Assembly (NCBI RefSeq): GCF_002813775.1
Contig: NZ_CP020370.1
Coordinates: forward strand, 3,869,501-3,933,500
Length of the DNA: 64,000 nucleotides
Source: Candidatus Thiodictyon syntrophicum
GTDB taxonomy: Bacteria; Pseudomonadota; Gammaproteobacteria; Chromatiales; Chromatiaceae
Reading direction: 5' to 3'
The notes under the pieces are model-generated. The model saw only the letters and a program-made list of their open reading frames with translations, did not search any database and was not told the DNA's origin. The stretch's first letter is position 1; each line of letters begins with the position of its first letter. Shown here piece after piece: positions 1-64,000 of this stretch. The position numbers were made by a program, and so were the translations under genes.

Positions 1-530
1 GCGATGATCCCGGGTTCATCGGCGGCGCCCAAGACCACCGCCCCGGCACCGTCGCCGAACAGAACACAGGTCCCCCGGTCCTCCCAATTGAGGAGGCGGG
101 AGAAGGTCTCGGCCCCGACCACCAGGACCCGCCGGGCGGACCCGGTGCGCACGAACTTGTCGGCGATGGTCAGGGCGTAGACGAAGCCGGCGCAGACCGC
201 CTGGACATCGAAGGCGGGGCAGCCGTGGATGTCCAGACGGCGTTGCAGGATGGTCGCCGTGCTCGGGAAGTACTGGTCGGGGGTGGTCGTGGCGACGATG
301 ATCAGGTCCACTTCCTGGGCACTGACCCCGGCCGCCTCCAGCGCGCGGCGCGCAGCCCGCTCCGCCAGATCGCAACAGGTTTCGCCGTCCACTACGAGGT
401 GACGCCGCTCAATTCCGGTGCGTTCGCGGATCCAGGCGTCGGTGGTATCGACAAAGGCTTCGAGATCGGCATTGGTCACCACCCGCTCCGGGAGATAGCC
501 GCCGGTCCCGAGGATTCGGGAATAGATCAT
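1..530 (-). CDS. fabH: 3-oxoacyl-ACP synthase III (KAS III), partial
   Basis: Condenses acetyl-CoA with malonyl-ACP to start type II fatty-acid synthesis in the cytoplasm. The 176 codons in the window hold the N-terminal half; the 3' part lies beyond the left edge. Visible features are the start region with a GTGGYLPE motif, the [11 protein letters not shown] segment, and the active-site cysteine in AVCAGF at about residue 113, matching Cys112 of E. coli FabH. The ATG at 530-528 overlaps the plsX stop by one base (TGATG), so translation is probably coupled. The order rpmF-plsX-fabH is the conserved proteobacterial arrangement. Identification is secure; only the C-terminal His and Asn of the catalytic triad cannot be checked. 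Confidence 0.97.
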
Positions 531-1723
531 CAGGCGGTCGCCCTGCGTTGGTCCTGGTCATCGACGTCTCGAGCGGGCGGCGCCTCACCCAGGTGGCGCC
601 CCACCTGCTCGGCGATGCGGCGCGGGATATCGCAGTGGATCTCCTTCTCGGCGATGCCGATCGCATTTTCGAAGGCGATCTCATCGGCCCCGCCGTGGCT
701 CTTGACCACGATGCCGCGCAGGCCGAGCAGGCTCGCGCCGTTGTAGCGCCGCGGGTCCATGGTGCGGCGAAAGGCGTTGAGGATCGGCATCGCCGCCAGG
801 CCCGCCAGGCGGGTGAACAGGTTGCGCTTGAACTGCGCGCTCAGGGTATGGCGCACGAACTTGGCGACCCCCTCGCTGCTCTTTAAGGCGACATTGCCGA
901 CGAACCCGTCCGTCACCACCAGATCCACGTCTTCCAGATAGATGCCGTCGCCTTCGACATAGCCCACATAGTTGAGTGCGCTGCGCGACAGGAGTTCGTG
1001 GGCCTTCTTGACCTGCTCGTTGCCCTTCATCTCTTCCTGGCCGATGTTGAGCAGGGCGACCTTGGGCCTGGCCACGCCATCCACGGCCTTGACCAGTTCG
1101 CTGCCCATCGCGGCGAACTGCATCAGGTGCGCCGCGGTGCAGTCCACATTGGCGCCCAGATCGAGCATGTGGGTATGACCATGCAGGGAGGGGACCGCCG
1201 TGATGATTGCGGGGCGATCCACGTTGGGCAGCATCTTGAGCACGAAGCGTGCAGTGGCCATCAGGGCCCCGGTGTTGCCGGCGCTCACGCAAGCGTGGGC
1301 CTCACCGCTCTTGACCAGATCAATGGCCACGCGCATCGAGGAATCCTTCTTGCCGCGCAGCGCCTTGGCCGGCGACTCGTCCATCTCCACCGTCTCGGTG
1401 GTGTGCCTGACCCGGATGCGATCTCGCAGCTTCGCGGCCGCCTTGCCGGCGAGTTGGGTCTCGATCCGCGCCTGATCCCCGACCAGGATCAGGTCCACCG
1501 CGGTCCGGTGGGCCAGGAAGCGCAGGGCCGCCGGCACCACGACCTGGGGGCCGTGGTCGCCGCCCATCGCATCCAGGGCAATGGTGTGGCGCCGGTTCAG
1601 GAACAACCCCGGCGACCACTGGGGCGCGTCCGCGGGGGACTCCTGTGGAATGTCCTGTGACATGGCAGGGCCGGGACGCGGTACCAATTTCGCACGAACG
1701 GCAACGGCCGGGTCCTGACTCAC
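530..1723 (-). CDS. plsX: phosphate acyltransferase PlsX
   Basis: Makes acyl-phosphate from acyl-ACP, the first step of the PlsX/PlsY route to phosphatidic acid. The family hallmark [12 protein letters not shown] is near residue 48, followed by the conserved [10 protein letters not shown] segment and LDLGANVDC. From the GTG at 1723 the protein is 397 residues, roughly 45 longer than the usual 340-350, because the typical start just before the hallmark has no ATG here. The GTG overlaps the rpmF stop in a GTGA overlap, which favours coupled translation from 1723; an internal ATG at 1663 is the alternative. The extra N-terminal residues are proline-rich and probably disordered. It is downstream of rpmF and upstream of fabH in one unit. 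Confidence 0.95.
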
Positions 1724-1896
1724 TCGGCCTTGTCCAGCACCTTGCGGCCCCGATAGAAGCCGTCCGCGGAGATGTGGTGACGCCGATGGACCTCGCCGGT
1801 CGTGGAGTCGACCGACAGGGTCGGACCGCTCAGGGCATCGTGGGAGCGGCGCATGTCGCGCCGCGAGCGGGTCTTGCGGTTCTGGGGAACAGCCAT
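1720..1896 (-). CDS. rpmF: 50S ribosomal protein L32
   Basis: A 58-residue basic protein beginning [20 protein letters not shown], the conserved start of bacterial L32, with a His-rich centre ([14 protein letters not shown]). It lacks the four zinc-binding cysteines, as in most proteobacterial L32 proteins. A clear AGGAG ribosome binding site lies 6 bases before the ATG. It sits between yceD and plsX, the usual order, and its stop codon overlaps the plsX GTG start. Confidence 0.96.
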
Positions 1897-1957
1897 GGTC
1901 TACTCCTGATAGGGCGGTCAGTAGACCGTCCTATTGATTAAAATAAATCAAAGGCTT

Positions 1958-2506
1958 TTAGCCTTTGGACTTCAGTGTGGCGAGCACTGCGAACGGGTTT
2001 ACCCGCGCGGCTGCTTCCGTAGCCGGCGCGTTCTCGGTCAGGCCTGACGAGAGCGCCGCCTGGCACTCACCGACCCCGTGCATGGGTACCAGCGGGAGGG
2101 CGAGCAGCAATTCGTCCTCGATCAGGTCCAGGGGGTTGATCGGCTCCTCGCCGAGCGGCAGCGTGTCCAGATGATCCGCCACCTCCGGAGTCTGGACCAG
2201 GCCCAGGCCGTCCGCACCCGTCGTCGCGCGGACCAAAGCCAAGGCGATCGGCGCCTCCAGCCGGTACACCACGTCCTTGAGACAACGCTGGCAGATGAGC
2301 CTCACCGCCATCGAAACCTGGCCCAGCGCAACCGCCTGTCGCGCCTCATCCCGCTCGAACCGCAACGCGTACTGCGCCGGTCCGTCGGCCCCCGCGACCG
2401 CCGCGGCCAGCCGCGGCAACTGCGCAAGGGTCGCGCTGCCGGCGAAGGCGGCACCCAGGTGCACCGCCCGCCAGGGATCGAGTTTCTGAGGCAATGGGGC
2501 CGACAT
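1958..2506 (-). CDS. yceD: YceD family (DUF177) protein, 23S rRNA accumulation
   Basis: A 182-residue cytoplasmic protein of the YceD/DUF177 family, which is needed for normal 23S rRNA accumulation and is nearly always immediately upstream of rpmF, as here. The family signature is the central ICQRCL motif (CxxC, about residue 73) followed by an acidic segment (residues 105-140, EEPINPLDLIEDELLLALPL). The C-terminus NPFAVLATLKSKG is typical. The 61 bases to rpmF hold an AT-rich stretch but no strong terminator, so the genes probably form one transcript. Confidence 0.92.
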   Translation of the reverse strand: MSAPLPQKLDPWRAVHLGAAFAGSATLAQLPRLAAAVAGADGPAQYALRFERDEARQAVALGQVSMAVRLICQRCLKDVVYRLEAPIALALVRATTGADGLGLVQTPEVADHLDTLPLGEEPINPLDLIEDELLLALPLVPMHGVGECQAALSSGLTENAPATEAAARVNPFAVLATLKSKG

Positions 2507-2646
2507 AAGCCGGGTAAAATAACCGATCTTTGGTCAGTGAGTCAATCACACATCAAGTCCCCGGGTGCGATCGGAACTGATGTTGTGGCCGACGAATCCG
2601 CTTGCGGACGTTCACGTCTCGGGGAAGCGACCGACGGCTGGCCCAC

Positions 2647-3384
2647 TTAATCCCGGAGTTCCAAGGGACTCGACTCGGCCTCGCGTCCTGGATCGCCCTG
2701 CGCCAGGCCGGCACCCAGCCCCAGGCCCATTCCTCCCCCGGCGGCACCACCCCCGCCGGCCCCCGCACCCTTGCCGTCCTGCTTCGTGCCGGCCCGGTCA
2801 CCACCGCCCGTGTCCCCCTTGCCTTTGCCGCCGCCTCCGCCGCCGGGGCGAGTTGGACCCTGCTTCGGGATCGCCACCTTCGTTGGCACGGGCTCCAGGT
2901 CGAGCACCTTGCGAATGAAGTCGCGCAGCGAGACCACCAGTTCATCGGTGTGGACCGGGCGTCCCGCGACGAGATCGGTCGCCGCCCGCGCCGCCAGCAG
3001 CACCTGCCGCTCGGTGCCGAGCAGGATCACGTCCGACAGCGCCCCTTCAACGACATCGCGGATGCGGCGCGCACGATCAAAGGAGACGGAGACCGAGAGG
3101 TCCTCGCCCGCCGCTGTGTCTGCGCCCCCGGCCGACGCCCGGAGATCGCGCAGGTGCGTCGGATCGACCGCCAGGTCGCCGGTGAAGGAACCGCCCAGCG
3201 TCTTGTAGGCGGCGATCAAGGTGCGCAGCCGTTCGTTGATCTGACGGTTCTCGCGATTGCGGCGCTGCTGCACCGTCTCCATCACCAGCAGGCGGATACC
3301 CACCATCAGCACGGTCACGACGACCAACCCGAGCAATGTCGTGATCACCGCCTGCCAGGAACTGAAATCCATCAGATTGCGCAT
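2647..3384 (-). CDS. membrane-anchored protein with Gly-rich C-terminus, unknown function
   Basis: I do not recognise this 245-residue protein. One hydrophobic segment at about residues 12-35 (VITTLLGLVVVTVLMVGIRL) should anchor it in the inner membrane, followed by a basic stretch and a mostly helical region (residues 40-170) with LIAAYKTLGGSFTGDLAV. Residues 175-235 are Gly/Lys-rich and low complexity, probably disordered. It has codon use like its neighbours and is 140 bases upstream of yceD on the same strand. An alternative start is the ATG four codons in. Function cannot be inferred from sequence alone. Confidence 0.7.
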   Translation of the reverse strand: MRNLMDFSSWQAVITTLLGLVVVTVLMVGIRLLVMETVQQRRNRENRQINERLRTLIAAYKTLGGSFTGDLAVDPTHLRDLRASAGGADTAAGEDLSVSVSFDRARRIRDVVEGALSDVILLGTERQVLLAARAATDLVAGRPVHTDELVVSLRDFIRKVLDLEPVPTKVAIPKQGPTRPGGGGGGKGKGDTGGGDRAGTKQDGKGAGAGGGGAAGGGMGLGLGAGLAQGDPGREAESSPLELRD

Positions 3385-3470
3385 TTTGGAAGCCGATCTC
3401 CGGGCGGATGAACCTCATTTATGGGGATACCTCGGGGTCTGTCACCTGCTTCGCCCCTGATTCGCCCGGC

Positions 3471-3839
3471 TTATGCCGCCGCGGCCCTGGTCAGCCCTGC
3501 ATCGATCTCGATCGCTTCCCAGGGCACGAAGACCCGGCCTGCCGTGTCCTGCTCCACCAGCCCCAGGTCCAAGAACTTGGCGGTATCCGTCTGTACCAGC
3601 GCGGGGATACACCCCAACTGCTTGGCGAGTCCCTTGATGCTGAGCGGCCCGAGTGGCTTGAGCACGTCCAGCAGCTTCAGCCGGGCCGGCGTCAACTCGC
3701 TGGCGAGGTGTTCCGCGCTGCTGAAGTTGAGGTAATAGTCCGCCTCCGGGACATCTTGGCCGGCATCCACCCGGCGGGCGATGGCGAGGGCGCGCTCCTG
3801 CATGGTGGTCCAGGTCTCCACCCCGATACATGCCTTCAT
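3471..3839 (-). CDS. winged-helix DNA-binding protein, orphan antitoxin-like
   Basis: A 122-residue protein with a helix-turn-helix in its C-terminal half: LTPARLKLLDVLKPLGPLSIKGLAKQLG, then a wing ending FVPWEAIEIDA. This layout resembles the HVO_A0114-type DNA-binding proteins that pair with small TumE-like toxins. No toxin gene was recognised in the 124 bases upstream; the only in-frame piece there is a tail of about 20 codons after a stop. It is either an orphan regulator or the survivor of a degraded toxin-antitoxin pair. The next gene upstream is another toxin-antitoxin pair on the same strand. Confidence 0.7.
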   Translation of the reverse strand: MKACIGVETWTTMQERALAIARRVDAGQDVPEADYYLNFSSAEHLASELTPARLKLLDVLKPLGPLSIKGLAKQLGCIPALVQTDTAKFLDLGLVEQDTAGRVFVPWEAIEIDAGLTRAAAA

Positions 3840-3963
3840 CTATCTGCCTCCACCCATCGTGCGACCGGGAGCCAATTCCTTGCGATCTCTGACAAGTTGC
3901 CTGGACTAGACTACGCGACTTTGCCAAGCCGCACTGGCCCCTTATTCGCACCATATTTGCAAG

Positions 3964-4293
3964 TCAGTAGTTGCGTGGCACAAGAATTTCAATGTAGCTG
4001 TTCGGCTTGATACTTGCAAGAACATTGGCAATATGGTGCGCGAAAGTTCTAATTCGTGGCCAACTCGTCGTGCTCAGGACAACGATAGCAATAGTTCTGC
4101 CGGCAAGATTCTGCTGATATCGGAGATTTTGATCGGTTGTGACCAAAACTTCAAAACCAGAGAACTCTGCCTGTTGTAGTAATTCGCCGTTCTTAAGGTT
4201 ATTCCAGCCCAACTCGTGGGCGGTGGAGACATGATGATCCGGCAGATGGTTACGTAGCGGGGCAGGTGTGCCTTGATCGAAAAGCACTCGCAC
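3964..4293 (-). CDS. DUF5615 PIN-like toxin-type protein
   Basis: A 109-residue protein of the DUF5615/Mut7-C-like PIN group. It begins MRVLFDQGTPAPLRNHL, with the N-terminal acidic residue of the family, and carries EVLVTTDQNLRYQQN, the second conserved acidic motif. These proteins are predicted metal-dependent RNases that nearly always follow a DUF433 gene. The GTG start at 4293 overlaps the DUF433 stop by one base (TAGTG). Base composition is lower in GC than the flanks, consistent with transfer. RNase activity is inferred from the family. Confidence 0.85.
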   Translation of the reverse strand: MRVLFDQGTPAPLRNHLPDHHVSTAHELGWNNLKNGELLQQAEFSGFEVLVTTDQNLRYQQNLAGRTIAIVVLSTTSWPRIRTFAHHIANVLASIKPNSYIEILVPRNY

Positions 4294-4511
4294 TACGCAG
4301 CCTCCAACGTGTGTGCCGCGTGCTCCAACACGGCGCGCGCCTGTTGAAGTGTAACGCCTGGAAACCAGTTAACGAAATCAGATAGTTGCGCCCCATCTTC
4401 GAGGTTTTCAAACAGGGCCGAAACCGGGACACGGGTGCCTCGGAAGACCCATGCTCCGCTGACTTTTTCAGGGTCGCGCTCGACGGCAGGACAAGAGGAC
4501 CAGTCGTTCAT
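4293..4511 (-). CDS. DUF433 antitoxin-type protein
   Basis: A 72-residue DUF433 protein. The family pattern is complete: ERDPEKVSGAWVFRGTRVPVSALFENLEDG, then DFVNWFPGVTLQQARAVLEHA. DUF433 proteins carry a small helix-turn-helix-like fold and are the presumed antitoxin to DUF5615 proteins, encoded directly downstream with a one-base overlap. The pair is probably autoregulated, but no operator was identified. Confidence 0.87.
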   Translation of the reverse strand: MNDWSSCPAVERDPEKVSGAWVFRGTRVPVSALFENLEDGAQLSDFVNWFPGVTLQQARAVLEHAAHTLEAA

Positions 4512-4991
4512 GTAGTAACTGTAGACCTTAGAGAAAGCTCTTTCAACTTGTTGGAAGAGCAGTTGCTCACGGCTTGCTGGAGCAGAAACCGTGGTCTGTC
4601 CCCAGTATCCGCCAAGCGCAATCGGATACGGCCCCTATCTTAGCCGCGCCAAGGACACCGGGCAAATGGGTTTGCAGATCAGGCGGGCGGGCTGGGTGGG
4701 GCTCGGCAGCGTGACTAAGCGTGATTGCCGCTGGGTCGGTTCCAGGCGATCTTGGGCTTGACGCCAAAAGTGCGGGCGGGACGCCCGCGCCCCTTTCAGT
4801 TCCCCTCGCTCGGCGCCGCCGCTCGGCGCCCCAGTCGGCGGTGAGTGCCGGGGCCGGGGTTGTGGTCCTCGGGCCAGACCCGCCACAGGACCACCGCAAT
4901 TCCGGGGACAGTTTACTCAGTTCGGTCTCTGTAGCCGGCGGAGAGATAAGTAAACTGTCCCCGGAACTCGCGAACTCGCCGCTCCGCTGGG
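4512..4991. other. intergenic stretch without a recognised gene
   Basis: About 480 bases between the DUF433 gene and the response-regulator 3' end. It holds a GC palindrome near 4768-4798 (GCGGGCGGGACGCCCGCGCC type) and the long perfect inverted repeat at 4900-4966. Short reading frames here show no family features. Confidence 0.6.
4900..4966. repeat. perfect 18-bp inverted repeat (REP/RAYT-like)
   Basis: The arm TTCCGGGGACAGTTTACT at 4900-4917 recurs exactly as its reverse complement at 4949-4966, separated by 31 bases. Sequences of the GGGGACAGTTTACT type are often seen around REP-associated tyrosine transposase loci, but no such transposase lies nearby. It may be a transcriptional hairpin or an orphan mobile end. 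Confidence 0.75.
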
Positions 4992-5478
4992 TTAAGCCAG
5001 CCGATAGCCGACGCCATAGCGATTGAGGATCGCGTCCGTCCCGATCTTGTGGCGCAGCCGCAGGAGCAGGTTCTTCAGGCTCGCCTCGCTGCCGGTGTCG
5101 GTCTCGGCGTAGAGCCCGGCCAGCAGGCGCTCCTTGCTCAGCCACTGGCCGCGATGCGCCGCCAGCAGGTCGAGTACGTCCCGTTCGCGGGAGGTCAGCG
5201 CGATCCGCTCCGTCAGACGGCAGAGAGTGCCGTCGGCGGCACAATAAGTGGTGTCGGCATCCAACCGGACGAACACCCGGCCCTCGGCGAGCAGCCCCAA
5301 GGCCGCACGTTCGAGCGCCGCCTTGATCCGCTCCCGGGACAGTGGTTTGACTAGATAATCCACGAGCTGGAGCTGGTTCGCCGCCAGCAGATCGGCGGTC
5401 TCGGTAGATACGCTGGTGATGATAATCGGCACCGTGCGGTCGCGTTCCCGAATGGCCGCGGCCAACTCCAGACCGTTC

Positions 5479-5486
5479 ATCCTAGG
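5479..5486. repeat. target-site duplication, left copy
   Basis: ATCCTAGG at 5479-5486 directly flanks the left end of the insertion sequence and is repeated at 7403-7410 beyond the right end. Confidence 0.93.
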
Positions 5487-7402
5487 GGCCTTGATCATCG
5501 TTCCGGCCACCCCCGTTACGCCGCTACCGGCAGGAGCGCGGGCGGCTTGGGCGGGCGCGGTCGTCGGCGCGCTGGCGGCGGGGGCAACGGCATGCGCTGG
5601 AGCACCTGCGCGAACAGCGTTTCGTGGGCCCGGCCGAAGAAGCGCTCAGCGGCAGTGGTCCCGTCGGGGCGACGGAGGTGGAAGTTATGTACGGCGGTCA
5701 GTGCCTCGAGCTTGCGGTCGCTCAGGCGATGTCGGCCATGGTGATGTAGGGACAGTTGGCCGTTGCGCCCCTCCACGCTGGAACTGCTGCGCTGGAACAG
5801 GTCGGCGCAGTCACCGGCCACCTGTTCGAGGCGCGCGCGCTCGGCCTCTGGGAGGGCCTGGAGCGGATGATCGCGTTGGCGCAGCGGTTCGAGCAACTGC
5901 CGGCTCAGGGCGTGCAGACGGTGGCGCGGTTCAGCGAGCGTGCTGCGATTGGCGACGCGCTCGAGGTAGAGCGCCGGAATCAGCTGCGTGAGCAACGCCA
6001 GTTCCACGGCGGGCGGCAGATTCAGCGCCTCGACCTTGGCCTGCACGGTCGCAAAGAAAAAGGTAATGGTGGCAAGGAACTGAATCGTCAGGCGCTGCGC
6101 CTTGGCCAGGCGCTCACGGGCGCGCGTTGGCAGATCGGCCGCGTCGGCCAGCTGTTGCAGCCGCGTCCACACGTCGGCAAAGCGTTGCGCGATGCGCGCC
6201 ACGGGCTGCGCCTGTCCCTGCTCCAACTCATAGGGGTGATAGAGGGTCCCCAACTCACGCACCAGTTCACGGGCCTCGGCCTGACGCGCTTGCGCCTGTA
6301 CCTGATCGGCTTCGGCCTGCACCACGACCGCCAGGGCGGCTTCAATGCGGGGCGCGAACGCCGGTGGGCGCCCGCGCGGACGCGGGGATTGGGCGTCATA
6401 GGCCTGCGCGGTCGCCCGCTCAGCGTCCAGCGACGTCTGGGCGGCCGCGACGCTGGCGCCCGCCTGTTTCACGTGGCGGACCAAGTGTAGGCTGGTGCCC
6501 TTGGACACCTCCTGTTGCACATGAAACAGGTCCGGGGAATGATGGGCCGCACAATCCGTCTGGATATGGCGGCGCAACGCTGTGGCCTCGTCGCTGGTGC
6601 CCTGGATCACGGTCACGTTCAAGCCGTCCAGACCCGCGCGCAACGCCTGCGTCCAGGTGGCCGCCGTGCGATCGGCGGCGTACTGTTCGCGCAGCAGAAA
6701 GTTCGACACCGGCTCCAACATGACCAACAAAATCTGCGGATGAAAGGTCTCATCCTCGCACGCCGTGATCGCGCGGTGCGGCATGCCCACCGCCAACGCC
6801 GCCCGTTGCTCACGCGCCACGGCGACCACCATCTCCTCCAAGGCCGCATTGAGGGCCTGGTGGGTGCCATAGCTCGCGCCGACGAACGCCGACAACCCAC
6901 TCAACTTCAAGAATTCACACACCATCCGCACCCCGGCACCGCCGTGCAGCGTGATGACGAAGTGCGCCGCCACCACCACTTGGTGCAGCCACTGCACGCC
7001 CTCAGGGGTCGCCACGAAGGCTGCCAACACCGCCGGGGCCGCGCCGACCGGGGTCGGCTTGCACCAGTCCTGCAAGGTGCTGCGCGCCACGCCCAGTTCG
7101 GCGGCGACGTGGCGTTGCGGCTGCCCCGTCGCCAAGCGGGCCACGGCCGCCCCGCGCTGTTCGGCTCGCTCCAGGCGCGAGCGGTGCTTCACGACCCACC
7201 GCCGGCCGACCGCCGGACCACGCCCGATGGCGTCGACCCGATGTCTGCGCTAAAGTCGATCCCGGCAGGACCTTCGAACATCGTGCTTCTCCCTCGGTTT
7301 GTTTGCACTTCCAAGGGTACACAATTTCGCGGGTCCTGCCGCTCTCCAGTGGGGGTTAACCAAGCCCTACGCTAGGTCTTGGCCGGATTTATGATCAAGG
7401 CC
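5487..7402. mobile_element. complete insertion sequence with DUF6399-type transposase
   Basis: A 1,916-bp element inserted in a response-regulator gene. Its ends are inverted repeats: both begin GGCCTTGATCAT, then four variable bases, then CCGGCCA. It is flanked by the 8-bp direct repeat ATCCTAGG (5479-5486 and 7403-7410). It encodes one intact transposase on the minus strand. The same terminal sequence occurs in transposase-free elements at 15818-16131 and alone at 21044-21064, so this family has been active in this genome. Confidence 0.93.
5516..7192 (-). CDS. transposase (DUF6399 type)
   Basis: A 558-residue transposase filling the insertion sequence. Residues 1-50 contain a helix-turn-helix (RGAAVARLATGQPQRHVAAELGVARSTLQDWCK written as two parts: the recognition part is AAELGVARSTLQDW). 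Acidic residues likely to be catalytic are in ITACEDETFHPQ (about residue 140) and in VIQGTSDEATALRRH (about 200). The region 240-350 is Ala/Gln-rich and helical. The C-terminal SSSSVEGRNGQLSLHHHG to DGTTAAERFFG segment is the DUF6399 signature. The frame is intact, so the element may still be mobile. Exact IS family was not assigned. Confidence 0.85.
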   Translation of the reverse strand: MKHRSRLERAEQRGAAVARLATGQPQRHVAAELGVARSTLQDWCKPTPVGAAPAVLAAFVATPEGVQWLHQVVVAAHFVITLHGGAGVRMVCEFLKLSGLSAFVGASYGTHQALNAALEEMVVAVAREQRAALAVGMPHRAITACEDETFHPQILLVMLEPVSNFLLREQYAADRTAATWTQALRAGLDGLNVTVIQGTSDEATALRRHIQTDCAAHHSPDLFHVQQEVSKGTSLHLVRHVKQAGASVAAAQTSLDAERATAQAYDAQSPRPRGRPPAFAPRIEAALAVVVQAEADQVQAQARQAEARELVRELGTLYHPYELEQGQAQPVARIAQRFADVWTRLQQLADAADLPTRARERLAKAQRLTIQFLATITFFFATVQAKVEALNLPPAVELALLTQLIPALYLERVANRSTLAEPRHRLHALSRQLLEPLRQRDHPLQALPEAERARLEQVAGDCADLFQRSSSSVEGRNGQLSLHHHGRHRLSDRKLEALTAVHNFHLRRPDGTTAAERFFGRAHETLFAQVLQRMPLPPPPARRRPRPPKPPALLPVAA

Positions 7403-7410
7403 ATCCTAGG
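7403..7410. repeat. target-site duplication, right copy
   Basis: ATCCTAGG beyond the right end of the insertion sequence, identical to 5479-5486. Its sequence encodes the PRM residues of the interrupted response regulator. Confidence 0.93.
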
Positions 7411-7599
7411 CATCTTCAGGTCCGTGATCACCAGTTGGATTGGCCTCTGCCCGAACAGCCGCAACCCCTCCTCGCCGCTCTCCGCCATCAGCAATTCGTT
7501 AAAGAAACTTAACAGTAATTGACTGGCCACCTTACGCTGGCCGCGATCGTCCTCGACACAGAGGGCGGTCAGATGGCGGAGCAGGACGAGCGGTTTCAT

Positions 7600-7874
7600 G
7601 GCGGCACCAAAAAAATGAACGCATTGGCGGGTAATAGTCTCACAAGAGTCTCAGGTCATTGTGTCCTTTTTTGAGACTTTCCTTTGTTAGACTGTTGCGT
7701 AGTGGATCACCGCCCGCGCCGCCGCCGTGCAGCGGCCATGGTCGGCGTTGCTCCGTATCGTCGAGGCTTACCGAATAAAGCCGCGGCGGGGGCGCGCTCC
7801 ACATTCAGATGAACACGCCCGCGCTGGTCGCCTTGCCGGTGGCACTGCCACCGTCTGGCGAGAGGTAAACCACC
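7600..7874. other. divergent promoter region with a possible 19-codon leader
   Basis: Lies between the minus-strand response-regulator start and the plus-strand sulfotransferase. The part near 7600-7700 is AT-rich and should hold the divergent promoters, but no confident -35/-10 pair was identified. An ATG at 7809 opens 19 codons ending at TAA 7866-7868, six bases before the sulfotransferase ATG; its product has no recognised motif and it may be chance. Confidence 0.35.
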
Positions 7875-8702
7875 ATGCCCCCCCGCCTGATCTATGTCGC
7901 CGGCCTGCCGCGCGCCGGCTCCACCCTGCTGTGCCAGTTGCTCAGCCTGCATCCGCAGATTGAGAGCAGCGGTCACAGCTCCCCCCTGTGCCAGATCCTG
8001 ATCCAGTTGCGCCACCAGTGGAGTGACAACGAGTTCCTGCTGGCGCAACTGGACGTGGACTTCGCGCGCGCCTATGCCCGCCTGCCGCGCGCCTGGCACG
8101 GCTTTGTCGACGGCTGGTTCGCCGATGCCGAGCGGCCCTGGGTGGTGGACAAAAATCGCGGCTGGCTGGCGCAGATCGAGACCGTGCAGGCGGTCGACCC
8201 GGGGTTCCGGATGCTGGTGTGCGTGCGCGAGCTCGGCCAGGTCCTGGGCTCGATCGAGGCGCAGCACGCCCGTACCCGGCTGCTCGACTTCCCCGACCAC
8301 TTGGCGCACCTCTCGCACTATGCCCGCGCCGACAAGCTGCTGGCGGCCGACGGGCTGATCGGCGGACCGCTCAAGTCGATCGAGGCCCTGCAAGAGGTCC
8401 CGGAGGCGGTGCAGCGGCAGGTCTATTACGTCGTCTTCGAGCACCTGGTGAGCGAGCCGGTGGCCGCGATGCAGGACATCCACCGCTGGCTGGGGCTCCC
8501 GGCGACCCCCTTCGACCCGCTCGCGCTCCCGGTCAAGCCCGGCGAGAGCGACAGCCATTACCGCTACAAATACCCGCATCGCACCTTCACCGCCATCCGC
8601 CCGCCGGCCCCGCACCCGGTCCCACCGCGCATCGCCCGGGAGTTGCGCGACCATTTCGGCGATTTTTATCGCACCTTTTTCCCCGGCCGACTCACCGATT
8701 GA
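7875..8702 (+). CDS. sulfotransferase-family protein
   Basis: A 275-residue cytoplasmic protein predicted to transfer sulfuryl groups from PAPS. The 5'-phosphosulfate loop is at the N-terminus (YVAGLPRAGSTLLCQLL, residues 6-22), and the 3'-phosphate-binding region is probably LVCVRELGQVLGSIEAQ near residue 115-131. The C-terminal YRYKYPHRTF is like other bacterial members of this fold. It opens a plus-strand run with only 12 bases to the Gly-rich secreted protein, then the small peptide and kinase genes. Tyrosine or glycan sulfation are the usual family roles; the acceptor here is unknown but could be a product of this cluster. Confidence 0.82.
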   Translation: MPPRLIYVAGLPRAGSTLLCQLLSLHPQIESSGHSSPLCQILIQLRHQWSDNEFLLAQLDVDFARAYARLPRAWHGFVDGWFADAERPWVVDKNRGWLAQIETVQAVDPGFRMLVCVRELGQVLGSIEAQHARTRLLDFPDHLAHLSHYARADKLLAADGLIGGPLKSIEALQEVPEAVQRQVYYVVFEHLVSEPVAAMQDIHRWLGLPATPFDPLALPVKPGESDSHYRYKYPHRTFTAIRPPAPHPVPPRIARELRDHFGDFYRTFFPGRLTD

Positions 8703-8714
8703 AAGGAATTCCTG

Positions 8715-11234
8715 ATGCACGCACCAAGTTTCTCCCGTCCTGACCGGCTCGCGCTGGCCGTCGCGCTGGCCTTGGCCGGTCCCGCGGCCCAGGCGGCCGT
8801 CGATTGTTCAGTCACGCAGCCCACGGACGACGGCACCGGCGGCACGATCGGCAGCCTCAGTTGGGCGATCATGACTGCGAACAAGGGCACGGCGCCGGAT
8901 ACCCCTTACTCCTCCGGTCATCCCGGCGGCGGCTGCGTCAACGACACCATCACCCTGACGACCGACGTCACCATTCAAGGGGTGATGAAGCGGTTGATCG
9001 ACGCCAATGTCAGCCTGCAAAGCGACAGTACCACCCGGACCCTGAGCGGCGGCGAGAGCTACCGCCCGCTGTTCGTGAAATCCGGCACGGTCACGATCAG
9101 GAACCTGAACCTCGCCAACGGCATGGCGCGCGGCGGTGCTGGCCACAAAGGCGGTGGCGGGGCCGGACTGGGTGGCGCCCTCTTCATCTATGGCGGGACC
9201 GTCACGGTCGAGAACGTCGCCCTCACCGGCAACGCGGCGGCAGGTGGAAACGCTTTCTGGGCTGGCGGTTTCGTGGGCGGTGGGGGGATGTTTGGACGCA
9301 GCCATTGGGGTGGCGGCGGTCTCTTCGGTGCCAGCACGGATCCCGATGGCGGCCGCGCCGGCTACGGCGGCCTGGGTGCTTACGGGGGCAGTGCCGGTAG
9401 CAACTATGACTCGCCCAACGGTGGCTTCGGAGGTGGCGGCTACAATGGCGACGGCGGCTTCGGCGGCGGCGGTGGCGGCTCCTACGGCGGCACAAGCGGC
9501 GGCGGCGGCTTCGGCGGCGGCGGCGGCTTCGGCTCCGTCTTTGGGATGTCCGGCATGGACCCCATCGGCACCGGCGGCGCCGCTGGCGGCTTCGGCGGTG
9601 GCGGTGGCGGCAGCACTTACGAGAACTGGGACACGGGGGCAAGCTCTGGCCTTGGCACCAACGGCGGCTTCGGGGGCGGCCGCGGCCTTGGCCTCTACGG
9701 CGGTGGCGGTGCTGGCCTCGGCGGCGCCATCTTCGTCAAACGCGGCAGCCTGGTCCTGAGGAACGTGAGCTTCGCCGGCAGCAGTGCCTTCCAGGGCACA
9801 TCCAGTGGTGCTGCCGCCACTGCAGGTCAGGGCCTGGGCGGCGCCATCTTCATCTGTACCAGCACCCAGGACGTCGGCTGTTCCGCCGGCATCGACGAGG
9901 CCAATTCATCCGGCGTGACCTTTAGCGGCGGGTCGGCGACCACGGCCCAGCCCGACCTGTTCTGGACCGAGGCCAGCGGCGGGGAGAACAGCACCGCGGG
10001 GATCACCGATGCCGCCGCCCCCTGCGGTCCAGGCATCGCCCTCCCCATAGGCCAATGGCAGATGCTGGCCCTGCCCTGCCAGCCTGTTGCCGGCCCGGCC
10101 AACGTCGCCAACGTACTGGGCAACGGCCCCACGGCCAACCTGGTCGGCGCCAATTACGGTTCCAGCGGTTGGCTGATGTATGACCTGCCGCTCACCGCGA
10201 GCGCCTATCGGGTGCTGACCAAACCGAGTGCGCTCAGGTCCGGCGCCGGCTACTGGATCAAGACCCTGGCGGCGCCGGTCGGGGGCAAGCTCGCCGTCAC
10301 GGGCAGCGCCACCCCGGTGACCACCGGCCTCACCGGCTGCCAGTCGGCCAACGGCTGCGTGGTGGTGCCGGTGCGTGCCGGCAGCGATCCGACCGGCTAT
10401 AAGCTGATCGGCAATCCCTTTCCCTATGATGTGGACTGGTCCAAGGTGCGGGTGCGGGTCAATGGCAGCACCATCTATACCCCTAGTGAGGCGGCCGCTG
10501 CCAACGTCCTGTCCAATCAGATCTGGATCTGGAATGGCAACACCTTCGAGTACTGGAGCGATGCCTTGTCCAGCCCGGGCAACCTGCAATATTTCAAGGC
10601 GTTCTGGGTCAAGGTGCTGCCCGGGGCAACGGACCAGACCATCGAGCTGCTGATCCCCGCCGAGGCATCCACGCTGCAACTGGGCGCGCTGCCGACGGGG
10701 TTCGCGGCACCGCTGGCCGCCGCGCCGGCGCGGCCCTGGTATCTGGCCTGGCTGGATGCGCTGATCCCGAGCGCCGCCGCCGCCGACCTGCCGGCGGGTG
10801 CCTGGGTGGTCCAGCTCAAGGTCGATGCCCCCAAGACCGGCTGGAAGGCCCAGGCCAGACTCGGTCAATGGCCGGATGCCGAACCGGGCTATGACCCCGC
10901 GGACCTCAGCGCCATGGCGCCCTTCGCCACGCCCTATCTGACCCTGGTCTATCCGCAACCCGCGTGGGGGCCGCGCAAGGGCGACTATGGCACCGACTTC
11001 CGCCCCGCCGACGGCTGGCCGGGCACCTGGAACCTGGAGTTGCGCACCGCTCCGGTGGGTTCGCAGGTGGTGCTGCACTGGACGGGCGACCCCGCCATCC
11101 TGGCACGCTCGCGTCTGACCGACCGGCAGACCGGCAAGGTGATCAATGCGAACGATCCCGCGTACGCCAACGGTTACCCCCTCACCCTCACCACCAAGGT
11201 GCGCTCACTGACCTGGGACTATCTGGGTAACTGA
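8715..11234 (+). CDS. secreted Gly-rich beta-helix-like protein
   Basis: An 839-residue protein with a Sec signal peptide (residues 1-27, cleavage after AAQA). Residues 28-170 resemble polymorphic outer-membrane/parallel beta-helix repeats (IRNLNLANGMARGG, VENVALTGNAAAGG). Residues 170-375 are extremely Gly-rich (FGGGGG and YGGGG runs), followed by another repeat unit. From about 440 to 660 there is a domain with WQMLALPCQPV, GAGYWIKTL and YKLIGNPFPYDVDW, like the LIGNPF domains of surface proteins. No C-terminal sorting signal or autotransporter barrel is evident. A GGAA ribosome binding site precedes the ATG. It is tightly linked to the sulfotransferase, making it a candidate surface structure or modification substrate. 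Confidence 0.75.
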   Translation: MHAPSFSRPDRLALAVALALAGPAAQAAVDCSVTQPTDDGTGGTIGSLSWAIMTANKGTAPDTPYSSGHPGGGCVNDTITLTTDVTIQGVMKRLIDANVSLQSDSTTRTLSGGESYRPLFVKSGTVTIRNLNLANGMARGGAGHKGGGGAGLGGALFIYGGTVTVENVALTGNAAAGGNAFWAGGFVGGGGMFGRSHWGGGGLFGASTDPDGGRAGYGGLGAYGGSAGSNYDSPNGGFGGGGYNGDGGFGGGGGGSYGGTSGGGGFGGGGGFGSVFGMSGMDPIGTGGAAGGFGGGGGGSTYENWDTGASSGLGTNGGFGGGRGLGLYGGGGAGLGGAIFVKRGSLVLRNVSFAGSSAFQGTSSGAAATAGQGLGGAIFICTSTQDVGCSAGIDEANSSGVTFSGGSATTAQPDLFWTEASGGENSTAGITDAAAPCGPGIALPIGQWQMLALPCQPVAGPANVANVLGNGPTANLVGANYGSSGWLMYDLPLTASAYRVLTKPSALRSGAGYWIKTLAAPVGGKLAVTGSATPVTTGLTGCQSANGCVVVPVRAGSDPTGYKLIGNPFPYDVDWSKVRVRVNGSTIYTPSEAAAANVLSNQIWIWNGNTFEYWSDALSSPGNLQYFKAFWVKVLPGATDQTIELLIPAEASTLQLGALPTGFAAPLAAAPARPWYLAWLDALIPSAAAADLPAGAWVVQLKVDAPKTGWKAQARLGQWPDAEPGYDPADLSAMAPFATPYLTLVYPQPAWGPRKGDYGTDFRPADGWPGTWNLELRTAPVGSQVVLHWTGDPAILARSRLTDRQTGKVINANDPAYANGYPLTLTTKVRSLTWDYLGN

Positions 11235-11242
11235 GCCGGGCC

Positions 11243-11269
11243 GGGCGCGCCGGGCGCTTCGGCGCGCCC
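11243..11269 (+). terminator. GC hairpin after the Gly-rich protein gene
   Basis: GGGCGCGCC (11243-11251) pairs with GGCGCGCCC (11261-11269) over a 9-base loop, starting 8 bases past the stop. There is no U-tract, so it may attenuate or stabilise the mRNA rather than end transcription. Confidence 0.5.
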
Positions 11270-11317
11270 GCGCTCCTCTGTCCGCGACTGACCCCTTCAC
11301 CGACGAGAACCATAGCG

Positions 11318-11500
11318 ATGTACACACCCGTTGACGACGCCACCCCGGACGCCGCCGCGCCCACCGATGCCGAGCGCCGCGCGGCCTTGCGCACACTCGG
11401 CGCCCTGGCGGCCCTGACCCCGCCGGCGGTGCTCACCCTGCTGCTATCGCCGCGCGCCTCGGCGGCGTCCATCACCGATCTGCCAGAGATGCCTGGCTAG
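11318..11500 (+). CDS. 60-residue exportable small peptide, possible modification substrate
   Basis: The predicted product has an acidic, proline/alanine-rich start, an Arg-Arg pair at residues 20-21, a long hydrophobic stretch (residues 22-43, with ALRTLGALAALTPPAVLTLL) and an Ala-x-Ala site at 47-49. This leaves a short tail, ASITDLPEMPG. It therefore looks like a Tat- or Sec-exported peptide precursor with a very small mature part. It lies 17 bases before the PqqD/HPr-kinase-like gene. PqqD domains act as peptide chaperones in several RiPP systems, so the context suggests a modified peptide, but no family match is claimed. The start could be wrong; the ribosome binding site is weak. Confidence 0.6.
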   Translation: MYTPVDDATPDAAAPTDAERRAALRTLGALAALTPPAVLTLLLSPRASAASITDLPEMPG

Positions 11501-11517
11501 GGCGAGGGCCGGGCATC

Positions 11518-12705
11518 ATGCTCCATACCACACTTGGCACGAGCCGTTTGCTGGCGCGCCCGGGCGACCGCCGGCTCTGGTTGCTGGATGCCGCGACCGC
11601 TGCACTGTGGGACCTGCACGCGGCGGGCTGGGCGCCGGCGCCGCTGGCCGCGCTGCTGGTAGAGCGCTTCGGGCTGAACACGGGCGAGGCCCGCGACTAT
11701 CTCGACAATTTGCGCGGACATTGGCGCGCCGCCGGTTTGCTCGCGGACGCGCCCGCCGGGCTGGCGGTGCCGGTGCAGTCCTTACCGACCCTGTCCCCGC
11801 CCGACGGCGCGCCGCCACTGCCCGGGGCCTGGCGGCTGCGGGTGGCGCAACGGACACTGACGCTCGCAATCACCGATGACGCCTTGGGCGCCTGCCTCGC
11901 CCCGCTGCTTGCTCCCTTGATGGTGCCGCTGCCGATCCCGGACCAGCCCGATCGGGGGCGGCCCAGCGATGGCCTTATTCTGGATGGTACGGTCTCGCAC
12001 TGGTCCTTCACCGCCAACGGCCGGGTCTGGGAGACGGGGCACGGCCGCGACGGCGCACTGGTGGCCATGCTGCACGGCCTGACCGAGTTCGGCTGCCGCA
12101 CCAGCGAGCGCCTGCTGGTGGTGCATGGCGGCGGACTGGTCGCGCCCGACGGGCGTGCGTTCCTGTTGGTCGCGCCCGGCGGCTCCGGCAAGAGCACCCT
12201 GACCGCGGCACTCAATGCCGCGGGCTACGGGCTGCTCAGCGACGACGTGGTCCCGGTGACCCCGGACGGCGAATTGGTGGGACTGGGGTTGCCGCTGTGT
12301 CTGAAGCCCGGCAGTTGGCCGGTGTTGGCGGGGTGCCGACCGGACCTGGCCCAGGCGCCGACCGTGCAGCGCCTGGGCCAGTCGGTGCGTTTCCTGCCGC
12401 CCTGCGGGCGGGCGGCGACCGGTCTGCGGGCGCCGGCCCTGTTTCTGTTTCCGCGCTTTCGACCCGGCCGGGCGCCCCGCTGCGAGCCGCTGACGCCCGC
12501 GCGGGCACTGCAAGGCATCATCGAGGCCGAGGCGGTGATCCGCGATCTGACCCAGATCAAGCTCGAGGCCCTGGCACGCTGGGTGAGTAAGGTGCCGGCC
12601 TATGCCGTCAGCTATCCGGACCTCGACCAGGGTCTGGCGCTGGTACGCGACCTCCTCAATGACCGTGACTCACGCGAGTACGACGCCCATGGCACATCGG
12701 CTTAG
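11518..12705 (+). CDS. PqqD-like domain fused to HPr-kinase-like P-loop kinase
   Basis: A 395-residue protein. Residues 1-80 fit a PqqD-type peptide-binding domain (RRLWLLDAATAALWDLHAAG, then ARDYLDNLRGHWRAAGLL). From about residue 195 there is an HprK-related kinase: VVHGGGLVAPDGRAFLLVAP, a Walker A loop GGSGKST at about 221-228, and the acidic motif YGLLSDDVVPV. HprK-related enzymes in peptide clusters phosphorylate or otherwise modify serine residues, and here the two domains are fused. It lies between the small exportable peptide and a nucleotidyltransferase, overlapping the latter. Fold assignment is strong; substrate and reaction are inferred. Confidence 0.82.
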   Translation: MLHTTLGTSRLLARPGDRRLWLLDAATAALWDLHAAGWAPAPLAALLVERFGLNTGEARDYLDNLRGHWRAAGLLADAPAGLAVPVQSLPTLSPPDGAPPLPGAWRLRVAQRTLTLAITDDALGACLAPLLAPLMVPLPIPDQPDRGRPSDGLILDGTVSHWSFTANGRVWETGHGRDGALVAMLHGLTEFGCRTSERLLVVHGGGLVAPDGRAFLLVAPGGSGKSTLTAALNAAGYGLLSDDVVPVTPDGELVGLGLPLCLKPGSWPVLAGCRPDLAQAPTVQRLGQSVRFLPPCGRAATGLRAPALFLFPRFRPGRAPRCEPLTPARALQGIIEAEAVIRDLTQIKLEALARWVSKVPAYAVSYPDLDQGLALVRDLLNDRDSREYDAHGTSA

Positions 12706-13753
12706 GATCACCCGCTGGTCCGATCTCGCCGCCCTGCTCGATCCGGTCGGGCATTGCGCGGACCCGCTGACGGAGGGGCGTGCCCTCGACTGGGAGGGGA
12801 TTTACGGGCTGGCCGCCGCCCGCTTGGTGGCCCCCACCCTCTATGCCGTACTGGCGGCACGAGAGCGGCTGGACGCGGTGCCGACCCCGGTGCGCGCCGC
12901 CCTGGCGGAACTTCATCGGCTCAATGACGCGCGCAATGCGCGGCTGCGTGCGGTCCTGCGTGACACGGTGCGCTACCTGAACGCGGCCGGGATCGAGCCG
13001 CTCCTGCTCAAGGGGTCGATCGCCCTGCTGCCCGATCAATACCCGCAGGCGGCGGCGCGCATGATGAGCGATCTGGACCTGGCGCTGGTCAACGCGCCGG
13101 CCGAGCACGGCGAGGCCGTGTTGCGGGCGGGCGGCTATTTCGATGCACCCAATGTCGATCCGGCGGATTATGCCGCATTTCATCATGTCGCCCCCCTGTT
13201 TCATCCCAGCGGCGACGGTTATGTGGAACTGCATCGCGGGATGCTGCCCGCGTCAGTGCCTGCGCAAGCGCTCCCGCTGGCGCGGGTGTGCGGCGCAGCG
13301 CAGCCGCTTGACTGGGACGGGCTGCGGTTGTGGGTGCCATCCCTGGAGCATCGGCTGCTGCATAATGCGTTGCACCATCAGGTGGCTGATGGGGGCTTAC
13401 GCGCTGGGCATCGCGCCTTGCGCCAACTGTTGGAGTTTGCGCAACTGCGGGCGCTGCCGGGCGCCGCGGGGATCGCTTGGCCGGGCCTGCTCGCCGCGCT
13501 CGATCGGGTGGGGCACGGCGTTGCGGTGCGCGCCTATCTGCTCGCGGTGCAACGGTTGTTCGGCCAACCGTTGCCGGCCGGCGTCAGGCCCGGTGTCAGG
13601 GCCCATTGGTCGCAGTGCCTTGCTTGGCTGCGCATCGCGCTGCCGCGCCTGGCGCCGCAATTCGATCTGGTCGGCCGCCTGCACAACCTGCCCCAGCGCC
13701 TGATCACGCCGAGTTGGTATCCGCAGAAGATTCGTTCCCTGTGTCAGCGGTGA
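12689..13753 (+). CDS. nucleotidyltransferase-family protein
   Basis: Belongs to the uncharacterised nucleotidyltransferase group often encoded with HprK-like kinases. The signature is LLKGSIALLPDQYPQAAARMMSDLDLAL (core KGSIALL, then MSDLDL with the metal-binding Asp pair), about residue 112-140. Later motifs are HHVAPLFHPSGDGYVELHRGM and the His-rich LEHRLLHNALHHQ. I chose the ATG at 12689 (354 residues), overlapping the kinase stop by 17 bases; in-frame starts at 12659 and 12602 are possible. It ends the plus-strand cluster. Nucleotidyl transfer is inferred from the fold. Confidence 0.82.
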   Translation: MAHRLRITRWSDLAALLDPVGHCADPLTEGRALDWEGIYGLAAARLVAPTLYAVLAARERLDAVPTPVRAALAELHRLNDARNARLRAVLRDTVRYLNAAGIEPLLLKGSIALLPDQYPQAAARMMSDLDLALVNAPAEHGEAVLRAGGYFDAPNVDPADYAAFHHVAPLFHPSGDGYVELHRGMLPASVPAQALPLARVCGAAQPLDWDGLRLWVPSLEHRLLHNALHHQVADGGLRAGHRALRQLLEFAQLRALPGAAGIAWPGLLAALDRVGHGVAVRAYLLAVQRLFGQPLPAGVRPGVRAHWSQCLAWLRIALPRLAPQFDLVGRLHNLPQRLITPSWYPQKIRSLCQR

Positions 13754-14053
13754 TTGCCCGGGCGGTGGGCCGACGGCCTCCCGGGTGCGCGGCCTCAGGC
13801 GCGGATCACCTTTCAGATCGAATTCCTGGGGAATCGGGGGGGGGGAATCGGGGGGGAATCGGGGACGCACCACGATTATTCGCGGCCTCCTCCCCGATGA
13901 ACCGCTCAAGCGCAAGCGCACGCAGCACCGGGCCCGAATTGCGATCCGGGCGGGGGGCGGATCGGCGAAGCGGCGCCGTGCGGCATGGCTGACTCGGCAG
14001 CGGTTCACGGCGGACGGATCCGCGACCGGCGCCCTGCCGGCCGATCGGGTGGT
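13754..14053. other. gene-free stretch with poly-G tracts
   Basis: Between the nucleotidyltransferase and a convergent PIN toxin gene. It contains closely spaced runs of 10 and 7 guanines at about 13837-13863 within AATCGGGG repeats. No gene or terminator with a U-tract was recognised. Confidence 0.55.
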
Positions 14054-14467
14054 TCATGGTTCGACTGGTTCGAGAAACGGGTTGACGACGGTCAATCCGG
14101 GGCCCACAACCTGGCCGTGCTGCAAGTCTTCGGAATAAACGATAGCGCAGCCGGCTTCTTGGGCTGCGGCGACAATCAGGCTGTCGTAGTACGAGAAGCC
14201 GAAACGCTGTGCGACATCGAGCGCGCGCAGGACCGTCGAGGGTGCCAACGGATGGAGTGGGCAGTCGCCGATGAGCCGTAGCAGGACATCGCGGATCGCT
14301 GGGACCTCGTAGCCGAGCTTGCGGCGCATCACGTTGGCCACCTCCCCAAGGACCTGGGTGGAGATCAGACCACCGCTGGCCAGCAGTTCCAGTGCTCTGC
14401 GCTGCTTGGATTCGTCCTTGCTCAGACTGTAGAGGACGACATTGGAGTCGATGAAGCTACCGGGCAT
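14054..14467 (-). CDS. PIN-domain toxin (VapC-like RNase)
   Basis: A 137-residue PIN protein. The first catalytic Asp is in SFIDSNVVLYSLSKDE (residue about 6), a conserved Glu in ISTQVLGEVANVMRRK, and the distal Asp pair in FGFSYYDSLIVAAAQEAGC and VYSEDLQHGQVV. All four acidic positions of active PIN RNases are present, so the toxin should be functional. I placed the start at the ATG at 14467 because it lies inside the end of the antitoxin gene with an 11-base overlap; the longer frame to 14521 adds unrelated sequence. Target RNA is unknown. Confidence 0.88.
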   Translation of the reverse strand: MPGSFIDSNVVLYSLSKDESKQRRALELLASGGLISTQVLGEVANVMRRKLGYEVPAIRDVLLRLIGDCPLHPLAPSTVLRALDVAQRFGFSYYDSLIVAAAQEAGCAIVYSEDLQHGQVVGPGLTVVNPFLEPVEP

Positions 14468-14678
14468 TGGCTTCGTCCCGATCGAAGACGAAGTTACCGA
14501 AGTCCTTTCGATAGGGCGCAAAAAACGCCATTAATTCTGATAACCCAGCGTCGCTGGAGGCAACCGCAGGGGCCCTGGGGTGGCGAGTCTTGAGATAGCC
14601 GATGAAGTCCAGGACCTCGGCCTGCAGGGCCTCGGGCAGCTCGGTTGCTTCATGGGCGATCAGATCGACGGCGTTCAT
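14457..14678 (-). CDS. antitoxin of the PIN toxin pair (DUF2281-like)
   Basis: A 73-residue acidic protein with an N-terminal helical segment (AHEATELPEALQAEVLDFIGYLKTR) typical of DUF2281-like antitoxins, and a C-terminal tail FFAPYRKDFGNFVFDRDEANAR likely to bind the toxin. It overlaps the downstream PIN gene by 11 bases, so the two are coupled. No DNA-binding motif is obvious. Confidence 0.78.
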   Translation of the reverse strand: MNAVDLIAHEATELPEALQAEVLDFIGYLKTRHPRAPAVASSDAGLSELMAFFAPYRKDFGNFVFDRDEANAR

Positions 14679-14853
14679 AGATGGGCTCCGGGGACGGGGT
14701 ATCGGGGTCAGAACGATTTTACGATATCGGGTCCAGACTTCATTTCAGTGATTATGCCTCGTCCGCCAGCCCACCGTAGCGGCGAATACCGAAGCTACCC
14801 CTCCCGCTCACCCGCGACGCGGCATGTTGAGAGCAATTGGATTTCCTCGATGC

Positions 14854-15216
14854 CTAATAGGCGAAGCAGTCCCCGAAATTGAGGGCCGCGGGGTTTATGC
14901 CTTTTCCCCACCGCTCATAAGCCCGCGCAATGCGCCGGGCCGAGGTTGCGGTCACAGGCACCACTTCGAGGCCAAGGCCATCGTCACCGTAGAGAAAATC
15001 CTGGCTGCGCGCAACGCTCGGCCCGGCCGTGGGGGACGCGGACGCCCGTAATGCCTCTAACAGCGTCCGCCGGGTTTTCTTGTCCGGCGCTGTCTTGATG
15101 GGGACCAGACGAACGGTTGCATGACCGTTGCGGGTCAGAATGACCTCATCTCCAGCGTCGGCGCGTCGCACCAGGTCCGGTAGTTGCCCCTTGGCCTCGG
15201 TTACTGAAACTTGCAT
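14854..15216 (-). pseudogene. Phd-type antitoxin fused in frame to a VapC C-terminal remnant
   Basis: The first 80 residues are a complete Phd/YefM antitoxin (VSVTEAKGQLPDLVRRADAG, then GHATVRLVP and RSQDFLYGDDG). The frame then runs straight into the last third of a PIN toxin: LEVVPVTATSARRIARAY and NPAALNFGDCFAY, where it stops. Normally the antitoxin ends near DFLYDEDG and a separate toxin follows. Here the toxin's N-terminal Asp and middle part are missing, which is best explained by a deletion joining the two genes. A GGAG lies 6 bases before the ATG at 15216, so that start is preferred over those at 15228 and 15288. It may still act as an antitoxin. Confidence 0.8.
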
Positions 15217-15328
15217 CGGTATCTCCATGGGCAATTCCGACGACAGTCTACTCAATTCAACTCTTAGCCGGAACATAGGGTCAAGCAAGACCCGACCCAG
15301 AATCTCCGACTGGCCCGCCGCTCGCCAT

Positions 15329-15652
15329 TCAGCCCTGACTCAGATCGTCGCGAACCAGCGGTTGCGCCACCAGCTTTACCCCCAGGGCCTGGCATACGCG
15401 GCTCACGGTCTCGAAGCGCGGCTGCGCATTCGGGCGCAACGCCTTGTACAGCGCCTCGCGCGTAAGGCCGGAGGCCTTCGCGATCTCGGTCATTCCGCGC
15501 GCGCGGGCGACGATCCCCAAGGCATGCGCCAACTCGGCCGGATCGCCCTCCTCGATCACCAGGGTCAGGTAAGCGGCCATGTCCTCGTCGTCCTTCAGAT
15601 GCTCGGCCGGATCGAAGTCGGGCAGGTCGGCAATGCGGATCTTATCAGTCAT
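15329..15652 (-). CDS. addiction-module antidote protein (HI1420-type HTH)
   Basis: A 107-residue Xre-like protein of the HI1420 antidote group: DLPDFDPAEHLKDDEDMAAYL, then MTEIAKASGLTREALYKALRPNAQPRFETVSRVCQALGVKL, whose recognition helix is GLTREALYKALR. It normally follows a RelE/ParE toxin gene. Only a short unrecognised tail of about 27 codons before 15656 remains upstream, next to MITE-like elements, so the toxin seems lost or replaced. Confidence 0.82.
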   Translation of the reverse strand: MTDKIRIADLPDFDPAEHLKDDEDMAAYLTLVIEEGDPAELAHALGIVARARGMTEIAKASGLTREALYKALRPNAQPRFETVSRVCQALGVKLVAQPLVRDDLSQG

Positions 15653-15817
15653 GGCTTATTCCTCGATCACCGTTTGATCGCGAACATAGGCACTACTGTA
15701 ATCGAGCGATGATAGGCGATCAAGCCTGATGGTCCGCCGCACTTCGGCGTCCGGGCCAAGCAGGCGCGGGAGGCCGAGCGGGGGCTCCGGGCGCTGCTGG
15801 AAGCGGTTCGCACCGGC

Positions 15818-15940
15818 GGCCTTGATCATCGTGCCGGCCGGCGGCCACCTGCTGGAGTCCAAGGCTTCAGCCTTGGTCTTGCCCATCCAAGGCGGAAGCC
15901 TTGAACTAGGTCCGGGGGTGGCCGGAACGATGATCAAGGC
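15818..15940. repeat. MITE-like element A
   Basis: About 123 bp bounded by GGCCTTGATCAT-N4-CCGGCC and its inverted copy ending ATGATCAAGGC, the same termini as the insertion sequence at 5487-7402, but with no coding capacity. An internal hairpin pairs AAGGCTTCAGCCTTGG-like sequence with CCAAGGCGGAAGCCTT. No perfect target duplication is visible. Confidence 0.8.
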
Positions 15941-15947
15941 GAACCAG

Positions 15948-16131
15948 GGCCTCGATCATCATTCCGGCCACTAGGAGCGCCGCACCCCAGTGCGGCGCGG
16001 CCTATCCGCAGAACGCAACGCCGCGGTCGCTCGCGAGGCCGCGCCGCACTGGGGTGCGGCGCTCCCATCGTCCGCGCGGGCTTAAGCGCGTGCGCTCGCC
16101 GGTGCGGCTTGGCCGGGGTTATGATCAAGGC
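15948..16131. repeat. MITE-like element B with nested palindrome
   Basis: About 184 bp, starting 7 bases after element A, with degenerate forms of the same termini (GGCCTCGATCAT at the left, ATGATCAAGGC at the right). Nested at 15974-16066 is the long GC palindrome GGAGCGCCGCACCCCAGTGC, a family also found at 33000-33097. It ends 13 bases from the purA stop, so it may act in purA mRNA 3' processing. Confidence 0.8.
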
Positions 16132-16143
16132 TAATTCACCACA

Positions 16144-18749
<2,606 letters not shown>

Positions 18750-18762
18750 CGACACCACTTCA

Positions 18763-18783
18763 GTAGGGTCCGCTGTGCGGACC
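18763..18783. repeat. GTAGGGTCCGCTGTGCGGACC repeat, half copy
   Basis: Single arm of a dispersed palindromic family (GGTCCGCACAGCGGACCC), 14 bases upstream of the hisZ start. Full two-armed copies are at 20965-21020 and 28283-28340; another half copy overlaps the mutS stop at 47991-48011. Confidence 0.85.
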
Positions 18784-18871
18784 GATAGAGACACGAGCCC
18801 CCAACCCCCCGCCCCCCTGGTGCAGAAGTTGGGGTACGGGGGTCTGAACCGCGACGCCGAACCCGCGCCGC

Positions 18872-19054
18872 TCAGTTGACCAGATATAAGAGTCCCACCC
18901 CGACGACCATGCTGATGAGCCCGGTCAACCGCAGGGGGCCGTCGCGCTCCCCGGCCACCGCCAGCAGGGCGCGCCGAAAGCTCACGGGGCTCAGGAAGGG
19001 CCAGACGCCCTCCAGGACGAAGAGCAGCGCCATCGCGATCAGAAGTTCATGCAC
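18872..19054 (-). CDS. DUF2065 small inner-membrane protein
   Basis: A 60-residue membrane protein (YjeT-like) with two hydrophobic segments, ELLIAMALLFVLEGVWPFL and LTGLISMVVGVGLLYLV. It carries the family motif EGVWPFLSP and the basic loop FRRALLAVAGERDGPLR. The start is the GTG at 19054; the frame continues further upstream but that part is not family-like. DUF2065 genes are typically found between hflC and hisZ/purA, but no hflC is present upstream here. Function unknown. Confidence 0.85.
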   Translation of the reverse strand: MHELLIAMALLFVLEGVWPFLSPVSFRRALLAVAGERDGPLRLTGLISMVVGVGLLYLVN

Positions 19055-19180
19055 CAGAGTCAGGCATCGCGCCGGTTGGACAGGGACCCCAGACCGCCGA
19101 CCCGTGCCGCACGGCCCCCGGGAGTCCCCGAAGAGCGTTTCAAGCCCGGCAGTGTTCCAGACCTGGGGGCGTTTGTCCAA

Positions 19181-19384
19181 CGCGGAACCGCTGCCGCCCC
19201 TGGCCGCCGGCCCGGCAGCAGCGGCAACCGGGGTCGCGCGCGACGACGTGGGTCCGCGCCGACAACCCCAGAATATTTGTCTTGCCGCAAAACGCCTTGT
19301 CCGTCACCCTCAGCGCCCTAAGATCGCTACACGGCCCGCATTCGGATAGCTCGATTTCCTGCCCCCCAACCCCGGAGCCGCCCC
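19181..19384. other. divergent intergenic region
   Basis: Between DUF2065 (minus) and the GDSL hydrolase gene (plus). It should hold both promoters; no confident promoter elements, hairpins or genes were recognised. Confidence 0.4.
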
Positions 19385-20455
19385 ATGCCACCCTTGCGCT
19401 ACGCCCTCTCCGCACTACTGATCGCCGCCCTGACCCCGCCGGTCGCCGCCATGCCGGCCTACTCCACCATGTACGTCTTCGGTGACAGCCTGTCCGACAA
19501 CGGCAACCTGTTCGCCGCGACCCAGGGTACAGTTCCGACCCCGGACTACTATGATAACGGCCGCTTCCTGAACGGCCGCAGCTACTCCGAACTGCTCTGG
19601 GACAAACTCGCCCTGCCTGGGGACCTCACACCCGTCTACCTGGGGGGAACCAACTATGCGGTGGGCGGGGCGCGCTCCCGGTATCACGCCAGCAATGTCG
19701 TAGACGGTCTGCCGCCCGCGGTTGGCACCGCCACGAAGCCCTTCAGCCTGCTCGACCAGATCACCAAGTATGAGGCCGATACGCCTGGCGTGTTCGACTC
19801 CAACGCACTGTATCTACTCTGGCTCGGCTCCAACGACCTGTTCGACATCCTCTCCGTGGCGGCCGCACCGTCCGGCGGCCCCGCCGCGGCCGCCGCACTC
19901 ATGGGTCAATCGTTAGCGGACATACAGTCGTCCCTGAACACCCTGATCAACAACGGCGCCCGCCGCTTTCTACTGCCATCGATCCCCGACATCGGCCTGA
20001 CGCCGGAGATTCGGGCGCTCGAAGCACTCTTTCCCGGTACTGCAGCCGACGCCACCACGTTGACCCAGTCATACAACGCCCAACTTGATTTGATCTTCAA
20101 CACTTTTCTGGGCGTGTCGGGGATCGACCTCGTCCGCTTCGACGGCTTCGGCTTTCTCCAGGACGCCGTCGCCAACGCGACCGAAATGGGTTTCAGCAAC
20201 GTGACCGACGCCTGTCTGATTGGGGTCTTTGTCGTCAAGCCGACCGGAGCCGTCAGCGAATGCGCGACCCCGCAGAGCTATCTCTTCTGGGACCAGATCC
20301 ACCCGAGCGCGCTCGCCCACCAGTACCTGGCCGCAGGGATGTACGACGCCGTCCCGGAGCCCGCACCCATGCTCTTGCTTGGCGCGGGGCTGATTCTGCT
20401 GCTGCTCGGACCCGGGCGGCAGCGGGCCGCGGCAGCGGGGCTGCGCCGCGCCTGA
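19385..20455 (+). CDS. secreted GDSL/SGNH hydrolase with PEP-CTERM-type tail
   Basis: A 356-residue esterase/lipase-like protein. Residues 1-22 are a signal peptide ending VAA. The nucleophile is in block I, YVFGDSLSDNGN; later blocks are LGGTNYAVGGARS, LLWLGSNDLFD (Asn) and the catalytic Asp/His in LFWDQIHPSALAHQYLA. The C-terminus AVPEPAPMLLLGAGLILLLL followed by GPGRQRAA has the PEP motif, transmembrane segment and Arg cluster of exosortase-sorted proteins. It is therefore probably cleaved and released outside or linked to extracellular polysaccharide. Substrate is unknown, and the exosortase is not in this window. Confidence 0.9.
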   Translation: MPPLRYALSALLIAALTPPVAAMPAYSTMYVFGDSLSDNGNLFAATQGTVPTPDYYDNGRFLNGRSYSELLWDKLALPGDLTPVYLGGTNYAVGGARSRYHASNVVDGLPPAVGTATKPFSLLDQITKYEADTPGVFDSNALYLLWLGSNDLFDILSVAAAPSGGPAAAAALMGQSLADIQSSLNTLINNGARRFLLPSIPDIGLTPEIRALEALFPGTAADATTLTQSYNAQLDLIFNTFLGVSGIDLVRFDGFGFLQDAVANATEMGFSNVTDACLIGVFVVKPTGAVSECATPQSYLFWDQIHPSALAHQYLAAGMYDAVPEPAPMLLLGAGLILLLLGPGRQRAAAAGLRRA

Positions 20456-20576
20456 GGGCGCGACCGGCGATCAACCGCCAGCACCTGGCGTATCCGTTGC
20501 GCGCTGGCCCAGGCCTCACCGCTCGCCCTTGATTGACGTTATCGCGCAAGACGACTGGCTGAATGTCCCGGCAGTC

Positions 20577-20608
20577 CCGGATGGGTAGAGCGCAGCGAAA
20601 CCCATCGT
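20577..20608. repeat. GGATGGGTAGAGCGCAGCGAAACCCATC hairpin repeat
   Basis: Inverted repeat GATGGGT ... ACCCATC with a GAGCGCAGCGAA core, similar to hairpins scattered in many proteobacterial genomes. It separates the GDSL gene from the Uma2 fragment. Confidence 0.5.
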
Positions 20609-20621
20609 TTGCGCCAGCGAG

Positions 20622-21002
20622 TTGCGCCAACAGCTCAAGTCACGCCCCTGCACCGTGCTCGCCCGCGACATGCGTCTACGTGTCGCGACCGCCGACGCCT
20701 GCGCCTACCCCGATATCGTGGTCCTGTGCGATCGGCCGGTCTTTCACGACAGCCGCCGCGACGTCCTGACCAACGCCACCCTGGTGGCCGAGGTCCTCTC
20801 CCCCTCCACCGAGGGCTACGACCGCGGCGGCAAGTTCGCCATCTACCGCGGCCTGCCGAGCCTGCACCAGTATGTGCTGATCGCCCAGGACCGGCCCGCC
20901 ATCGACGTCTTCACCCGTCAACCGGACGGCCGCTGGATACTCGATGCCTGTACGGCCATATCTTTGGTCCGCACAGCGGACCCTACGGCCCCGCGCCCGT
21001 AG
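20622..21002 (+). pseudogene. Uma2-family (DUF820) nuclease-like fragment
   Basis: The middle of a Uma2 protein: RPCTVLARDMRLRVATADACAYPDIVV, then LVAEVLSPSTEGYDRGGKF and YRGLPSLHQYVLIAQDRPAIDVF. These include the PD-(D/E)XK-like residues Asp (YPDIVV), Glu (AEVLSPST) and Lys (GGKF). The N-terminal roughly 60 residues, with the usual membrane-lipid-like start motif, are missing. The C-terminus runs into a dispersed palindromic repeat (SLVRTADPTAPRP), which supplies the last residues and stop. Probably a decayed copy. Confidence 0.8.
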
Positions 21003-21020
21003 GGTCCGCTGTGCGGACCA
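20965..21020. repeat. TGGTCCGCACAGCGGACCCT palindrome, full copy
   Basis: Arms TGGTCCGCACAGCGGACCCT (20965-20984) and its reverse complement ending at 21020, with a short CCCCGCGC loop. It overlaps the end of the Uma2 fragment frame. Same family as 28283-28340. Confidence 0.9.
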
Positions 21021-21043
21021 GCGACCTCCCGTCCAGCAGGGTC

Positions 21044-21064
21044 GCCGGAGCTATGATCAAGGCC
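21044..21064. repeat. solo end of the DUF6399-type insertion sequence
   Basis: GCCGGAGCTATGATCAAGGCC matches one terminus of the element at 5487-7402 (ATGATCAAGGCC after CCGG-N4). No partner end or transposase is nearby, suggesting an excision or deletion scar. Confidence 0.7.
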
Positions 21065-21181
21065 GCCAGGCGCTTCGCGCCCGGGGCGAGCCGACGCCCC
21101 GGCATTTCCGTCCCGGAGTCGCTTCGTTGAGGGCCAAGGTATACTTCTCACTCGACGGTTGCACTTCTCGAAGGGTTTCCA

Positions 21182-21598
21182 ATGAACGCATCGCACCCCA
21201 GCGCACCCGACTTGTCGGCGGACCAAGCTCAACCCGTATCGCAGGCCAAGCCGCGCGCCACCGCCTTCGACGCACTGGGCTTCCGCAAGACCGTCGCCGA
21301 ACTCCAGGAGGAGATTCGCGCACCCTACACCGCGGACAACCTGCCCTGGATCATCGGTTACTCCGGCGGAAAGGACTCGACCACCACCCTGCAACTGATC
21401 TGGACCGCCATCGCTGCCCTGCCCCCCGACAGCACGCGCAAGACTGTCCATATCATTTCCACCGATACGCTGGTCGAGAACCCGATCGTCTCCGCCTGGG
21501 TGGGAAACTCCATCGAGGTCATGCGCAAGGCGGCTGCTGGGATCAGCAAGCGCATTGACTCCTCCATGCATGGACGAGCGCCGGTTCTTGGCGGATAG
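21182..21598 (+). pseudogene. dndC: truncated dndC (DNA phosphorothioation sulfurtransferase)
   Basis: Residues 30-120 match the start of DndC, the PAPS-reductase-like ATP pyrophosphatase that works with DndD/E in DNA phosphorothioation: VAELQEEIRAPYTADNLPWIIGYSGGKDSTTTLQL (the SGGKDS P-loop), then HIISTDTLVENPIVSAW. After ISKRIDS the sequence stops resembling DndC, and the frame ends at 138 residues instead of roughly 500. The cysteine motifs for the Fe-S cluster are absent. A GAAGG ribosome binding site precedes the ATG at 21182. It abuts an HNH endonuclease frame directly, so a deletion probably removed the rest of dndC and following genes. Confidence 0.83.
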
Positions 21599-22297
21599 AT
21601 GCGCCTGCCGTTCCATGCCCTGGGCGGGCACCGGGATCGCATCTGGGAACGCTTCACCGAGGACCGGGAACCGTCCCGCTCCAGGGAAACGACGAGGCTG
21701 TGCCATATAGACGAGTCGCTCTGGGATGCACTGCAAGACGCGGCCTTCCGACGCAGCGCCCGCATCCAACTGGTCGCCGTGTACTTCGAGGCGGCCGAGC
21801 AAATTGCCCTCTGCGCCAACCTCAAGATCCCCGAGCCGACCACGGAAGCCATCGCGACCATCAAGCGCAACGCCGCCGAGTACAAGAAGAGCCTCGCGAA
21901 GGGCCGAAGCGCCAGGTTCCGCAGCGATGTACTGACTGGCTACAAGTTCACCTGCGCTTTGACAGATTATCGGATGAATACCGACAGCGAGCACCTTGTC
22001 GAAGCGGCACACATCCACAAGCATTCGGAAAGCGGAGACAACGATCCGCGCAATGGCCTCGCGCTGACGCGAGACGCCCATTGGATGTTTGATCGGGGGC
22101 TATGGACGGTCGATTGTCAGGACGGGGTCTATGTGGTTCGCGTCGCGGAGGGAAGGTTTGAAGATGAATCGCCGATTGGCCGCAGTCTGATGCAGCACCA
22201 AGGTGGACTGCTCTACCTCCCCGAGACCCAGGGTTTGCGGCCAGACCCGAAGCGGCTGAGTTGGCACCGGAGCAGCGTATTTGTGGGTTTACGATGA
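21599..22297 (+). CDS. HNH endonuclease, probably 5'-truncated
   Basis: A 232-residue frame whose C-terminal half is an HNH_2-type nuclease: FTCALTDYRMNTDSEHLVEAAHIHKHSESGDNDPRNGLALTRDAHWMFDRGLW. The catalytic pattern AAHI ... NGLAL ... H is complete. Residues 15-110 (WERFTEDREPS, LVAVYFEAAEQIALC) look like the end of an upstream domain found in phosphorothioate-linked restriction enzymes. The ATG directly follows the dndC fragment stop, so the original N-terminal recognition domain may have been deleted. Nuclease chemistry is supported by motifs; modification-dependent restriction is inference from the dndC neighbour. Confidence 0.75.
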   Translation: MRLPFHALGGHRDRIWERFTEDREPSRSRETTRLCHIDESLWDALQDAAFRRSARIQLVAVYFEAAEQIALCANLKIPEPTTEAIATIKRNAAEYKKSLAKGRSARFRSDVLTGYKFTCALTDYRMNTDSEHLVEAAHIHKHSESGDNDPRNGLALTRDAHWMFDRGLWTVDCQDGVYVVRVAEGRFEDESPIGRSLMQHQGGLLYLPETQGLRPDPKRLSWHRSSVFVGLR

Positions 22298-22372
22298 CTC
22301 GATTCGGAGGTACCTGAGCCTTGGGGCGTCTCCCGAAAGGTGAAGTTGCACGCCCGCAGCCCCCCGTGTCGT

Positions 22373-22477
22373 ACACAAGCACTCGGAAAGCGGTGAAACG
22401 ACCCGCGCGATTGCCTCGCGCTGACTGGATGTTCGATCCGCGCATTTGGGCAGTTGATTATCAGGGCGGCATCTACG
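22373..22477 (+). pseudogene. degenerate echo of the HNH core
   Basis: This stretch repeats the HNH coding segment at about 22008-22132 in diverged form: CACAAGCACTCGGAAAGCGG, GATTGCCTCGCGCTGA, TGGATGTTCGATC and GTTGATTATCAGGGCGGC correspond in order. It is shorter and lacks a start, so it is the remnant of a second HNH gene copy. Confidence 0.72.
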
Positions 22478-23354
22478 GCGAGATCTTTACCCAAGGGCGA
22501 ATCTTCTCGAGCATTTTCTCGCCAATGCCCCTTACCCGCAAGAGATCTTCGACGGTCTGGTATGGGCGCCCCTCAATGATGGCATTGGCAGTCGCTTCGC
22601 CGACCCTGGGGATGCCCATCAGTTCATCTCTGGCCGCAGAGTTGACATCCACCATCTGCGTGGGCTGCTTCGGGTGCTTGTGCCCAGTCGCGATGCGGGC
22701 TTCCGAATCCTCCACTCGCTCGGCGCGACGCTCTTCCGCCAAGGCATCCCAATCGGTGTAGGCCCAGACCCCTTTGCGCTTATTGGCCGCCAGCAGTTCG
22801 CTGTCTCGCAGGACGTCCCGATAGTCTTCCTTGCTCAATCCCTTCGGAGTCGCTCGATACACGCCAAAGGCGCGGGCATGCCCCGCGGATACCAGTGACG
22901 TGGCAAGGTCCTCGCCTTGGGCTGTGGTAACGAATGCAAAAATGCGCCTGTACCTGCCGTCGCCTTTGGCATCGGAAAACGCGGTGTGCACAGTGAATGG
23001 TTCCGCCAACAGTGAACGCGTCGCGACGGCTGCGGCCTCCCCCAGGGATTTTGCCAGTTCGATAGAAGCGGTCGGCGTTCCGCCGTAACCGGAAATACCG
23101 AAGTACCGTCGCTGGGCACGTAGGCGCCTGGCGTCGGCGCCATCCGTAACATGCCACTCCAGGCAATCCGCACCATACAGGCGCAGCGTGTGTTCCGATC
23201 CGTCCGGGAAACGCACCAGAAAGCTGTCGCCATCCGCCCATTCGGCCGGCACCAAGCGAACGTTCTCAATGGCTTGCAGATCCGCGGCAAGAGCAAGTCC
23301 GTTCAGAAAGACAAGGACACAGAGCAGTGTTGATCGGATTACAGCGGAGAACAT
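22473..23354 (-). CDS. secreted thermonuclease-like protein with helix-hairpin-helix
   Basis: A 293-residue protein: signal peptide at residues 1-23 (LLCVLVFLNGLALAA), an SNase-like domain (residues 35-190) with WADGDSFLVRFPDG, LRLYGADCLEW, YRRIFAFVTTAQGEDLATSLVSAGHARAFG, and a ComEA-like helix-hairpin-helix near the C-terminus (VDVNSAARDELMGIPRVGEATANAII, then LLRVRGIGEKMLEKIRPWV). It probably cleaves extracellular or periplasmic DNA/RNA. Its start overlaps the end of the truncated helicase frame by 16 bases, and its stop lies in the HNH echo, showing rearranged borders on both sides. It looks intact. Confidence 0.87.
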   Translation of the reverse strand: MFSAVIRSTLLCVLVFLNGLALAADLQAIENVRLVPAEWADGDSFLVRFPDGSEHTLRLYGADCLEWHVTDGADARRLRAQRRYFGISGYGGTPTASIELAKSLGEAAAVATRSLLAEPFTVHTAFSDAKGDGRYRRIFAFVTTAQGEDLATSLVSAGHARAFGVYRATPKGLSKEDYRDVLRDSELLAANKRKGVWAYTDWDALAEERRAERVEDSEARIATGHKHPKQPTQMVDVNSAARDELMGIPRVGEATANAIIEGRPYQTVEDLLRVRGIGEKMLEKIRPWVKISP

Positions 23355-24781
23355 GATGTGAATCGAATGAGTTGATCCGGTCTGAGAGGGTGTTCATCTC
23401 GAAGATGGCAGCGGTGACGACAGAAACGCCCATCGGCAATGGCCTGCGCAAGGTTGTATTGGTACACGATCGAGCCGAAGTAGTCCAGCACCGCGGCAGT
23501 CCCAACGGGGTCGAAATGGCGTTCCGGGGTGGCGGAGAGTCCCAGGCGCAGGGTGATGCCGTCGGGCAGTGCCGCACGGGCGTTCTCGGCGCCCAGGTCG
23601 TGGACCTCGTCGGCGATCAGCAGGTGGTGGACGTTGCCGGCCGCGACCCGCGGGCGCAGGCGGGTCTGGAAGGCGTCGCTTTGAAAGGTCGCATTGGTGG
23701 TGACAATGGCCTGGACCTGGTCGAGCCCGGCGGTGAGGCGTTGGTATCCCTCTTCCAGTTGCGCCTGCCAGCGGTGGCGGCCCTCGAAGCAGGCGATGGC
23801 GTCGAGGCCGAAGGCGGCGATTTCTCTGATCCACTGGCGACAGAGATTGATGAAGGGACAGACGATGATCACGACCAGGGGCCGGTTGCGCTCGGCGACC
23901 TTGCTGGCGAGAACGAGCGCGGTGACGGTCTTGCCGGAGCCGGTCGCGATGGCGAAGACGCCGCGCCCGCCGGCCTTGCTCCAGGCGCGGATGGCGTCCT
24001 TCTGGTAGGGACGCAGTTCGAGCCCGGCGGGCGGGGTCAAGGTGGCGCCGGGGCCGGGCTCGCGGACCTGGTTGGGGTCGATGCCGGGCGGGGGTTGGTC
24101 GGGGTTGCGGTAGCGTTCCAGGAGGACGCGGCTGGCCTGGCTGAAGTCGATGATGGAGAGGCCCGGGACCTGGCCGGTCCACAGTGACTCGAAGTCGTCG
24201 ATGGCGGCCTGGACCCGGCCTTCCGGGTCCTGCCAGGAGCGGAACACGTCCAGGTGCTCGAAATTCTCGACCAGGCCACCGGCGGTCTCGTTGGCGGAGC
24301 CGGAGAAGCTGACGTGGTGGCCGCGGTCGTCGGAGAAGACGCCGGTCTTGGCGTGGAAGAGGCCGCGGGCGTAGCTGCCCTGCGGGGTGACGCGTAGCGC
24401 CAGCTTGATCTCCAAGAGACCGGCGGCGGCGAGCCAGGCGAGCGCGTTGAGCCGGTCCTTGATCAGGGCGTCTTCGATCTCGGCCAGGCTGCGGGCGGCG
24501 ATGGTGCGCAGCACCGCAGCCGGGGTGTCACGGGCACGTTCCAGGGCGGCGCAGTCGTCCGGTTCCAGGTGCGGGGAGACGATGAGTCGCATCCGCCCGC
24601 GCCGCAGCGCCAGGCTCGCGACCCCGCGGGCGGCGAGCGCGAGGCCGCTGCTGGTGAAATAGCCGGCGGCGCGGCGGTAGAGGACGGCTGACTGGAGACA
24701 GGGGACGAAGAAGCCGCGCACCAGGTCGTCCCGGCCGGTGCGGTAGGTGAGTTGCAGCGGGAGGTCGGTCAGGTTGGGCAC
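23339..24781 (-). pseudogene. PLD-nuclease/DEAD-box helicase, 3'-truncated
   Basis: Encodes the N-terminal 450 residues of a phospholipase-D-like nuclease joined to a superfamily 2 helicase. The PLD-like part has FHAKTGVFSDDRGHHVSFSGSANETAGG (HxK and SxN motifs, about residues 135-165). The helicase part has LRPYQKDAIRAW, Walker A ATGSGKT, the DEVH box in LLIADEVHDLG, and motif III LSATPERH. After LAQAIADGRF the family similarity ends and about 30 unrelated residues lead to a stop, so the second RecA domain (motifs IV-VI) is missing. It should not unwind nucleic acid as it stands. Part of this gene recurs as a short fragment at 28410-28530. Confidence 0.85.
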
Positions 24782-25049
24782 TGGGTGTTCGGGTTCTGGG
24801 GCAGTGGCGGGCTGGGCGTCCGGTTACTGCTGCCAGGCGGCGGCTCAGTGTTGGCGGAGCCAGGCTTCGAGGTCGGTGACCGCGGTGAAGTCCAGCAGCG
24901 CCTCACCCAGGTCTTCGCTTCGTTCCAGCGGCAGATCGGCGATGCGCTCGGCGGTCTCCGCAGCCAGTACGCCGAAGCGGCGCCGCAGCAGTTTTTGCAC
25001 CAGGGCCGAGGCTTCTGCGCGGCGGCCTTCCTCATGGCCTTCAAGATGA

Positions 25050-25058
25050 CCCCGTTGG
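25050..25058. repeat. target-site duplication, left copy
   Basis: CCCCGTTGG at 25050-25058 is repeated at 27018-27026, flanking the insertion sequence. Confidence 0.88.
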
Positions 25059-27017
25059 TAGGGTGTTCAATATCGGACCTATTTCACAAATTATCTTCAT
25101 ACAGTTTTAGTGTTTGATAACGAATCAATGAGAGCATGCCGACGCCGGGCCAGCATCGACGCACCGATATGCGCTTGCGCCCAGTGCTCGACATCAATCG
25201 TACGCACCGATTCCATCGCCTCCCGAATCAACGGAGTCGCCAGGTCGGCGATGAAGGCAGGAATCGCAAGCAGCAGCTTGCCGATCTCCTTGAGTGGCCC
25301 CCTGGCGGTGAAGCATTTGTATTTCCCGAAGACCGATTCGATGATATCGGAGGATGCCAGCCAGACATTATCAGTCGGGATCTTGGCGGCTTCCACTGCC
25401 ACCTTCGCGAGCATCTGTTGGGTAAAGGCCGCCGTGCGTGGGGTGAGCGTTGACTGCGGTGGCAGCGTGGCCTGGAGTGATTCCTGGGAGCCCCGCTGGA
25501 GGCCCTTGGATTTGAGGTGCGACTGAATCAGCTTGGATTGCGCCATCATTTGCGCGTAATCCACCAGGTCATCCCGGTAGGACAGTAGCCAGGCAAAGCC
25601 GTCAAGGAAGCGGCTGTACCCAGCGTCCGCTTGCTGCCAGAACACATCGTCGAGCGTATCACTCTCGAGGTCTGAGTGTGTCTGCAGTGCCTGGCAAAAA
25701 GCCGCCCGGTCGGGATAGCGAATGCCGACGATGGCCCGCAATGGGTGCGCCCGGGCGGCGCCGAACCGCGCGCACAGGTGCTCCCATGCCGGCCACTTCA
25801 GGACGTATTGCGCGCGGATCGCGCTGAAGTCGCCGCGATCATGGTAGGCGAGGAGCCGTTGTGCCCACCGCACCTGGACATCCAGATTCATGAAACGCGC
25901 CTTGAGGCGCTGCCGAGGCGGCAGCAAGAAGGCCAGATCGGTCTGCTGCAAGGCTGACCAGGCGTTGCGACAGTGCGCCAGCAAGGACTCCCAGCGCGCG
26001 TCCCGGCCCATCTCGGCCTTGAGCAGCGTCGCGATCAGATGAGAAATATCATAAGTATAGACGCAGGCAGTGGCGTGCTCCTGAAACAAGGCGATGCCCT
26101 TGCGCAGGTCGCTGCCGTGGTCGGCAACGATCTGGACCGGGGGACCGGTGCGTTGCGCAACGCGCCTGAGCACGTTCGCGACCCACGCCCCCGTGCTGTG
26201 TGTGGTGATCTCCACGGCCAGCACCTGCATGGCGCCGTGACCCGGACTGTAACCGCTCCGAGCCAGTGCATTCACCGGAATACCCAGGATTACCAGGCAC
26301 TTGGATGCCCCCAAGGCGATGGTATGATCAGCGACGTAGATCCAATCCGTGCGCCATTCCGGTTGGCGATTGAGGATCGCGAGACCGCAGCGATAGATCC
26401 AGTTCAGCACCGTGGTGTGGGCTGGCGCCGCCACCGGGAATGTCGCGCCGAACAGATTCAAGACCCGCGCCACGCCGCGACTGCCAAGCCCCGCGTGCAG
26501 ATACAGCCGCATGGTCAACTGCATGACCATGACCGAATAGTGATGGCCGACCGGCGGGGACAGCGCAAGCTGTGGTGGCTCATCCACTGGTTCGTCAGCC
26601 GCCGGCGCCGCGGCCTCTTCGGCGCCCGTTCGCCCACGCTCCGCCTTTAGCGCACGCGCCTTCCACTGCGCGCGGCTGTGCTCCAGATCCCGAATCTTGA
26701 CCTCCGCGGCCCGCAGGCGCTGCTGCCGCTCCAACGCTTTCGCCTTCCAGGCATCACGTGACCGCTGGAACAGGTTGGCCAGACGGCTCACTGGGCTCTT
26801 GAATGCGTTCATCACGTCGTGCGCGCTCCGGCAAGGCGGTCAGATCACCGCGCCAGTAGGCTGGCCAACCGTTCGCCGTTTGTCAAGGGCTGGGCATGAG
26901 CTAGTGTCGCACCGTCATCGTACCCACCCGAGCACAGAACCGACAGCCGGGCCTTCCCGGCAACACGCTTCTTGCATGGGCTTTTCAGCGCCTTTTTGGG
27001 TCAGATTGAACATCCTA
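25059..27017. mobile_element. complete insertion sequence, 1,959 bp
   Basis: Ends are imperfect inverted repeats, TAGGGTGTTCAATATCGGAC at the left and the reverse complement of TAGGATGTTCAATCTGACC at the right. It is flanked by the 9-bp duplication CCCCGTTGG and carries one intact transposase on the minus strand. It sits inside a Rpn-type gene remnant. Confidence 0.9.
25097..26815 (-). CDS. transposase
   Basis: A 572-residue transposase in the element. The N-terminal 60 residues form a basic coiled coil (RDAWKAKALERQQRLRAAEVK type heptads). Residues 95-140 hold a helix-turn-helix-like segment (GSRGVARVLNLFG). Likely DDE residues are Asp in WIYVADHTIALG (about 168), Asp in VQIVADHGSDLRKG (about 232) and Glu in DIIESVFGKYK near residue 500. 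The frame is undamaged. I do not assign an IS family; the start could also be the second Met. Confidence 0.82.
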   Translation of the reverse strand: MMNAFKSPVSRLANLFQRSRDAWKAKALERQQRLRAAEVKIRDLEHSRAQWKARALKAERGRTGAEEAAAPAADEPVDEPPQLALSPPVGHHYSVMVMQLTMRLYLHAGLGSRGVARVLNLFGATFPVAAPAHTTVLNWIYRCGLAILNRQPEWRTDWIYVADHTIALGASKCLVILGIPVNALARSGYSPGHGAMQVLAVEITTHSTGAWVANVLRRVAQRTGPPVQIVADHGSDLRKGIALFQEHATACVYTYDISHLIATLLKAEMGRDARWESLLAHCRNAWSALQQTDLAFLLPPRQRLKARFMNLDVQVRWAQRLLAYHDRGDFSAIRAQYVLKWPAWEHLCARFGAARAHPLRAIVGIRYPDRAAFCQALQTHSDLESDTLDDVFWQQADAGYSRFLDGFAWLLSYRDDLVDYAQMMAQSKLIQSHLKSKGLQRGSQESLQATLPPQSTLTPRTAAFTQQMLAKVAVEAAKIPTDNVWLASSDIIESVFGKYKCFTARGPLKEIGKLLLAIPAFIADLATPLIREAMESVRTIDVEHWAQAHIGASMLARRRHALIDSLSNTKTV

Positions 27018-27026
27018 CCCCGTTGG
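27018..27026. repeat. target-site duplication, right copy
   Basis: CCCCGTTGG, identical to 25050-25058, marking the right border of the insertion sequence. Confidence 0.88.
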
Positions 27027-27356
27027 TATCCGATGCGTTCGACAGAGGTGACGTAAGGCATGGTCTTGTTGCACTCCAGGATAGTGAGTTCCTGCCAGAG
27101 CTTGTTCTCCAACTCGGGAGGCAGGCGCCTCATCCAGTCGATGACGGCGAACAGGTCGATGATCCACTGGCGATCCCAGTCGCGCTCGTAGAGCAGCCGG
27201 GCGAGGCGCCATTTTGCCGCATAGCGGCGTTCGGTGTCGCCGCGGGTCTCGCGGGTGAGCAGATGCGCGGCGGTGACCAAGGCGAGGGGGTTGGGGATTT
27301 CACGGGTAGAGGCGCTTGGTCTTGATCCCGGCCAGCGTGCCGAGCGCGCGGTCGCC

Positions 27357-27417
27357 GGTCCGCGCAGCGGACCCTACGGGCGCGCAGCCGCAAGGCGTCC
27401 GGTACGGACCGCACAGT
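27357..27417. repeat. degenerate GGTCCGC-CAGCGGACCCTAC repeat
   Basis: A diverged copy of the palindromic family: GGTCCGCGCAGCGGACCCTA at 27357-27376, with only a short second arm (GTCCGGTACGGACC). It lies in the 160-base gap between the two Rpn copies. Confidence 0.65.
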
Positions 27418-27461
27418 GTCGGGTGTCGTGTTGCTTCGGTGGAAACCCGAGGTTGCCGGAT

Positions 27462-28214
27462 TCAGTGCCGACGCAGCCAGATGTCCAGGTCCACGAGGGA
27501 GTTGAAGTCCAGAAGGTCTTCGCCAAGTGCTTCGACTCGCTCCAGCGGCAGGGCCACGATTTGATCCTCGGTTTCCTGAGCAAGCGGGCCAAACCGGCGC
27601 CGAAGCAATTTTTGCACGAGGGCACCGGCCTCCTCTTGGCGCCCCCGCTGATACCCGATGCGTTCGACAGAGGTGACGTAAGGCATGGTCTTGTTACACT
27701 CCAGGGTGGTGAGTTCCTGCCAGAGCTTGGTTTCCAACTCGGGAGGCAGGCGCATCATCCAGTCGATGACGGCGAAGAGGTCGATGATCCGCTGGCGATC
27801 CCAATCCCGTTCATAGAGTAGTCGGGCGAGGCGCCATTTTGCCGCATATCTGCGCTCGGCGTCGCCGCGGGTCTCGCGGGTGAGCAGATGCGCGGCGGTG
27901 ACCAGGGCGAAGGGGTTGGGGTCTGCCAACAGGCCTTCCAGGCGGGGCGCGTAATCGAGGAGCTTGACCAGCGGGTACTCCAGGACGTGCCGACAGCCGA
28001 ACAGGTCCCAGCCGAAGGCGCCCGGACGCCAGTTGGGACTGTCGTCCGCGAGCACGGCGAGACTGGCGACGGGGCGGTCGTAGCGTTGGAAGATCCGGCA
28101 GTTGTAGGTGAACATCCGCTAGGCGAGGAACTCCGGAAAGTGGTGCTCCAGGGCGTTCTTCCAGGGGGTGTCGTTGTCGGTTGCGGGGGTGGGCTGGTCG
28201 GGGCGCTCGGCCAT
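27462..28214 (-). pseudogene. Rpn-type (DUF4351) gene, second copy with internal deletion
   Basis: The ATG at 28214 opens the family N-terminus (DNDTPWKNALEHHFPEFLA), but an in-frame TAG follows at codon 32 (28121-28119). The rest continues in the same frame: MFTYNCRIFQRYDRPVASLAVLADDSPNWRP, FGWDLFGCRHVLEYPLVKLLDY, then the C-terminal half shared with the copy at 24845-27300, ending DLDIWLRRH. About 60 residues carrying the catalytic Asp and Glu-x-Lys of the PD-(D/E)XK nuclease are missing at the junction. The 217-residue downstream frame could still be translated but would lack the nuclease core. Confidence 0.85.
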
Positions 28215-28282
28215 GGTTGAATCTCGGGTTCGTCGATGCCTTGTGATCATGGTGCCGGACGCTGCGTTGACGGCGAGGGCGA

Positions 28283-28340
28283 TGGTCCGCACAGCGGACC
28301 CTACGCGGCGCCGCGCCCGTAGGGTCCGCTGTGCGGACCA
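28283..28340. repeat. TGGTCCGCACAGCGGACCCT palindrome, full copy
   Basis: Both arms are perfect, separated by GCGGCGCCGCGC. Same family and layout as 20965-21020. It lies upstream of the Rpn copy start. Confidence 0.9.
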
Positions 28341-28409
28341 CTCAGGCATCCGCCGGCACCATGGCCAGAACGGGCTTGGGACCGGACCCCAGGCGGCTGC
28401 TGCCCGGGC

Positions 28410-28530
28410 GCACGAAGCGCCAGCTTGACCTCCAGCAGGCCGGGGGCGGCGAGCCAGGCAAGCGCATTGAGCCGGTCCTTGATCAGGGCGTCCTCGATCT
28501 CGGCTATGTCGCGGGCCAGGTCTTCGTCAT
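28410..28530 (-). pseudogene. fragment of PLD-helicase gene
   Basis: Minus-strand translation gives DIAEIEDALIKDRLNALAWL followed by AAPGLLEVKLALR, nearly identical to residues 95-130 of the truncated helicase at 23339-24781. Both ends are broken. It shows that a second helicase copy once stood beside the second Rpn copy, as the first does with the first. Confidence 0.8.
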
Positions 28531-28729
28531 GACCGGGGCCGCACACGCAGAGCGGCGCGGATCGCCCCCGGGTCCACTGCTCCGCCCTCGCCCGCCGACG
28601 CCCAGCCATTGCGTCGCTGCGCAAGGTGCGCAAGGTGCGCACGGCGCACCCTACCCCGATCGTCGGCCGCGGGCGCAACGACGATCGAGGCCGCGGTGCC
28701 CAGGGCCCGTCCTGCCGCCGGTCGCGCAC

Positions 28730-28766
28730 AAAAAAGCGGGACCGGGCAAAGGCCCAGTCCCGCTTT
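28730..28766 (-). terminator. intrinsic terminator of aceA
   Basis: In the direction of aceA the RNA would read AAAGCGGGACTGGGCC-UUU-GGCCC-type hairpin followed by six U residues. The stem pairs AAGCGGGACTGGGC with GCCCGGTCCCGCTT, one of the clearest factor-independent terminators in the window. Confidence 0.88.
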
Positions 28767-28802
28767 GAATTCCCCGGCCTTCCCTGGCCGGCACCGATCA
28801 GA

Positions 28803-30110
28803 TCAGTGGAATTGCTCTTCTTCAGTCGACCCGGTAAGCGCGGTGACCGAGGAGTGACCGCCCTGGATGACGGTGGTCACGTCGTCGAAATAGCCGACAC
28901 CGACCTCCTGTTGATGGGAGACGAAGGTGTAGCCGCGCTCGCGGGCTTCAAACTCGCGTTCCTGAACCTTCTCGACGTAGTGCTTCATGCCCTGGCCGCG
29001 GGCATAGTCATAGGCCAGGTCGAACATGTTGTACCACATGTTGTGGATACCGGCCAGGGTGATGAACTGGTACTTGTAACCCAGATCGGCCAGCCCTTCC
29101 TGGAAGCTCGCGATGTCCTTGTCGTTCAGGTTCTTCTTCCAGTTGAAGGAGGGCGAGCAGTTATAGGCCAGGAGCTTGTTGGGATTGGCCTTGAGCAGCT
29201 CGTCGGCGAACTCCTTGGCAAAGCCCAGGTCCGGGGTCTCGGTCTCGCACCACACCAGATCAGCATAGGGGGCATAGGCCAGGCCGCGGCTGATCGCCTG
29301 CTCACCGCCGTTGCGCACCACATAGAAGCCCTCGTCGGAGCGGGCGCCGGTGAGGAAGGGCTTGTCGTTGGGGTCGACATCGTTGGTCAGGAGGTTGGCG
29401 GCCTTGGCGTCGGTGCGGGCCAGGAGCAGCGTGGGCACGCCCATGACATCGGAGGCCAGGCGCGCGGCGATCAGCTTCTCGACCGCCTCGCGGGTGGGCA
29501 CCAGGACCTTGCCGCCCATGTGGCCGCACTTCTTGACGGCGGCGAGCTGGTCCTCGAAGTGGACCCCGGCGGCGCCGGCGACGATCATGTTCTTCATCAA
29601 CTCGAAGGCGTTGAGCACGCCGCCGAAACCGGCCTCGGCATCCGCCACGATGGGCAGGAAGTAATCGATGAAATCCTTGTCGCCGGGGCCGATGCCGCGC
29701 GACCACTGGATCTCGTCGGCCCGCTTGAAGGTGTTGTTGATGCGACGCACCATGGTCGGGACCGAGTCATAGGCATAGAGCGACTGGTCAGGGTACATGG
29801 TCTCGGAGGTGTTGCCGTCGGCGGCCACCTGCCAGCCGGAGAGATAGATGGCCTCGATCCCGGCCTTGGCCTGCTGCATGGCCTGACCGGCGGTGATGGC
29901 GCCCATGCAGTTGACATAGCCCTTCTTGGAGCCGCCGCGTACCAGTTCCCACAACCGCTCCGCACCGCGCTGGGCGAGCGTGTGCTCGGGTTGAACACTG
30001 CCGCGCAGACGCACCACGTCGGCGGCCTTGTAGCCGCGCTTCACATCCGTCCAACGCGGGTTCTCTGCCCAGTCCATTTCCAGAGCCTTGATTTGTTCGT
30101 CGCGGGTCAT
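28803..30110 (-). CDS. aceA: isocitrate lyase
   Basis: Splits isocitrate to glyoxylate and succinate, the first step of the glyoxylate bypass, allowing growth on acetate. It is 435 residues, the usual bacterial length. The active-site loop is [14 protein letters not shown] with the catalytic Cys; metal and substrate residues are visible in [16 protein letters not shown] and [22 protein letters not shown] is also conserved. No malate synthase or AceK gene is adjacent. It is followed by a strong terminator and preceded by a 300-base region holding a palindrome, so it is likely monocistronic and regulated. Confidence 0.97.
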
Positions 30111-30413
30111 GTGGTAACTCTCTTGAAGTGGTGGAAAAACCGGAAACTGCCTGCCTCGCCTCGCCCCCGGCGGGTCCCGCTGCCTGTTCGCGCGGGCCTT
30201 GTTCTTATTTACCGACCAAATATGTCGGTCTTAATCACGCAAATTACCGGGCTGGAGCGGATTTGACGAACCAATTCTACTAATAGTCAGTATTGGTGTT
30301 GCCAAGGGTCGGTGCGAGCGTCGATGATTAGCGGCTGAACACCACGGCGGCACCGTCGTCGACCGCCCGGGAGCCCCCGCGACTCCCCGCCCCCAGCCAC
30401 AGGAACCCCAGCG
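30111..30413. promoter_or_regulatory. aceA/pdxH divergent control region
   Basis: Contains both promoters and the palindrome ACCGAC-N7-GTCGGT at 30211-30229. The region 30215-30300 is AT-rich relative to the surroundings. No exact -35/-10 pair was assigned. Confidence 0.5.
30211..30229. promoter_or_regulatory. candidate operator upstream of aceA
   Basis: Dyad ACCGAC-CAAATAT-GTCGGT, about 100 bases upstream of the aceA start. The spacing and 6-bp arms fit a dimeric regulator site; which regulator is unknown. Confidence 0.45.
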
Positions 30414-31058
30414 ATGAATGTGAACCCGGAAGCCTTCCGCACCGCCGCCATGGCCCAGGGGCTGGGCGAGGCGGACCTGAACCCGGACCCGGTGCTCCAG
30501 TTCCAGCACTGGTACGAAGACGCCATCGCCCAGGACCTGCCGGAGCCCAACGCCATGAGCCTGGCGACGGTCGATGCCGACGGCCAGCCCTACCTGCGCA
30601 CCGTGCTGCTCAAGCTCTACGACCGGGCGGGCTTCGTCTTCTTCACCAACTACGACAGCCGCAAGTCGCACCAGATCGGGACCAACCCGCGGGTCGCCCT
30701 GCTGTTCCCCTGGGTCGCCCTGGCCCGTCAGGTGCACATCACCGGCAGCGCCCGGCGCATCTCCACCACGGATTCGCTGCGTTACTTCGCCACCCGCCCG
30801 CGCGGCAGCCAGATCGGGGCCTGGGCCTCGCCCCAGAGCCGGGTCATCAGCTCGCGCTCCCTGCTGGAGCTGGAGGTGGCGGCGATGCAGCGGCGCTTTG
30901 CCGAGGGGGAGATCCCGCTGCCGGACTTCTGGGGCGGCTACCGGGTGGAGCCCACCGAGATCGAGTTCTGGCAGGGGCGCGACTGCCGGCTGCACGACCG
31001 CTTCCGCTACCGGCGTGCCGCGGGCGCGGACTGGACGGTGGAGCGCCTGGCGCCCTGA
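30414..31058 (+). CDS. pdxH: pyridoxamine/pyridoxine 5'-phosphate oxidase
   Basis: FMN-dependent final step of pyridoxal phosphate synthesis and salvage. It is 214 residues with FQHWYEDAIAQDLPEPNAMSLATVDADGQP, RTVLLKLYDRAGFVFFTNYDSRKSHQI (FMN phosphate and ring binding), ALARQVHITGSARRIS-type motif and the C-terminal PDFWGGYRVEPTEIEFWQGRDCRLHDRF signature. A GGAACCCCAGCG segment precedes the ATG. It is divergent from aceA. Confidence 0.97.
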   Translation: MNVNPEAFRTAAMAQGLGEADLNPDPVLQFQHWYEDAIAQDLPEPNAMSLATVDADGQPYLRTVLLKLYDRAGFVFFTNYDSRKSHQIGTNPRVALLFPWVALARQVHITGSARRISTTDSLRYFATRPRGSQIGAWASPQSRVISSRSLLELEVAAMQRRFAEGEIPLPDFWGGYRVEPTEIEFWQGRDCRLHDRFRYRRAAGADWTVERLAP

Positions 31059-31151
31059 GCGCACCCCGCGGCTTGCCCGAGCGCGCGGACTCCGGGAGAA
31101 TCCGGGGCCAGTAGAAGCCGATCGCGATCACCAGCACCGGGAGACAGCACG

Positions 31152-32009
31152 ATGCGTTTGAACCACCCCTGGCGCACCGGCGCCCTGTCACTCCTTGCGC
31201 TCGGCGCCCTGGGCCTGATGCCGGGGGCGGCCCGGGCCGGTCTCACCGACTTCCAGACCTGGACCCAGGTGCAGGACCCGCCACACGTGAGTTTCACCGG
31301 CCTTGCGACCGCGACCGAGGTGACCCTGAGTGCCGACGGCGGACCAGTCCCCGGCGGGACCGATATCGGCTACCAGAGCGTCGACGGCAAGACCCCCGGC
31401 GTCTCCAGCCTGGGCTATGCCTTCAGCCCCGGCGCCGACTTTGCCTTGGCGATCGATTTCGCCATCACCTTCGGCAACAGTCCGGTCGGGTATCTGGGGC
31501 TCGGCTTCGGCATCGGGGAGGACAGCGACGGGACCGACTCAGCCGGGGCGGCGCTCCTGTTCAATAACGGCAATGCCCTGGGGATCTTCGGCGCCGCCGC
31601 GCGGGTCGACGACGTCAACCAGACCCCGCTGGCGCTTCCGGTACTGGCTTCTGCCAGCGGCAGCATGTTCGTAAGCTACCAGGCAACGAGCGGCAACGTG
31701 ACCTTGGGCGCGTCCCGCACCCAGGGTGTGTCCAATCCCACGGGCACCGGCACCTTCACCGGCATCCAGAACAACTGGGACGGCGGCAACCTCCTGGTCT
31801 CGTTCTTCCTGCGCAGCGACGGGTCCTTGGGCACACCCTGGCAGAGCGGCACGGCGCACGCGGTCTTCTCCAATCTGCGGGTGCTCTCCGGCACGCCCCT
31901 GGCCGTGCCCGCCCCGCCCCCGCTCGCGCTCCTCGCGCTCGGCCTCGCGGCGCTGGCCGTGCGGCGGCGGCCGGCGTCGAGCGCCGGGCAGCGGCGCCGG
32001 AGGGAGTAG
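31152..32009 (+). CDS. secreted protein with PEP-CTERM-like C-terminus
   Basis: A 285-residue exported protein. Signal peptide at residues 1-28 (LSLLALGALGLMPGAARA). The mature part is a beta-rich, Gly/Ser/Thr-rich domain (GYLGLGFGIGEDSDGTDSAG, VDDVNQTPLALPVLASASGS) resembling those of other PEP-CTERM proteins. The end, LAVPAPPPLALLALGLAALAV followed by RRRP, has a Pro-rich motif, hydrophobic segment and Arg cluster; the motif is VPAP rather than the canonical PEP. It probably joins the GDSL hydrolase at 19385 in an exosortase-dependent secretome. Specific role unknown. Confidence 0.8.
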   Translation: MRLNHPWRTGALSLLALGALGLMPGAARAGLTDFQTWTQVQDPPHVSFTGLATATEVTLSADGGPVPGGTDIGYQSVDGKTPGVSSLGYAFSPGADFALAIDFAITFGNSPVGYLGLGFGIGEDSDGTDSAGAALLFNNGNALGIFGAAARVDDVNQTPLALPVLASASGSMFVSYQATSGNVTLGASRTQGVSNPTGTGTFTGIQNNWDGGNLLVSFFLRSDGSLGTPWQSGTAHAVFSNLRVLSGTPLAVPAPPPLALLALGLAALAVRRRPASSAGQRRRRE

Positions 32010-32151
32010 GTCAGGTTGAACTGCGGCGGCTAGGACTGATGTTGTGTACTTCAAAGGCGCGCGATCGATCCCTGCCATGCGGGGCCCGGTCGCCTGCCGC
32101 CAGGCCGCGGCGCACGATGGCGCTGTCGCCAACCAGGACGACCAACCCAAA

Positions 32152-32535
32152 ATGATCAAGACACCACCGCGACCGGTCCTCTTCTACGATGGCGGCTGCC
32201 CCCTGTGCCGACGCGAGATCGCCCATTACCGCCGACTCGACCGGGACGGCGCGCTCGAGTGGGTGGACCTGCTGGCCGCGCCGGAGCGCCTGCGTCAGGT
32301 CGGACTCGACACCCGACAGGCCATGGCCCGGCTGCATGTCATCGATGTCGATGGCCGCTTGATCAGCGGCGTGGCCGGATTCGTCGCGATCTGGCGGCGG
32401 CTCCCCTACTATCGGCACCTGGCCCGGGTCGTGACCGGCCTGGGGCTGCTGCGCCCCCTGGACTGGGCCTACAGTCACTTCGCCGCCCGGCGTTTTCGCA
32501 GCCGGTGCAAGGCGGGCGTCTGCGGGGTCGGTTGA
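32152..32535 (+). CDS. DUF393 thiol-disulfide oxidoreductase-like protein
   Basis: A 127-residue DUF393 protein with the thioredoxin-like motif VLFYDGGCPLCRREIAHYRRLD at the start (CxxC at residues 17-20) and YYRHLARVV and YSHFAARRFRSRC later. The frame is open from 32044, but the family begins at the ATG at 32152. The preceding 36 codons are not like the family. Exact redox partner is unknown. Confidence 0.88.
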   Translation: MIKTPPRPVLFYDGGCPLCRREIAHYRRLDRDGALEWVDLLAAPERLRQVGLDTRQAMARLHVIDVDGRLISGVAGFVAIWRRLPYYRHLARVVTGLGLLRPLDWAYSHFAARRFRSRCKAGVCGVG

Positions 32536-32630
32536 GGGCGCCCGCTCATCCGGAGCAGTTCTCACGCAGAGGCGCAGAGGCGTTGCCCCGCGAGGTCCCC
32601 TCCGGACTTTCACGGTCAATCGGGGAATTG

Positions 32631-32768
32631 CTCTCACAAAGACACAAAGACACAAAGAAAAACAGATCATTGGAGGTGTTGGGCCGATCGCCGCCCAGGT
32701 GACTTCATCGACCGACATATCGCTTTGACGTTCTTTCTGATCTTTGTGTCTTTGTGTCTTTGTGAGAG
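32631..32768. repeat. CTCTCACAAAGACACAAAGA inverted repeat
   Basis: Arm CTCTCACAAAGACACAAAGA and extra bases (32631-32659) pairs with TCTTTGTGTCTTTGTGTCTT...GAGAG at 32741-32768, with about 80 bases between. This would give a long mRNA hairpin. Confidence 0.85.
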
Positions 32769-32821
32769 AACTACTCTTTCTTCGTTCAGCCGCGACGAGA
32801 CCGCGACGGCTTGCGCGGTCC

Positions 32822-32975
32822 GACCCCAACGGGGTCAGACATACCAGCCCAGGGCAACGCCCTGGGAGAGCGTCGTCTATTCGGGCCAGCCCTGAAAGGG
32901 CGTGACATAACGGCACAGACCCTGATGTCAGGCCCTTTCAGGGCTGGGCCCCGTCCCAGGGCCTTGCCCTCACTG
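32822..32975. repeat. GACCCCAACGGGGTC repeat with CAGCCCTGAAAGGGC hairpins
   Basis: A string of small palindromes: GACCCCAACGGGGTC, CCCAGGGCAACGCCCTGGG, GCCCTGAAAGGGC, and a mirror part CCCTTTCAGGGC. The first 90 bases match 57290-57380 between soeB and soeC. Confidence 0.85.
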
Positions 32976-32999
32976 CCATTAAGTTAAGCCGCACGGCTA

Positions 33000-33097
33000 C
33001 TGGGAGCGCCGCACCCCAGTGCGGCGCGGCCTCCGGCGAACCCACACCGGCGGGGTTTTCTGCGAGATCGCGCCGCACTGGGGTGCGGCGCTCCCAG
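33000..33097. repeat. CTGGGAGCGCCGCACCCCAG palindrome
   Basis: Long GC palindrome whose arms, about 29 bases, flank 40 bases including GGCGGGGTTTTC. Same family as the palindrome nested in MITE B at 15974-16066. Confidence 0.88.
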
Positions 33098-33126
33098 GCC
33101 TGGCCGGACTGGAAGTGGACCGGGGG

Positions 33127-36100
33127 TCAGGCCCCCGGCGGGCCCGCCTGCCGGTGGGCGCGCCCTTGGTCGAGCTCCTGCCCGAGCATCCGCGCCGGCT
33201 CCTGCGCCAGCACCAGGTCCCGCCACAGGGGGACCTGCCAGCGATAGCCGTCCCCCTCGCGCCCCACCAGGAAGGCGAGTTCCAGCCGGGTCAGTGACTC
33301 CTTGATCGACTCCGGCGCCACCTGGAGCCCGCCCAGCAGGTCCAGCACGTCCGCCAGCCGGAACCGCTCCCGCCCGATCAGCCCATAGACGATCACCCGG
33401 TCCAGCCGTGCCGCCGCCGGGTCCGCGGTCAGTTCCCCCCAGCCCTCCAGCGCGCTGCGCAGCGACCCGCTGGTCAGGGCACGTTCCAGGTCCGAGTCAT
33501 CGAGCACCCGCTGCGCGAGCCCGAGCCCCTGGAGCATCTGGTCGCACAGGATGGCGATCAGGTTGGCCCGCCCGCCGGTCCGCTCCAGGATGCGCTCCAC
33601 CATCCCCGTGTCGGCATAGGTCAGCCCCAGGGCCGCCATCGGCTTGGTCACCAGGTCCCGGCACGCCTCCGGCTCCAGTGCACCGATCTGGATGGTCTCG
33701 GCGAAGTTCTTGATCGGCGACTGATAGTCGAAGCTGGCGGAGCGGTACAGGCTCCAGAACCCGGCCAGGATGAAGTGGCAGCGGCCCTCGTCGCTCAGTG
33801 ACCGGAAGCCGTTCAGACAGGCATAGCCGCGGGCGGCGTCCGCGGCCACGAAGGCGTCCGCCTCGTCCAGCAGCAGCACCCGCCGGGTGCCGGGCGGTAC
33901 CTGCGCCAACTGCCGCAGCAGGTCCTGCAGGGGTGTCGCCATCGGCAGCCCCAGGGCGGCGGCGAGCCGGGACTCCATGCTTGCCTGGCCCACGGACAGA
34001 TAGCGGCAGTCGACGCCCTTGCGCCCATCAAAGCGGCGTTGCAGGGCCAGCAGCAGGCTCGACTTGCCGAGCTGGCGCCCGCCCACCAACAGATAATTGG
34101 CCAGGTCCCCGCGGTTGAGGATGTCCGACAGGATGCGGGTACGGCCGAAGAAGCCGGACTCCTTACGCACGCCGAGGCTCGTCTGGTACGGCGAGATGCG
34201 CGCTACCTTCACATAGCGTGCGATCAGGCGGGCGAAGGTGTCCACCGGCTCCGCGGCCAGCAGCAGGGCGGAGAGTTCGCCGTCCTGCGGCGCCACCCAC
34301 CAGGTCTCGGGGGAGCGGCAGCGGCGGCTGAGATCCGCGCACTGGTCGGGGTCGCGCCCGAGCACCAGACAGGGCCGGTCGCCGCCGGTGCCCAGCAGCG
34401 TCAGCACGTCCTGCGCCGGCCAGTCCGCGGGCGGGAAGGCCACCCGGCAGGCGTTCAGGTTCAGCGGAAAGCCGTCCCCGAGCGTCAACTCGAAGTGCTC
34501 CATGGCCCCACCGTCCCCCAGCCCTTCGAGCCGTTGCCAGCCCGCCCCCAGCCGCTCGGCCAGCCAGCGTACCTGCCCCTCCGGCGACTCGCCGCGGAAC
34601 CGGATCGCCCGGTCCAGCCAGCGCCCCTGCACCCCGCCGGCCGCGAGCACAGCGCCGAGCCGGCGGGTGCGCCGCAGCAGGGTGCGCGCCCGCTCCAACT
34701 GACCGAGCCCGAGCCCGGCCAGGGCGGCCGGGTCCGCGGCCAACCGGCGGGTCAGCGGGTGGGTGTATTGGCGCAGCGACCAGAGCAGCGCGGACAGGGT
34801 CAGGACCAGCGCGGCGAGTCCGGCATAGAGCTGCCAGGGCGGGGTGGGCAGGCGGATCGGCCGGTCGGCGAAGGTCCAGTCGTGGGGCGGATAGGAGCGC
34901 TCATCGACGACCAGGGTCAGGCGGCTGTCCTTGTCCACCCGGGCGCCCTTGGGCAGCGCGAAGGAGAGCGGTAGATCGGCGCCCGCCTTGACCAGGGGCT
35001 GGCTCTGACGCGGGAGGTCCGCGGCGAGGCCGGTCAGATGGGCGCGCACCTCCGCCTGCTCCAGGTCCTGACCGCCGCCGTTGCGCAGCCTCACCGAGAC
35101 GGCCGGGGCGTCTCCCGGGACCAGTTCGGGCTCCGCCGCGACGACGATCCCCGGGGCCGTGGCGCGTATCGGGACTTCGACGGCTCCCGCGGTCCCGTGG
35201 GCGTGGTCCAGTTGGAGCCGCAGCCGGCCCGTGTGGGCTTGCGGGTCGGTCCAGGCGGCGAGATAGGAGACCTGGCCGGTGAGGTCGACCGACTGACCGG
35301 GGTCGAGACGCGGATGGACCGGCGGCGGAATATAGAGCAAGGGGTCGCCCAGGTCGCGCGCTTGGCGGATGCGCAGCCAATAGGCAGGGACCGAGCCCTG
35401 GTTGACGATGCGGACGCTGACCTCGGTGGAGCGGCCGTCGCCGGTGGCTAGGTCCGAAACGGGCCTTCCCCTTTCGAGTGCGTAGAACTCCAGGCGGGCG
35501 GGCTCGGCGCCGGCTGGCGGGGGCACCGGGGTCAGGAGACCGTTGGCCCCCTTGCGAACCAACAGCGAGCCGTTGTCATGCCGCCAACAGCGCCCCTCGG
35601 CGGGTCGGCAGGCGACCCATGCCCCATCGCGACCGCTGGCCAGGATCGCATTGCAGACTCCCGATTTCGGGTCCCACAGGCGCACCGTCTTGTCGCCCGA
35701 GGTGCTGGCGAGCAGGCGCCCGTCGGGGCTGAAGGCGACCCAATCCCCGTGCCCCTCCAGGGTGCGCACCGCCGCCCCCGTGGCCAGGTCCCAGAGGCGC
35801 ACCGTGTTGTCCGAGGCGCTGGCGAGTAGGCGCCCGTCAGGGCTGAAGGCGACCATCTCCCCTTGCTTCTTCAGGGTGCGCACCACCGCCCCGGTGGCAG
35901 GGTCCCATAGACGCACCGTCTCGTCCCACGAGGCGCTGGCGAGCAGACGCCCGTGGGGGCTGAAAGCGATCGCTTTAACCTCGTCCTTCCCCCGTTCCCG
36001 CAGATGCGGGTCACCATAATATGGGGAGCCCTCCAGGATGCGCACGGCCCCCCCCGTAGCCGGGTCCCACAGGCGCACCGTGTTGTCATCCGAGGCGCTG

Positions 36101-37608
36101 GCGAGTCGGCGTCCGTCGGGGCTGAAGGCGACCGCGTTGACCACATCCCCGTGACCCTCCAGGGTGCGCACCGCCACCCCCGTGGCCGGGTCCCACAGGC
36201 GCACCGTGTTATCCTCCGAGGCGCTGGCGAGCCGGCGTCCGTCGGGACTGAAGGCGACCGCGGTGACCTGATTCCCGTGCCCCTCCAGGCTGCGCACGGC
36301 CGCCCCCGTGGCCGAGTCCCACAGGCGCACAGCGTTGTCATACGAGGCACTACTAGCGAGTAGCCGTCCGTCGGGGCTGAACGCGACCCCGGTGACCCAA
36401 TCCCCGTGCCCCTCCAGGGTGCGCACGACCGCCGCGGTGGCCGGATCCCACAGGCACACCGGATTGACTCCCGAGGCGCTGGCAAGCAAGCGCCCATCGG
36501 GGCTGAAGGCGACCGCGTTGACCCAATCCCCGTGCCCCTCCAGGGTGCGCACCACCGCCCCCGTGGCCGGGTCCCACAGGCTCACCATATCCCTCGAGGC
36601 GCTGGCGATCAGGCGCCCGTCGGGGCTGAAGGCCACCACGGTGACCGAACTCCCGTGCCCCTCCAGGGTGCGCACTGCTGCGCCCGTGGCCGGGTCCCAC
36701 AGGCGCACGGTGTTGTCGCGCGAGGCGCCAGCGAGCAGGCGCCCATCGGGGCTGAAGGCGATAGCACCGACCGGCGCGTTATCTCCCGCGAGATTTCTTA
36801 CTGTCGGGCCCGTGGTCAGTTCCCACTGGCGGACGCTCGTACCCGCGGAGGTGCTCGCGAGGAGGCGCCCATCGGGGCTGAAGGCGACCGCGGTGACCTC
36901 TCGCTGCCACACCGCGCCTTTAGGCGCCCCAGTGGCCGGGCTCCAGAGCCACACGGTGCCGTCGTCCGACACGCTTACCAACTGGTCCCCGTCGGGGCTG
37001 AAGGCGACCTTGACCTCGACATAAACGACGCGAAGAACGTCAAACCCTATAGGTCCCTCCGTGGGCTCGGTATACACCGTGCAGTCCTGCCCGAGGCACG
37101 CCCCCGTGGCCGGGTCCCAGAGGCGCACGGTGCCGTCTCGCGAGGCGCCTGCGAGCACGCGCCCGTCGGGGCTGAAGGTGATCGCTTCGTCCGTTTCCTG
37201 ATACCGCTCTAGGGCACGCACGAGCGCGCCGGTGGCCGGGTCCCACAGGCGCACGCGATCCCGGGACGCGCTCGCCAGCAGCCGTCCGTCGGGGCTGAAG
37301 GCGACCGCAGTGACCGAATACCCGTCCCCTTCCAGGGTGCGCACGGCCGCGCCCGTGGCCGGGTCCCAGAGGTAAACCACGTCACCCGAACCACTGGCGA
37401 GCAGACGCCCGTCGGGGCTGAAGGCAACCGCGCTGACCACCTCTTGCGGCATAATCCCAGCAATGACCCCTTCCGGATCATCGATCACCTCCCCCTCCGC
37501 CACCAGCGGCAGAAAATCCCCAGCCGCCAGGCCGCGCGCCAGGCACAAGAGCAAGAGCCCCCACCACCCAAGCCCCAGCCGCCGCCAAAGCCCCCCCGCC
37601 CGGCTCAT
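33127..37608 (-). CDS. WD40-repeat membrane protein with cytoplasmic P-loop NTPase
   Basis: A 1,493-residue protein with a layered layout. A Sec signal peptide (WWGLLLLCLARGLAA, residues about 15-29) leads into 14 WD40 repeats (residues about 55-670), counted from VAFSPDGRLLASAS and VRLWDPATGA units, enough for two seven-bladed propellers. A CARDB-like beta domain follows (700-890), then one membrane helix (LYAGLAALVLTLSALLWSL, about 923-950). The cytoplasmic part carries a STAND/AAA-like NTPase: Walker A GGRQLGKSS near 1178 and Walker B RVLLLDEADAF. The start at 37608 overlaps the TIR gene stop (ATGA). The propellers should lie in the periplasm and sense or bind something there. Confidence 0.85.
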   Translation of the reverse strand: MSRAGGLWRRLGLGWWGLLLLCLARGLAAGDFLPLVAEGEVIDDPEGVIAGIMPQEVVSAVAFSPDGRLLASGSGDVVYLWDPATGAAVRTLEGDGYSVTAVAFSPDGRLLASASRDRVRLWDPATGALVRALERYQETDEAITFSPDGRVLAGASRDGTVRLWDPATGACLGQDCTVYTEPTEGPIGFDVLRVVYVEVKVAFSPDGDQLVSVSDDGTVWLWSPATGAPKGAVWQREVTAVAFSPDGRLLASTSAGTSVRQWELTTGPTVRNLAGDNAPVGAIAFSPDGRLLAGASRDNTVRLWDPATGAAVRTLEGHGSSVTVVAFSPDGRLIASASRDMVSLWDPATGAVVRTLEGHGDWVNAVAFSPDGRLLASASGVNPVCLWDPATAAVVRTLEGHGDWVTGVAFSPDGRLLASSASYDNAVRLWDSATGAAVRSLEGHGNQVTAVAFSPDGRRLASASEDNTVRLWDPATGVAVRTLEGHGDVVNAVAFSPDGRRLASASDDNTVRLWDPATGGAVRILEGSPYYGDPHLRERGKDEVKAIAFSPHGRLLASASWDETVRLWDPATGAVVRTLKKQGEMVAFSPDGRLLASASDNTVRLWDLATGAAVRTLEGHGDWVAFSPDGRLLASTSGDKTVRLWDPKSGVCNAILASGRDGAWVACRPAEGRCWRHDNGSLLVRKGANGLLTPVPPPAGAEPARLEFYALERGRPVSDLATGDGRSTEVSVRIVNQGSVPAYWLRIRQARDLGDPLLYIPPPVHPRLDPGQSVDLTGQVSYLAAWTDPQAHTGRLRLQLDHAHGTAGAVEVPIRATAPGIVVAAEPELVPGDAPAVSVRLRNGGGQDLEQAEVRAHLTGLAADLPRQSQPLVKAGADLPLSFALPKGARVDKDSRLTLVVDERSYPPHDWTFADRPIRLPTPPWQLYAGLAALVLTLSALLWSLRQYTHPLTRRLAADPAALAGLGLGQLERARTLLRRTRRLGAVLAAGGVQGRWLDRAIRFRGESPEGQVRWLAERLGAGWQRLEGLGDGGAMEHFELTLGDGFPLNLNACRVAFPPADWPAQDVLTLLGTGGDRPCLVLGRDPDQCADLSRRCRSPETWWVAPQDGELSALLLAAEPVDTFARLIARYVKVARISPYQTSLGVRKESGFFGRTRILSDILNRGDLANYLLVGGRQLGKSSLLLALQRRFDGRKGVDCRYLSVGQASMESRLAAALGLPMATPLQDLLRQLAQVPPGTRRVLLLDEADAFVAADAARGYACLNGFRSLSDEGRCHFILAGFWSLYRSASFDYQSPIKNFAETIQIGALEPEACRDLVTKPMAALGLTYADTGMVERILERTGGRANLIAILCDQMLQGLGLAQRVLDDSDLERALTSGSLRSALEGWGELTADPAAARLDRVIVYGLIGRERFRLADVLDLLGGLQVAPESIKESLTRLELAFLVGREGDGYRWQVPLWRDLVLAQEPARMLGQELDQGRAHRQAGPPGA

Positions 37609-38999
37609 GCGAGCACCCGCAGCCCCGCCCCAACCACCGCCGGGCAGCGCCAGACCAGCCGCTCCTGACCCGCCGGGCCCTCGGCGCGCAGCAGGTTCAG
37701 CCAGTAGAGCCGGCGGAGCCCCGGGTTGCCGATCCAGGTCCGAAAGGCCCCCAGGTCGGACCGGGCCAGCCACTCCTTGAGGTCCCGGCGCTGGTCCGGG
37801 TCCTGGGCGATGGCGCTGAACTGGGCCTCGATCTGGCTGGAGCGCTCAAGCGCCTGGGTACACTCGGGCAGCGGCCGACCCTTGGCCCGGAGCCGCAGGG
37901 CGTCCAGGATCAGGCGCGGGTGTCCGCCGCTCGCCGTCAGGATCGCCAGGGCGTCCTCCGCGGACAGGTCCAGGGGCGGGGTGCAGTGCCGGGCCTGATC
38001 CATCAGATCGCCGGTGTTCCACTCGGGCCAGTGCCTGGGCTCGGCGTGGCTCAGAAAGGACAGGTCGCCCTGGGCGTATTTGAGCCCGGCGAGCCCCTCG
38101 CCGCCCACGAGCACGACGCGCAGGGCCTCACCGTGGAAATCGGAGAGTCCGCGCAGGCAGGCCGCGAGCCGCGAGCGACCGGCCTCGGAGCAGGAGTCCA
38201 GGCCGCTGACCAGCAGGAACAGCCGCTCACCGGCGGCGAGCCGATCCTCCAGGCGGGACTCGAAGGCGCCGGCATCCTGGGGCGGCGGCTGCATCCCGGC
38301 GCGCCGGCCCAGGGTGGCGAAGAATTCGGCCTCGGTGGCCTCCGGACCCTGGGGCGGGGCCAGGCGCAGCGCCCGTTCGGAGCCGCAAACTTCCTTCGAC
38401 CGCTCGTGCAGCGCCGCCAGTGAGCCGTTGAGTTCCCGATCCTTCTGGGCGAGCAGGATCAGGGTCGGGTAGCTGTAGAGAAGCTCGAAGACCTCGTCCA
38501 GGAAGACGCTGTCGCTGGGCAGCGGCGGCGGGTCGGCCGCCAGGCCGTCGGCGGGAGCGGTCGTCGGGGCGGCGCCGGTCCCTGACGCGGGGGGCCGGCC
38601 GGTGATGCCCCAGACCAGGCGCGCAAGGTCCTCGCCATCGAGCCCGCCGCGCAGGTCAACCCAGGTGCGGTTAGCCAGGAACAGCGGCAGTTCCGGCTGC
38701 ACCGGCGCCCCCGGCAGGACCACCGGGATGACCGGCCGGCCATCGCGCACGGCCAAGGTCAGTGCCCCCCGCATCTCCTCGTCCTCCCAAGGCCCGATAC
38801 CGTCCGCGGCCACACAGACCGCGACGCTCGCGGCGCCCTTGATCCCCTGCTCCAACAGGCTCTGCCAGGGCAGACCTGGGCGCAACTGCTCCTCGTCCAG
38901 CCAGCAGCGCACACCCTGCCCCTCCAGGGCCAGTTTGAGCGCCCGCACGGCGGGCTTGTCCTTGCTGTTGTGGGAGAGGAAGCAATCGAAGCTGGGCAT
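37605..38999 (-). CDS. TIR-domain protein with degenerate NTPase-like region
   Basis: A 464-residue cytoplasmic protein. Residues 1-130 form a TIR domain: FDCFLSHNSKDKPAVRALKLAL (box 1), CWLDEEQLRPGLPW (BB loop), and PWEDEEMRGAL at about 70-79 with the likely catalytic Glu of NADase-type TIRs. Residues 165-400 resemble a P-loop NTPase (LFLLVSGLDSCSEAGRSRLA as a Walker B-like strand, GGHPRLILDALRL), but the place of Walker A reads LILLAQKDRELNGSL with no GKS/T, so it probably cannot hydrolyse NTP. Translational coupling with the NTPase gene downstream suggests that the pair act together, possibly as NAD-depleting immunity or signalling. Confidence 0.85.
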   Translation of the reverse strand: MPSFDCFLSHNSKDKPAVRALKLALEGQGVRCWLDEEQLRPGLPWQSLLEQGIKGAASVAVCVAADGIGPWEDEEMRGALTLAVRDGRPVIPVVLPGAPVQPELPLFLANRTWVDLRGGLDGEDLARLVWGITGRPPASGTGAAPTTAPADGLAADPPPLPSDSVFLDEVFELLYSYPTLILLAQKDRELNGSLAALHERSKEVCGSERALRLAPPQGPEATEAEFFATLGRRAGMQPPPQDAGAFESRLEDRLAAGERLFLLVSGLDSCSEAGRSRLAACLRGLSDFHGEALRVVLVGGEGLAGLKYAQGDLSFLSHAEPRHWPEWNTGDLMDQARHCTPPLDLSAEDALAILTASGGHPRLILDALRLRAKGRPLPECTQALERSSQIEAQFSAIAQDPDQRRDLKEWLARSDLGAFRTWIGNPGLRRLYWLNLLRAEGPAGQERLVWRCPAVVGAGLRVLA

Positions 39000-39133
39000 G
39001 GCCGGTTCCTTTGTCGGATCATCCGCCGATTATGCCCGCCCGCGGCGGGCCTGTCCCGTGCCGCCCTTCGTCACCATTCCCGGCGGCGGTCTTCGCGGCA
39101 GCCCGTCGCGGCCGGGGGCCGCTCCTACGGCGT
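38796..39133. repeat. segmental duplication, copy 1
   Basis: The first 68 codons of the TIR gene plus about 134 bases upstream are repeated at 39722-40060 with scattered differences. Confidence 0.85.
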
Positions 39134-39159
39134 AGGAGCGGCCCCCAGGCCGCGACGGG
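39102..39159. repeat. CCCGTCGCGGCC-CCGCTCCTAC palindrome
   Basis: Near-perfect hairpin: CCGCTCCTACG against CGTAGGAGCGG, extended by GTCGCGGCC/GGCCGCGAC. A diverged half is at 40029-40070 in the second copy. Confidence 0.8.
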
Positions 39160-39207
39160 TAGCAAACAGACACAGCGCGGCGGCCAGGACGCTAAGCGGC
39201 GTCCATC

Positions 39208-39300
39208 ACCCGCATGTTCGACCGCCCAGGCATGATGCCGCTCGCGGCGATCAAGAAAGGCCACCAAGGGTCCGGTATCAGCGATGGCCCAGCGCGTCAC
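39208..39300 (-). pseudogene. VapC N-terminal fragment
   Basis: GTG at 39300 opens a PIN-domain start, WAIADTGPLVAFLDRRERHH, with the first catalytic Asp (DTGPLVAFLD). After AWAVEHA the family similarity ends and the frame runs into the 39102 palindrome. The other three acidic catalytic positions are missing, so the toxin is dead. Confidence 0.8.
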
Positions 39301-39568
39301 GACCGAACCCTTCCAGGTGCCGCGGATGACTGGCCAGGTCATCGACGCCCGAATCGATGATGCCCGCGCCATCCGCCATCAACGCCGATAGGTCCGCCGC
39401 CATCGCCCCCGGCTCAAGCTGCATTTGCTTGGAGTCCAACCGCTGCGCCGGGGGCAGCAAGCGGCGCAGTGCCTCTGCCAGCAGGTCGGCCAGACGCAGG
39501 CCGCGCCGGGCCGCTTCAGTATTGGCCTGACGCAGCAGTTCGTCCGGTAGATCGACGGTGGTCTTCAT
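39278..39568 (-). CDS. VapB-like ribbon-helix-helix antitoxin
   Basis: A 96-residue antitoxin. The N-terminus MKTTVDLPDELLRQANTEAA and RLADLLAEALRRLL form a ribbon-helix-helix DNA-binding domain. The C-terminus, GIIDSGVDDLASHPRHLEGFGRDA, is the toxin-binding tail found in VapBC pairs. It overlaps the vapC start by 23 bases. Because the toxin is truncated, the antitoxin is an orphan but looks complete. Confidence 0.85.
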   Translation of the reverse strand: MKTTVDLPDELLRQANTEAARRGLRLADLLAEALRRLLPPAQRLDSKQMQLEPGAMAADLSALMADGAGIIDSGVDDLASHPRHLEGFGRDALGHR

Positions 39569-39685
39569 GGCTCGATACTCGGCAGAAGGACGGATACGGA
39601 TAGGAACTTCAACGACCAGAGACTGGATATAGCCCCGATCCCAGCCACGCGAAGGGCGCCGGTCAAGGCGGTTCGCGAGTTGCCG

Positions 39686-39925
39686 TCAGCCGGTGTCGGA
39701 GCACGAGCACGAGTCCAGTCCGATGCCGTCCACGGCGACACAGACCGCGACGCTGCCGGCGCTCTTGATCCCCTGCTCCAACAGCGTCTGCCAGGGCAGC
39801 CCGGGCCGCAACTGCTCCTCGTCCAGCCAGCAGCGCACCCCCTGCCCTTCCAGGGCCAGTTTGAGCGCCCGCACGGCGGGCTTGTCCTTGCTGTTGTGGG
39901 AGAGGAAGCAATCGAAGCTGGGCAT
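39686..39925 (-). pseudogene. truncated TIR gene copy
   Basis: The first 68 residues equal those of the TIR protein at 37605-38999 apart from a few changes (WQTLLEQGIKSAGSVAVCVAVDGIG). It then switches to an unrelated tail, LDSCSCSDTG, and stops at 79 residues. The catalytic-Glu region and the rest are missing. Confidence 0.88.
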
Positions 39926-40060
39926 GGCCGGTTCCTTTGTCGGATCGCCCGCCGATTATGCCCGCCCGCGGCGGCCCTGTCCCGTGCCGTGCTTCGTCAC
40001 CATTCCAGGCGGCGGTCTTCGCGGCTGCACGTCGCGGCCTGGCGGCTGCTCCTACGGCGT
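39722..40060. repeat. segmental duplication, copy 2
   Basis: Second copy of 38796-39133, about 339 bases, in the same orientation, separated from the first by the vapB/vapC' genes. Confidence 0.85.
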
Positions 40061-40093
40061 ATACGCGGCCTCCAGCACCCGCATTTCAACCTG

Positions 40094-40230
40094 TCAACCG
40101 GCCGCCGACGCGATGTTGACCAGGCAATCCAGGCCGAACAGGTTGATCTTGCCGCGCATGAGGTCGCAGACCCGCGGTTGCGTGACGCCGAGCAGCTTGG
40201 CGGCTCGCGACTGACTCCGACCTGGAGCCG
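40094..40230 (-). pseudogene. Xre-type antitoxin fragment
   Basis: Minus-strand frame SRAAKLLGVTQPRVCDLMRG followed by KINLFGLDCLVNIASAAG is the helix-turn-helix and C-terminal part of HigA-like antitoxins (GVTQPRVSDLMRGK family pattern). Upstream in frame is unrelated sequence and the end is cut, so it is a relic. Confidence 0.75.
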
Positions 40231-40303
40231 GGTCTCTCGCTACCGGCGGGGTTGCGGGTGAATGCGTATATCGCGATCCCGCCGCCAGGCTGAGCCGGGA
40301 ACA

Positions 40304-40413
40304 TTGTCGTTGTCGTTGTCGTTGTCGTAATCGGAAAAGCGATGCACGTTGGGTGCAAGAGAATCCGGAACGCAACATCGATTACGACTACGACTACGAC
40401 AACGACAACGACG
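40304..40413. repeat. TTGTCGTTGTCGTTGTCGTA inverted repeat with conserved core
   Basis: TTGTCGTTGTCGTTGTCGTA at the left pairs with TACGACAACGACAACGAC at the right, around the core AATCGGAAAAGCGATGC ... GAGAATCCGG. The same core and arms occur at 58679-58782, so this is a dispersed element rather than a simple trinucleotide repeat. Confidence 0.85.
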
Positions 40414-40512
40414 CTACAGGCAGTCCCTGATGAAATTATTTTACTTACTGGTTAGCCGTCCCCAAGTTCTCTTCTTAGAGTGAAGACGGGACCCTCGCAC
40501 TGAGGCGCGGGG

Positions 40513-41375
40513 ATGGCCGGGCTGCTCGCCTGGCGCAACCTCGCCCATGACCGCTCCCGCTTTGCCGTGACCCTGATCGGGATCATCTTCGCGGTGGTGC
40601 TGATCGCCATGCAGATCGGGCTCTTCCTGGGCTTCTCCGACAGCACCACCAATGTCATCCGCCACACCCGTGCGGACTTCTGGATCGTCGCCAAGTCGGG
40701 GTCAGCCGGATCGGCACCCGCGTGGAGATCAACAACCGGCGCGCGCTGGTGGTCGGGTTCACCCAGGGCATCCGCTCCTTCACTACCTCCCCCTGGGTCT
40801 TCGCCTCCACCCGCAATGCCCAGCGTCTGAGCGGCTTCGCCGAGGACCAGACCAACTATGTCATCGGGCGGCTGCGCCCCGGTGCGGACCAGCAGCGGGT
40901 ACGCGACGACCTGGTCCGCACCCTGCCGCGGACCGACGTCTATCTCAGCGAAACATTTGCCGCCCGCACGCGCGACTACTGGATGTTCACCACCGGCGCC
41001 GGGGCCTCGGTGCTGGTCTCCGCCGTCCTCGGCCTCCTGGTCGGCGTGGTGATCGTCGCCCAGGTGCTCTATGCCACCACCGTCGACCACCTCCCGGAGT
41101 TCGGCACCCTGCGCGCCATGGGGGCACCGCGCGCCTTCATCTATAAGGTCATCATGGGGCAGGCGGTGATCAGCGCAACCCTGGGCGGACTGCCCGGCAT
41201 CGCCCTGTCGCTGCTGTTCGCCCGGGGCAGCGAGGCCGGCGCCGCCGTGATCCTGGTTCCGCCGGGGTTGGCCGTGGCGCTCTATGGCGTGACGCTCGTG
41301 ATGTGCGTTCTGGCCTCGGTCGTCTCCATCCGCAAGGCGATGAGCATCGACCCGGCGATGGTCTTCCAACGATGA
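40513..41375 (+). pseudogene. DevC/FtsX-like ABC transporter permease with internal deletion and frameshift
   Basis: The 5' part (40513-40710) encodes LLAWRNLAHDRSRFAVTLIG and the first membrane helix through HTRADFWIVAK. The rest is in another frame (from about 40704), GVSRIGTRVEINNRRALVVG to SIRKAMSIDPAMVFQR, with three more membrane helices. About 90-100 residues of the periplasmic loop expected in this family are missing at the junction near 40700-40705, and the frame changes. The permease is therefore probably not made, although the 3' part overlaps the ATPase start (ATGA). Confidence 0.85.
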
Positions 41376-42037
41376 GTTCGCCGGCCTTGGAAACCCGCGG
41401 TCTGTCCATGGTCTACGGCACCGGGGACACGGCCGTGCGCGCCTTGGACGGGGTGGACTTCCAGGTCGCCGCCGGACAGGTCATGGCCCTGATGGGGCCA
41501 TCCGGGAGCGGCAAGACCACGCTGCTGATGATCCTGGGCTGTCTGCTGCACCCCACCGCGGGCTCCGTCCGGGTGGAGGGCCAGGCACTCGCCGGGCTCT
41601 CCACCCAGGCGCTGACCCGGCTGCGCCTGCGGCGCATGGGCTTCATCTTCCAGAGTTACAACCTGTTCCCGGCCCTCACCGCGGCGGAGAACGTGCAGGT
41701 CGCACTGGAACTCAAAGGCCGGGACCTGGGTGAGGCGTCCGCACTCCTGGACCTGGTGGGCCTGGCCGGACGGCGGCGCAACTTCCCCGCCCAGCTTTCC
41801 GGCGGCGAGAAGCAGCGCGTCGCCATCGCCCGCGCCCTGGCCGGCGACCCGCCCATCCTGCTCGCCGACGAGCCCACCGCCGCCCTGGACTCGGTCAACG
41901 GGCGCGCCGTCGTGCGCCTGCTCGGGGACCTGGCCCATGCGCAGGGCCGGGCGGTGGTGATCGTGACCCACGACCCGCGCATCGGTGAACTGGCCGACCG
42001 GGTGGTGCACATCGAGGACGGCCGAATTCAGGGCTAG
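41372..42037 (+). CDS. ABC transporter ATP-binding protein (DevA/LolD-like)
   Basis: A 221-residue ATPase with Walker A GPSGSGKTT, Q-loop FIFQSYNLFPALT, signature LSGGEKQRVAIARAL, Walker B ILLADEPTAALD and the His switch VTHD. It overlaps the permease stop by 4 bases (ATGA), so I chose 41372 rather than 41303. It is of the MacB/DevA type that energises export through a periplasmic adaptor. Adaptor and outer membrane genes are absent here, and its permease is broken. Confidence 0.93.
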   Translation: MSSPALETRGLSMVYGTGDTAVRALDGVDFQVAAGQVMALMGPSGSGKTTLLMILGCLLHPTAGSVRVEGQALAGLSTQALTRLRLRRMGFIFQSYNLFPALTAAENVQVALELKGRDLGEASALLDLVGLAGRRRNFPAQLSGGEKQRVAIARALAGDPPILLADEPTAALDSVNGRAVVRLLGDLAHAQGRAVVIVTHDPRIGELADRVVHIEDGRIQG

Positions 42038-42093
42038 CGGCGCGAACCGAATCCGCGATGCAAGTCGGGCGAGCGCGCCAGAAGCAAGAAATT

Positions 42094-42177
42094 GGACAGG
42101 ATTAGCAGGATCGACAGAGTGCGACGTTCAGCAACAGACCATCCTGTAAATCCTGAGAAATCCTGTTAATCCTGTCT
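42094..42177. repeat. GACAGGATTAGCAGGA inverted repeat
   Basis: GACAGGATTAGCAGGA at the left is matched by TCCTGTTAATCCTGTC at the right, with a further TCCTGTAAATCCTG unit inside. This kind of repeat is common in this group and could form an mRNA hairpin after the ABC ATPase gene. Confidence 0.8.
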
Positions 42178-42258
42178 ATTTTTCGCGCTCGCTGTTGGTC
42201 ACGAATGGTGTCGGGATCTGCGCTTCGTGTTACTAAGGGTTTGGTTCCCCTGCTTCGG

Positions 42259-42264
42259 TATAAT
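42259..42264 (+). promoter_or_regulatory. consensus -10 element upstream of valS
   Basis: TATAAT at 42259-42264, 50 bases upstream of the valS ATG. No -35 hexamer with a 16-18 base spacer is evident (TTGGTT at 42241 is only 12 bases away). Confidence 0.4.
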
Positions 42265-42314
42265 TGGGGGCTTTCCCGATCCTCCCCCTGACCCCCGCGG
42301 ACCTCTCTTAAGCC

Positions 42315-45170
42315 ATGCTGGACAAGAACTACGACCCCCAAACCCTGGAACAGGCCTGGTACGAGCGCTGGGAGGGCCGCGGCTGGTTCGCCCCGGGACC
42401 GGCCGGGGGCGCCGGGGCCGGGACCGGCGCCGGGACCTATTGCATCATGATCCCGCCGCCCAATGTGACCGGCAGTCTGCACATGGGCCACGGGTTCAAC
42501 AACACGGTGATGGATGCGCTGATCCGCTACCGCCGGATGTGCGGGGACCGGACCCTGTGGCAGCCCGGCACCGACCATGCCGGCATCGCCACTCAGATGG
42601 TGGTGGAGCGGCAACTGGAGGCACAGGGCAAGACGCGGCATGATCTCGGCCGGGACGCCTTCATCGCGCGGGTCTGGGAGTGGAAGGCGCAGTCGGGCGG
42701 GGCCATCACGGGCCAGTTGCGGCGGCTCGGGTCCTCGCTCGACTGGGGCAATGAGCGCTTCACCATGGACGAGGGTCTCTCGGCGGCCGTGCGCGAGGTC
42801 TTCGTGCGCCTGCACCAAGAGGGTCTGATTTACCGGCGCAAGCGCCTGGTGAACTGGGACCCGGTGCTGCACACGGCGGTGTCGGACCTGGAGGTGCTCT
42901 CAGAGGAGGAGTCCGGGTATCTGTGGGACATGCGTTATCCGCTGACCAACGGGACCGGCCACCTGGTGGTCTCCACCACCCGCCCCGAGACCCTGCTCGG
43001 CGACTGCGCGGTGGCCGTGAACCCGCACGACGAGCGTTACCAACACCTGATCGGCGAGTTCGTGGAACTGCCGCTGACCGGCCGGCGCATCCCCATCATC
43101 GCCGACGACTACGCGGACCCGGCGTTCGGCACCGGCTGCGTCAAGATCACCCCGGCCCACGACTTCAACGACTACGCGGTCTGGGAGCGCCACCGCGACG
43201 AGCTCGCCATCGCCGGCCAGCCCCACGGCGGCCTGATCAACATCTTCAGCCCGGACGCGGCGGTGCGTGACAACCTGCCCGAGGAGGGCGACCTGATCCC
43301 CGCCGCCTATGTCGGCCTGGACCGCTTCGCGGCGCGCAAGCGCATCGTCGTCGACCTGGAGGCCCTGGGCCTCCTGGCCCTGGTCAAGGACCACAAGTTG
43401 CAGCAACCCCGCGGCGACCGCTCCGGGGCCCTGATCGAGCCCTATCTCACCGATCAGTGGTATGTGCGCATCGCCCCGCTCGCCGAGCCGGCCATCGCGG
43501 CGGTGGAGGACGGGCGCATCCGCTTCGTCCCGGACAACTGGAAGAACACCTATTTCGAGTGGATGCGCAACATCCAGGACTGGTGCATCAGCCGCCAGAT
43601 CTGGTGGGGGCACCGCATCCCCGCCTGGTATGACGCCGAAGGCAACGTCTATGTCGGCCGCGACGAACAGGAGGTGCGCGCGACCCACCAACTCCCGCCG
43701 GAACTCGCCCTGGAGCAGGACCCGGACGTGCTGGACACCTGGTTCAGCTCCGCACTCTGGCCCTTCAGCACCCTGGGCTGGCCGGACGACACCGAGCGGC
43801 TGCGCGACTTCTACCCGACCTCGGTCCTGATCACCGGCTTCGACATCATCTTCTTCTGGGTCGCCCGGATGATCATGATGGGGCTCAAATTCATGGGGGA
43901 TGTCCCCTTTCGGGATGTCTATATCCACGGCCTGGTGCGCGACGCCCACGGCGACAAGATGTCCAAGTCCAAGGGCAATGTGCTGGACCCCATCGATCTG
44001 ATCGACGGGATCGGGCTGGATGCCCTGGTCGAGAAGCGCACCCAGGGGATGATGCAGCCGCACCTGCGCGAGAAGATCGCCCGCCAGACCCGCGCCGACT
44101 TCCCCGGCGGCATCCCCGGCTTCGGCACCGATGCACTGCGCTTTACCTTCGCGGCGCTGGCCACCACCGGGCGCGACGTGAAGTTCGACCTGGGCCGCAT
44201 CGAGGGCTACCGCAACTTCTGCAACAAGCTCTGGAATGCCTCGCGCTACGTATTGATGAACACGGAAGGTCAGGATTGCGGTCTGGGGTCGGACCCGCTC
44301 GAATTCTCCCCTGCGGACCGCTGGATCGCCGCGCGGCTGGCAGCCACCACCAATACAGTGCGCGAGGCCATGGACGCTTACCGCTTCGACCTGGCCGCCC
44401 AGGCGCTCTACGACTTCACCTGGAACGAGTTCTGCGACTGGTATCTGGAACTGTGCAAGCCGGTCCTGACCGGGGCGGGCGCGAGCGACGCCGCCCGCCG
44501 CGGCACCCGCCGCACCCTGGTCACGACGCTTGAGACCCTGCTGCGCCTCATCCACCCGCTCATGCCCTTCATCACGGAGGAGATCTGGCAGAAGGTCGCC
44601 CCCTTGGCCGGGGTCGCGGGCGAAACCATCATGCTCGCCCCCTACCCCGCCGCGCCCGCCGTCGCGGCGGACCCCGCGGGCGAGCGCGAAGTGACGGCGG
44701 AGATCGACTGGGTGCGCCAGTTCATCCTCGGGATGCGGCGCATCAAGGGCGAGATGAACATCCCCCCGGGCAAGCCGTTGCCGGTGCTGATCGCCAATGC
44801 ATCGGAGCAGGACCGCCGCTGGCTGACCGCCGCCCGCCCCTATCTCGACTTCCTGGCCCGTACCGAGTCCATCACGGTGCTCGAGGACGAGTCGCAGGCG
44901 CCGGAATCCGCCATCGCCCTGGTCGGCGCCATGAAGGTCCTGATCCCAATGGCGGGGCTGATCGACAAGGACGCCGAACTCAAGCGCCTCGACAAGGAGA
45001 TCGGCCGCCTTGCCGACGACGTGGCGCGGACCCAGGCCAAGCTCACCAACCCCGCCTTCGTCGACAAGGCCCCGGCGACGGTGGTGCAAAAGGAGCGCGA
45101 CAAACTCGCCGAGCACGCCACAGCGATCGGGAACCTCAGGACGCAGCGGGAGCGGATTGCGGCGCTCTGA
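42315..45170 (+). CDS. valS: valyl-tRNA synthetase
   Basis: Charges tRNA-Val in the cytoplasm. It is 951 residues, the usual length. The class I HIGH motif is [15 protein letters not shown] and the KMSKS loop is [14 protein letters not shown]. The editing domain lies in between ([10 protein letters not shown], then [15 protein letters not shown]), and the C-terminal coiled-coil tRNA arm ends [25 protein letters not shown]-box leader is not seen. Confidence 0.98.
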
Positions 45171-45236
45171 CGTGACAGGCTTGACCCGGTGCGGGACCGG
45201 GGCTAGCGTTTCGCGGGAAGCCACCAGGAGCGCCCC

Positions 45237-45383
45237 ATGACCACCACCAAGTCAGACCTGCAGGCGCTGGAACTGGCCCTCAAGTCGGAGATCCGCGAGT
45301 TCGAGTACCGCCTGATCATCAAGCTTGGGGCCATGCTGGTGGGCGCGGTGGCCGCGGTCGCCGCCTTGGTCAAGTTGCTGTGA
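45237..45383 (+). CDS. 48-residue small membrane protein
   Basis: ATG at 45237 with an AGGAG 6 bases before it. The product is [20 protein letters not shown], then a short amphipathic/coiled-coil stretch and a single membrane helix [19 protein letters not shown] at the C-terminus. This layout is like the small coiled-coil/tail-anchored proteins of the DUF1640/CCDC90 type, though too short for firm assignment. It lies between valS and mutS, 4 bases before the mutS start, and was probably missed by length filters. Function unknown. Confidence 0.75.
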
Positions 45384-45387
45384 CCAG

Positions 45388-47994
45388 ATGAGTCACGCCT
45401 GCGGGTCTGAAAATAACTTGTTGCAGCACACGCCAGTCATACAGCAATACCTGGGCTTCAAGGCGCAGCACCCAGGGATGCTGCTGTTCTTCCGCATGGG
45501 CGACTTCTACGAGTTGTTTTTCGAGGATGCCGAGCGCGCCGCCGCGCTCCTGGACATCACGCTGACCAAGCGGGGCACCTCCGCCGGGCAGCCGATCCCG
45601 ATGGCCGGGGTTCCCTATCACGCCGCCGAGGGCTACCTGGCCCGGCTGGTGCGCAAGGGGGTCTCGGTCGCCATCTGCGAGCAGATCGGGGACCCGGCCA
45701 CGACCAAGGGGCCGGTGGAGCGGCGGGTGCTGCGGATCGTCACCCCGGGGACCCTGACCGACGATGCCCTGCTCGATGAACGCCAGGAGAACCTGCTGGT
45801 CGCCATCGCAGAGAGCGCCGCCGGCGCGCCGCCGGGCTTCGGTCTGGCCGTCCTGGAGTTGTCGAGCGGGCGCTTCTCGGTCCTGGAGTTGGAGTCGATG
45901 GAGGCCCTGGCGAGTGAACTGGCGCGCCTGCGCCCGGCCGAGGTCCTGTTGGCGGAGGACAGCCAACTCCCCGCGGCGCTCGGCCTGGAGCGGGGCCTGA
46001 CCCGCCGCCCCGCCTGGCACCTGGACGCGGACAGCGGGGAGCGGCTGTTGTGCGAGCAGTTCGGCACCCGTGACCTGACCGGGTTCGGGTGCGCCGGGCT
46101 GCGCCTGGCGGTCGGGGCGGCTGGCTGTCTCCTTCAGTATGTCCGCGACACTCAGCGCGCCGCCCTGCCCCACCTGCGCGGCCTGACCACGGAGAGCCGG
46201 GACGCGGCGGTGATCCTGGACGCCGCCACCCGCCGTAACCTGGAGCTGACCGAGAGCCTGTCCGGCCGCGCCGAGCACACCCTGGCCGGGGTGCTGGACC
46301 ACACCGCCACCGCCATGGGCAGCCGGCTCCTGCGCCGCCGCCTGGCCCGACCCTTGCGCGATCAGGCGGCGGTGCGCGCCCGTCATCAGGCACTCGCGGC
46401 CCTGATCGACGCGGCCGCGGGGGCGCCCCTGCGGGACCTGCTGACCGGCATCGGCGACCTGGAGCGCATCCTCGCGCGGGTCGCCCTGGGCACGGCGCGT
46501 CCGCGGGACCTCGCGGTCCTGCGCGATTCGTTCGCCCTCTGTCCGGACCTGGGCACCCTGTTGGCCGCCATCGACGACCCGCTGCTGGCGGACCTGCACG
46601 CGCAGCTCGGCGAGCACCCCGACCTGGTCGCCTTGCTCAATCGCGCCATCCTGCCCCAGCCGCCGCTCCTGATCCGCGACGGCGGGGTCATCGCCCCCGG
46701 CTATGACAGTGACCTGGACCAGCTGCGGGCGCTTTCCACCAACGCGGACCAGTTCCTGCTGGACCTGGAACTGCGCGAGCGCGAGCGCACCGGGATTGCG
46801 ACGCTCAAGGTCGGCTACAACCGCGTCCACGGCTATTACATCGAATTGGGCCGGGCGCGCGCCGATCAGGTCCCCCCGGACTATGTGCGCCGCCAGACCC
46901 TCAAGGGCGCGGAGCGCTATATCACCCCGGAACTCAAACGCTTCGAGGACGAGGTGCTGGGCGCCCGGGAGCGTTCGCTGGCGCGGGAGAAGGCGCTCTA
47001 CGAGGCCCTGCTCGCCACCCTGCGCGACGCGATCGATGCGCTGCAAGTCAGCGCCGCGGCCATCGCCCAGATCGATGTCATGGTCAATCTGGCGCTGCGG
47101 GCCCAGGCCCTGGACTGGTCCCGGCCCAGCCTCACAGACGAGGCCATCATCGAGATCACCGACGGTCGCCACCCGGTCGTGGAACGGGTCCTGGACCGCC
47201 CCTTCGTGCCCAATGGGCTGCGCCTGGACGGACGGCGGCGCATGTTGGTGATCACCGGTCCCAACATGGGCGGCAAGTCGACCTATATGCGCCAGTGCGC
47301 CCTGATCGTGCTGCTCGCCTATGCCGGCAGCTTCGTGCCGGCACGCGCCGCCACCCTGGGGCCGGTCGACCGGGTCTTCTCGCGCATCGGCGCCGCCGAT
47401 GACCTGGCCGGGGGGCGCTCGACCTTCATGGTGGAGATGGAAGAGACGGCCAACATCCTGAACAACGCCACGGCCCAGAGCCTGGTGCTGATGGACGAGG
47501 TGGGCCGCGGCACCAGCACCTTCGACGGACTCTCGCTCGCCTGGTCCTGCGGCGTGGAACTGGCCACCCGCATCCGCGCCTACACCCTGTTCGCCACCCA
47601 CTATTTCGAGCTGACCACCCTGCCGGACGAATACCCGGGCATCGCCAACGTCCACCTGGACGCCGTGGAGCACGGTGCGAGCATCGTCTTTCTGCACGCC
47701 CTGCTGGAGGGGCCGGCCAATCAGAGCTATGGGCTCGCGGTCGCCGCCCTGGCCGGGGTGCCGCCGGGGGTCATCACGCGCGCCCGCGGGCGCCTGCGGG
47801 AGTTGGAAGACGCCGCCCGCCGCCATGCGGAGCAGGGATCGCGGCAGTTGTCGCTGTTCCTGCCCGAACCCCAGCGCGCCCCTGACCCGCCGCCGGAGCC
47901 CCCCGCCTGCGCGGCCCTGCGCGCCATCGAGCCGGACGAACTGACCCCAAAGGCCGCGCTGGACGCCCTGTATCGGTTGAAAGGACTACTGTAG
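45388..47994 (+). CDS. mutS: DNA mismatch repair protein MutS
   Basis: Recognises mismatches and signals through MutL. The start is the ATG at 45388 (868 residues); the frame is open from 45325 but that part overlaps the small membrane gene. Mismatch-binding motif is [15 protein letters not shown] with the Phe-x-Glu (GDFYELF). The ATPase has Walker [16 protein letters not shown], then [14 protein letters not shown] and [14 protein letters not shown], and FATHYFELT. The stop TAG is supplied by a dispersed repeat half copy (47991-48011). Confidence 0.98.
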
Positions 47995-48011
47995 GGTCCG
48001 CTGTGCGGACC
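47991..48011. repeat. GTAGGGTCCGCTGTGCGGACC repeat, half copy at the mutS stop
   Basis: Half of the palindromic family seen at 20965 and 28283. Its second to fourth bases (TAG) form the mutS stop codon. Confidence 0.85.
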
Positions 48012-48086
48012 GCCACCCGCAGACCGCCGCCCGCAGACCGCCGCCCGCAACCAACTGACTAGCCGGGCGACATCGGCGCCCCGGCA

Positions 48087-49775
48087 CTAGCGCGCGCCGG
48101 CCCTTCCCCCATCCACCGACCCCGCCGCGCCCGGACCGGCCTGACCGCACCACAACGAGTCACCGCTCACACGATAGACCGTCGCCACCGCGGGTTCCAC
48201 CAACTGCCGCAGCGGCCGATCCAGCCTGCCCGCCAGGCCCCCGGGCAGCAACGCGACGCCGGCCCGCACCCCCTGCAGGAGGCGCACCCCCAGGCCCATT
48301 CCGCGCGGATTCAGGTCCTGCAACTTAGTCCAGCAGGCCGGCACGGTATCGATCACCACCGCCCCGTTGCCCCAGGACTGGTTCTCCCGGTCGATGATCG
48401 CCAGGGTCTGCGCCGGCGCACCCTCGCCCGCGGCGGGCAGCGGCTGCCGCCCGGCCTGGTCGAAGGTCAGGACCCGCTGTGCCAGCCCCGGATCGCTATC
48501 GAGAACCGAGCGCACACCGGCCATCCGGACGTTATTGACCGAACCGACCACCAGGGCCTGCGGATGCGCCAACGCCAATTCCACCGCCGCCTTGCTGTTC
48601 GCGGTGAACACCTGATAGGCGGCCTGCTCCATGACCCCGAGCCCCAGGCCCCCGACCACCGCCGCGCTGAGGAGGCCGATACGCAGACCAGCGCGTGACA
48701 ATTGCGCGAGCCAGGCACCGCCGAGGATTGCCATGGGCGCCAGGAACAGGTTCAGATAGTTCGACTGTTTCTGCACCAATATGAACGGATCGAGTGATAC
48801 CGGCAAAAAGGAGAGCACGGCCAGCAAACCCAGCAGCCACCAGGCGGTATAGGCCGGCACCGACAGCGTCGGGGCAGCGCAGTTACGACCGGTGCCGCCG
48901 GTGCCGCGCCGTCGCCGCAGCAGCTGAACCAAGGCCGCGAGACTCAGCCAGGCCAGCAGAAAGGTGTGCTTGACATCGAACAGGAGATAGCCGAAATAAT
49001 ACCAGGGTGACTGCGACGCCGCCCCATCCGCATTAACGGCCCGCCCGACCTGACCCAGGACGACCCGAAACGCGTGCAGCGGATCGCCCGCAATAGCCTG
49101 CATCAAGAGCAGGTGCGCCGCGAGCATGAGCGCCCCCCCCGCAATGGTCCACAGCCACTTGCGGTCCACCCGGCGCGCCGCCAGCGGATAGGTGAGGAAG
49201 ACCAGCAGCGCCACCACGGCCAATTCCTTCACCCAAAACACCATCCCCATGGCGACGCCGGCGAGCAAATACAGGCGGCGGCGACCACTGCGCTCCGCCG
49301 CAAAAAAAAACATAAAACTCAAGACCAGGGCGCAGGCGAGCACCGAATCGGAATGGATGCGGGTCGCCAACGCGAGATGCAGCGGCGCGCTCGCCAGCAG
49401 CAGCGACCCATAGAGTGCAGCCCGGCGCCCGCGATAGGCATTCAGAAAAACATAGACGGCGGCGACTTCCACCAGCGAGCAGACAAAGGGCCACAGGGTC
49501 GCCGCCAGCGTGCTCGGACCGAACAGCCACAGCGGTAGCGCCGCCGGAATATTGTAGCCATAGCGCAAGGCCCCGTTGTAGTCAGCGCTGCTCCAGATGC
49601 CGTTTGCGATCTGCAGCGAGCGGTCCAGATAGACCAGATCGTCCGAGCCGAAAAACCCATTGAAAAGCAGCAGTTGCAGGACTGCAGCGGCAACCAGCAG
49701 CGAGCCCAGGACCAACCAATCAAGGCCCTGCCCGGCAAGCGCGGCGGCAGGCGTGGGCGACTCTTGCGTCATCAT
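48087..49775 (-). CDS. ArnT-like glycosyltransferase family 39 membrane protein
   Basis: A 562-residue inner-membrane protein with about 10-12 hydrophobic segments in residues 15-420. The lumenal acidic motif FGSDDLVYLDRSLQIANGIW near the N-terminus is typical of GT39/PMT-like transferases, which use polyprenyl-phosphate sugars. The C-terminal 150 residues are a soluble domain. The ATG at 49775 lies 13 bases after the dolichyl-phosphate-type GT2 stop, indicating a matched pair: the GT2 makes the lipid-linked sugar and this enzyme transfers it. Acceptor unknown. Confidence 0.82.
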   Translation of the reverse strand: MMTQESPTPAAALAGQGLDWLVLGSLLVAAAVLQLLLFNGFFGSDDLVYLDRSLQIANGIWSSADYNGALRYGYNIPAALPLWLFGPSTLAATLWPFVCSLVEVAAVYVFLNAYRGRRAALYGSLLLASAPLHLALATRIHSDSVLACALVLSFMFFFAAERSGRRRLYLLAGVAMGMVFWVKELAVVALLVFLTYPLAARRVDRKWLWTIAGGALMLAAHLLLMQAIAGDPLHAFRVVLGQVGRAVNADGAASQSPWYYFGYLLFDVKHTFLLAWLSLAALVQLLRRRRGTGGTGRNCAAPTLSVPAYTAWWLLGLLAVLSFLPVSLDPFILVQKQSNYLNLFLAPMAILGGAWLAQLSRAGLRIGLLSAAVVGGLGLGVMEQAAYQVFTANSKAAVELALAHPQALVVGSVNNVRMAGVRSVLDSDPGLAQRVLTFDQAGRQPLPAAGEGAPAQTLAIIDRENQSWGNGAVVIDTVPACWTKLQDLNPRGMGLGVRLLQGVRAGVALLPGGLAGRLDRPLRQLVEPAVATVYRVSGDSLWCGQAGPGAAGSVDGGRAGAR

Positions 49776-49788
49776 CAGCCGGTGAACC

Positions 49789-50727
49789 TCAAATAACCTT
49801 TTCGACAAAATAGCGGGGGCGCTGCTTCGCTTCGAGATAGATCTTCGCCACGTACTCACCGAGGATCCCGATGGACAGCAACTGGATCCCGCCCAGGAAA
49901 TAGATCGGCACCACCGAGGAGGCCCAGCCGGGGACGACCGCCTGCAACACCAGGGTGCCGTAGACGATATACAGAATCATCACAAAGCTGAAACACGAAA
50001 CCAGAAAACCCAGCAGCGTGATCAGCCGCAACGGCACGACACTGAACGAGGTGATGCCCTCGATCGCGAAGTTCAGCATCTTGCGCAGCGGATATTTCGA
50101 CACGCCGGCGAAACGCGCGGCGCGGTCGTATTTGACGGTCGCGGCGCGGTAGCCGATCAGCGGGACTATGCCGCGCAGGAACAGGTTGACTTCACCGTAC
50201 TGGCGCAGCGCCTCCACCACCCGGCGGCCGAGCAGACGGAAATCGGCGTGATTGTACACCAATTCCACGCCCATCATCTTCATCACCCGGTAATACAGCA
50301 GTGCACTGCCGCGCTTGAACGCGCCGTCGGTCTGCCGCGAATCGCGCACCCCGTAAACGACCTCGGCCCCGGCGAGATGTTCCCGCACCATGGCCTCGAT
50401 CACCGATACATCGTCCTGCAGGTCGGCGTCGATGCTGACCAGGGCATCGCCCTCCACGGCCAGCAGTCCGGCCATCAGCGCCCACTGGTGGCCGCGGTTG
50501 CGTGACAGTTTCAGACCGTGCACCCGCGAATCCGCCGCGGCGAGCGACTCGATCAGCCCCCAAGTGTTGTCCTTACTCCCATCATCGACATAGAAGAGCG
50601 TGCTGTCATCGGTCGTCAACCCCAGTTCCTGCAGGCGCGTGAGTTGCGCAAGCAGCCGGCGGTTGGTCTCCGGCAGCACCGCCTCTTCGTTGTAGCAGGG
50701 TACGACAATTGCGAGGCGGATGGTCAT
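49789..50727 (-). CDS. polyprenyl-phosphate glycosyltransferase (GT2, DPM1/GtrB-like)
   Basis: A 312-residue GT2 enzyme: AIVVPCYNEEAVLPETNRRL, LFYVDDGSKDNTW, DALVSIDADLQDD (the metal-binding DxD) and two C-terminal membrane helices (LRLITLLGFLVSCFSFVMIL, then YFLGGIQLLSIGILGEYVAKIY). This is the GtrB/ArnC-like form that moves a sugar to undecaprenyl phosphate at the inner membrane. It directly precedes a GT39-type transferase. Confidence 0.93.
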   Translation of the reverse strand: MTIRLAIVVPCYNEEAVLPETNRRLLAQLTRLQELGLTTDDSTLFYVDDGSKDNTWGLIESLAAADSRVHGLKLSRNRGHQWALMAGLLAVEGDALVSIDADLQDDVSVIEAMVREHLAGAEVVYGVRDSRQTDGAFKRGSALLYYRVMKMMGVELVYNHADFRLLGRRVVEALRQYGEVNLFLRGIVPLIGYRAATVKYDRAARFAGVSKYPLRKMLNFAIEGITSFSVVPLRLITLLGFLVSCFSFVMILYIVYGTLVLQAVVPGWASSVVPIYFLGGIQLLSIGILGEYVAKIYLEAKQRPRYFVEKVI

Positions 50728-50794
50728 GATTAGCCTTCGGCGGTTGAGCGGCGAGAAAGGGGGCTATTCACTTGCGGCGCGGAGGGGCTGCCGC

Positions 50795-51532
50795 TCAGGG
50801 CGAGGGCAACGGCTCGGGTTTCTGAGCCACGACCCGCCAGCCAAACGGATGGTCCTTCTTGGTATCGAAACGATCGAGCCACAGCAGCACCACTTGCACG
50901 GGCAACAGCAGTACTCGCAACAGCAGTTTAAACGGATAGAGAATGACACCTGACACCCCCAACTCGGCCAGTTTGGGGCGCTTCAGCAGCGAAGGTAACA
51001 GGACGACCGGAAGATCGTGCGCCCAGCGCACGTAGGAGCCGCCGAAAGGCTTTACATCCACCTGCGCAAAGCCCGCGTGTGTACAGATCGAACGCAGGCC
51101 GTAGGAGGTGTAACGAAAGAAATCATAGGGAACCTGATGTTCCCCATGTGACATCGGCACCGTGATGAAAAGCCGACCTCCCGGTTTCAGTACCCGATAC
51201 ATTTCGGCGACGCTCTCCCGTGGCCATTCGAGATGTTCGAGCACCTCGGTGCAAAGCACAGCGTCGAACATCTCGCTGTCGATCGGCATATCGTCCAATT
51301 GGCCGATATAGTCGAGGTTGCGATAATCCCATTTGCTGTCACCGACACCGAGATCGATTGCCTGGTATTGGCATCGTGCAAACAATGGCCGATATGCGGA
51401 CTCACCGGCCCCGGCGTCCAACACCAGTGACCCGTCCGGCAGCGACGCGGCGACCTCCTTGACAAAATTGTTGACGTGGTACCGCGCCAGATCGAGCAGT
51501 TTCGGTTTCGACAGAAAATCTTCACTACCCAT
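50795..51532 (-). CDS. class I SAM-dependent methyltransferase
   Basis: A 245-residue protein with Rossmann motifs VLDAGAGESAYRPLF (motif I), FDAVLCTEVLEHLEWP (motif IV) and YRVLKPGGRLFITVPM (motif V). A C-terminal hydrophobic stretch of about 20 residues (PFKLLLRVLLLPVQVVLLWL) may bind the membrane. Start chosen at the ATG at 51532, before the SKPKLLDLARYHVNN sequence; the upstream frame is not family-like. In this cluster it probably methylates a sugar or lipid. Confidence 0.82.
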   Translation of the reverse strand: MGSEDFLSKPKLLDLARYHVNNFVKEVAASLPDGSLVLDAGAGESAYRPLFARCQYQAIDLGVGDSKWDYRNLDYIGQLDDMPIDSEMFDAVLCTEVLEHLEWPRESVAEMYRVLKPGGRLFITVPMSHGEHQVPYDFFRYTSYGLRSICTHAGFAQVDVKPFGGSYVRWAHDLPVVLLPSLLKRPKLAELGVSGVILYPFKLLLRVLLLPVQVVLLWLDRFDTKKDHPFGWRVVAQKPEPLPSP

Positions 51533-51768
51533 GCTCGTCAGGACACCTCTACCATTTCGCTGTTCCGGGAAACCCGGACTCGCAAGCGCCGCGCCCGCCT
51601 GGGCACAGCGATTCCAGCCTATTGCGATCCTGGGGAAACCGCCGGGCACTGGTCGCGTTCGCCGTCTTCACCCGACCCCCGATAAACGTCGCCAAACACA
51701 GGTCGGGTCCGGCAATCTCGCCGAATCTTACCAGCGAAATCGCCAGGCTGCACCCGGCGTTTGCAATT

Positions 51769-52812
51769 TCACCGGTGATGCCGCGCCCTGACCGCCAAGG
51801 CCACCGCCATGAGGTCCACCACTGCCTGCCGCCAACCGAGACCGTAGTGTATGTAGTCCCCGCGGCGAAGCGCCCGCCACAGCAAGCCGGGGGCGCTCAG
51901 CGGCTCGATGCGCATCCGTGCACGCTGGATGATGAAACGGCACTTGTCGTCGAGGGCCGCCGGCAGCGGATCTGTCGGGGCCAAGCCGCGAGTGGCCAAG
52001 CGCGCGCGCAGCGTCTGGAAATTCTGCGCCTCCCGGCGGCAATAGTCTGCAGTCTGCTTGCGGGCATAGGCCAGGGCCTGCGCGAGTCCCTGGCGGGCCA
52101 CGCCCACCTGCTGATTGCGGTGGCAGCGGTACCGGATAAGCGGCTCCGCGATGCATACCCCTCGCCCCCGTGCCTCCAGCAGGAATGCGATGAAGTAATC
52201 GTGGATCCACCCCGGCTCGAAGGGGAGCGTTCGGATCAGGTCCGCACGCCTCACCGCTAACGCGGCGCCGGTGACAACGTTATGCCGGAGCAAGACCCTC
52301 AACCCCTCGCCACTGCGATAGGCGGCTTGTTCGGCCGACGTGAAGCCCACGCTCGAAAACAGGGTCCCGGTTACTGCATCGCCATCCTCGTCGATGAGCA
52401 GACCATCGGAGAACACATAGGATGCATCGGAATTTGCAGCGAAGGTCTCGACCACACGGGCGAGACGCTGGGGCAGCCAGAGGTCGTCCTGATCGGCAAA
52501 GACCACCAGGTTACCGCGGCAACGCCGCGCCACCTGTTCAAAGTTACGGGTCGAACCCAGTCGCTCGCGATTGCGTTCAAAGCGCACCGCCATGCCGGGA
52601 TGGCGCTCGGCAAACGCGCCCACTACGGCCGCAGTATCATCGCGCGATTGATCGTCGCCTATGACGAGCTCGTCGGGCCGACACGTCTGTGCCGCGATCG
52701 ATTCCAGTTGAGCATCCACGTAGCGGGCGCCATTGTAGGTCGTCATGGCCACCGAGATGCTGACTGGTGCAGCAGCGCCACGCGACTCGGGAACGCTCAG
52801 AGTGGGGGACAT
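51769..52812 (-). CDS. glycosyltransferase family 2
   Basis: A 347-residue GT2 enzyme: VSISVAMTTYNGARYVDAQLESIAAQ, LVIGDDQSRDDT, NLVVFADQDDLWLPQRL (DQD metal site) and later WIHDYFIAFLLEARG. It is of the type that builds surface polysaccharide. The ATG at 52812 overlaps the flippase stop by 16 bases; the longer frame to 53211 is out of family and antisense-like. About 235 bases separate it from the methyltransferase downstream, with no gene seen there. Confidence 0.9.
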   Translation of the reverse strand: MSPTLSVPESRGAAAPVSISVAMTTYNGARYVDAQLESIAAQTCRPDELVIGDDQSRDDTAAVVGAFAERHPGMAVRFERNRERLGSTRNFEQVARRCRGNLVVFADQDDLWLPQRLARVVETFAANSDASYVFSDGLLIDEDGDAVTGTLFSSVGFTSAEQAAYRSGEGLRVLLRHNVVTGAALAVRRADLIRTLPFEPGWIHDYFIAFLLEARGRGVCIAEPLIRYRCHRNQQVGVARQGLAQALAYARKQTADYCRREAQNFQTLRARLATRGLAPTDPLPAALDDKCRFIIQRARMRIEPLSAPGLLWRALRRGDYIHYGLGWRQAVVDLMAVALAVRARHHR

Positions 52813-54128
52813 CGGGGTGCATGCTCCGCCAGGTAACGATAAAGAACCAAGGTGCCCAAGGGGACTGCGCAGCACAACAGGGCCAGCGCCTGGGCCAGGG
52901 CCACCCCCACCGGACCCAACCAGGTGCCGGAGAGAAACGCCAACGGCAGAAATATCAGGGTCGTCACCCCGGCGACCACGACCAGTTTGCGCTGCATGGA
53001 CAGCGCGCCAAGTAGCACCAGCAACCAGGAAAAAAGGCCAAGACCCAATGCCTGGAGACAGGCAGCGGCAAGAAGACCGGGAGTGGAAAAACCGGCGGCC
53101 CCCATCCACACCTCCACGAACAGAGCGCCCAACAAGCCGATCCCTGCGGCAGCCGCGGCCCATAGCCCTAATACCAACATCAGGGTGTATCTTGCCGTGC
53201 GCGCAATCCACTCATAGTCCCGCCGCTGCGCCGCTTCCCCGAGGGCCGGCCAAAACGGCAGCAATACCGCCTGAAATACGGCGACCAGCAACAACGGCAG
53301 GCGGCCGACGGACGCAAAGGGACCCACCGCGTCCACCCCATCGACGGAGGCCACGATCACGTCGGGTGAGCGCAGCAGCAGGATGGCGGCGGCATCGGTC
53401 AGGAAAAAGAGAAGCCCAGTCTTCATGAGGTTCGTCAGGGTCTTGCCGTCCACCAGCGCCCACCGCGGGCGTGGCATCAGTCCGGTCGCGAGCCCCAGCC
53501 ACCAGAGCGTCAGGCCGCCTAGCAAGGGAGCCGCCAGACTGAGTCCACCGACCACCCACAGCGGCTGTTGCAGCCGCATCGCTATTGCCATCGCCGCGAG
53601 CCCGACCAGACTCGCGGCACTCATGATCATATGAACCAGGTCGCCGCGCTGATGGGCGAAGATGGCGAATCCGGCGAGCATGGCAGGCAACGCCAGAACC
53701 GACACGGTGAGCGCCGCCGTGGCAGTAGCCTGCGCCAGCCTGAGGGAGGCGTCACCGTCGGGAAGCCCACTCCAGGAGACGAGGGGAACGAAAAGCACGA
53801 TGATCAGCAGCAGCCCCGCCGCCGCGCAGGCCACCAGCAGGGCACTGGCGGAAAACACCCGACAGGCGGCCGGTCGGTCAGTGTGCGCCAGTGCACCCAG
53901 TCTGGTGAGAAGAACCGCGGTCTGCCCCATATTGGCGACTGGGACCCAGGTCGTCACCGCAAGTATGGTCATCCACAACCCATACTGCTCCCTCCCCACA
54001 TAGCGAACCAACATCCCGAGCGCGACGAGTTGGGTGGCAGCGTATACGCCTTGATAGATCACCCCCCACACGCCGGTCCGTCTGGCCTTGGATCCGCGAT
54101 CTTTGCGTAGACGAGTAAGGTCATCCAC
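52797..54128 (-). CDS. oligosaccharide flippase-like membrane protein (Wzx/MOP family)
   Basis: A 443-residue protein with about 12 to 14 hydrophobic segments, starting GVIYQGVYAATQLVALGMLVRYVGREQYGLWMT, the N-terminal pattern of polysaccharide flippases, and including a mid-protein pause (KTLTNLMKTGLLFFL). It probably moves a lipid-linked glycan across the inner membrane. It is followed by GT2 with an overlap and preceded by a methyltransferase 11 bases away. Confidence 0.87.
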   Translation of the reverse strand: MDDLTRLRKDRGSKARRTGVWGVIYQGVYAATQLVALGMLVRYVGREQYGLWMTILAVTTWVPVANMGQTAVLLTRLGALAHTDRPAACRVFSASALLVACAAAGLLLIIVLFVPLVSWSGLPDGDASLRLAQATATAALTVSVLALPAMLAGFAIFAHQRGDLVHMIMSAASLVGLAAMAIAMRLQQPLWVVGGLSLAAPLLGGLTLWWLGLATGLMPRPRWALVDGKTLTNLMKTGLLFFLTDAAAILLLRSPDVIVASVDGVDAVGPFASVGRLPLLLVAVFQAVLLPFWPALGEAAQRRDYEWIARTARYTLMLVLGLWAAAAAGIGLLGALFVEVWMGAAGFSTPGLLAAACLQALGLGLFSWLLVLLGALSMQRKLVVVAGVTTLIFLPLAFLSGTWLGPVGVALAQALALLCCAVPLGTLVLYRYLAEHAPRCPPL

Positions 54129-54139
54129 TGGCCGGGAGT

Positions 54140-55189
54140 CTAACGCAGGGCCATAAGCACGAGTTCGCTGCCTTGGTCACGCCCGACGCCGATCCGCTGG
54201 TAGAGCGATTCCAGCACCTGCTTGACCTGCGCGCGCGTCCACAGCGAAAGGCCCGGCCACTGCCCCCAGTGATAGGTCCCCTCCTCGTGTAGTTTGCTGC
54301 TGGCGATCTCCGTCAGGGCCACTGCCCGTGCGGTGCTGATTACGCGGATCTCGCGGAAACCGACCGAGGCCGCTAGAGCGGCCAAGCTCTGCGGGGTGAA
54401 CAGGACCAGATGGCGAGGCGAGTCCAGGTTCAGCCAGTCGGCGCCATGGTGTCGGTGACACCGTGCCCGGGCATTGGGAGTGACCGCGACCAGCGTCCCA
54501 CCGCCGCGCAGCACGCGTCGCGACTCTGCCAGAAATGCTCGCGGATCATGCACATGTTCGATGACATGGCTCGATGTCACGGCGTCGAAGGTCTCGTCCG
54601 GAAAGCCCGCCGCGGCGAGGGTGCCTTGCTTCACGTCCAGATCGCGCCGACGGGCCGCCGTGACCGCCTGGGCGTCGACCTCCACCCCGCAGACCTGCCA
54701 ACCCAGGTCGCGGAGAATCTCCAACGCCTCGCCGTCCCCGCACCCAACGTCCAAGAGCCGGCCGCCCCCATATGCACTGGCCGGCAGATAGCGCACCAGC
54801 AGGTCCAGATGAGCCGCGAGTCCCGGATAGAGCATCGCCAGCGCGGTCGCCAGGTGTTTACCCGGCCAGGGCAGGCGGCTTGCGGAAAACCCGTAGCGCG
54901 ACGCCGCAAGTTCCCTTGCCAATGCGCGCACGGTCCTCTTCACGAAGGTACGCTGCTGCGCGTCGCCGTGGGTGTAATAGTCACCGTAGGCCTTGCCGAT
55001 GTCAGCCAAGGTGGGTCGCGGGTCCAGCCACAGGGTACCGCACGCGGGGGCGTCACACTCCCTGATCGTCCATGAACCTGGGGCGCCGAACAGCCGATCG
55101 GTCAGGTCCCGATACTTGGGTGTACCGCTACCCCCACAAACCACACAGGTAGGATGGGGCTCGGTCTGAATGTGATCGTTGCTGGTCAT
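54140..55189 (-). CDS. SAM methyltransferase with N-terminal zinc-ribbon-like domain
   Basis: A 349-residue protein. Residues 10-65 have CVVCGGSGTPKYRD and CDAPACGTLWLDPRP, with four Cys able to bind zinc, common in sugar C-methyltransferase-like proteins. The Rossmann domain has LLDVGCGDGEALEIL, FDAVTSSHVIEHVHDP and LRGGGTLVAVTPN. An AGGATCAAC sequence precedes the ATG at 55189. A role in glycan methylation is inferred from context. Confidence 0.87.
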   Translation of the reverse strand: MTSNDHIQTEPHPTCVVCGGSGTPKYRDLTDRLFGAPGSWTIRECDAPACGTLWLDPRPTLADIGKAYGDYYTHGDAQQRTFVKRTVRALARELAASRYGFSASRLPWPGKHLATALAMLYPGLAAHLDLLVRYLPASAYGGGRLLDVGCGDGEALEILRDLGWQVCGVEVDAQAVTAARRRDLDVKQGTLAAAGFPDETFDAVTSSHVIEHVHDPRAFLAESRRVLRGGGTLVAVTPNARARCHRHHGADWLNLDSPRHLVLFTPQSLAALAASVGFREIRVISTARAVALTEIASSKLHEEGTYHWGQWPGLSLWTRAQVKQVLESLYQRIGVGRDQGSELVLMALR

Positions 55190-55295
55190 GTTGATCCTGG
55201 GAGTGGCAGGGTGCCCCATTCGGCAGGCGCCGACATAGACGCTGATGCAGCGCTTCGGGCCCCCCGCGCGAGCGTGGTGCACTCGATCATGCCCC

Positions 55296-56138
55296 TCAGC
55301 GCAGGTACAGCCGGTAGAATGCCAGGCGCAACAGGTTATTCAGCGAGGCCATGACGTGCGCCGCCATGCGATCGGCAAAACCGGGCGCACTGCTGAGGCG
55401 CGGACCCACGCGACTGATGAAGGCCAGGAACTCCTTGCTCTGCGAGCGGCCGATCGCCACGCTCCACTGCTGGGCGGAGACGCGGAATCCGGCCAGCGGC
55501 TGTGGACAATACCAGGCATCGCCATGGGCGAGCAACCGGAACCAGTAGTCCAGGTCGATGACATAGGGATAGGTCGCATCGAAGGCGCCGATCCGTGCGG
55601 TCAGCGCGCGGCGCATCAGGACCGCGCCCGGCTCGCCGAGCAGGTTGGTGCCGCGGCGGATGCAGGAGCTCATCACCGCGGCGGCGGCGATGCGGCCCTC
55701 CCGGCCGCCCGGGTAGCCGCGCCGGGTGAGTCGGCGGCCGTCGGGACCAAGCACGTCGCGTGCACTGAAGGCCAGCGCGAGGCGCTCGTCAGGGTCCGCT
55801 TCGAGTACCGCGACCTGGCGCTCGAGACACTGCGGCGCCAGCACGTCATCGTGGGGCAGCAACTTGAAATACTGTCCACGGGCCTCGTTGAGGCAGCGGT
55901 TCCAGTTGCCTGCGGGCCCCAGGTTGACGGGGTTGCGCAGGCAGATCAGGCGCGGGTCCGAATAGCCGGCCAGCACCTGCGCAGTCTCATCGGGCGAGTG
56001 GTCGTCGATTACGATCAACTCGAAATCGGCGAGGCTTTGTGCCAATACTGAATCGATTGCGGCCGCCAGATGCGCGGCCCCGCGGTAGGTCGGTATCGCG
56101 ACCGACACCAGCGGTACGCCATCACCGTTCAGGCTCAC
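55296..56138 (-). CDS. glycosyltransferase family 2
   Basis: A 280-residue GT2: LVSVAIPTYRGAAHLAAAIDSVLAQ, LIVIDDHSPDETAQVL, and FKLLPHDDVLAPQCLERQ (DD metal site). GTG start at 56138, overlapping the soeC stop by one base (TAGTG). This makes it the first glycan gene after soeC. Confidence 0.9.
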   Translation of the reverse strand: MSLNGDGVPLVSVAIPTYRGAAHLAAAIDSVLAQSLADFELIVIDDHSPDETAQVLAGYSDPRLICLRNPVNLGPAGNWNRCLNEARGQYFKLLPHDDVLAPQCLERQVAVLEADPDERLALAFSARDVLGPDGRRLTRRGYPGGREGRIAAAAVMSSCIRRGTNLLGEPGAVLMRRALTARIGAFDATYPYVIDLDYWFRLLAHGDAWYCPQPLAGFRVSAQQWSVAIGRSQSKEFLAFISRVGPRLSSAPGFADRMAAHVMASLNNLLRLAFYRLYLR

Positions 56139-57115
56139 TAGGCGACGCTCTGATAGTAGAGGTTCTGGGGGTGGCGGGCGTCGGCAAAGAAGTACCAGCG
56201 CTCGGCGAGGAGCCCGATGAACTGGGCGCCGAAGGCAATAATCGGCAGGGTTGCGGAACCGATGAGATAGGCGGCCGCCAGCAGCAGCAGCGGCACGGGG
56301 AAGACCAGGACCAGGAAGCCCAGGCGCACCAGGCGCAGCGTGGCCGGGCTGCGGCCGTGGAAGAACTCCCGGGTGTTGAAGGACCCGCCGGTGGCCCCTT
56401 GCGCCTTCTGGACCACGGTCTGATGGCGCACGCCAATGGCGGTCTGGACCGTGCTCTTGGGTTTCAAATGGTCGTTGCGGTAGAGTGACGACCAGCGGGT
56501 CACCAGTGCCATCAGGGTAAAGATCACCCCCCAGACGCCATAGACGGCCACCAGCGCATTGCCGCTGTAGGCGGCATAGGCGCTCGCCAGCAGGAACCCC
56601 GAACTGAGCCCGAAGAGGGTAAAGTTCGCCACCGTGAGCGGGGAGCGCCACTCCGCGAGAAAGGGTACCCCGGCGTAGACCATGGCGGTGCAGACGAACA
56701 GGGCGAAGACCGCCAGGGTGGCCGCCAGGCCGAGTACGAGACTCGGGTCCACCCGCAGCCAGTTACCCAGGGTGAAGAAGGGCGTCGTGAAGCCCAGCGC
56801 GTGGGCGAGCCCGTAGGCAGCGATGAGGCCCATCGCCACGGGCAGGATCACGACCTCCCGGGACAGCCAGGACGCATGCCAGCGGGCGGGCGCCCGCCAG
56901 GCGCGCAGCGGCCGGCCCAGATGGAAGAAGGAGGCGATGAGCCCGGCCGCCAGCAACAGCAGGGCCAGCAGGCTGCCGACGGCATAGAAGGCCGCCCCCT
57001 GGGTCGGCAGAAAGTTGGCCAGGGCATGGACCTGGCCGGTGAACAGGGCGAGGAACAGCCCCTGGCCGGCGCCGATCAGGGTGGTAAGGAAAATGACTGA
57101 GAAGGCGGGGTGCAT
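56138..57115 (-). CDS. soeC: membrane subunit SoeC of the sulfite-oxidizing complex
   Basis: A 325-residue NrfD/DmsC-like protein with eight predicted membrane helices (e.g. VIFLTTLIGAGQGLFLALF, LGLAATLAVFALFVCTAMVY). It anchors SoeAB to the cytoplasmic face and passes electrons to quinone. Typical of this group are the N-terminal HPAFSVIFLTTLIGAGQG and GRPLRAWRAPARWHASWLSREV motifs, the latter conserved in DmsC-like anchors. It follows soeB after 284 bases carrying two palindromic repeats. Its stop overlaps the first glycosyltransferase start. Confidence 0.9.
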   Translation of the reverse strand: MHPAFSVIFLTTLIGAGQGLFLALFTGQVHALANFLPTQGAAFYAVGSLLALLLLAAGLIASFFHLGRPLRAWRAPARWHASWLSREVVILPVAMGLIAAYGLAHALGFTTPFFTLGNWLRVDPSLVLGLAATLAVFALFVCTAMVYAGVPFLAEWRSPLTVANFTLFGLSSGFLLASAYAAYSGNALVAVYGVWGVIFTLMALVTRWSSLYRNDHLKPKSTVQTAIGVRHQTVVQKAQGATGGSFNTREFFHGRSPATLRLVRLGFLVLVFPVPLLLLAAAYLIGSATLPIIAFGAQFIGLLAERWYFFADARHPQNLYYQSVA

Positions 57116-57155
57116 GGGGATTCAGTGACCAGTGGAAGTGGGTAGTGGCCAGGCC

Positions 57156-57234
57156 GTAGGGTGGACAAGCGATAGCGCAGTCCACCGAGCCCCGCGCCGC
57201 CGCTGGTGGACTGCGCTGCGCTTGTCCACCCTAC
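57156..57234. repeat. GTAGGGTGGACAAGCG inverted repeat
   Basis: GTAGGGTGGACAAGCGATAG pairs with GCGCTTGTCCACCCTAC at the right end, with GCGCAGTCCACCG / GGTGGACTGCGC inside, giving a long stem. Likely strong RNA hairpin in the soe transcript. Confidence 0.85.
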
Positions 57235-57289
57235 GATGCCTAACGATGGCGCGTGGCCGCAAATGCGACCAAGGCCCATGTGGCATACC

Positions 57290-57380
57290 GACCCCAACGG
57301 GGTCGTACATACCAGCCCAGGGCAACGCCCTGGGACGGTGTCGTTTAATCGGCCCAGCCCTGTAAGGGCGTGACATAAGG
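57290..57380. repeat. GACCCCAACGGGGTC repeat, second copy
   Basis: About 90 bases matching 32822-32912, with the same order of small palindromes (GACCCCAACGGGGTC, CCCAGGGCAACGCCCTGGG, GCCCTGTAAGGGC). Confidence 0.85.
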
Positions 57381-57399
57381 ACCTGCATACTCCGTCATC

Positions 57400-58122
57400 C
57401 TACCAAGTGACGTCGTCCAAGGTCTCCTCACCCTGATAGGTCGTGAGGTCCTCCTTGTGCAAGGGGTTGTCGGCGCGCAGGAGTTCCTCCGGGTCGATGT
57501 AGATCCGGGTCTTGCGCCGCGGCAGGTAGTGGTTCGCCGGATGGGTGCCGCACTCGGGCAATAACTGGTAACCGCCGCGCTCGCGGATGGCAATGGAGAC
57601 CTCCGAATCCGGGTCGTGCACGTCGCCGAAGAGCCGGGCACTGGCCGGGCAGGCCAGAACACAGGCGGGCCGTCGCTCCCGCTCGGGCAAGGTCAGGTCG
57701 GTAATGCGGTCGATGCACAGGGTACACTTCTTCATTACCCGTTGCTGCTCGTCCACTTCCCGGGCGCCATAGGGGCAGGCCCAGGAGCAATATTTGCAGC
57801 CGATGCACTTGTCGTAATCCACCAGAACGACGCCGTTGTCCGCCCGCTTGTAGGAGGCGCCGGTGGGGCAGACCTGCACACAGGGCGGCTCTTCGCAGTG
57901 CAGACAGCTCTTGGGGAAGTGCACCGTCTCGGTGTCCGGGAAGGTACCGACCTCGAAGGTCTGAACGCGATTGAAAAAGGTCCCGGTGGGGTCCGCGTCA
58001 TAGGGATTCTCATCGACCAGCGGTCCCGCCCAGCCGGAGGTATTCCACTGCTTGCAGGAGGTCACGCAGGCGTGGCAACCGACGCAGACGTTGAGGTCGA
58101 TGACCAAGGCCAGTTGGGTCAT
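57400..58122 (-). CDS. soeB: iron-sulfur subunit SoeB of the sulfite-oxidizing complex
   Basis: A 240-residue DmsB-like ferredoxin subunit with four Cys-rich clusters: CVGCHACVTSCKQW, CLHCEEPPCVQVCPTGA, CIGCKYCSWACPYGA and CTLC ... CVLACP. It carries electrons from the SoeA molybdenum centre to SoeC. The start MTQLALVIDLNVC is normal for the family. A DUF2750 gene and repeats separate it from soeA. Confidence 0.93.
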   Translation of the reverse strand: MTQLALVIDLNVCVGCHACVTSCKQWNTSGWAGPLVDENPYDADPTGTFFNRVQTFEVGTFPDTETVHFPKSCLHCEEPPCVQVCPTGASYKRADNGVVLVDYDKCIGCKYCSWACPYGAREVDEQQRVMKKCTLCIDRITDLTLPERERRPACVLACPASARLFGDVHDPDSEVSIAIRERGGYQLLPECGTHPANHYLPRRKTRIYIDPEELLRADNPLHKEDLTTYQGEETLDDVTW

Positions 58123-58180
58123 GGGCGGTTCCTTCTCATTTGGTGTTGCGCGCCGCGATCGGTATTCGACTCACGGCTGC

Positions 58181-58591
58181 TTAAGGGCGGTCCCGATCGT
58201 CGTCTTGCGGACCATCGTCGTCCTCTTCTTCGTACTCATCGATCAGCAACTCCTCGGCCAGGTCGGACGGCTCGACCTCCAGGCCCTCGAGCTCCGCGTC
58301 CCAGTTGGTCCCGACCAGGACCCCGTCCTCGCTCATTCCGGCGAGCCAGGTATCAATGAAGAGGTCGAGCTTCAAGCTGGCGGGGGTATAGCCCGCCCAG
58401 TCGTCCGTGCAGTGGATGGCGGCCTGCTCCGCGGTGGACCAGAAGACATAGACGTCCGTCTCCTCATACTCGACGGACTCGCACACGGCCCAGCCGTGGT
58501 CGGACTGCAGGCCCCACACCAGGCCGCTGGCACGGACTTCGCGCACGAAGCAGTCGTGGTTCGCTTGAGGATCGACGGAGGAGTCTGTCAT
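58181..58591 (-). CDS. DUF2750 protein between soeA and soeB
   Basis: A 136-residue acidic cytoplasmic protein: residues 1-110 fit DUF2750 (ANHDCFVREVRASGLVWGL, FWSTAEQAAIHCTDDWAGY, LFIDTWLAGMSEDGVLVGTNWDAELEG), and the tail is very acidic (EEEDDDGPQDDDRDRP). The DUF2750 function is unknown. It lies on the same strand in the soe operon, with 58 bases to soeB, so it may be co-expressed, but it is not a known soe subunit. Confidence 0.85.
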   Translation of the reverse strand: MTDSSVDPQANHDCFVREVRASGLVWGLQSDHGWAVCESVEYEETDVYVFWSTAEQAAIHCTDDWAGYTPASLKLDLFIDTWLAGMSEDGVLVGTNWDAELEGLEVEPSDLAEELLIDEYEEEDDDGPQDDDRDRP

Positions 58592-58678
58592 GGTGCCACC
58601 TGGTTGGGGAAGTACGTCAGTACGGGAGTTCGGAAGTACGTTGGTAACGCGTCAAGAAAAGGTTAAACACAAACACCA

Positions 58679-58782
58679 TCGTCGTTGTCGTTGTCGTAAT
58701 CGTAATCGGAGAAGCGATGCAATCCGGGGTGCGAGAGAATCCAGGGCGCTGCGATAACCTCGATTACGACAACGACAACGAC
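58679..58782. repeat. TCGTCGTTGTCGTTGTCGTA inverted repeat, second copy
   Basis: Same element as 40304-40413: arms TCGTTGTCGTTGTCGTAATC and GATTACGACAACGACAACGA, core AATCGGAGAAGCGATGC ... GAGAATCCAGG. It lies in the soeA-to-DUF2750 gap. Confidence 0.85.
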
Positions 58783-58786
58783 AGGA

Positions 58787-58812
58787 CCGGACGGGGCATC
58801 CGCCCCGTCCGG
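58787..58812. repeat. GC hairpin in the soeA 3' region, distal
   Basis: CCGGACGGGG-CATC-CGCCCCGTCCGG forms a tight stem. Confidence 0.7.
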
Positions 58813-58874
58813 AACGTTTTCGCGCCATCCCCGAAAGCGCCAACGATGCGACTTGCCGAGGTTCCTTAAACGTT

Positions 58875-58900
58875 CGGGACGGGGCGCATGCCCCGTCCCG
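58875..58900 (-). terminator. GC hairpin 28 bases after the soeA stop
   Basis: CGGGACGGGGCGCATGCCCC paired with GTCCCG; in the soeA direction it is followed by AACGTTTAAGG rather than a run of U. It may end part of the transcript or protect the soeA mRNA 3' end. Confidence 0.5.
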
Positions 58901-58928
58901 CCAGAGTCACGCTCGCCCTCCGCCCGCA

Positions 58929-61829
58929 CTAACGCACTTTCTTAGCGAACAACCCCGCGACATACGCCTGCCACCTGCCGCGGCGGGGCTCCTGACCGGG
59001 CAGTATGGGCATGGGCGGAAACTGGGGGGAGGTCTCTTTGGGTTCGTCGGCACCGGCCTTGTAGACCCGCACCCGCACATCGAACCAGGCCGCCTGTCCG
59101 GTCACCGGGTCGGCATTGGAATAGTGACCGCCGCTCGCGTCGGCGGGGAGTTCCTCGCTGATCAGGTGATTGAGCAGGAAACCCTTGCGGGATTCGTCCG
59201 CCTGCTGGCCCAGACTCCAGGCGCCGGCGGCCTTGCCGATGGCGTTCCAGGTCCAGACGGTGCCGGGTTCCACGGCCTCGGAGAAGCGGCACATGCAGCG
59301 CACCTTGCCATGGGCGGACTCCACCCAGATCCAGTCCCCGTCGCCGAACCCGTTGGCCGCCCCGACCCGCGGGCTGACAAAGAGGTAGTTGTGGCTGTGG
59401 ATCTGGCGCAGCCAGGCGTTCTGGCTGTCCCAGGAGTGGTACATGGCCATGGGCCTCTGGGTCAGGGCGTTGAGCGGATAGCGCTCGGTGTCCACGCACC
59501 CATTCTCCAGGGGCTCGTAGTAGAAGGGCAAGGGGTCGAAATAGGTCTCGACGCGCCGCGCCAGCCGCTCCGGGGGCCGCCGGCCGGGCCGCTTGCCCTG
59601 GGCAGCCAGGCGGAAGCGCTGCAGCACCTCGGAATAGATATGGATCAGGATGGGGTCCGAGTACCGGGTGATGCCGTGGACGTGCGACCAGTGCAGATAG
59701 CCCTGGTTCCAGTTGCGCATGTATTGGTAGGAGCGCGGCAACTCGTGGTGGTAGAAACAGCCGTGCTCGGCGTAGCGCTCCCACTGCAGCGGATTGGGTT
59801 CACCCTTGAGGAACTTGTCGCCGTCCTTGCCCCGCCAACCGGCCAGGAAGCCGATGCCCGAGCCCGGGGAGGTCTCGTAGTTGACGATGAAGTCGGGGTA
59901 ATCGCGGAACTTGCGGCTGCCGTCCTCGCGCACGAAGGCGGGCAGCTTGAGCCGCGAGCCCAGTTCGATCAGCACGTCCTGAAAGGGCCGACACTCGCCC
60001 TTGGGGGGCAGCACCGGGATGCGCACCGAGTCCACCGGGCCGTCGAACTCGGAGATCGGGCGGTCCAGCATGGAGAGACAATCGTGGCGTTCCAGGTAGC
60101 TGGTGTCGGGCAGCACCAGGTCCGCGAAGGCGACGGTCTCCGAGGAGAAGGTGTCGCAGACCACCAGGAAGGGGATCTTGTACTGTCCCTCCACGCCCTT
60201 GTCGGTCAGCATCCGGCGGACCTCGACCGTATTCATGGTCGAATTCCAGGCCATGTTGGCCATGAACAGGAACAGGGTGTCGATCGGATAGGGGTCACCG
60301 CGCCAGGCGTTGGTGATGACGTTGTGCATCAACCCATGAACGGCGAGCGGATACTCCCAGGAGAAGGCCTTGTCGAGGCGCACCGCCTCCCCCTGCGCGT
60401 CCACGAACAGGTCCTCCGGTCGGGCGGGCCAGCCGAGCGGCATCCCGTCGAGCGGGGTGTTGGGCTTGACGCACTCGGGACCGGTCGGGGGCTTGGGACA
60501 GGGCGGGATGGGCCGCGGATAGGGGGCCTTGTGGCGAAAACCGCCGGGCCGGTCGATGGTCCCCAGGATGCTCATCAGGATGGCGAGCGTGCGGGTGCTG
60601 TGGAAACCGTTAGAGTGGGCGGCCAGACCGCGCATGGCGTGGAAGGCGACCGGGTTGCCGGTCACGGTGGCGTGCTCGTTGTCCCAGCAGTCGGTCCAGG
60701 GGATCGGCAGCTCGATCTTCTGATCGCGCGCCGTCACGCCCATCTCGTGCGCCAGGCGCCGGATGGTCGCGGCCGGGATGCCGGTGATGGTCTGGGCCCA
60801 CTCCGGCGTGCACTCGGCCACCCGCTCCTTCAAGAGTTGAAAGGCAGGCTTGACCGGGGTGCCGTCCTCCAGGATATAGCTGCCCATCAGGTGCGGATCG
60901 GCGCCCTGGGTGTGGGTGAGGACGGCGCCGGTGCGGCGATCCCACCAGAGCTTGTTCTCGGGGTCGACACAGGCCCGGTCCACGTCGGCGTCGACCCGCC
61001 GGAAGAGCCCGTGGTCGGCCCGTGCGGGGTCGTCCACCACCAGCTCCGCGGCGTTGCTGTACTGGATCAGGAAGTCCCGGTCATAGAGCCCGAGCACGAT
61101 CAGCTCGTGGATGAGGGCGAGCAGCAGGGCGCCGTCGGTCCCCGGTTTGATCGGCACCCACTCGTCGGCGATGGCCGAGTAACCGGTGCGGATGGGGTTG
61201 ATCGAGATGAAGCGACCGCCCTGCCGCTTGAACTTGGAGATGGCGATCTTGAGCGGATTGCTGTGGTGGTCCTCGGCGGTGCCGATCATCACGAACAGTT
61301 TGGCGCGGTCGAGATCCGGTCCGCCGAACTCCCAGAAGGAGCCGCCGATGGTGTAGATCATCCCCGCGGCCATGTTCACGGAGCAGAAGCCCCCGTGGGC
61401 GGCGTAGTTGGGGGTGCCGAACTGCTTGGCGAAGAGGCCGGTCAAGGCCTGCATCTGGTCGCGCCCGGTGAAGAGCGCGAAGCGTTTGGGGTCCTCCGCC
61501 CGGAGTTTGCCCAGTCGCCGCGTCAGCAGTTCAAAGGCCTCCTCCCAGGAAATCTCCTCGAACTGCGAGGTACCCCGCTCCGCCCCGGGCTTGCGCCGCA
61601 GCGGCCGGGTAAGACGCGCCGGGGAATATTGTTTCATGATGCCCGACGAGCCCTTGGCGCAGATCACCCCGTGGTTCAGCGGGTGGTCGGGGTTACCCTC
61701 GATGTAGCGGATCTCCCCGTCGCGCAGGTGCACCCGGATGCCGCAGCGGCAGGCGCACATGTAGCATGTGGTCTCTTTGACCTCGACCCGGCCGACGCTG
61801 GCGTCCGAGTGGGTGGTGGGGTCTTGCAT
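58929..61829 (-). CDS. soeA: molybdopterin catalytic subunit SoeA (sulfite dehydrogenase)
   Basis: A 966-residue cytoplasmic molybdoenzyme of the DMSO-reductase superfamily that oxidises sulfite to sulfate in purple sulfur bacteria. The N-terminal 4Fe-4S site is CYMCACRCGIRVHL (Cys22, 25, 29) with the fourth Cys in HGVICAKGSSG. Molybdopterin-binding segments include FSVNMAAG-type FCSVNMAAGMIYTIGG and VIGTAEDHHSN-like FVMIGTAEDHHSNPLKI. There is no twin-arginine signal, fitting a cytoplasmic location. Identification rests on the neighbouring soeB and soeC and the sat/apr genes; a polysulfide reductase-type paralogue is the alternative. Confidence 0.92.
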   Translation of the reverse strand: MQDPTTHSDASVGRVEVKETTCYMCACRCGIRVHLRDGEIRYIEGNPDHPLNHGVICAKGSSGIMKQYSPARLTRPLRRKPGAERGTSQFEEISWEEAFELLTRRLGKLRAEDPKRFALFTGRDQMQALTGLFAKQFGTPNYAAHGGFCSVNMAAGMIYTIGGSFWEFGGPDLDRAKLFVMIGTAEDHHSNPLKIAISKFKRQGGRFISINPIRTGYSAIADEWVPIKPGTDGALLLALIHELIVLGLYDRDFLIQYSNAAELVVDDPARADHGLFRRVDADVDRACVDPENKLWWDRRTGAVLTHTQGADPHLMGSYILEDGTPVKPAFQLLKERVAECTPEWAQTITGIPAATIRRLAHEMGVTARDQKIELPIPWTDCWDNEHATVTGNPVAFHAMRGLAAHSNGFHSTRTLAILMSILGTIDRPGGFRHKAPYPRPIPPCPKPPTGPECVKPNTPLDGMPLGWPARPEDLFVDAQGEAVRLDKAFSWEYPLAVHGLMHNVITNAWRGDPYPIDTLFLFMANMAWNSTMNTVEVRRMLTDKGVEGQYKIPFLVVCDTFSSETVAFADLVLPDTSYLERHDCLSMLDRPISEFDGPVDSVRIPVLPPKGECRPFQDVLIELGSRLKLPAFVREDGSRKFRDYPDFIVNYETSPGSGIGFLAGWRGKDGDKFLKGEPNPLQWERYAEHGCFYHHELPRSYQYMRNWNQGYLHWSHVHGITRYSDPILIHIYSEVLQRFRLAAQGKRPGRRPPERLARRVETYFDPLPFYYEPLENGCVDTERYPLNALTQRPMAMYHSWDSQNAWLRQIHSHNYLFVSPRVGAANGFGDGDWIWVESAHGKVRCMCRFSEAVEPGTVWTWNAIGKAAGAWSLGQQADESRKGFLLNHLISEELPADASGGHYSNADPVTGQAAWFDVRVRVYKAGADEPKETSPQFPPMPILPGQEPRRGRWQAYVAGLFAKKVR

Positions 61830-62315
61830 GGAGCGACCTTGCGGCAGGGAAACAATTCAGGGGATTCTAATATTCTTCCGCGACCCGGCGCAAACCCGCT
61901 CACCGGCCCGGCCGGTTCGCGCCCCCGCTCACCCCGCCGCTGCGACCCCGCCGCGCACGGGGAGTGGACGCACCCGACCCTACCGGCCCAGTGCCCGCCG
62001 CGGTCTTTCACCCGCGCCACCCGCCACCGCCGCGTCCGGTCTTGCCGGCCCTTCCACCCCAGCCCCGGGCCGACGGCCGGCGCCACCAATCGCCTTGCCC
62101 GCCGCCCGTCGCGCGACGTAAGATAAGCAGTATAAGTACATCAACAGGTACTTAATCCGGTTTACGGATGGTTGAATTTTCCGTCCATCGATGCGTGTTC
62201 GATGACCTGGACCTGGAGGTCTCAGCCATTCCTGCAACCAGGGATTCTGACAATCACAAGTAGTCGACACCTCCGATCGTGTCGGCGCGGGTTCGAAAAA
62301 GGGGGGACAAGGCCG
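61830..62315. promoter_or_regulatory. soeA/sat divergent control region
   Basis: 486 bases between soeA (minus) and sat (plus) that should hold both promoters. The part 62116-62170 is AT-rich and contains the dyad at 62133-62152. The stretch 62170-62315 is in frame with sat but is not family-like, so it is leader. Confidence 0.6.
62133..62152. promoter_or_regulatory. AAGTAC-N8-GTACTT dyad upstream of sat
   Basis: AAGTAC-ATCAACAG-GTACTT, 6-bp perfect arms, about 165 bases upstream of the sat ATG and 300 upstream of soeA. A possible operator shared by two sulfite-oxidation units; the regulator is unknown. Confidence 0.45.
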
Positions 62316-63491
62316 ATGAAACTGGTTGATCCACATGGTGGGGGCGATTTGCTGCCACTGCTGCTCGAGGGCGAGGAACTCGCGCAGGAGCGTCGGCACG
62401 CGGCCACGCTGCCCAGTCTGCGCGTGAGTCAACGTGAGAAAGGCGACCTCATCATGCTGGGCATCGGCGGCTTCACGCCGCTGACCGGCTTCATGTCGCA
62501 CACCGACTGGCAGGGCGTCTGCGATGGGATGAGAATGGCCTCCGGCCTGTTCTGGCCCATCCCGATCACCCTCTCGGCCGCCGCGGCGGCGGCCGATACC
62601 ATCATGATCGGCGGCGAAATCGCCCTCACCGACCCGGATGACGACAGCATCCTGGCGACCATGCGTGTCACCGAAAAATACGCCATCGACAAGTTGCACG
62701 AATGCGCCACCGTGTTCCAGACCACCGACCCGGCGCACCCCGGCGTCACGCTGGTGATGCAACAAGGCGAGGTCAACCTCGCCGGCCCGGTCAAGGTGCT
62801 GTCCACCGGCGGCTTCCCCGAAAAATACGGCGACCTGTTCAAGACCCCGAAAGAGACCCGCGCGCTGTTCACCGCCCTGGGCTGGTCGCGGGTCGCGGCC
62901 TTCCAGACCCGCAATCCGATGCACCGCTCGCACGAGTATCTGGCCAAGGTCGCCATCGAGACCTGCGACGGCGTGCTGATTCACTCGCTGCTGGGCAACC
63001 TCAAACCCGGCGATATCCCGGCCGAGGTGCGCACCAAGGCCATCGGCACCCTGGTCGAAAACTACTTCGTCAAGAATACGGTCGTGCAGGCCGGCTACCC
63101 CCTCGACATGCGCTATGCCGGCCCGCGCGAAGCCCTGCTGCACGCGCTGTTTCGCCAGAACTACGGCTGCTCGCACCAGATCATCGGGCGCGACCATGCC
63201 GGCGTGGGCACCTATTATGGCCCGTTCGACGCCCAGCATATCTTCGACCGCCTGCCCGTCGGCGCCTTGCAGACCCAGCCCATGAAGATCGATATGACCT
63301 TCTGGTGCTACAAGTGCGGCGGCATGGCCACCGGGCGCACCTGCCCCCATGCCGATGCCGACCGGCTGCAGGTGTCCGGTACCCAGTTGCGCAAGTCGCT
63401 GTCCGCCGGACTCGACGTGCCGCCCGAGTTCAGCCGTGCGGAGGTGCTCACGATTCTGCGTGAATACTACGCCAGCCTTGACAGCCAGTGA
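62316..63491 (+). CDS. sat: ATP sulfurylase (dissimilatory)
   Basis: Makes ATP and sulfate from APS and pyrophosphate in the oxidative direction. It is 391 residues from the ATG at 62316, preceded by GGGGGAC. Motifs are [14 protein letters not shown] (HxxH-like nucleotide binding), [11 protein letters not shown] and [10 protein letters not shown]-type [13 protein letters not shown], and a C-terminal zinc-site-like [15 protein letters not shown]. The latter supports the dissimilatory Sat type of sulfur oxidisers. It is 41 bases before aprB, so it is co-transcribed. Confidence 0.96.
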
Positions 63492-63532
63492 TCTCGTGTA
63501 CACTCCCAAACCTTGAACGAGGAGAGACAGCA

Positions 63533-64000
63533 ATGCCGACCTATGTAAGAACCGACAAATGCGATGGGTGCAAGGGTCAGGACAAGACCGCCTGCATGTA
63601 TATCTGCCCGCACGACCTGATGGCCCTGGACAAGGACGGCTCGGCCACCGGGCACGCCATGAAGGCCTGGAACCAGGAACCCGAGCAGTGTTGGGAGTGT
63701 TATTCCTGCGTCAAGATCTGTCCGCAAAACGCGATCGAGGTGCGCCATTACGCCGACATCGTGCCGCTGGGCGGTTCGGTCCAGCCGCTGCGCGGCTCCG
63801 ACTCGATCATGTGGACCATCAAGTTCCGCAACGGCACCATGAAGCGCTTCAAATTCCCGATCCGCACCACCGCCGAAGGCTCGATTGATCCCTACGGCAA
63901 CAAGCCCATGCCCAAGATCGCCGACCTCGGCGCCCCCGGCGTCTTCACCAAGGAAATGATGGGCGGCTATCGTGCCGGCCGGCCGGACGAACTGATCCGC
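63533..64000 (+). CDS. aprB: APS reductase beta subunit (partial)
   Basis: Iron-sulfur subunit of APS reductase that, with AprA, converts sulfite and AMP to APS. The 156 codons present start MPTYVRTDKCDGCKGQDKTA and hold two ferredoxin-type clusters (CDGCKGQDKTACMYICP, then CWECYSCVKICPQNAI), followed by the tail that wraps around AprA (GSDSIMWTIKFRNGTMKRFKFPIRTT). An AGGAGAG precedes the ATG. The gene appears nearly complete but its stop and aprA lie beyond the right edge. No aprM lies between sat and aprB. Confidence 0.96.
   Translation, partial: MPTYVRTDKCDGCKGQDKTACMYICPHDLMALDKDGSATGHAMKAWNQEPEQCWECYSCVKICPQNAIEVRHYADIVPLGGSVQPLRGSDSIMWTIKFRNGTMKRFKFPIRTTAEGSIDPYGNKPMPKIADLGAPGVFTKEMMGGYRAGRPDELIR

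Follow-up and report, generated by a model that had tools for sequence, protein, structure and literature searches.

The window, by which we mean the whole 64,000-nucleotide stretch of DNA of the purple sulfur bacterium Candidatus Thiodictyon syntrophicum analysed here, harbours a pair of genes on the reverse strand, with the following features.

39720-40019, reverse strand: truncated second copy (94%) of the leader and of the first ~69 gene A codons
38794-39093, reverse strand: leader and 5' end of gene A, the 300 bp that are duplicated
39029-39057, reverse strand: promoter-like GGGACA-17-CATAAT a short distance before gene A, identified by its match to the consensus only
37605-38999, reverse strand: gene A, 464 aa, TIR domain followed by an inactive STAND/AAA+ domain, or pseudo-NTPase (Pfam, structure model)
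38610-38993, reverse strand: TIR_2 domain, about residues 3-130 of gene A, with W71-x3-E75 at the catalytic site
37608-38516, reverse strand: inactive AAA+/STAND-like domain with a winged-helix-like end, residues 162-464, without Walker A, a paralogue of the gene B NTPase
37605-37608, reverse strand: ATGA stop/start overlap of genes A and B, 4 bases
33127-37608, reverse strand: gene B, 1,493 aa, with a signal-peptide-like start, 14 WD40 units, a tandem beta domain, a transmembrane helix and an active STAND/AAA+ domain
37522-37608, reverse strand: signal-peptide-like N-terminus, about residues 1-29 of gene B (hydropathy only)
35640-37446, reverse strand: 14 WD40 units, predicted extracytoplasmic (Pfam and motif)
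34858-35496, reverse strand: beta-sandwich domains in tandem at about residues 705-917, Ig-like judging from the structures matched (AlphaFold2)
34765-34839, reverse strand: transmembrane helix, residues 924-948, then a juxtamembrane HPL motif
33130-34731, reverse strand: predicted cytoplasmic STAND/AAA+ NTPase region with a winged-helix-like C-terminus (Pfam, model)
34057-34083, reverse strand: Walker A GGRQLGKSS, residues 1176-1184 of gene B
33850-33879, reverse strand: Walker B VLLLDEADAF, residues 1244-1253 of gene B

The original prediction had described a TIR gene that overlaps a 1,493-residue gene by an ATGA, and the overlap is indeed present. Gene A matches TIR_2 over residues 7-128 (Pfam, 2.9e-22), and the catalytic Glu of its W-x3-E site is E75. 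Loss of this Glu in relatives had been named as grounds for abandoning the prediction; of 19 TIR domains, 16 have it at the corresponding alignment position and three lack it. Judging from its sequence, the TIR domain is most likely an NADase, cleaving NAD+ or making an ADP-ribose signal. Membership of Thoeris (ThsB/ThsA) is not supported, as the window TIR matches ThsB models weakly (E 0.004 or worse in PADLOC) and gene B matches no ThsA model; in one relative, however, L038, the TIR domain scores 23.2 bits against Pfam ThsB_TIR, above the cut-off of 21.2.

Profile-profile comparison shows the remainder of gene A, beyond its TIR part, to be a degenerate paralogue of the gene B NTPase (248 columns, probability 91%, E 1.2e-6). 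Walker A occurs in none of 69 gene A domains versus 81 of 82 gene B domains, and Walker B in all 82 of the latter, the B set leaving out L047 and the A set leaving out 14 of 83 loci with a partial gene A or none. The lack of Walker A, already noted for the NTPase-like part of the window TIR protein, is thereby borne out across relatives. The structure that the gene A model matches best is RPP1, a TIR-NLR of plants (E 8.9e-10, TM to query 0.41), followed by ORC, TnsC and the apoptosome, with Avs4 matching weakly. An Arg conserved in both NTPase domains was considered as a possible arginine finger, but the search motif was too loose to be informative. The paralogy of the inactive and active NTPases had been missed in the original prediction.

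The hallmarks of STAND NTPases, namely an AAA+ core, a winged helix, Walker A and B motifs and sensor repeats, are all found in gene B. Pfam identifies WD40 in 14 stretches (4.2e-137) and the motif search likewise gives 14 units, which would presumably fold into two seven-bladed propellers. With the WD40 part removed, the protein matches AAA_22 (9.3e-7, 29.7 bits, cut-off 27) and nSTAND1 (PF20703; 3e-6, 27.6 bits, cut-off 27.1; second cut, 28.7 bits). The nSTAND1 score is 20.6 bits in relative L037 and 38.2 bits in L038 (gathering threshold 27.1), and the Pfam matches of gene B at E values up to 10 also include TniB, AAA_14 and AAA_16. In the AlphaFold2 model of residues 690-1493 (mean pLDDT 92.7), a tandem beta-sandwich, one long helix (924-948) and an AAA+-like domain are seen, and the structures matched are two archaeal ATPases (2qen, 2fna), RuvB and Cdc6/ORC. 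Pfam, motif search and AlphaFold2 thus recover the layout first proposed for gene B, that is, 14 WD40 units, a beta domain, a membrane helix and an NTPase with intact Walker motifs. A PADLOC match of gene B to HEAT-ARM_XIII was discounted, as it falls within the WD40 repeats.

The topology was surveyed in 83 proteins, i.e. those of the window, L038, L039 and 80 loci, the second pieces of split genes being dropped. They include 26 B proteins of the WD40 type, that of the window among them. A strong hydrophobic helix precedes the NTPase in 25 of these; Lys and Arg residues are more numerous after that helix than before it in 20 and equally numerous in five, and 19 pass the signal-peptide-like threshold by hydropathy. 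Four of the seven that fall below it are cut near contig ends or by runs of N (L049, L063, L066 and L067), and the three others are just under (L053, L059 and L071). The HPL motif or a near form, [HN]P[LIMTV], is present in 64 of 82 relatives, and 18 are without it. By hydropathy and charge, the WD40 part would lie outside and the NTPase in the cytoplasm. The export of the N-terminus, on which the original prediction depended, is thus supported by a signal-like start, a helix and an excess of Lys and Arg on its C-terminal side in most relatives.

The search for adjacent homologous pairs across genomes that had been proposed yielded a family with many members: the gene pair is conserved and not a one-off. 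We found 92 relatives of gene B and fetched 80, 69 of which have more than 1.5 kb of upstream DNA. In 66 of these 69 testable loci, gene B is preceded on its own strand by gene A, an arrangement far beyond chance. The 4-base overlap occurs in 34 of 80 relatives, taking the start codon closest to the end of gene A, and 0.3-4.6 kb separates A from B in nine of 80, including L110, where the gene A frame is incomplete; the gaps at L045, L047 and L069 stem from split reading frames and were excluded as real gaps. Among 210 genomes of the window's order, strong gene A places (E < 1e-25, n=9) and gene B places (E < 1e-60) fall in the same eight genomes. The distances of A and B co-vary, with r 0.981 over 69 pairs and none of 2000 permutations as high, although the permutation ignores shared phylogeny; r is 0.879 across the 21 pairs outside the set with short sensors and helix-turn-helix (HTH) outputs. 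Independent occurrence of the two genes had been named as contrary evidence, and linkage prevails but has exceptions: gene B stands without gene A at L060, L068 and L071, genome G239 has two copies of A, neither of them beside B (B-like matches weak, best 7.4e-6, with five of nine candidates scored), and in G459 B precedes A with a convergent gene between them.

The core of the pair is constant and its ends are exchanged. Gene A relatives carry TIR, CHAT+TIR, trypsin-like, HTH or hydrophobic-helix outputs, and gene B relatives carry WD40, TPR, Reg_prop/Y_Y_Y or a short domain as sensor, the trypsin, CHAT+TIR, TPR and Reg_prop/Y_Y_Y ends being identified by Pfam. The NTPase tree requires at least four changes of output and five of sensor, with labels set by hand (TIR by profile, HTH by exclusion and inspection of the N-terminus, short sensor by locus). 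A WD40 sensor is combined with an HTH output at L058, and the gene B of a Chromatiaceae pair, L051, has neither sensor nor membrane helix. That the pair belongs to a family with many members and that TIR is just one among several outputs had been missed earlier. With several outputs besides TIR, the general job of the family looks like transmembrane signalling and not TIR immunity as such.

We consider it probable that the two genes make up a split transmembrane STAND receptor: beneath an extracytoplasmic sensor, an active NTPase would assemble with an inactive twin that bears the effector. Sequence and models show the gene pair itself, its domains, the paralogy, the missing Walker A, the conservation and the exchange of ends, whereas the in vivo topology, the hetero-oligomer, the sequence of steps, the NADase activity, the ligand and the purpose are inferred. 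The scheme would run as follows. Gene B would sit in the inner membrane, with the WD40 array and a stalk of beta domains in the periplasm and the STAND/AAA+ switch in the cytoplasm; gene A would be its soluble partner, an inactive paralogue of the switch fused to an output domain. The propellers would sense a ligand or a contact and relay the signal via the membrane helix. The active NTPase would then shift its nucleotide state and join the inactive domain of gene A in a mixed oligomer below the membrane. This oligomer would cluster the output domains and turn them on. With the TIR output found here, NAD+ cleavage or an ADP-ribose signal might then lead to growth arrest or death, and in relatives the same core would drive a DNA-binding HTH, a trypsin-like protease, CHAT+TIR or hydrophobic helices. 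The two-protein transmembrane sensing module originally envisaged is upheld in part, with sequence support for its coupling, exported propellers, cytoplasmic NTPase and TIR output.

It is tempting to speculate that the pair is an anti-phage or anti-predator abortive system, whose propellers sense an envelope attack (phage adsorption, injection or a contact toxin) and whose TIR domain depletes NAD+; we would put this at rather less than an even chance. The retained catalytic Glu and the occurrence of broken and truncated copies speak for it. So do the WD40 units, which look recently duplicated: the most similar pair is 90% identical at the DNA level in the window, 94% in L032, 100% in L038 and 69% in L033, where the unit pattern recovered only four units. 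PADLOC models of 101 families matched among 88 proteins flanking 12 TIR-type loci, versus 12 families among 88 proteins flanking 10 HTH-type loci (best E 3.5e-19), but the families are redundant, the loci were picked by hand and the gene calls were mechanical. JetC, GajB and ThsB models are among the first 25 of the 101 families and match two, one and one proteins, respectively. Against an abortive system, the nearest neighbours of the window pair are of housekeeping type (isocitrate lyase, PNPOx, DCC oxidoreductase, ABC transporter, ValS and MutS types). A defence island, which had been suggested as a setting to look for, is not seen right around the pair, although a frame for a ResIII/DEAD restriction-type helicase lies ~8 kb away and some defence-model matches occur near TIR-type relatives. 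A phage search gave no match, viral contigs scanned with gene B minus its WD40 part, a single protein that reaches close relatives only, yielded no relative, and plasmid searches gave one and five records with partial matches at 26-28%. Orphan A and B genes also occur, and a defence role for the pair is no more than plausible.

Alternatively, the pair may be a receptor of envelope or social signals for ordinary regulation, TIR being one form of a system that often controls transcription via HTH, which seems to us possible but somewhat on the doubtful side. HTH is found on 48 of 68 classified gene A proteins, as labelled by exclusion and by eye, on contigs of up to 1.6 Mb from Acidovorax, Pseudomonas, Stenotrophomonas and others. 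Compared with known structures, the HTH profile matches those of repressors (best E 1.5e-8), and few PADLOC matches lie near these loci. However, the 80 loci over-sample these genera, and the HTH/short-sensor set is a single clade inside a TIR/WD40-rich NTPase tree, so HTH need not be ancestral.

It appears unlikely that sensing is cytoplasmic, with the inactive domain of gene A as a nucleic-acid or ligand receptor and gene B as its cofactor. The ORC/TnsC-like fold and winged-helix-like end of the inactive domain would suit such a role, which Kaur et al. 2021 (PMC8195603) propose for inactive STAND domains, but it is the exported end of B that varies and is rich in repeats, whereas the inactive domain of A is conserved. 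That A and B are independent genes merely travelling together is very improbable, since orphans of both exist but linkage, 4-base overlaps, co-variation and paralogy all speak against it.

STAND switches are usually regarded as cytoplasmic sensors. If the pair is indeed a split transmembrane STAND receptor, it would show how the same switch signals across the envelope from an outside sensor, the inactive NTPase twin would gain a role as output carrier, and TIR immunity would be linked to ordinary gene regulation via one exchangeable core. As related pairs swap sensor and output, they may represent a little-noticed general route for signals across the bacterial membrane. More tentatively, and at slightly below an even chance, they could form a general unnamed signalling class beside one- and two-component systems, consisting of a membrane STAND receptor and a soluble inactive twin with exchangeable output, the TIR/WD40 form being an 'outside-in' apoptosome. 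The family is large enough for study in easily grown genera.

We found no description of a membrane version of split STAND in the literature searched. Two-component systems and one-component receptors such as CadC and ToxR also connect an extracytoplasmic sensor to a cytoplasmic output with swappable ends; unlike in these, a His-Asp relay was not found in the pair, and the link would be the NTPase and its inactive twin. APAF-1 joins a WD40 double propeller to a STAND switch, and plant TIR-NLRs place TIR on such a switch. The pair combines all three elements, with RPP1 as the top structural match of gene A, but those proteins are single soluble chains with C-terminal sensors, whereas here there are two chains and an N-terminal sensor predicted outside the membrane. 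Soluble nSTAND1-WD40/TIR-STAND proteins and Avs similarly have a STAND switch with an effector and a repeat sensor, yet in one cytoplasmic chain that sees cytoplasmic ligands, and the pair is split in two across the membrane.

Swarozyc and TEP1 have DUF4062 TIR-like NADases, Swarozyc being triggered by phage portal and TEP1 adding NACHT and WD40 (PMC13174449, preprint); the pair shares a putative NADase domain with them and WD40 with TEP1, but its TIR is TIR_2, and a membrane split is not described in the part of that preprint used here. The STAND/CLec systems of Thiohalocapsa PB-PSB1, from a related host group, have CLec sensors diversified by DGRs, and a NACHT and CLec target is predicted periplasmic (PMC10907252); the portion consulted describes no active/inactive NTPase pair such as that found here. 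The closest described plan is nSTAND2, a two-gene operon of one active and one eroded STAND NTPase, the inactive one fused to variable effectors, most commonly GT4 or HEPN, with NTPases akin to CR-ATPase, Dap3 and RNA12 (PMC8195603, in the part consulted). Both place a gene for an active STAND domain beside one for an inactive STAND domain. The pair differs in its predicted membrane helix and exported sensor, neither of which is mentioned for nSTAND2 in that part of the source, in its Pfam matches (AAA_22, nSTAND1 and TniB, and not Dap3 or RNA12, at E up to 10, with nSTAND2 compared by description), and in its output, which instead of GT4 or HEPN is TIR here and TIR, HTH, trypsin-like or hydrophobic helices in relatives.

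The module consists of two genes:

37605-38999, reverse strand: gene A, with a TIR_2 domain by Pfam
33127-37608, reverse strand: gene B, with 14 WD40 stretches by Pfam

The end of gene A and the start of gene B share the bases ATGA. C-terminal to the WD40 stretches, gene B has Pfam matches to AAA_22 and nSTAND1, both barely above the cut-offs. In a profile-profile comparison, this NTPase and the degenerate domain of gene A can be aligned across 248 columns with a probability of 91% (E 1.2e-6). Walker A is found in 81 of 82 gene B domains, the exception (locus L073) being a variant, and in none of 69 gene A domains; Walker B is present in all 82 gene B domains. Against sequences of solved structures, neither the gene B profile (E up to 0.01) nor the gene A profile (E up to 0.1) gave a match. 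The AlphaFold2 model of gene A (mean pLDDT 87.5, the TIR part in blocks of 55-90) has beyond the TIR a confident AAA+-like domain ending in a winged-helix-like part, and Foldseek placed the plant TIR-NLR RPP1 at the top, followed by ORC, TnsC, the archaeal ATPase 2qen and the apoptosome. The model of gene B, which covers residues 690-1493, C-terminal to the WD40 part (mean pLDDT 92.7), shows in order tandem beta-sandwiches, one long helix and an AAA+-like domain; it matched 2qen and a second archaeal ATPase, 2fna, together with RuvB, Cdc6/ORC and clamp loaders, while the matches of its first part were beta-sandwich proteins.

The non-WD40 part of gene B, scanned once against a collection covering 84,980 species, yielded 92 relatives (132 matching stretches), the best 80 of which were used for locus analyses. 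The pairing of the two genes holds for most loci: gene A lies upstream of gene B on the same strand in 66 of the 69 testable loci, namely those where the sequence ahead of gene B is longer than 1,500 bases. It does not extend to L060, L068 and L071, where upstream DNA of that length has no gene A, nor to genome G239, which has gene A without adjacent gene B. The four-base overlap is seen again in 34 of the 80 loci, taking the nearest start codon, and the spacing is 0.3-4.6 kb in nine loci. Among 210 genomes of the window's order, nine strong gene A places are spread over eight genomes, to which gene B places with E below 1e-60 are confined; with weaker B-like matches included, the tallies are 20/210 for B and 9/210 for A. 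Gene B adjoins gene A on the same contig in eight of these nine places (about 1.5 kb further in G195), and in the ninth (G154) the pair is divided between contig ends, with the break within the WD40 stretch. Across the class (304 genomes), three genomes have a strong gene A, namely that of the window, G239 and G459. Of the two gene A copies in G239, the first has an unrelated gene after it and the second no gene B in the remaining 919 bases of its contig, and the B-like matches of this genome are weak only; in G459, gene B precedes gene A, with a convergent gene in between. Given these orphan and reordered cases, the linkage is strong, though with exceptions. In Parabeggiatoa HSG14, where gene B is an orphan, a CHAT-like/STAND protein was seen nearby by eye (L060:270-4220). 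Several gene B relatives (L034/L047, L018, L040, L045, L069) are fragmentary or interrupted by stops or frameshifts, as seen for conflict genes or misassembled repeats.

Distances between gene A domains and between gene B domains correlate closely (r 0.981, 69 pairs), both in the set with HTH outputs and short sensors (0.979, 48 pairs) and in the remaining 21 pairs (0.879), and none of 2000 permutations reached the observed value. This correlation, to which common descent of the host species adds, suggests that A and B are cognate partners.

Outputs and sensors vary around this pair. Gene A relatives carry TIR, CHAT+TIR (L062), trypsin-like (L074), hydrophobic-helix (L052, L053) or HTH outputs; the HTH part gave profile matches to the structures of LexA-like and P22 C2 repressors, its only Pfam match being a sub-threshold one to YdaS. 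The sensors of gene B are WD40, TPR (L074), Reg_prop/Y_Y_Y (L064) or a short domain flanked by two hydrophobic segments. Between 1 and 15 WD40 units were detected per gene B, some arrays being shortened by contig ends, and six relatives (L038, L046, L061, L065, L070, L073) have 14 units, as the window does. On a quick NTPase tree with several long branches and hand-assigned labels, at least four changes are needed for outputs (17 TIR, 48 HTH, 2 TM, 1 trypsin) and five for sensors; L058 pairs an HTH output with a WD40 sensor. Where gene B is of the HTH type (e.g. L088:9425-11578), its short extracytoplasmic domain, without a Pfam match, terminates in Cys...PP.P..YLP.NC, reminiscent of the loop at the C-terminus of type IV pilins. 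There is also a soluble variant (L051, the same place as L037:8206-14950): gene A has an N-terminus of about 560 aa, tandem TIR and the inactive domain, and the gene B NTPase lacks both sensor and membrane helix. A DUF4062-NTPase gene follows it; DUF4062 proteins were recently reported to be TIR-like NADases (PMC13174449).

In WD40-type gene B proteins (n=26), a helix precedes the NTPase in 25, K/R are in excess C-terminal to it in 20 and equal in 5, and 19 exceed the signal-peptide-like hydropathy threshold; for the other 57, the counts are 55, 45 (11 equal) and 48. An HPL-like motif just after the helix is present in 64 of 82 relatives. W-x3-E is kept at the aligned position in 16 of 19 TIR domains, the Glu being missing from L055, L057 and the second TIR of L051, and NAD+ cleavage by the gene A TIR is therefore likely.

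The host, described as a purple sulfur bacterium (Thiodictyon syntrophicum Cad16T, PMC5944118), has three contigs totalling 7,738,984 bp, including C1 (6,837,296 bp), which holds the window, and C2 (416,864 bp). Its genome has 16 TIR matches, gene A and its truncated copy included; seven others are 53-66% identical to the gene A TIR. A 33% relative of the gene B NTPase lies inside a 2,041-aa frame (C2:138371-139201). The truncated copy, upstream of gene A at 39720-40019, is 94% identical over 300 bp to 38794-39093 and covers the gene A leader, with the same promoter-like pair, and about the first 69 codons. Between the two leaders (about 39185-39568, reverse strand), inspection by eye suggests a small gene for an RHH antitoxin and the truncated beginning of a PIN toxin; one frame tested from this stretch had no Pfam match. 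In a Thiosymbion relative, a PIN-like frame, also noted by eye, separates genes A and B (L048:7063-7659), and toxin-antitoxin pieces may thus adjoin the module in two cases. The nearest window genes belong to the isocitrate lyase, pyridoxamine phosphate oxidase, DCC oxidoreductase, FtsX/ABC transporter, ValS and MutS families. About 8 kb past gene B, a ResIII/DEAD helicase frame (23342-24781, reverse strand) and an HHH/SNase-like frame (22476-23354, reverse strand) possibly form a defence or repair pair. The 88 proteins encoded around 12 TIR-type loci matched 101 PADLOC families (JetC, GajB and ThsB models among the matches listed), and the 88 around 10 HTH-type loci matched 12 (best E 3.5e-19). 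As PADLOC families are redundant, this difference is only a hint of defence-model enrichment near TIR-type loci. Phage records gave no match and plasmid records partial matches only (26-28%).

In the most likely reading, the propellers would meet an extracytoplasmic ligand, the helix would relay the signal to the active NTPase, and the latter would form a mixed assembly with its inactive twin, thereby clustering the output domains. The parts of this putative receptor are predicted from sequence and models, and the order of events is proposed by analogy with STAND assemblies. Our literature search, with most subscription papers outside its reach, found no description of the membrane family. The closest known system is the two-gene nSTAND2 system (PMC8195603), in which, as here, an active and an inactive STAND domain are encoded by two genes. 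The section on that system includes no membrane-spanning form, and the NTPase kin and effectors differ between the two systems.
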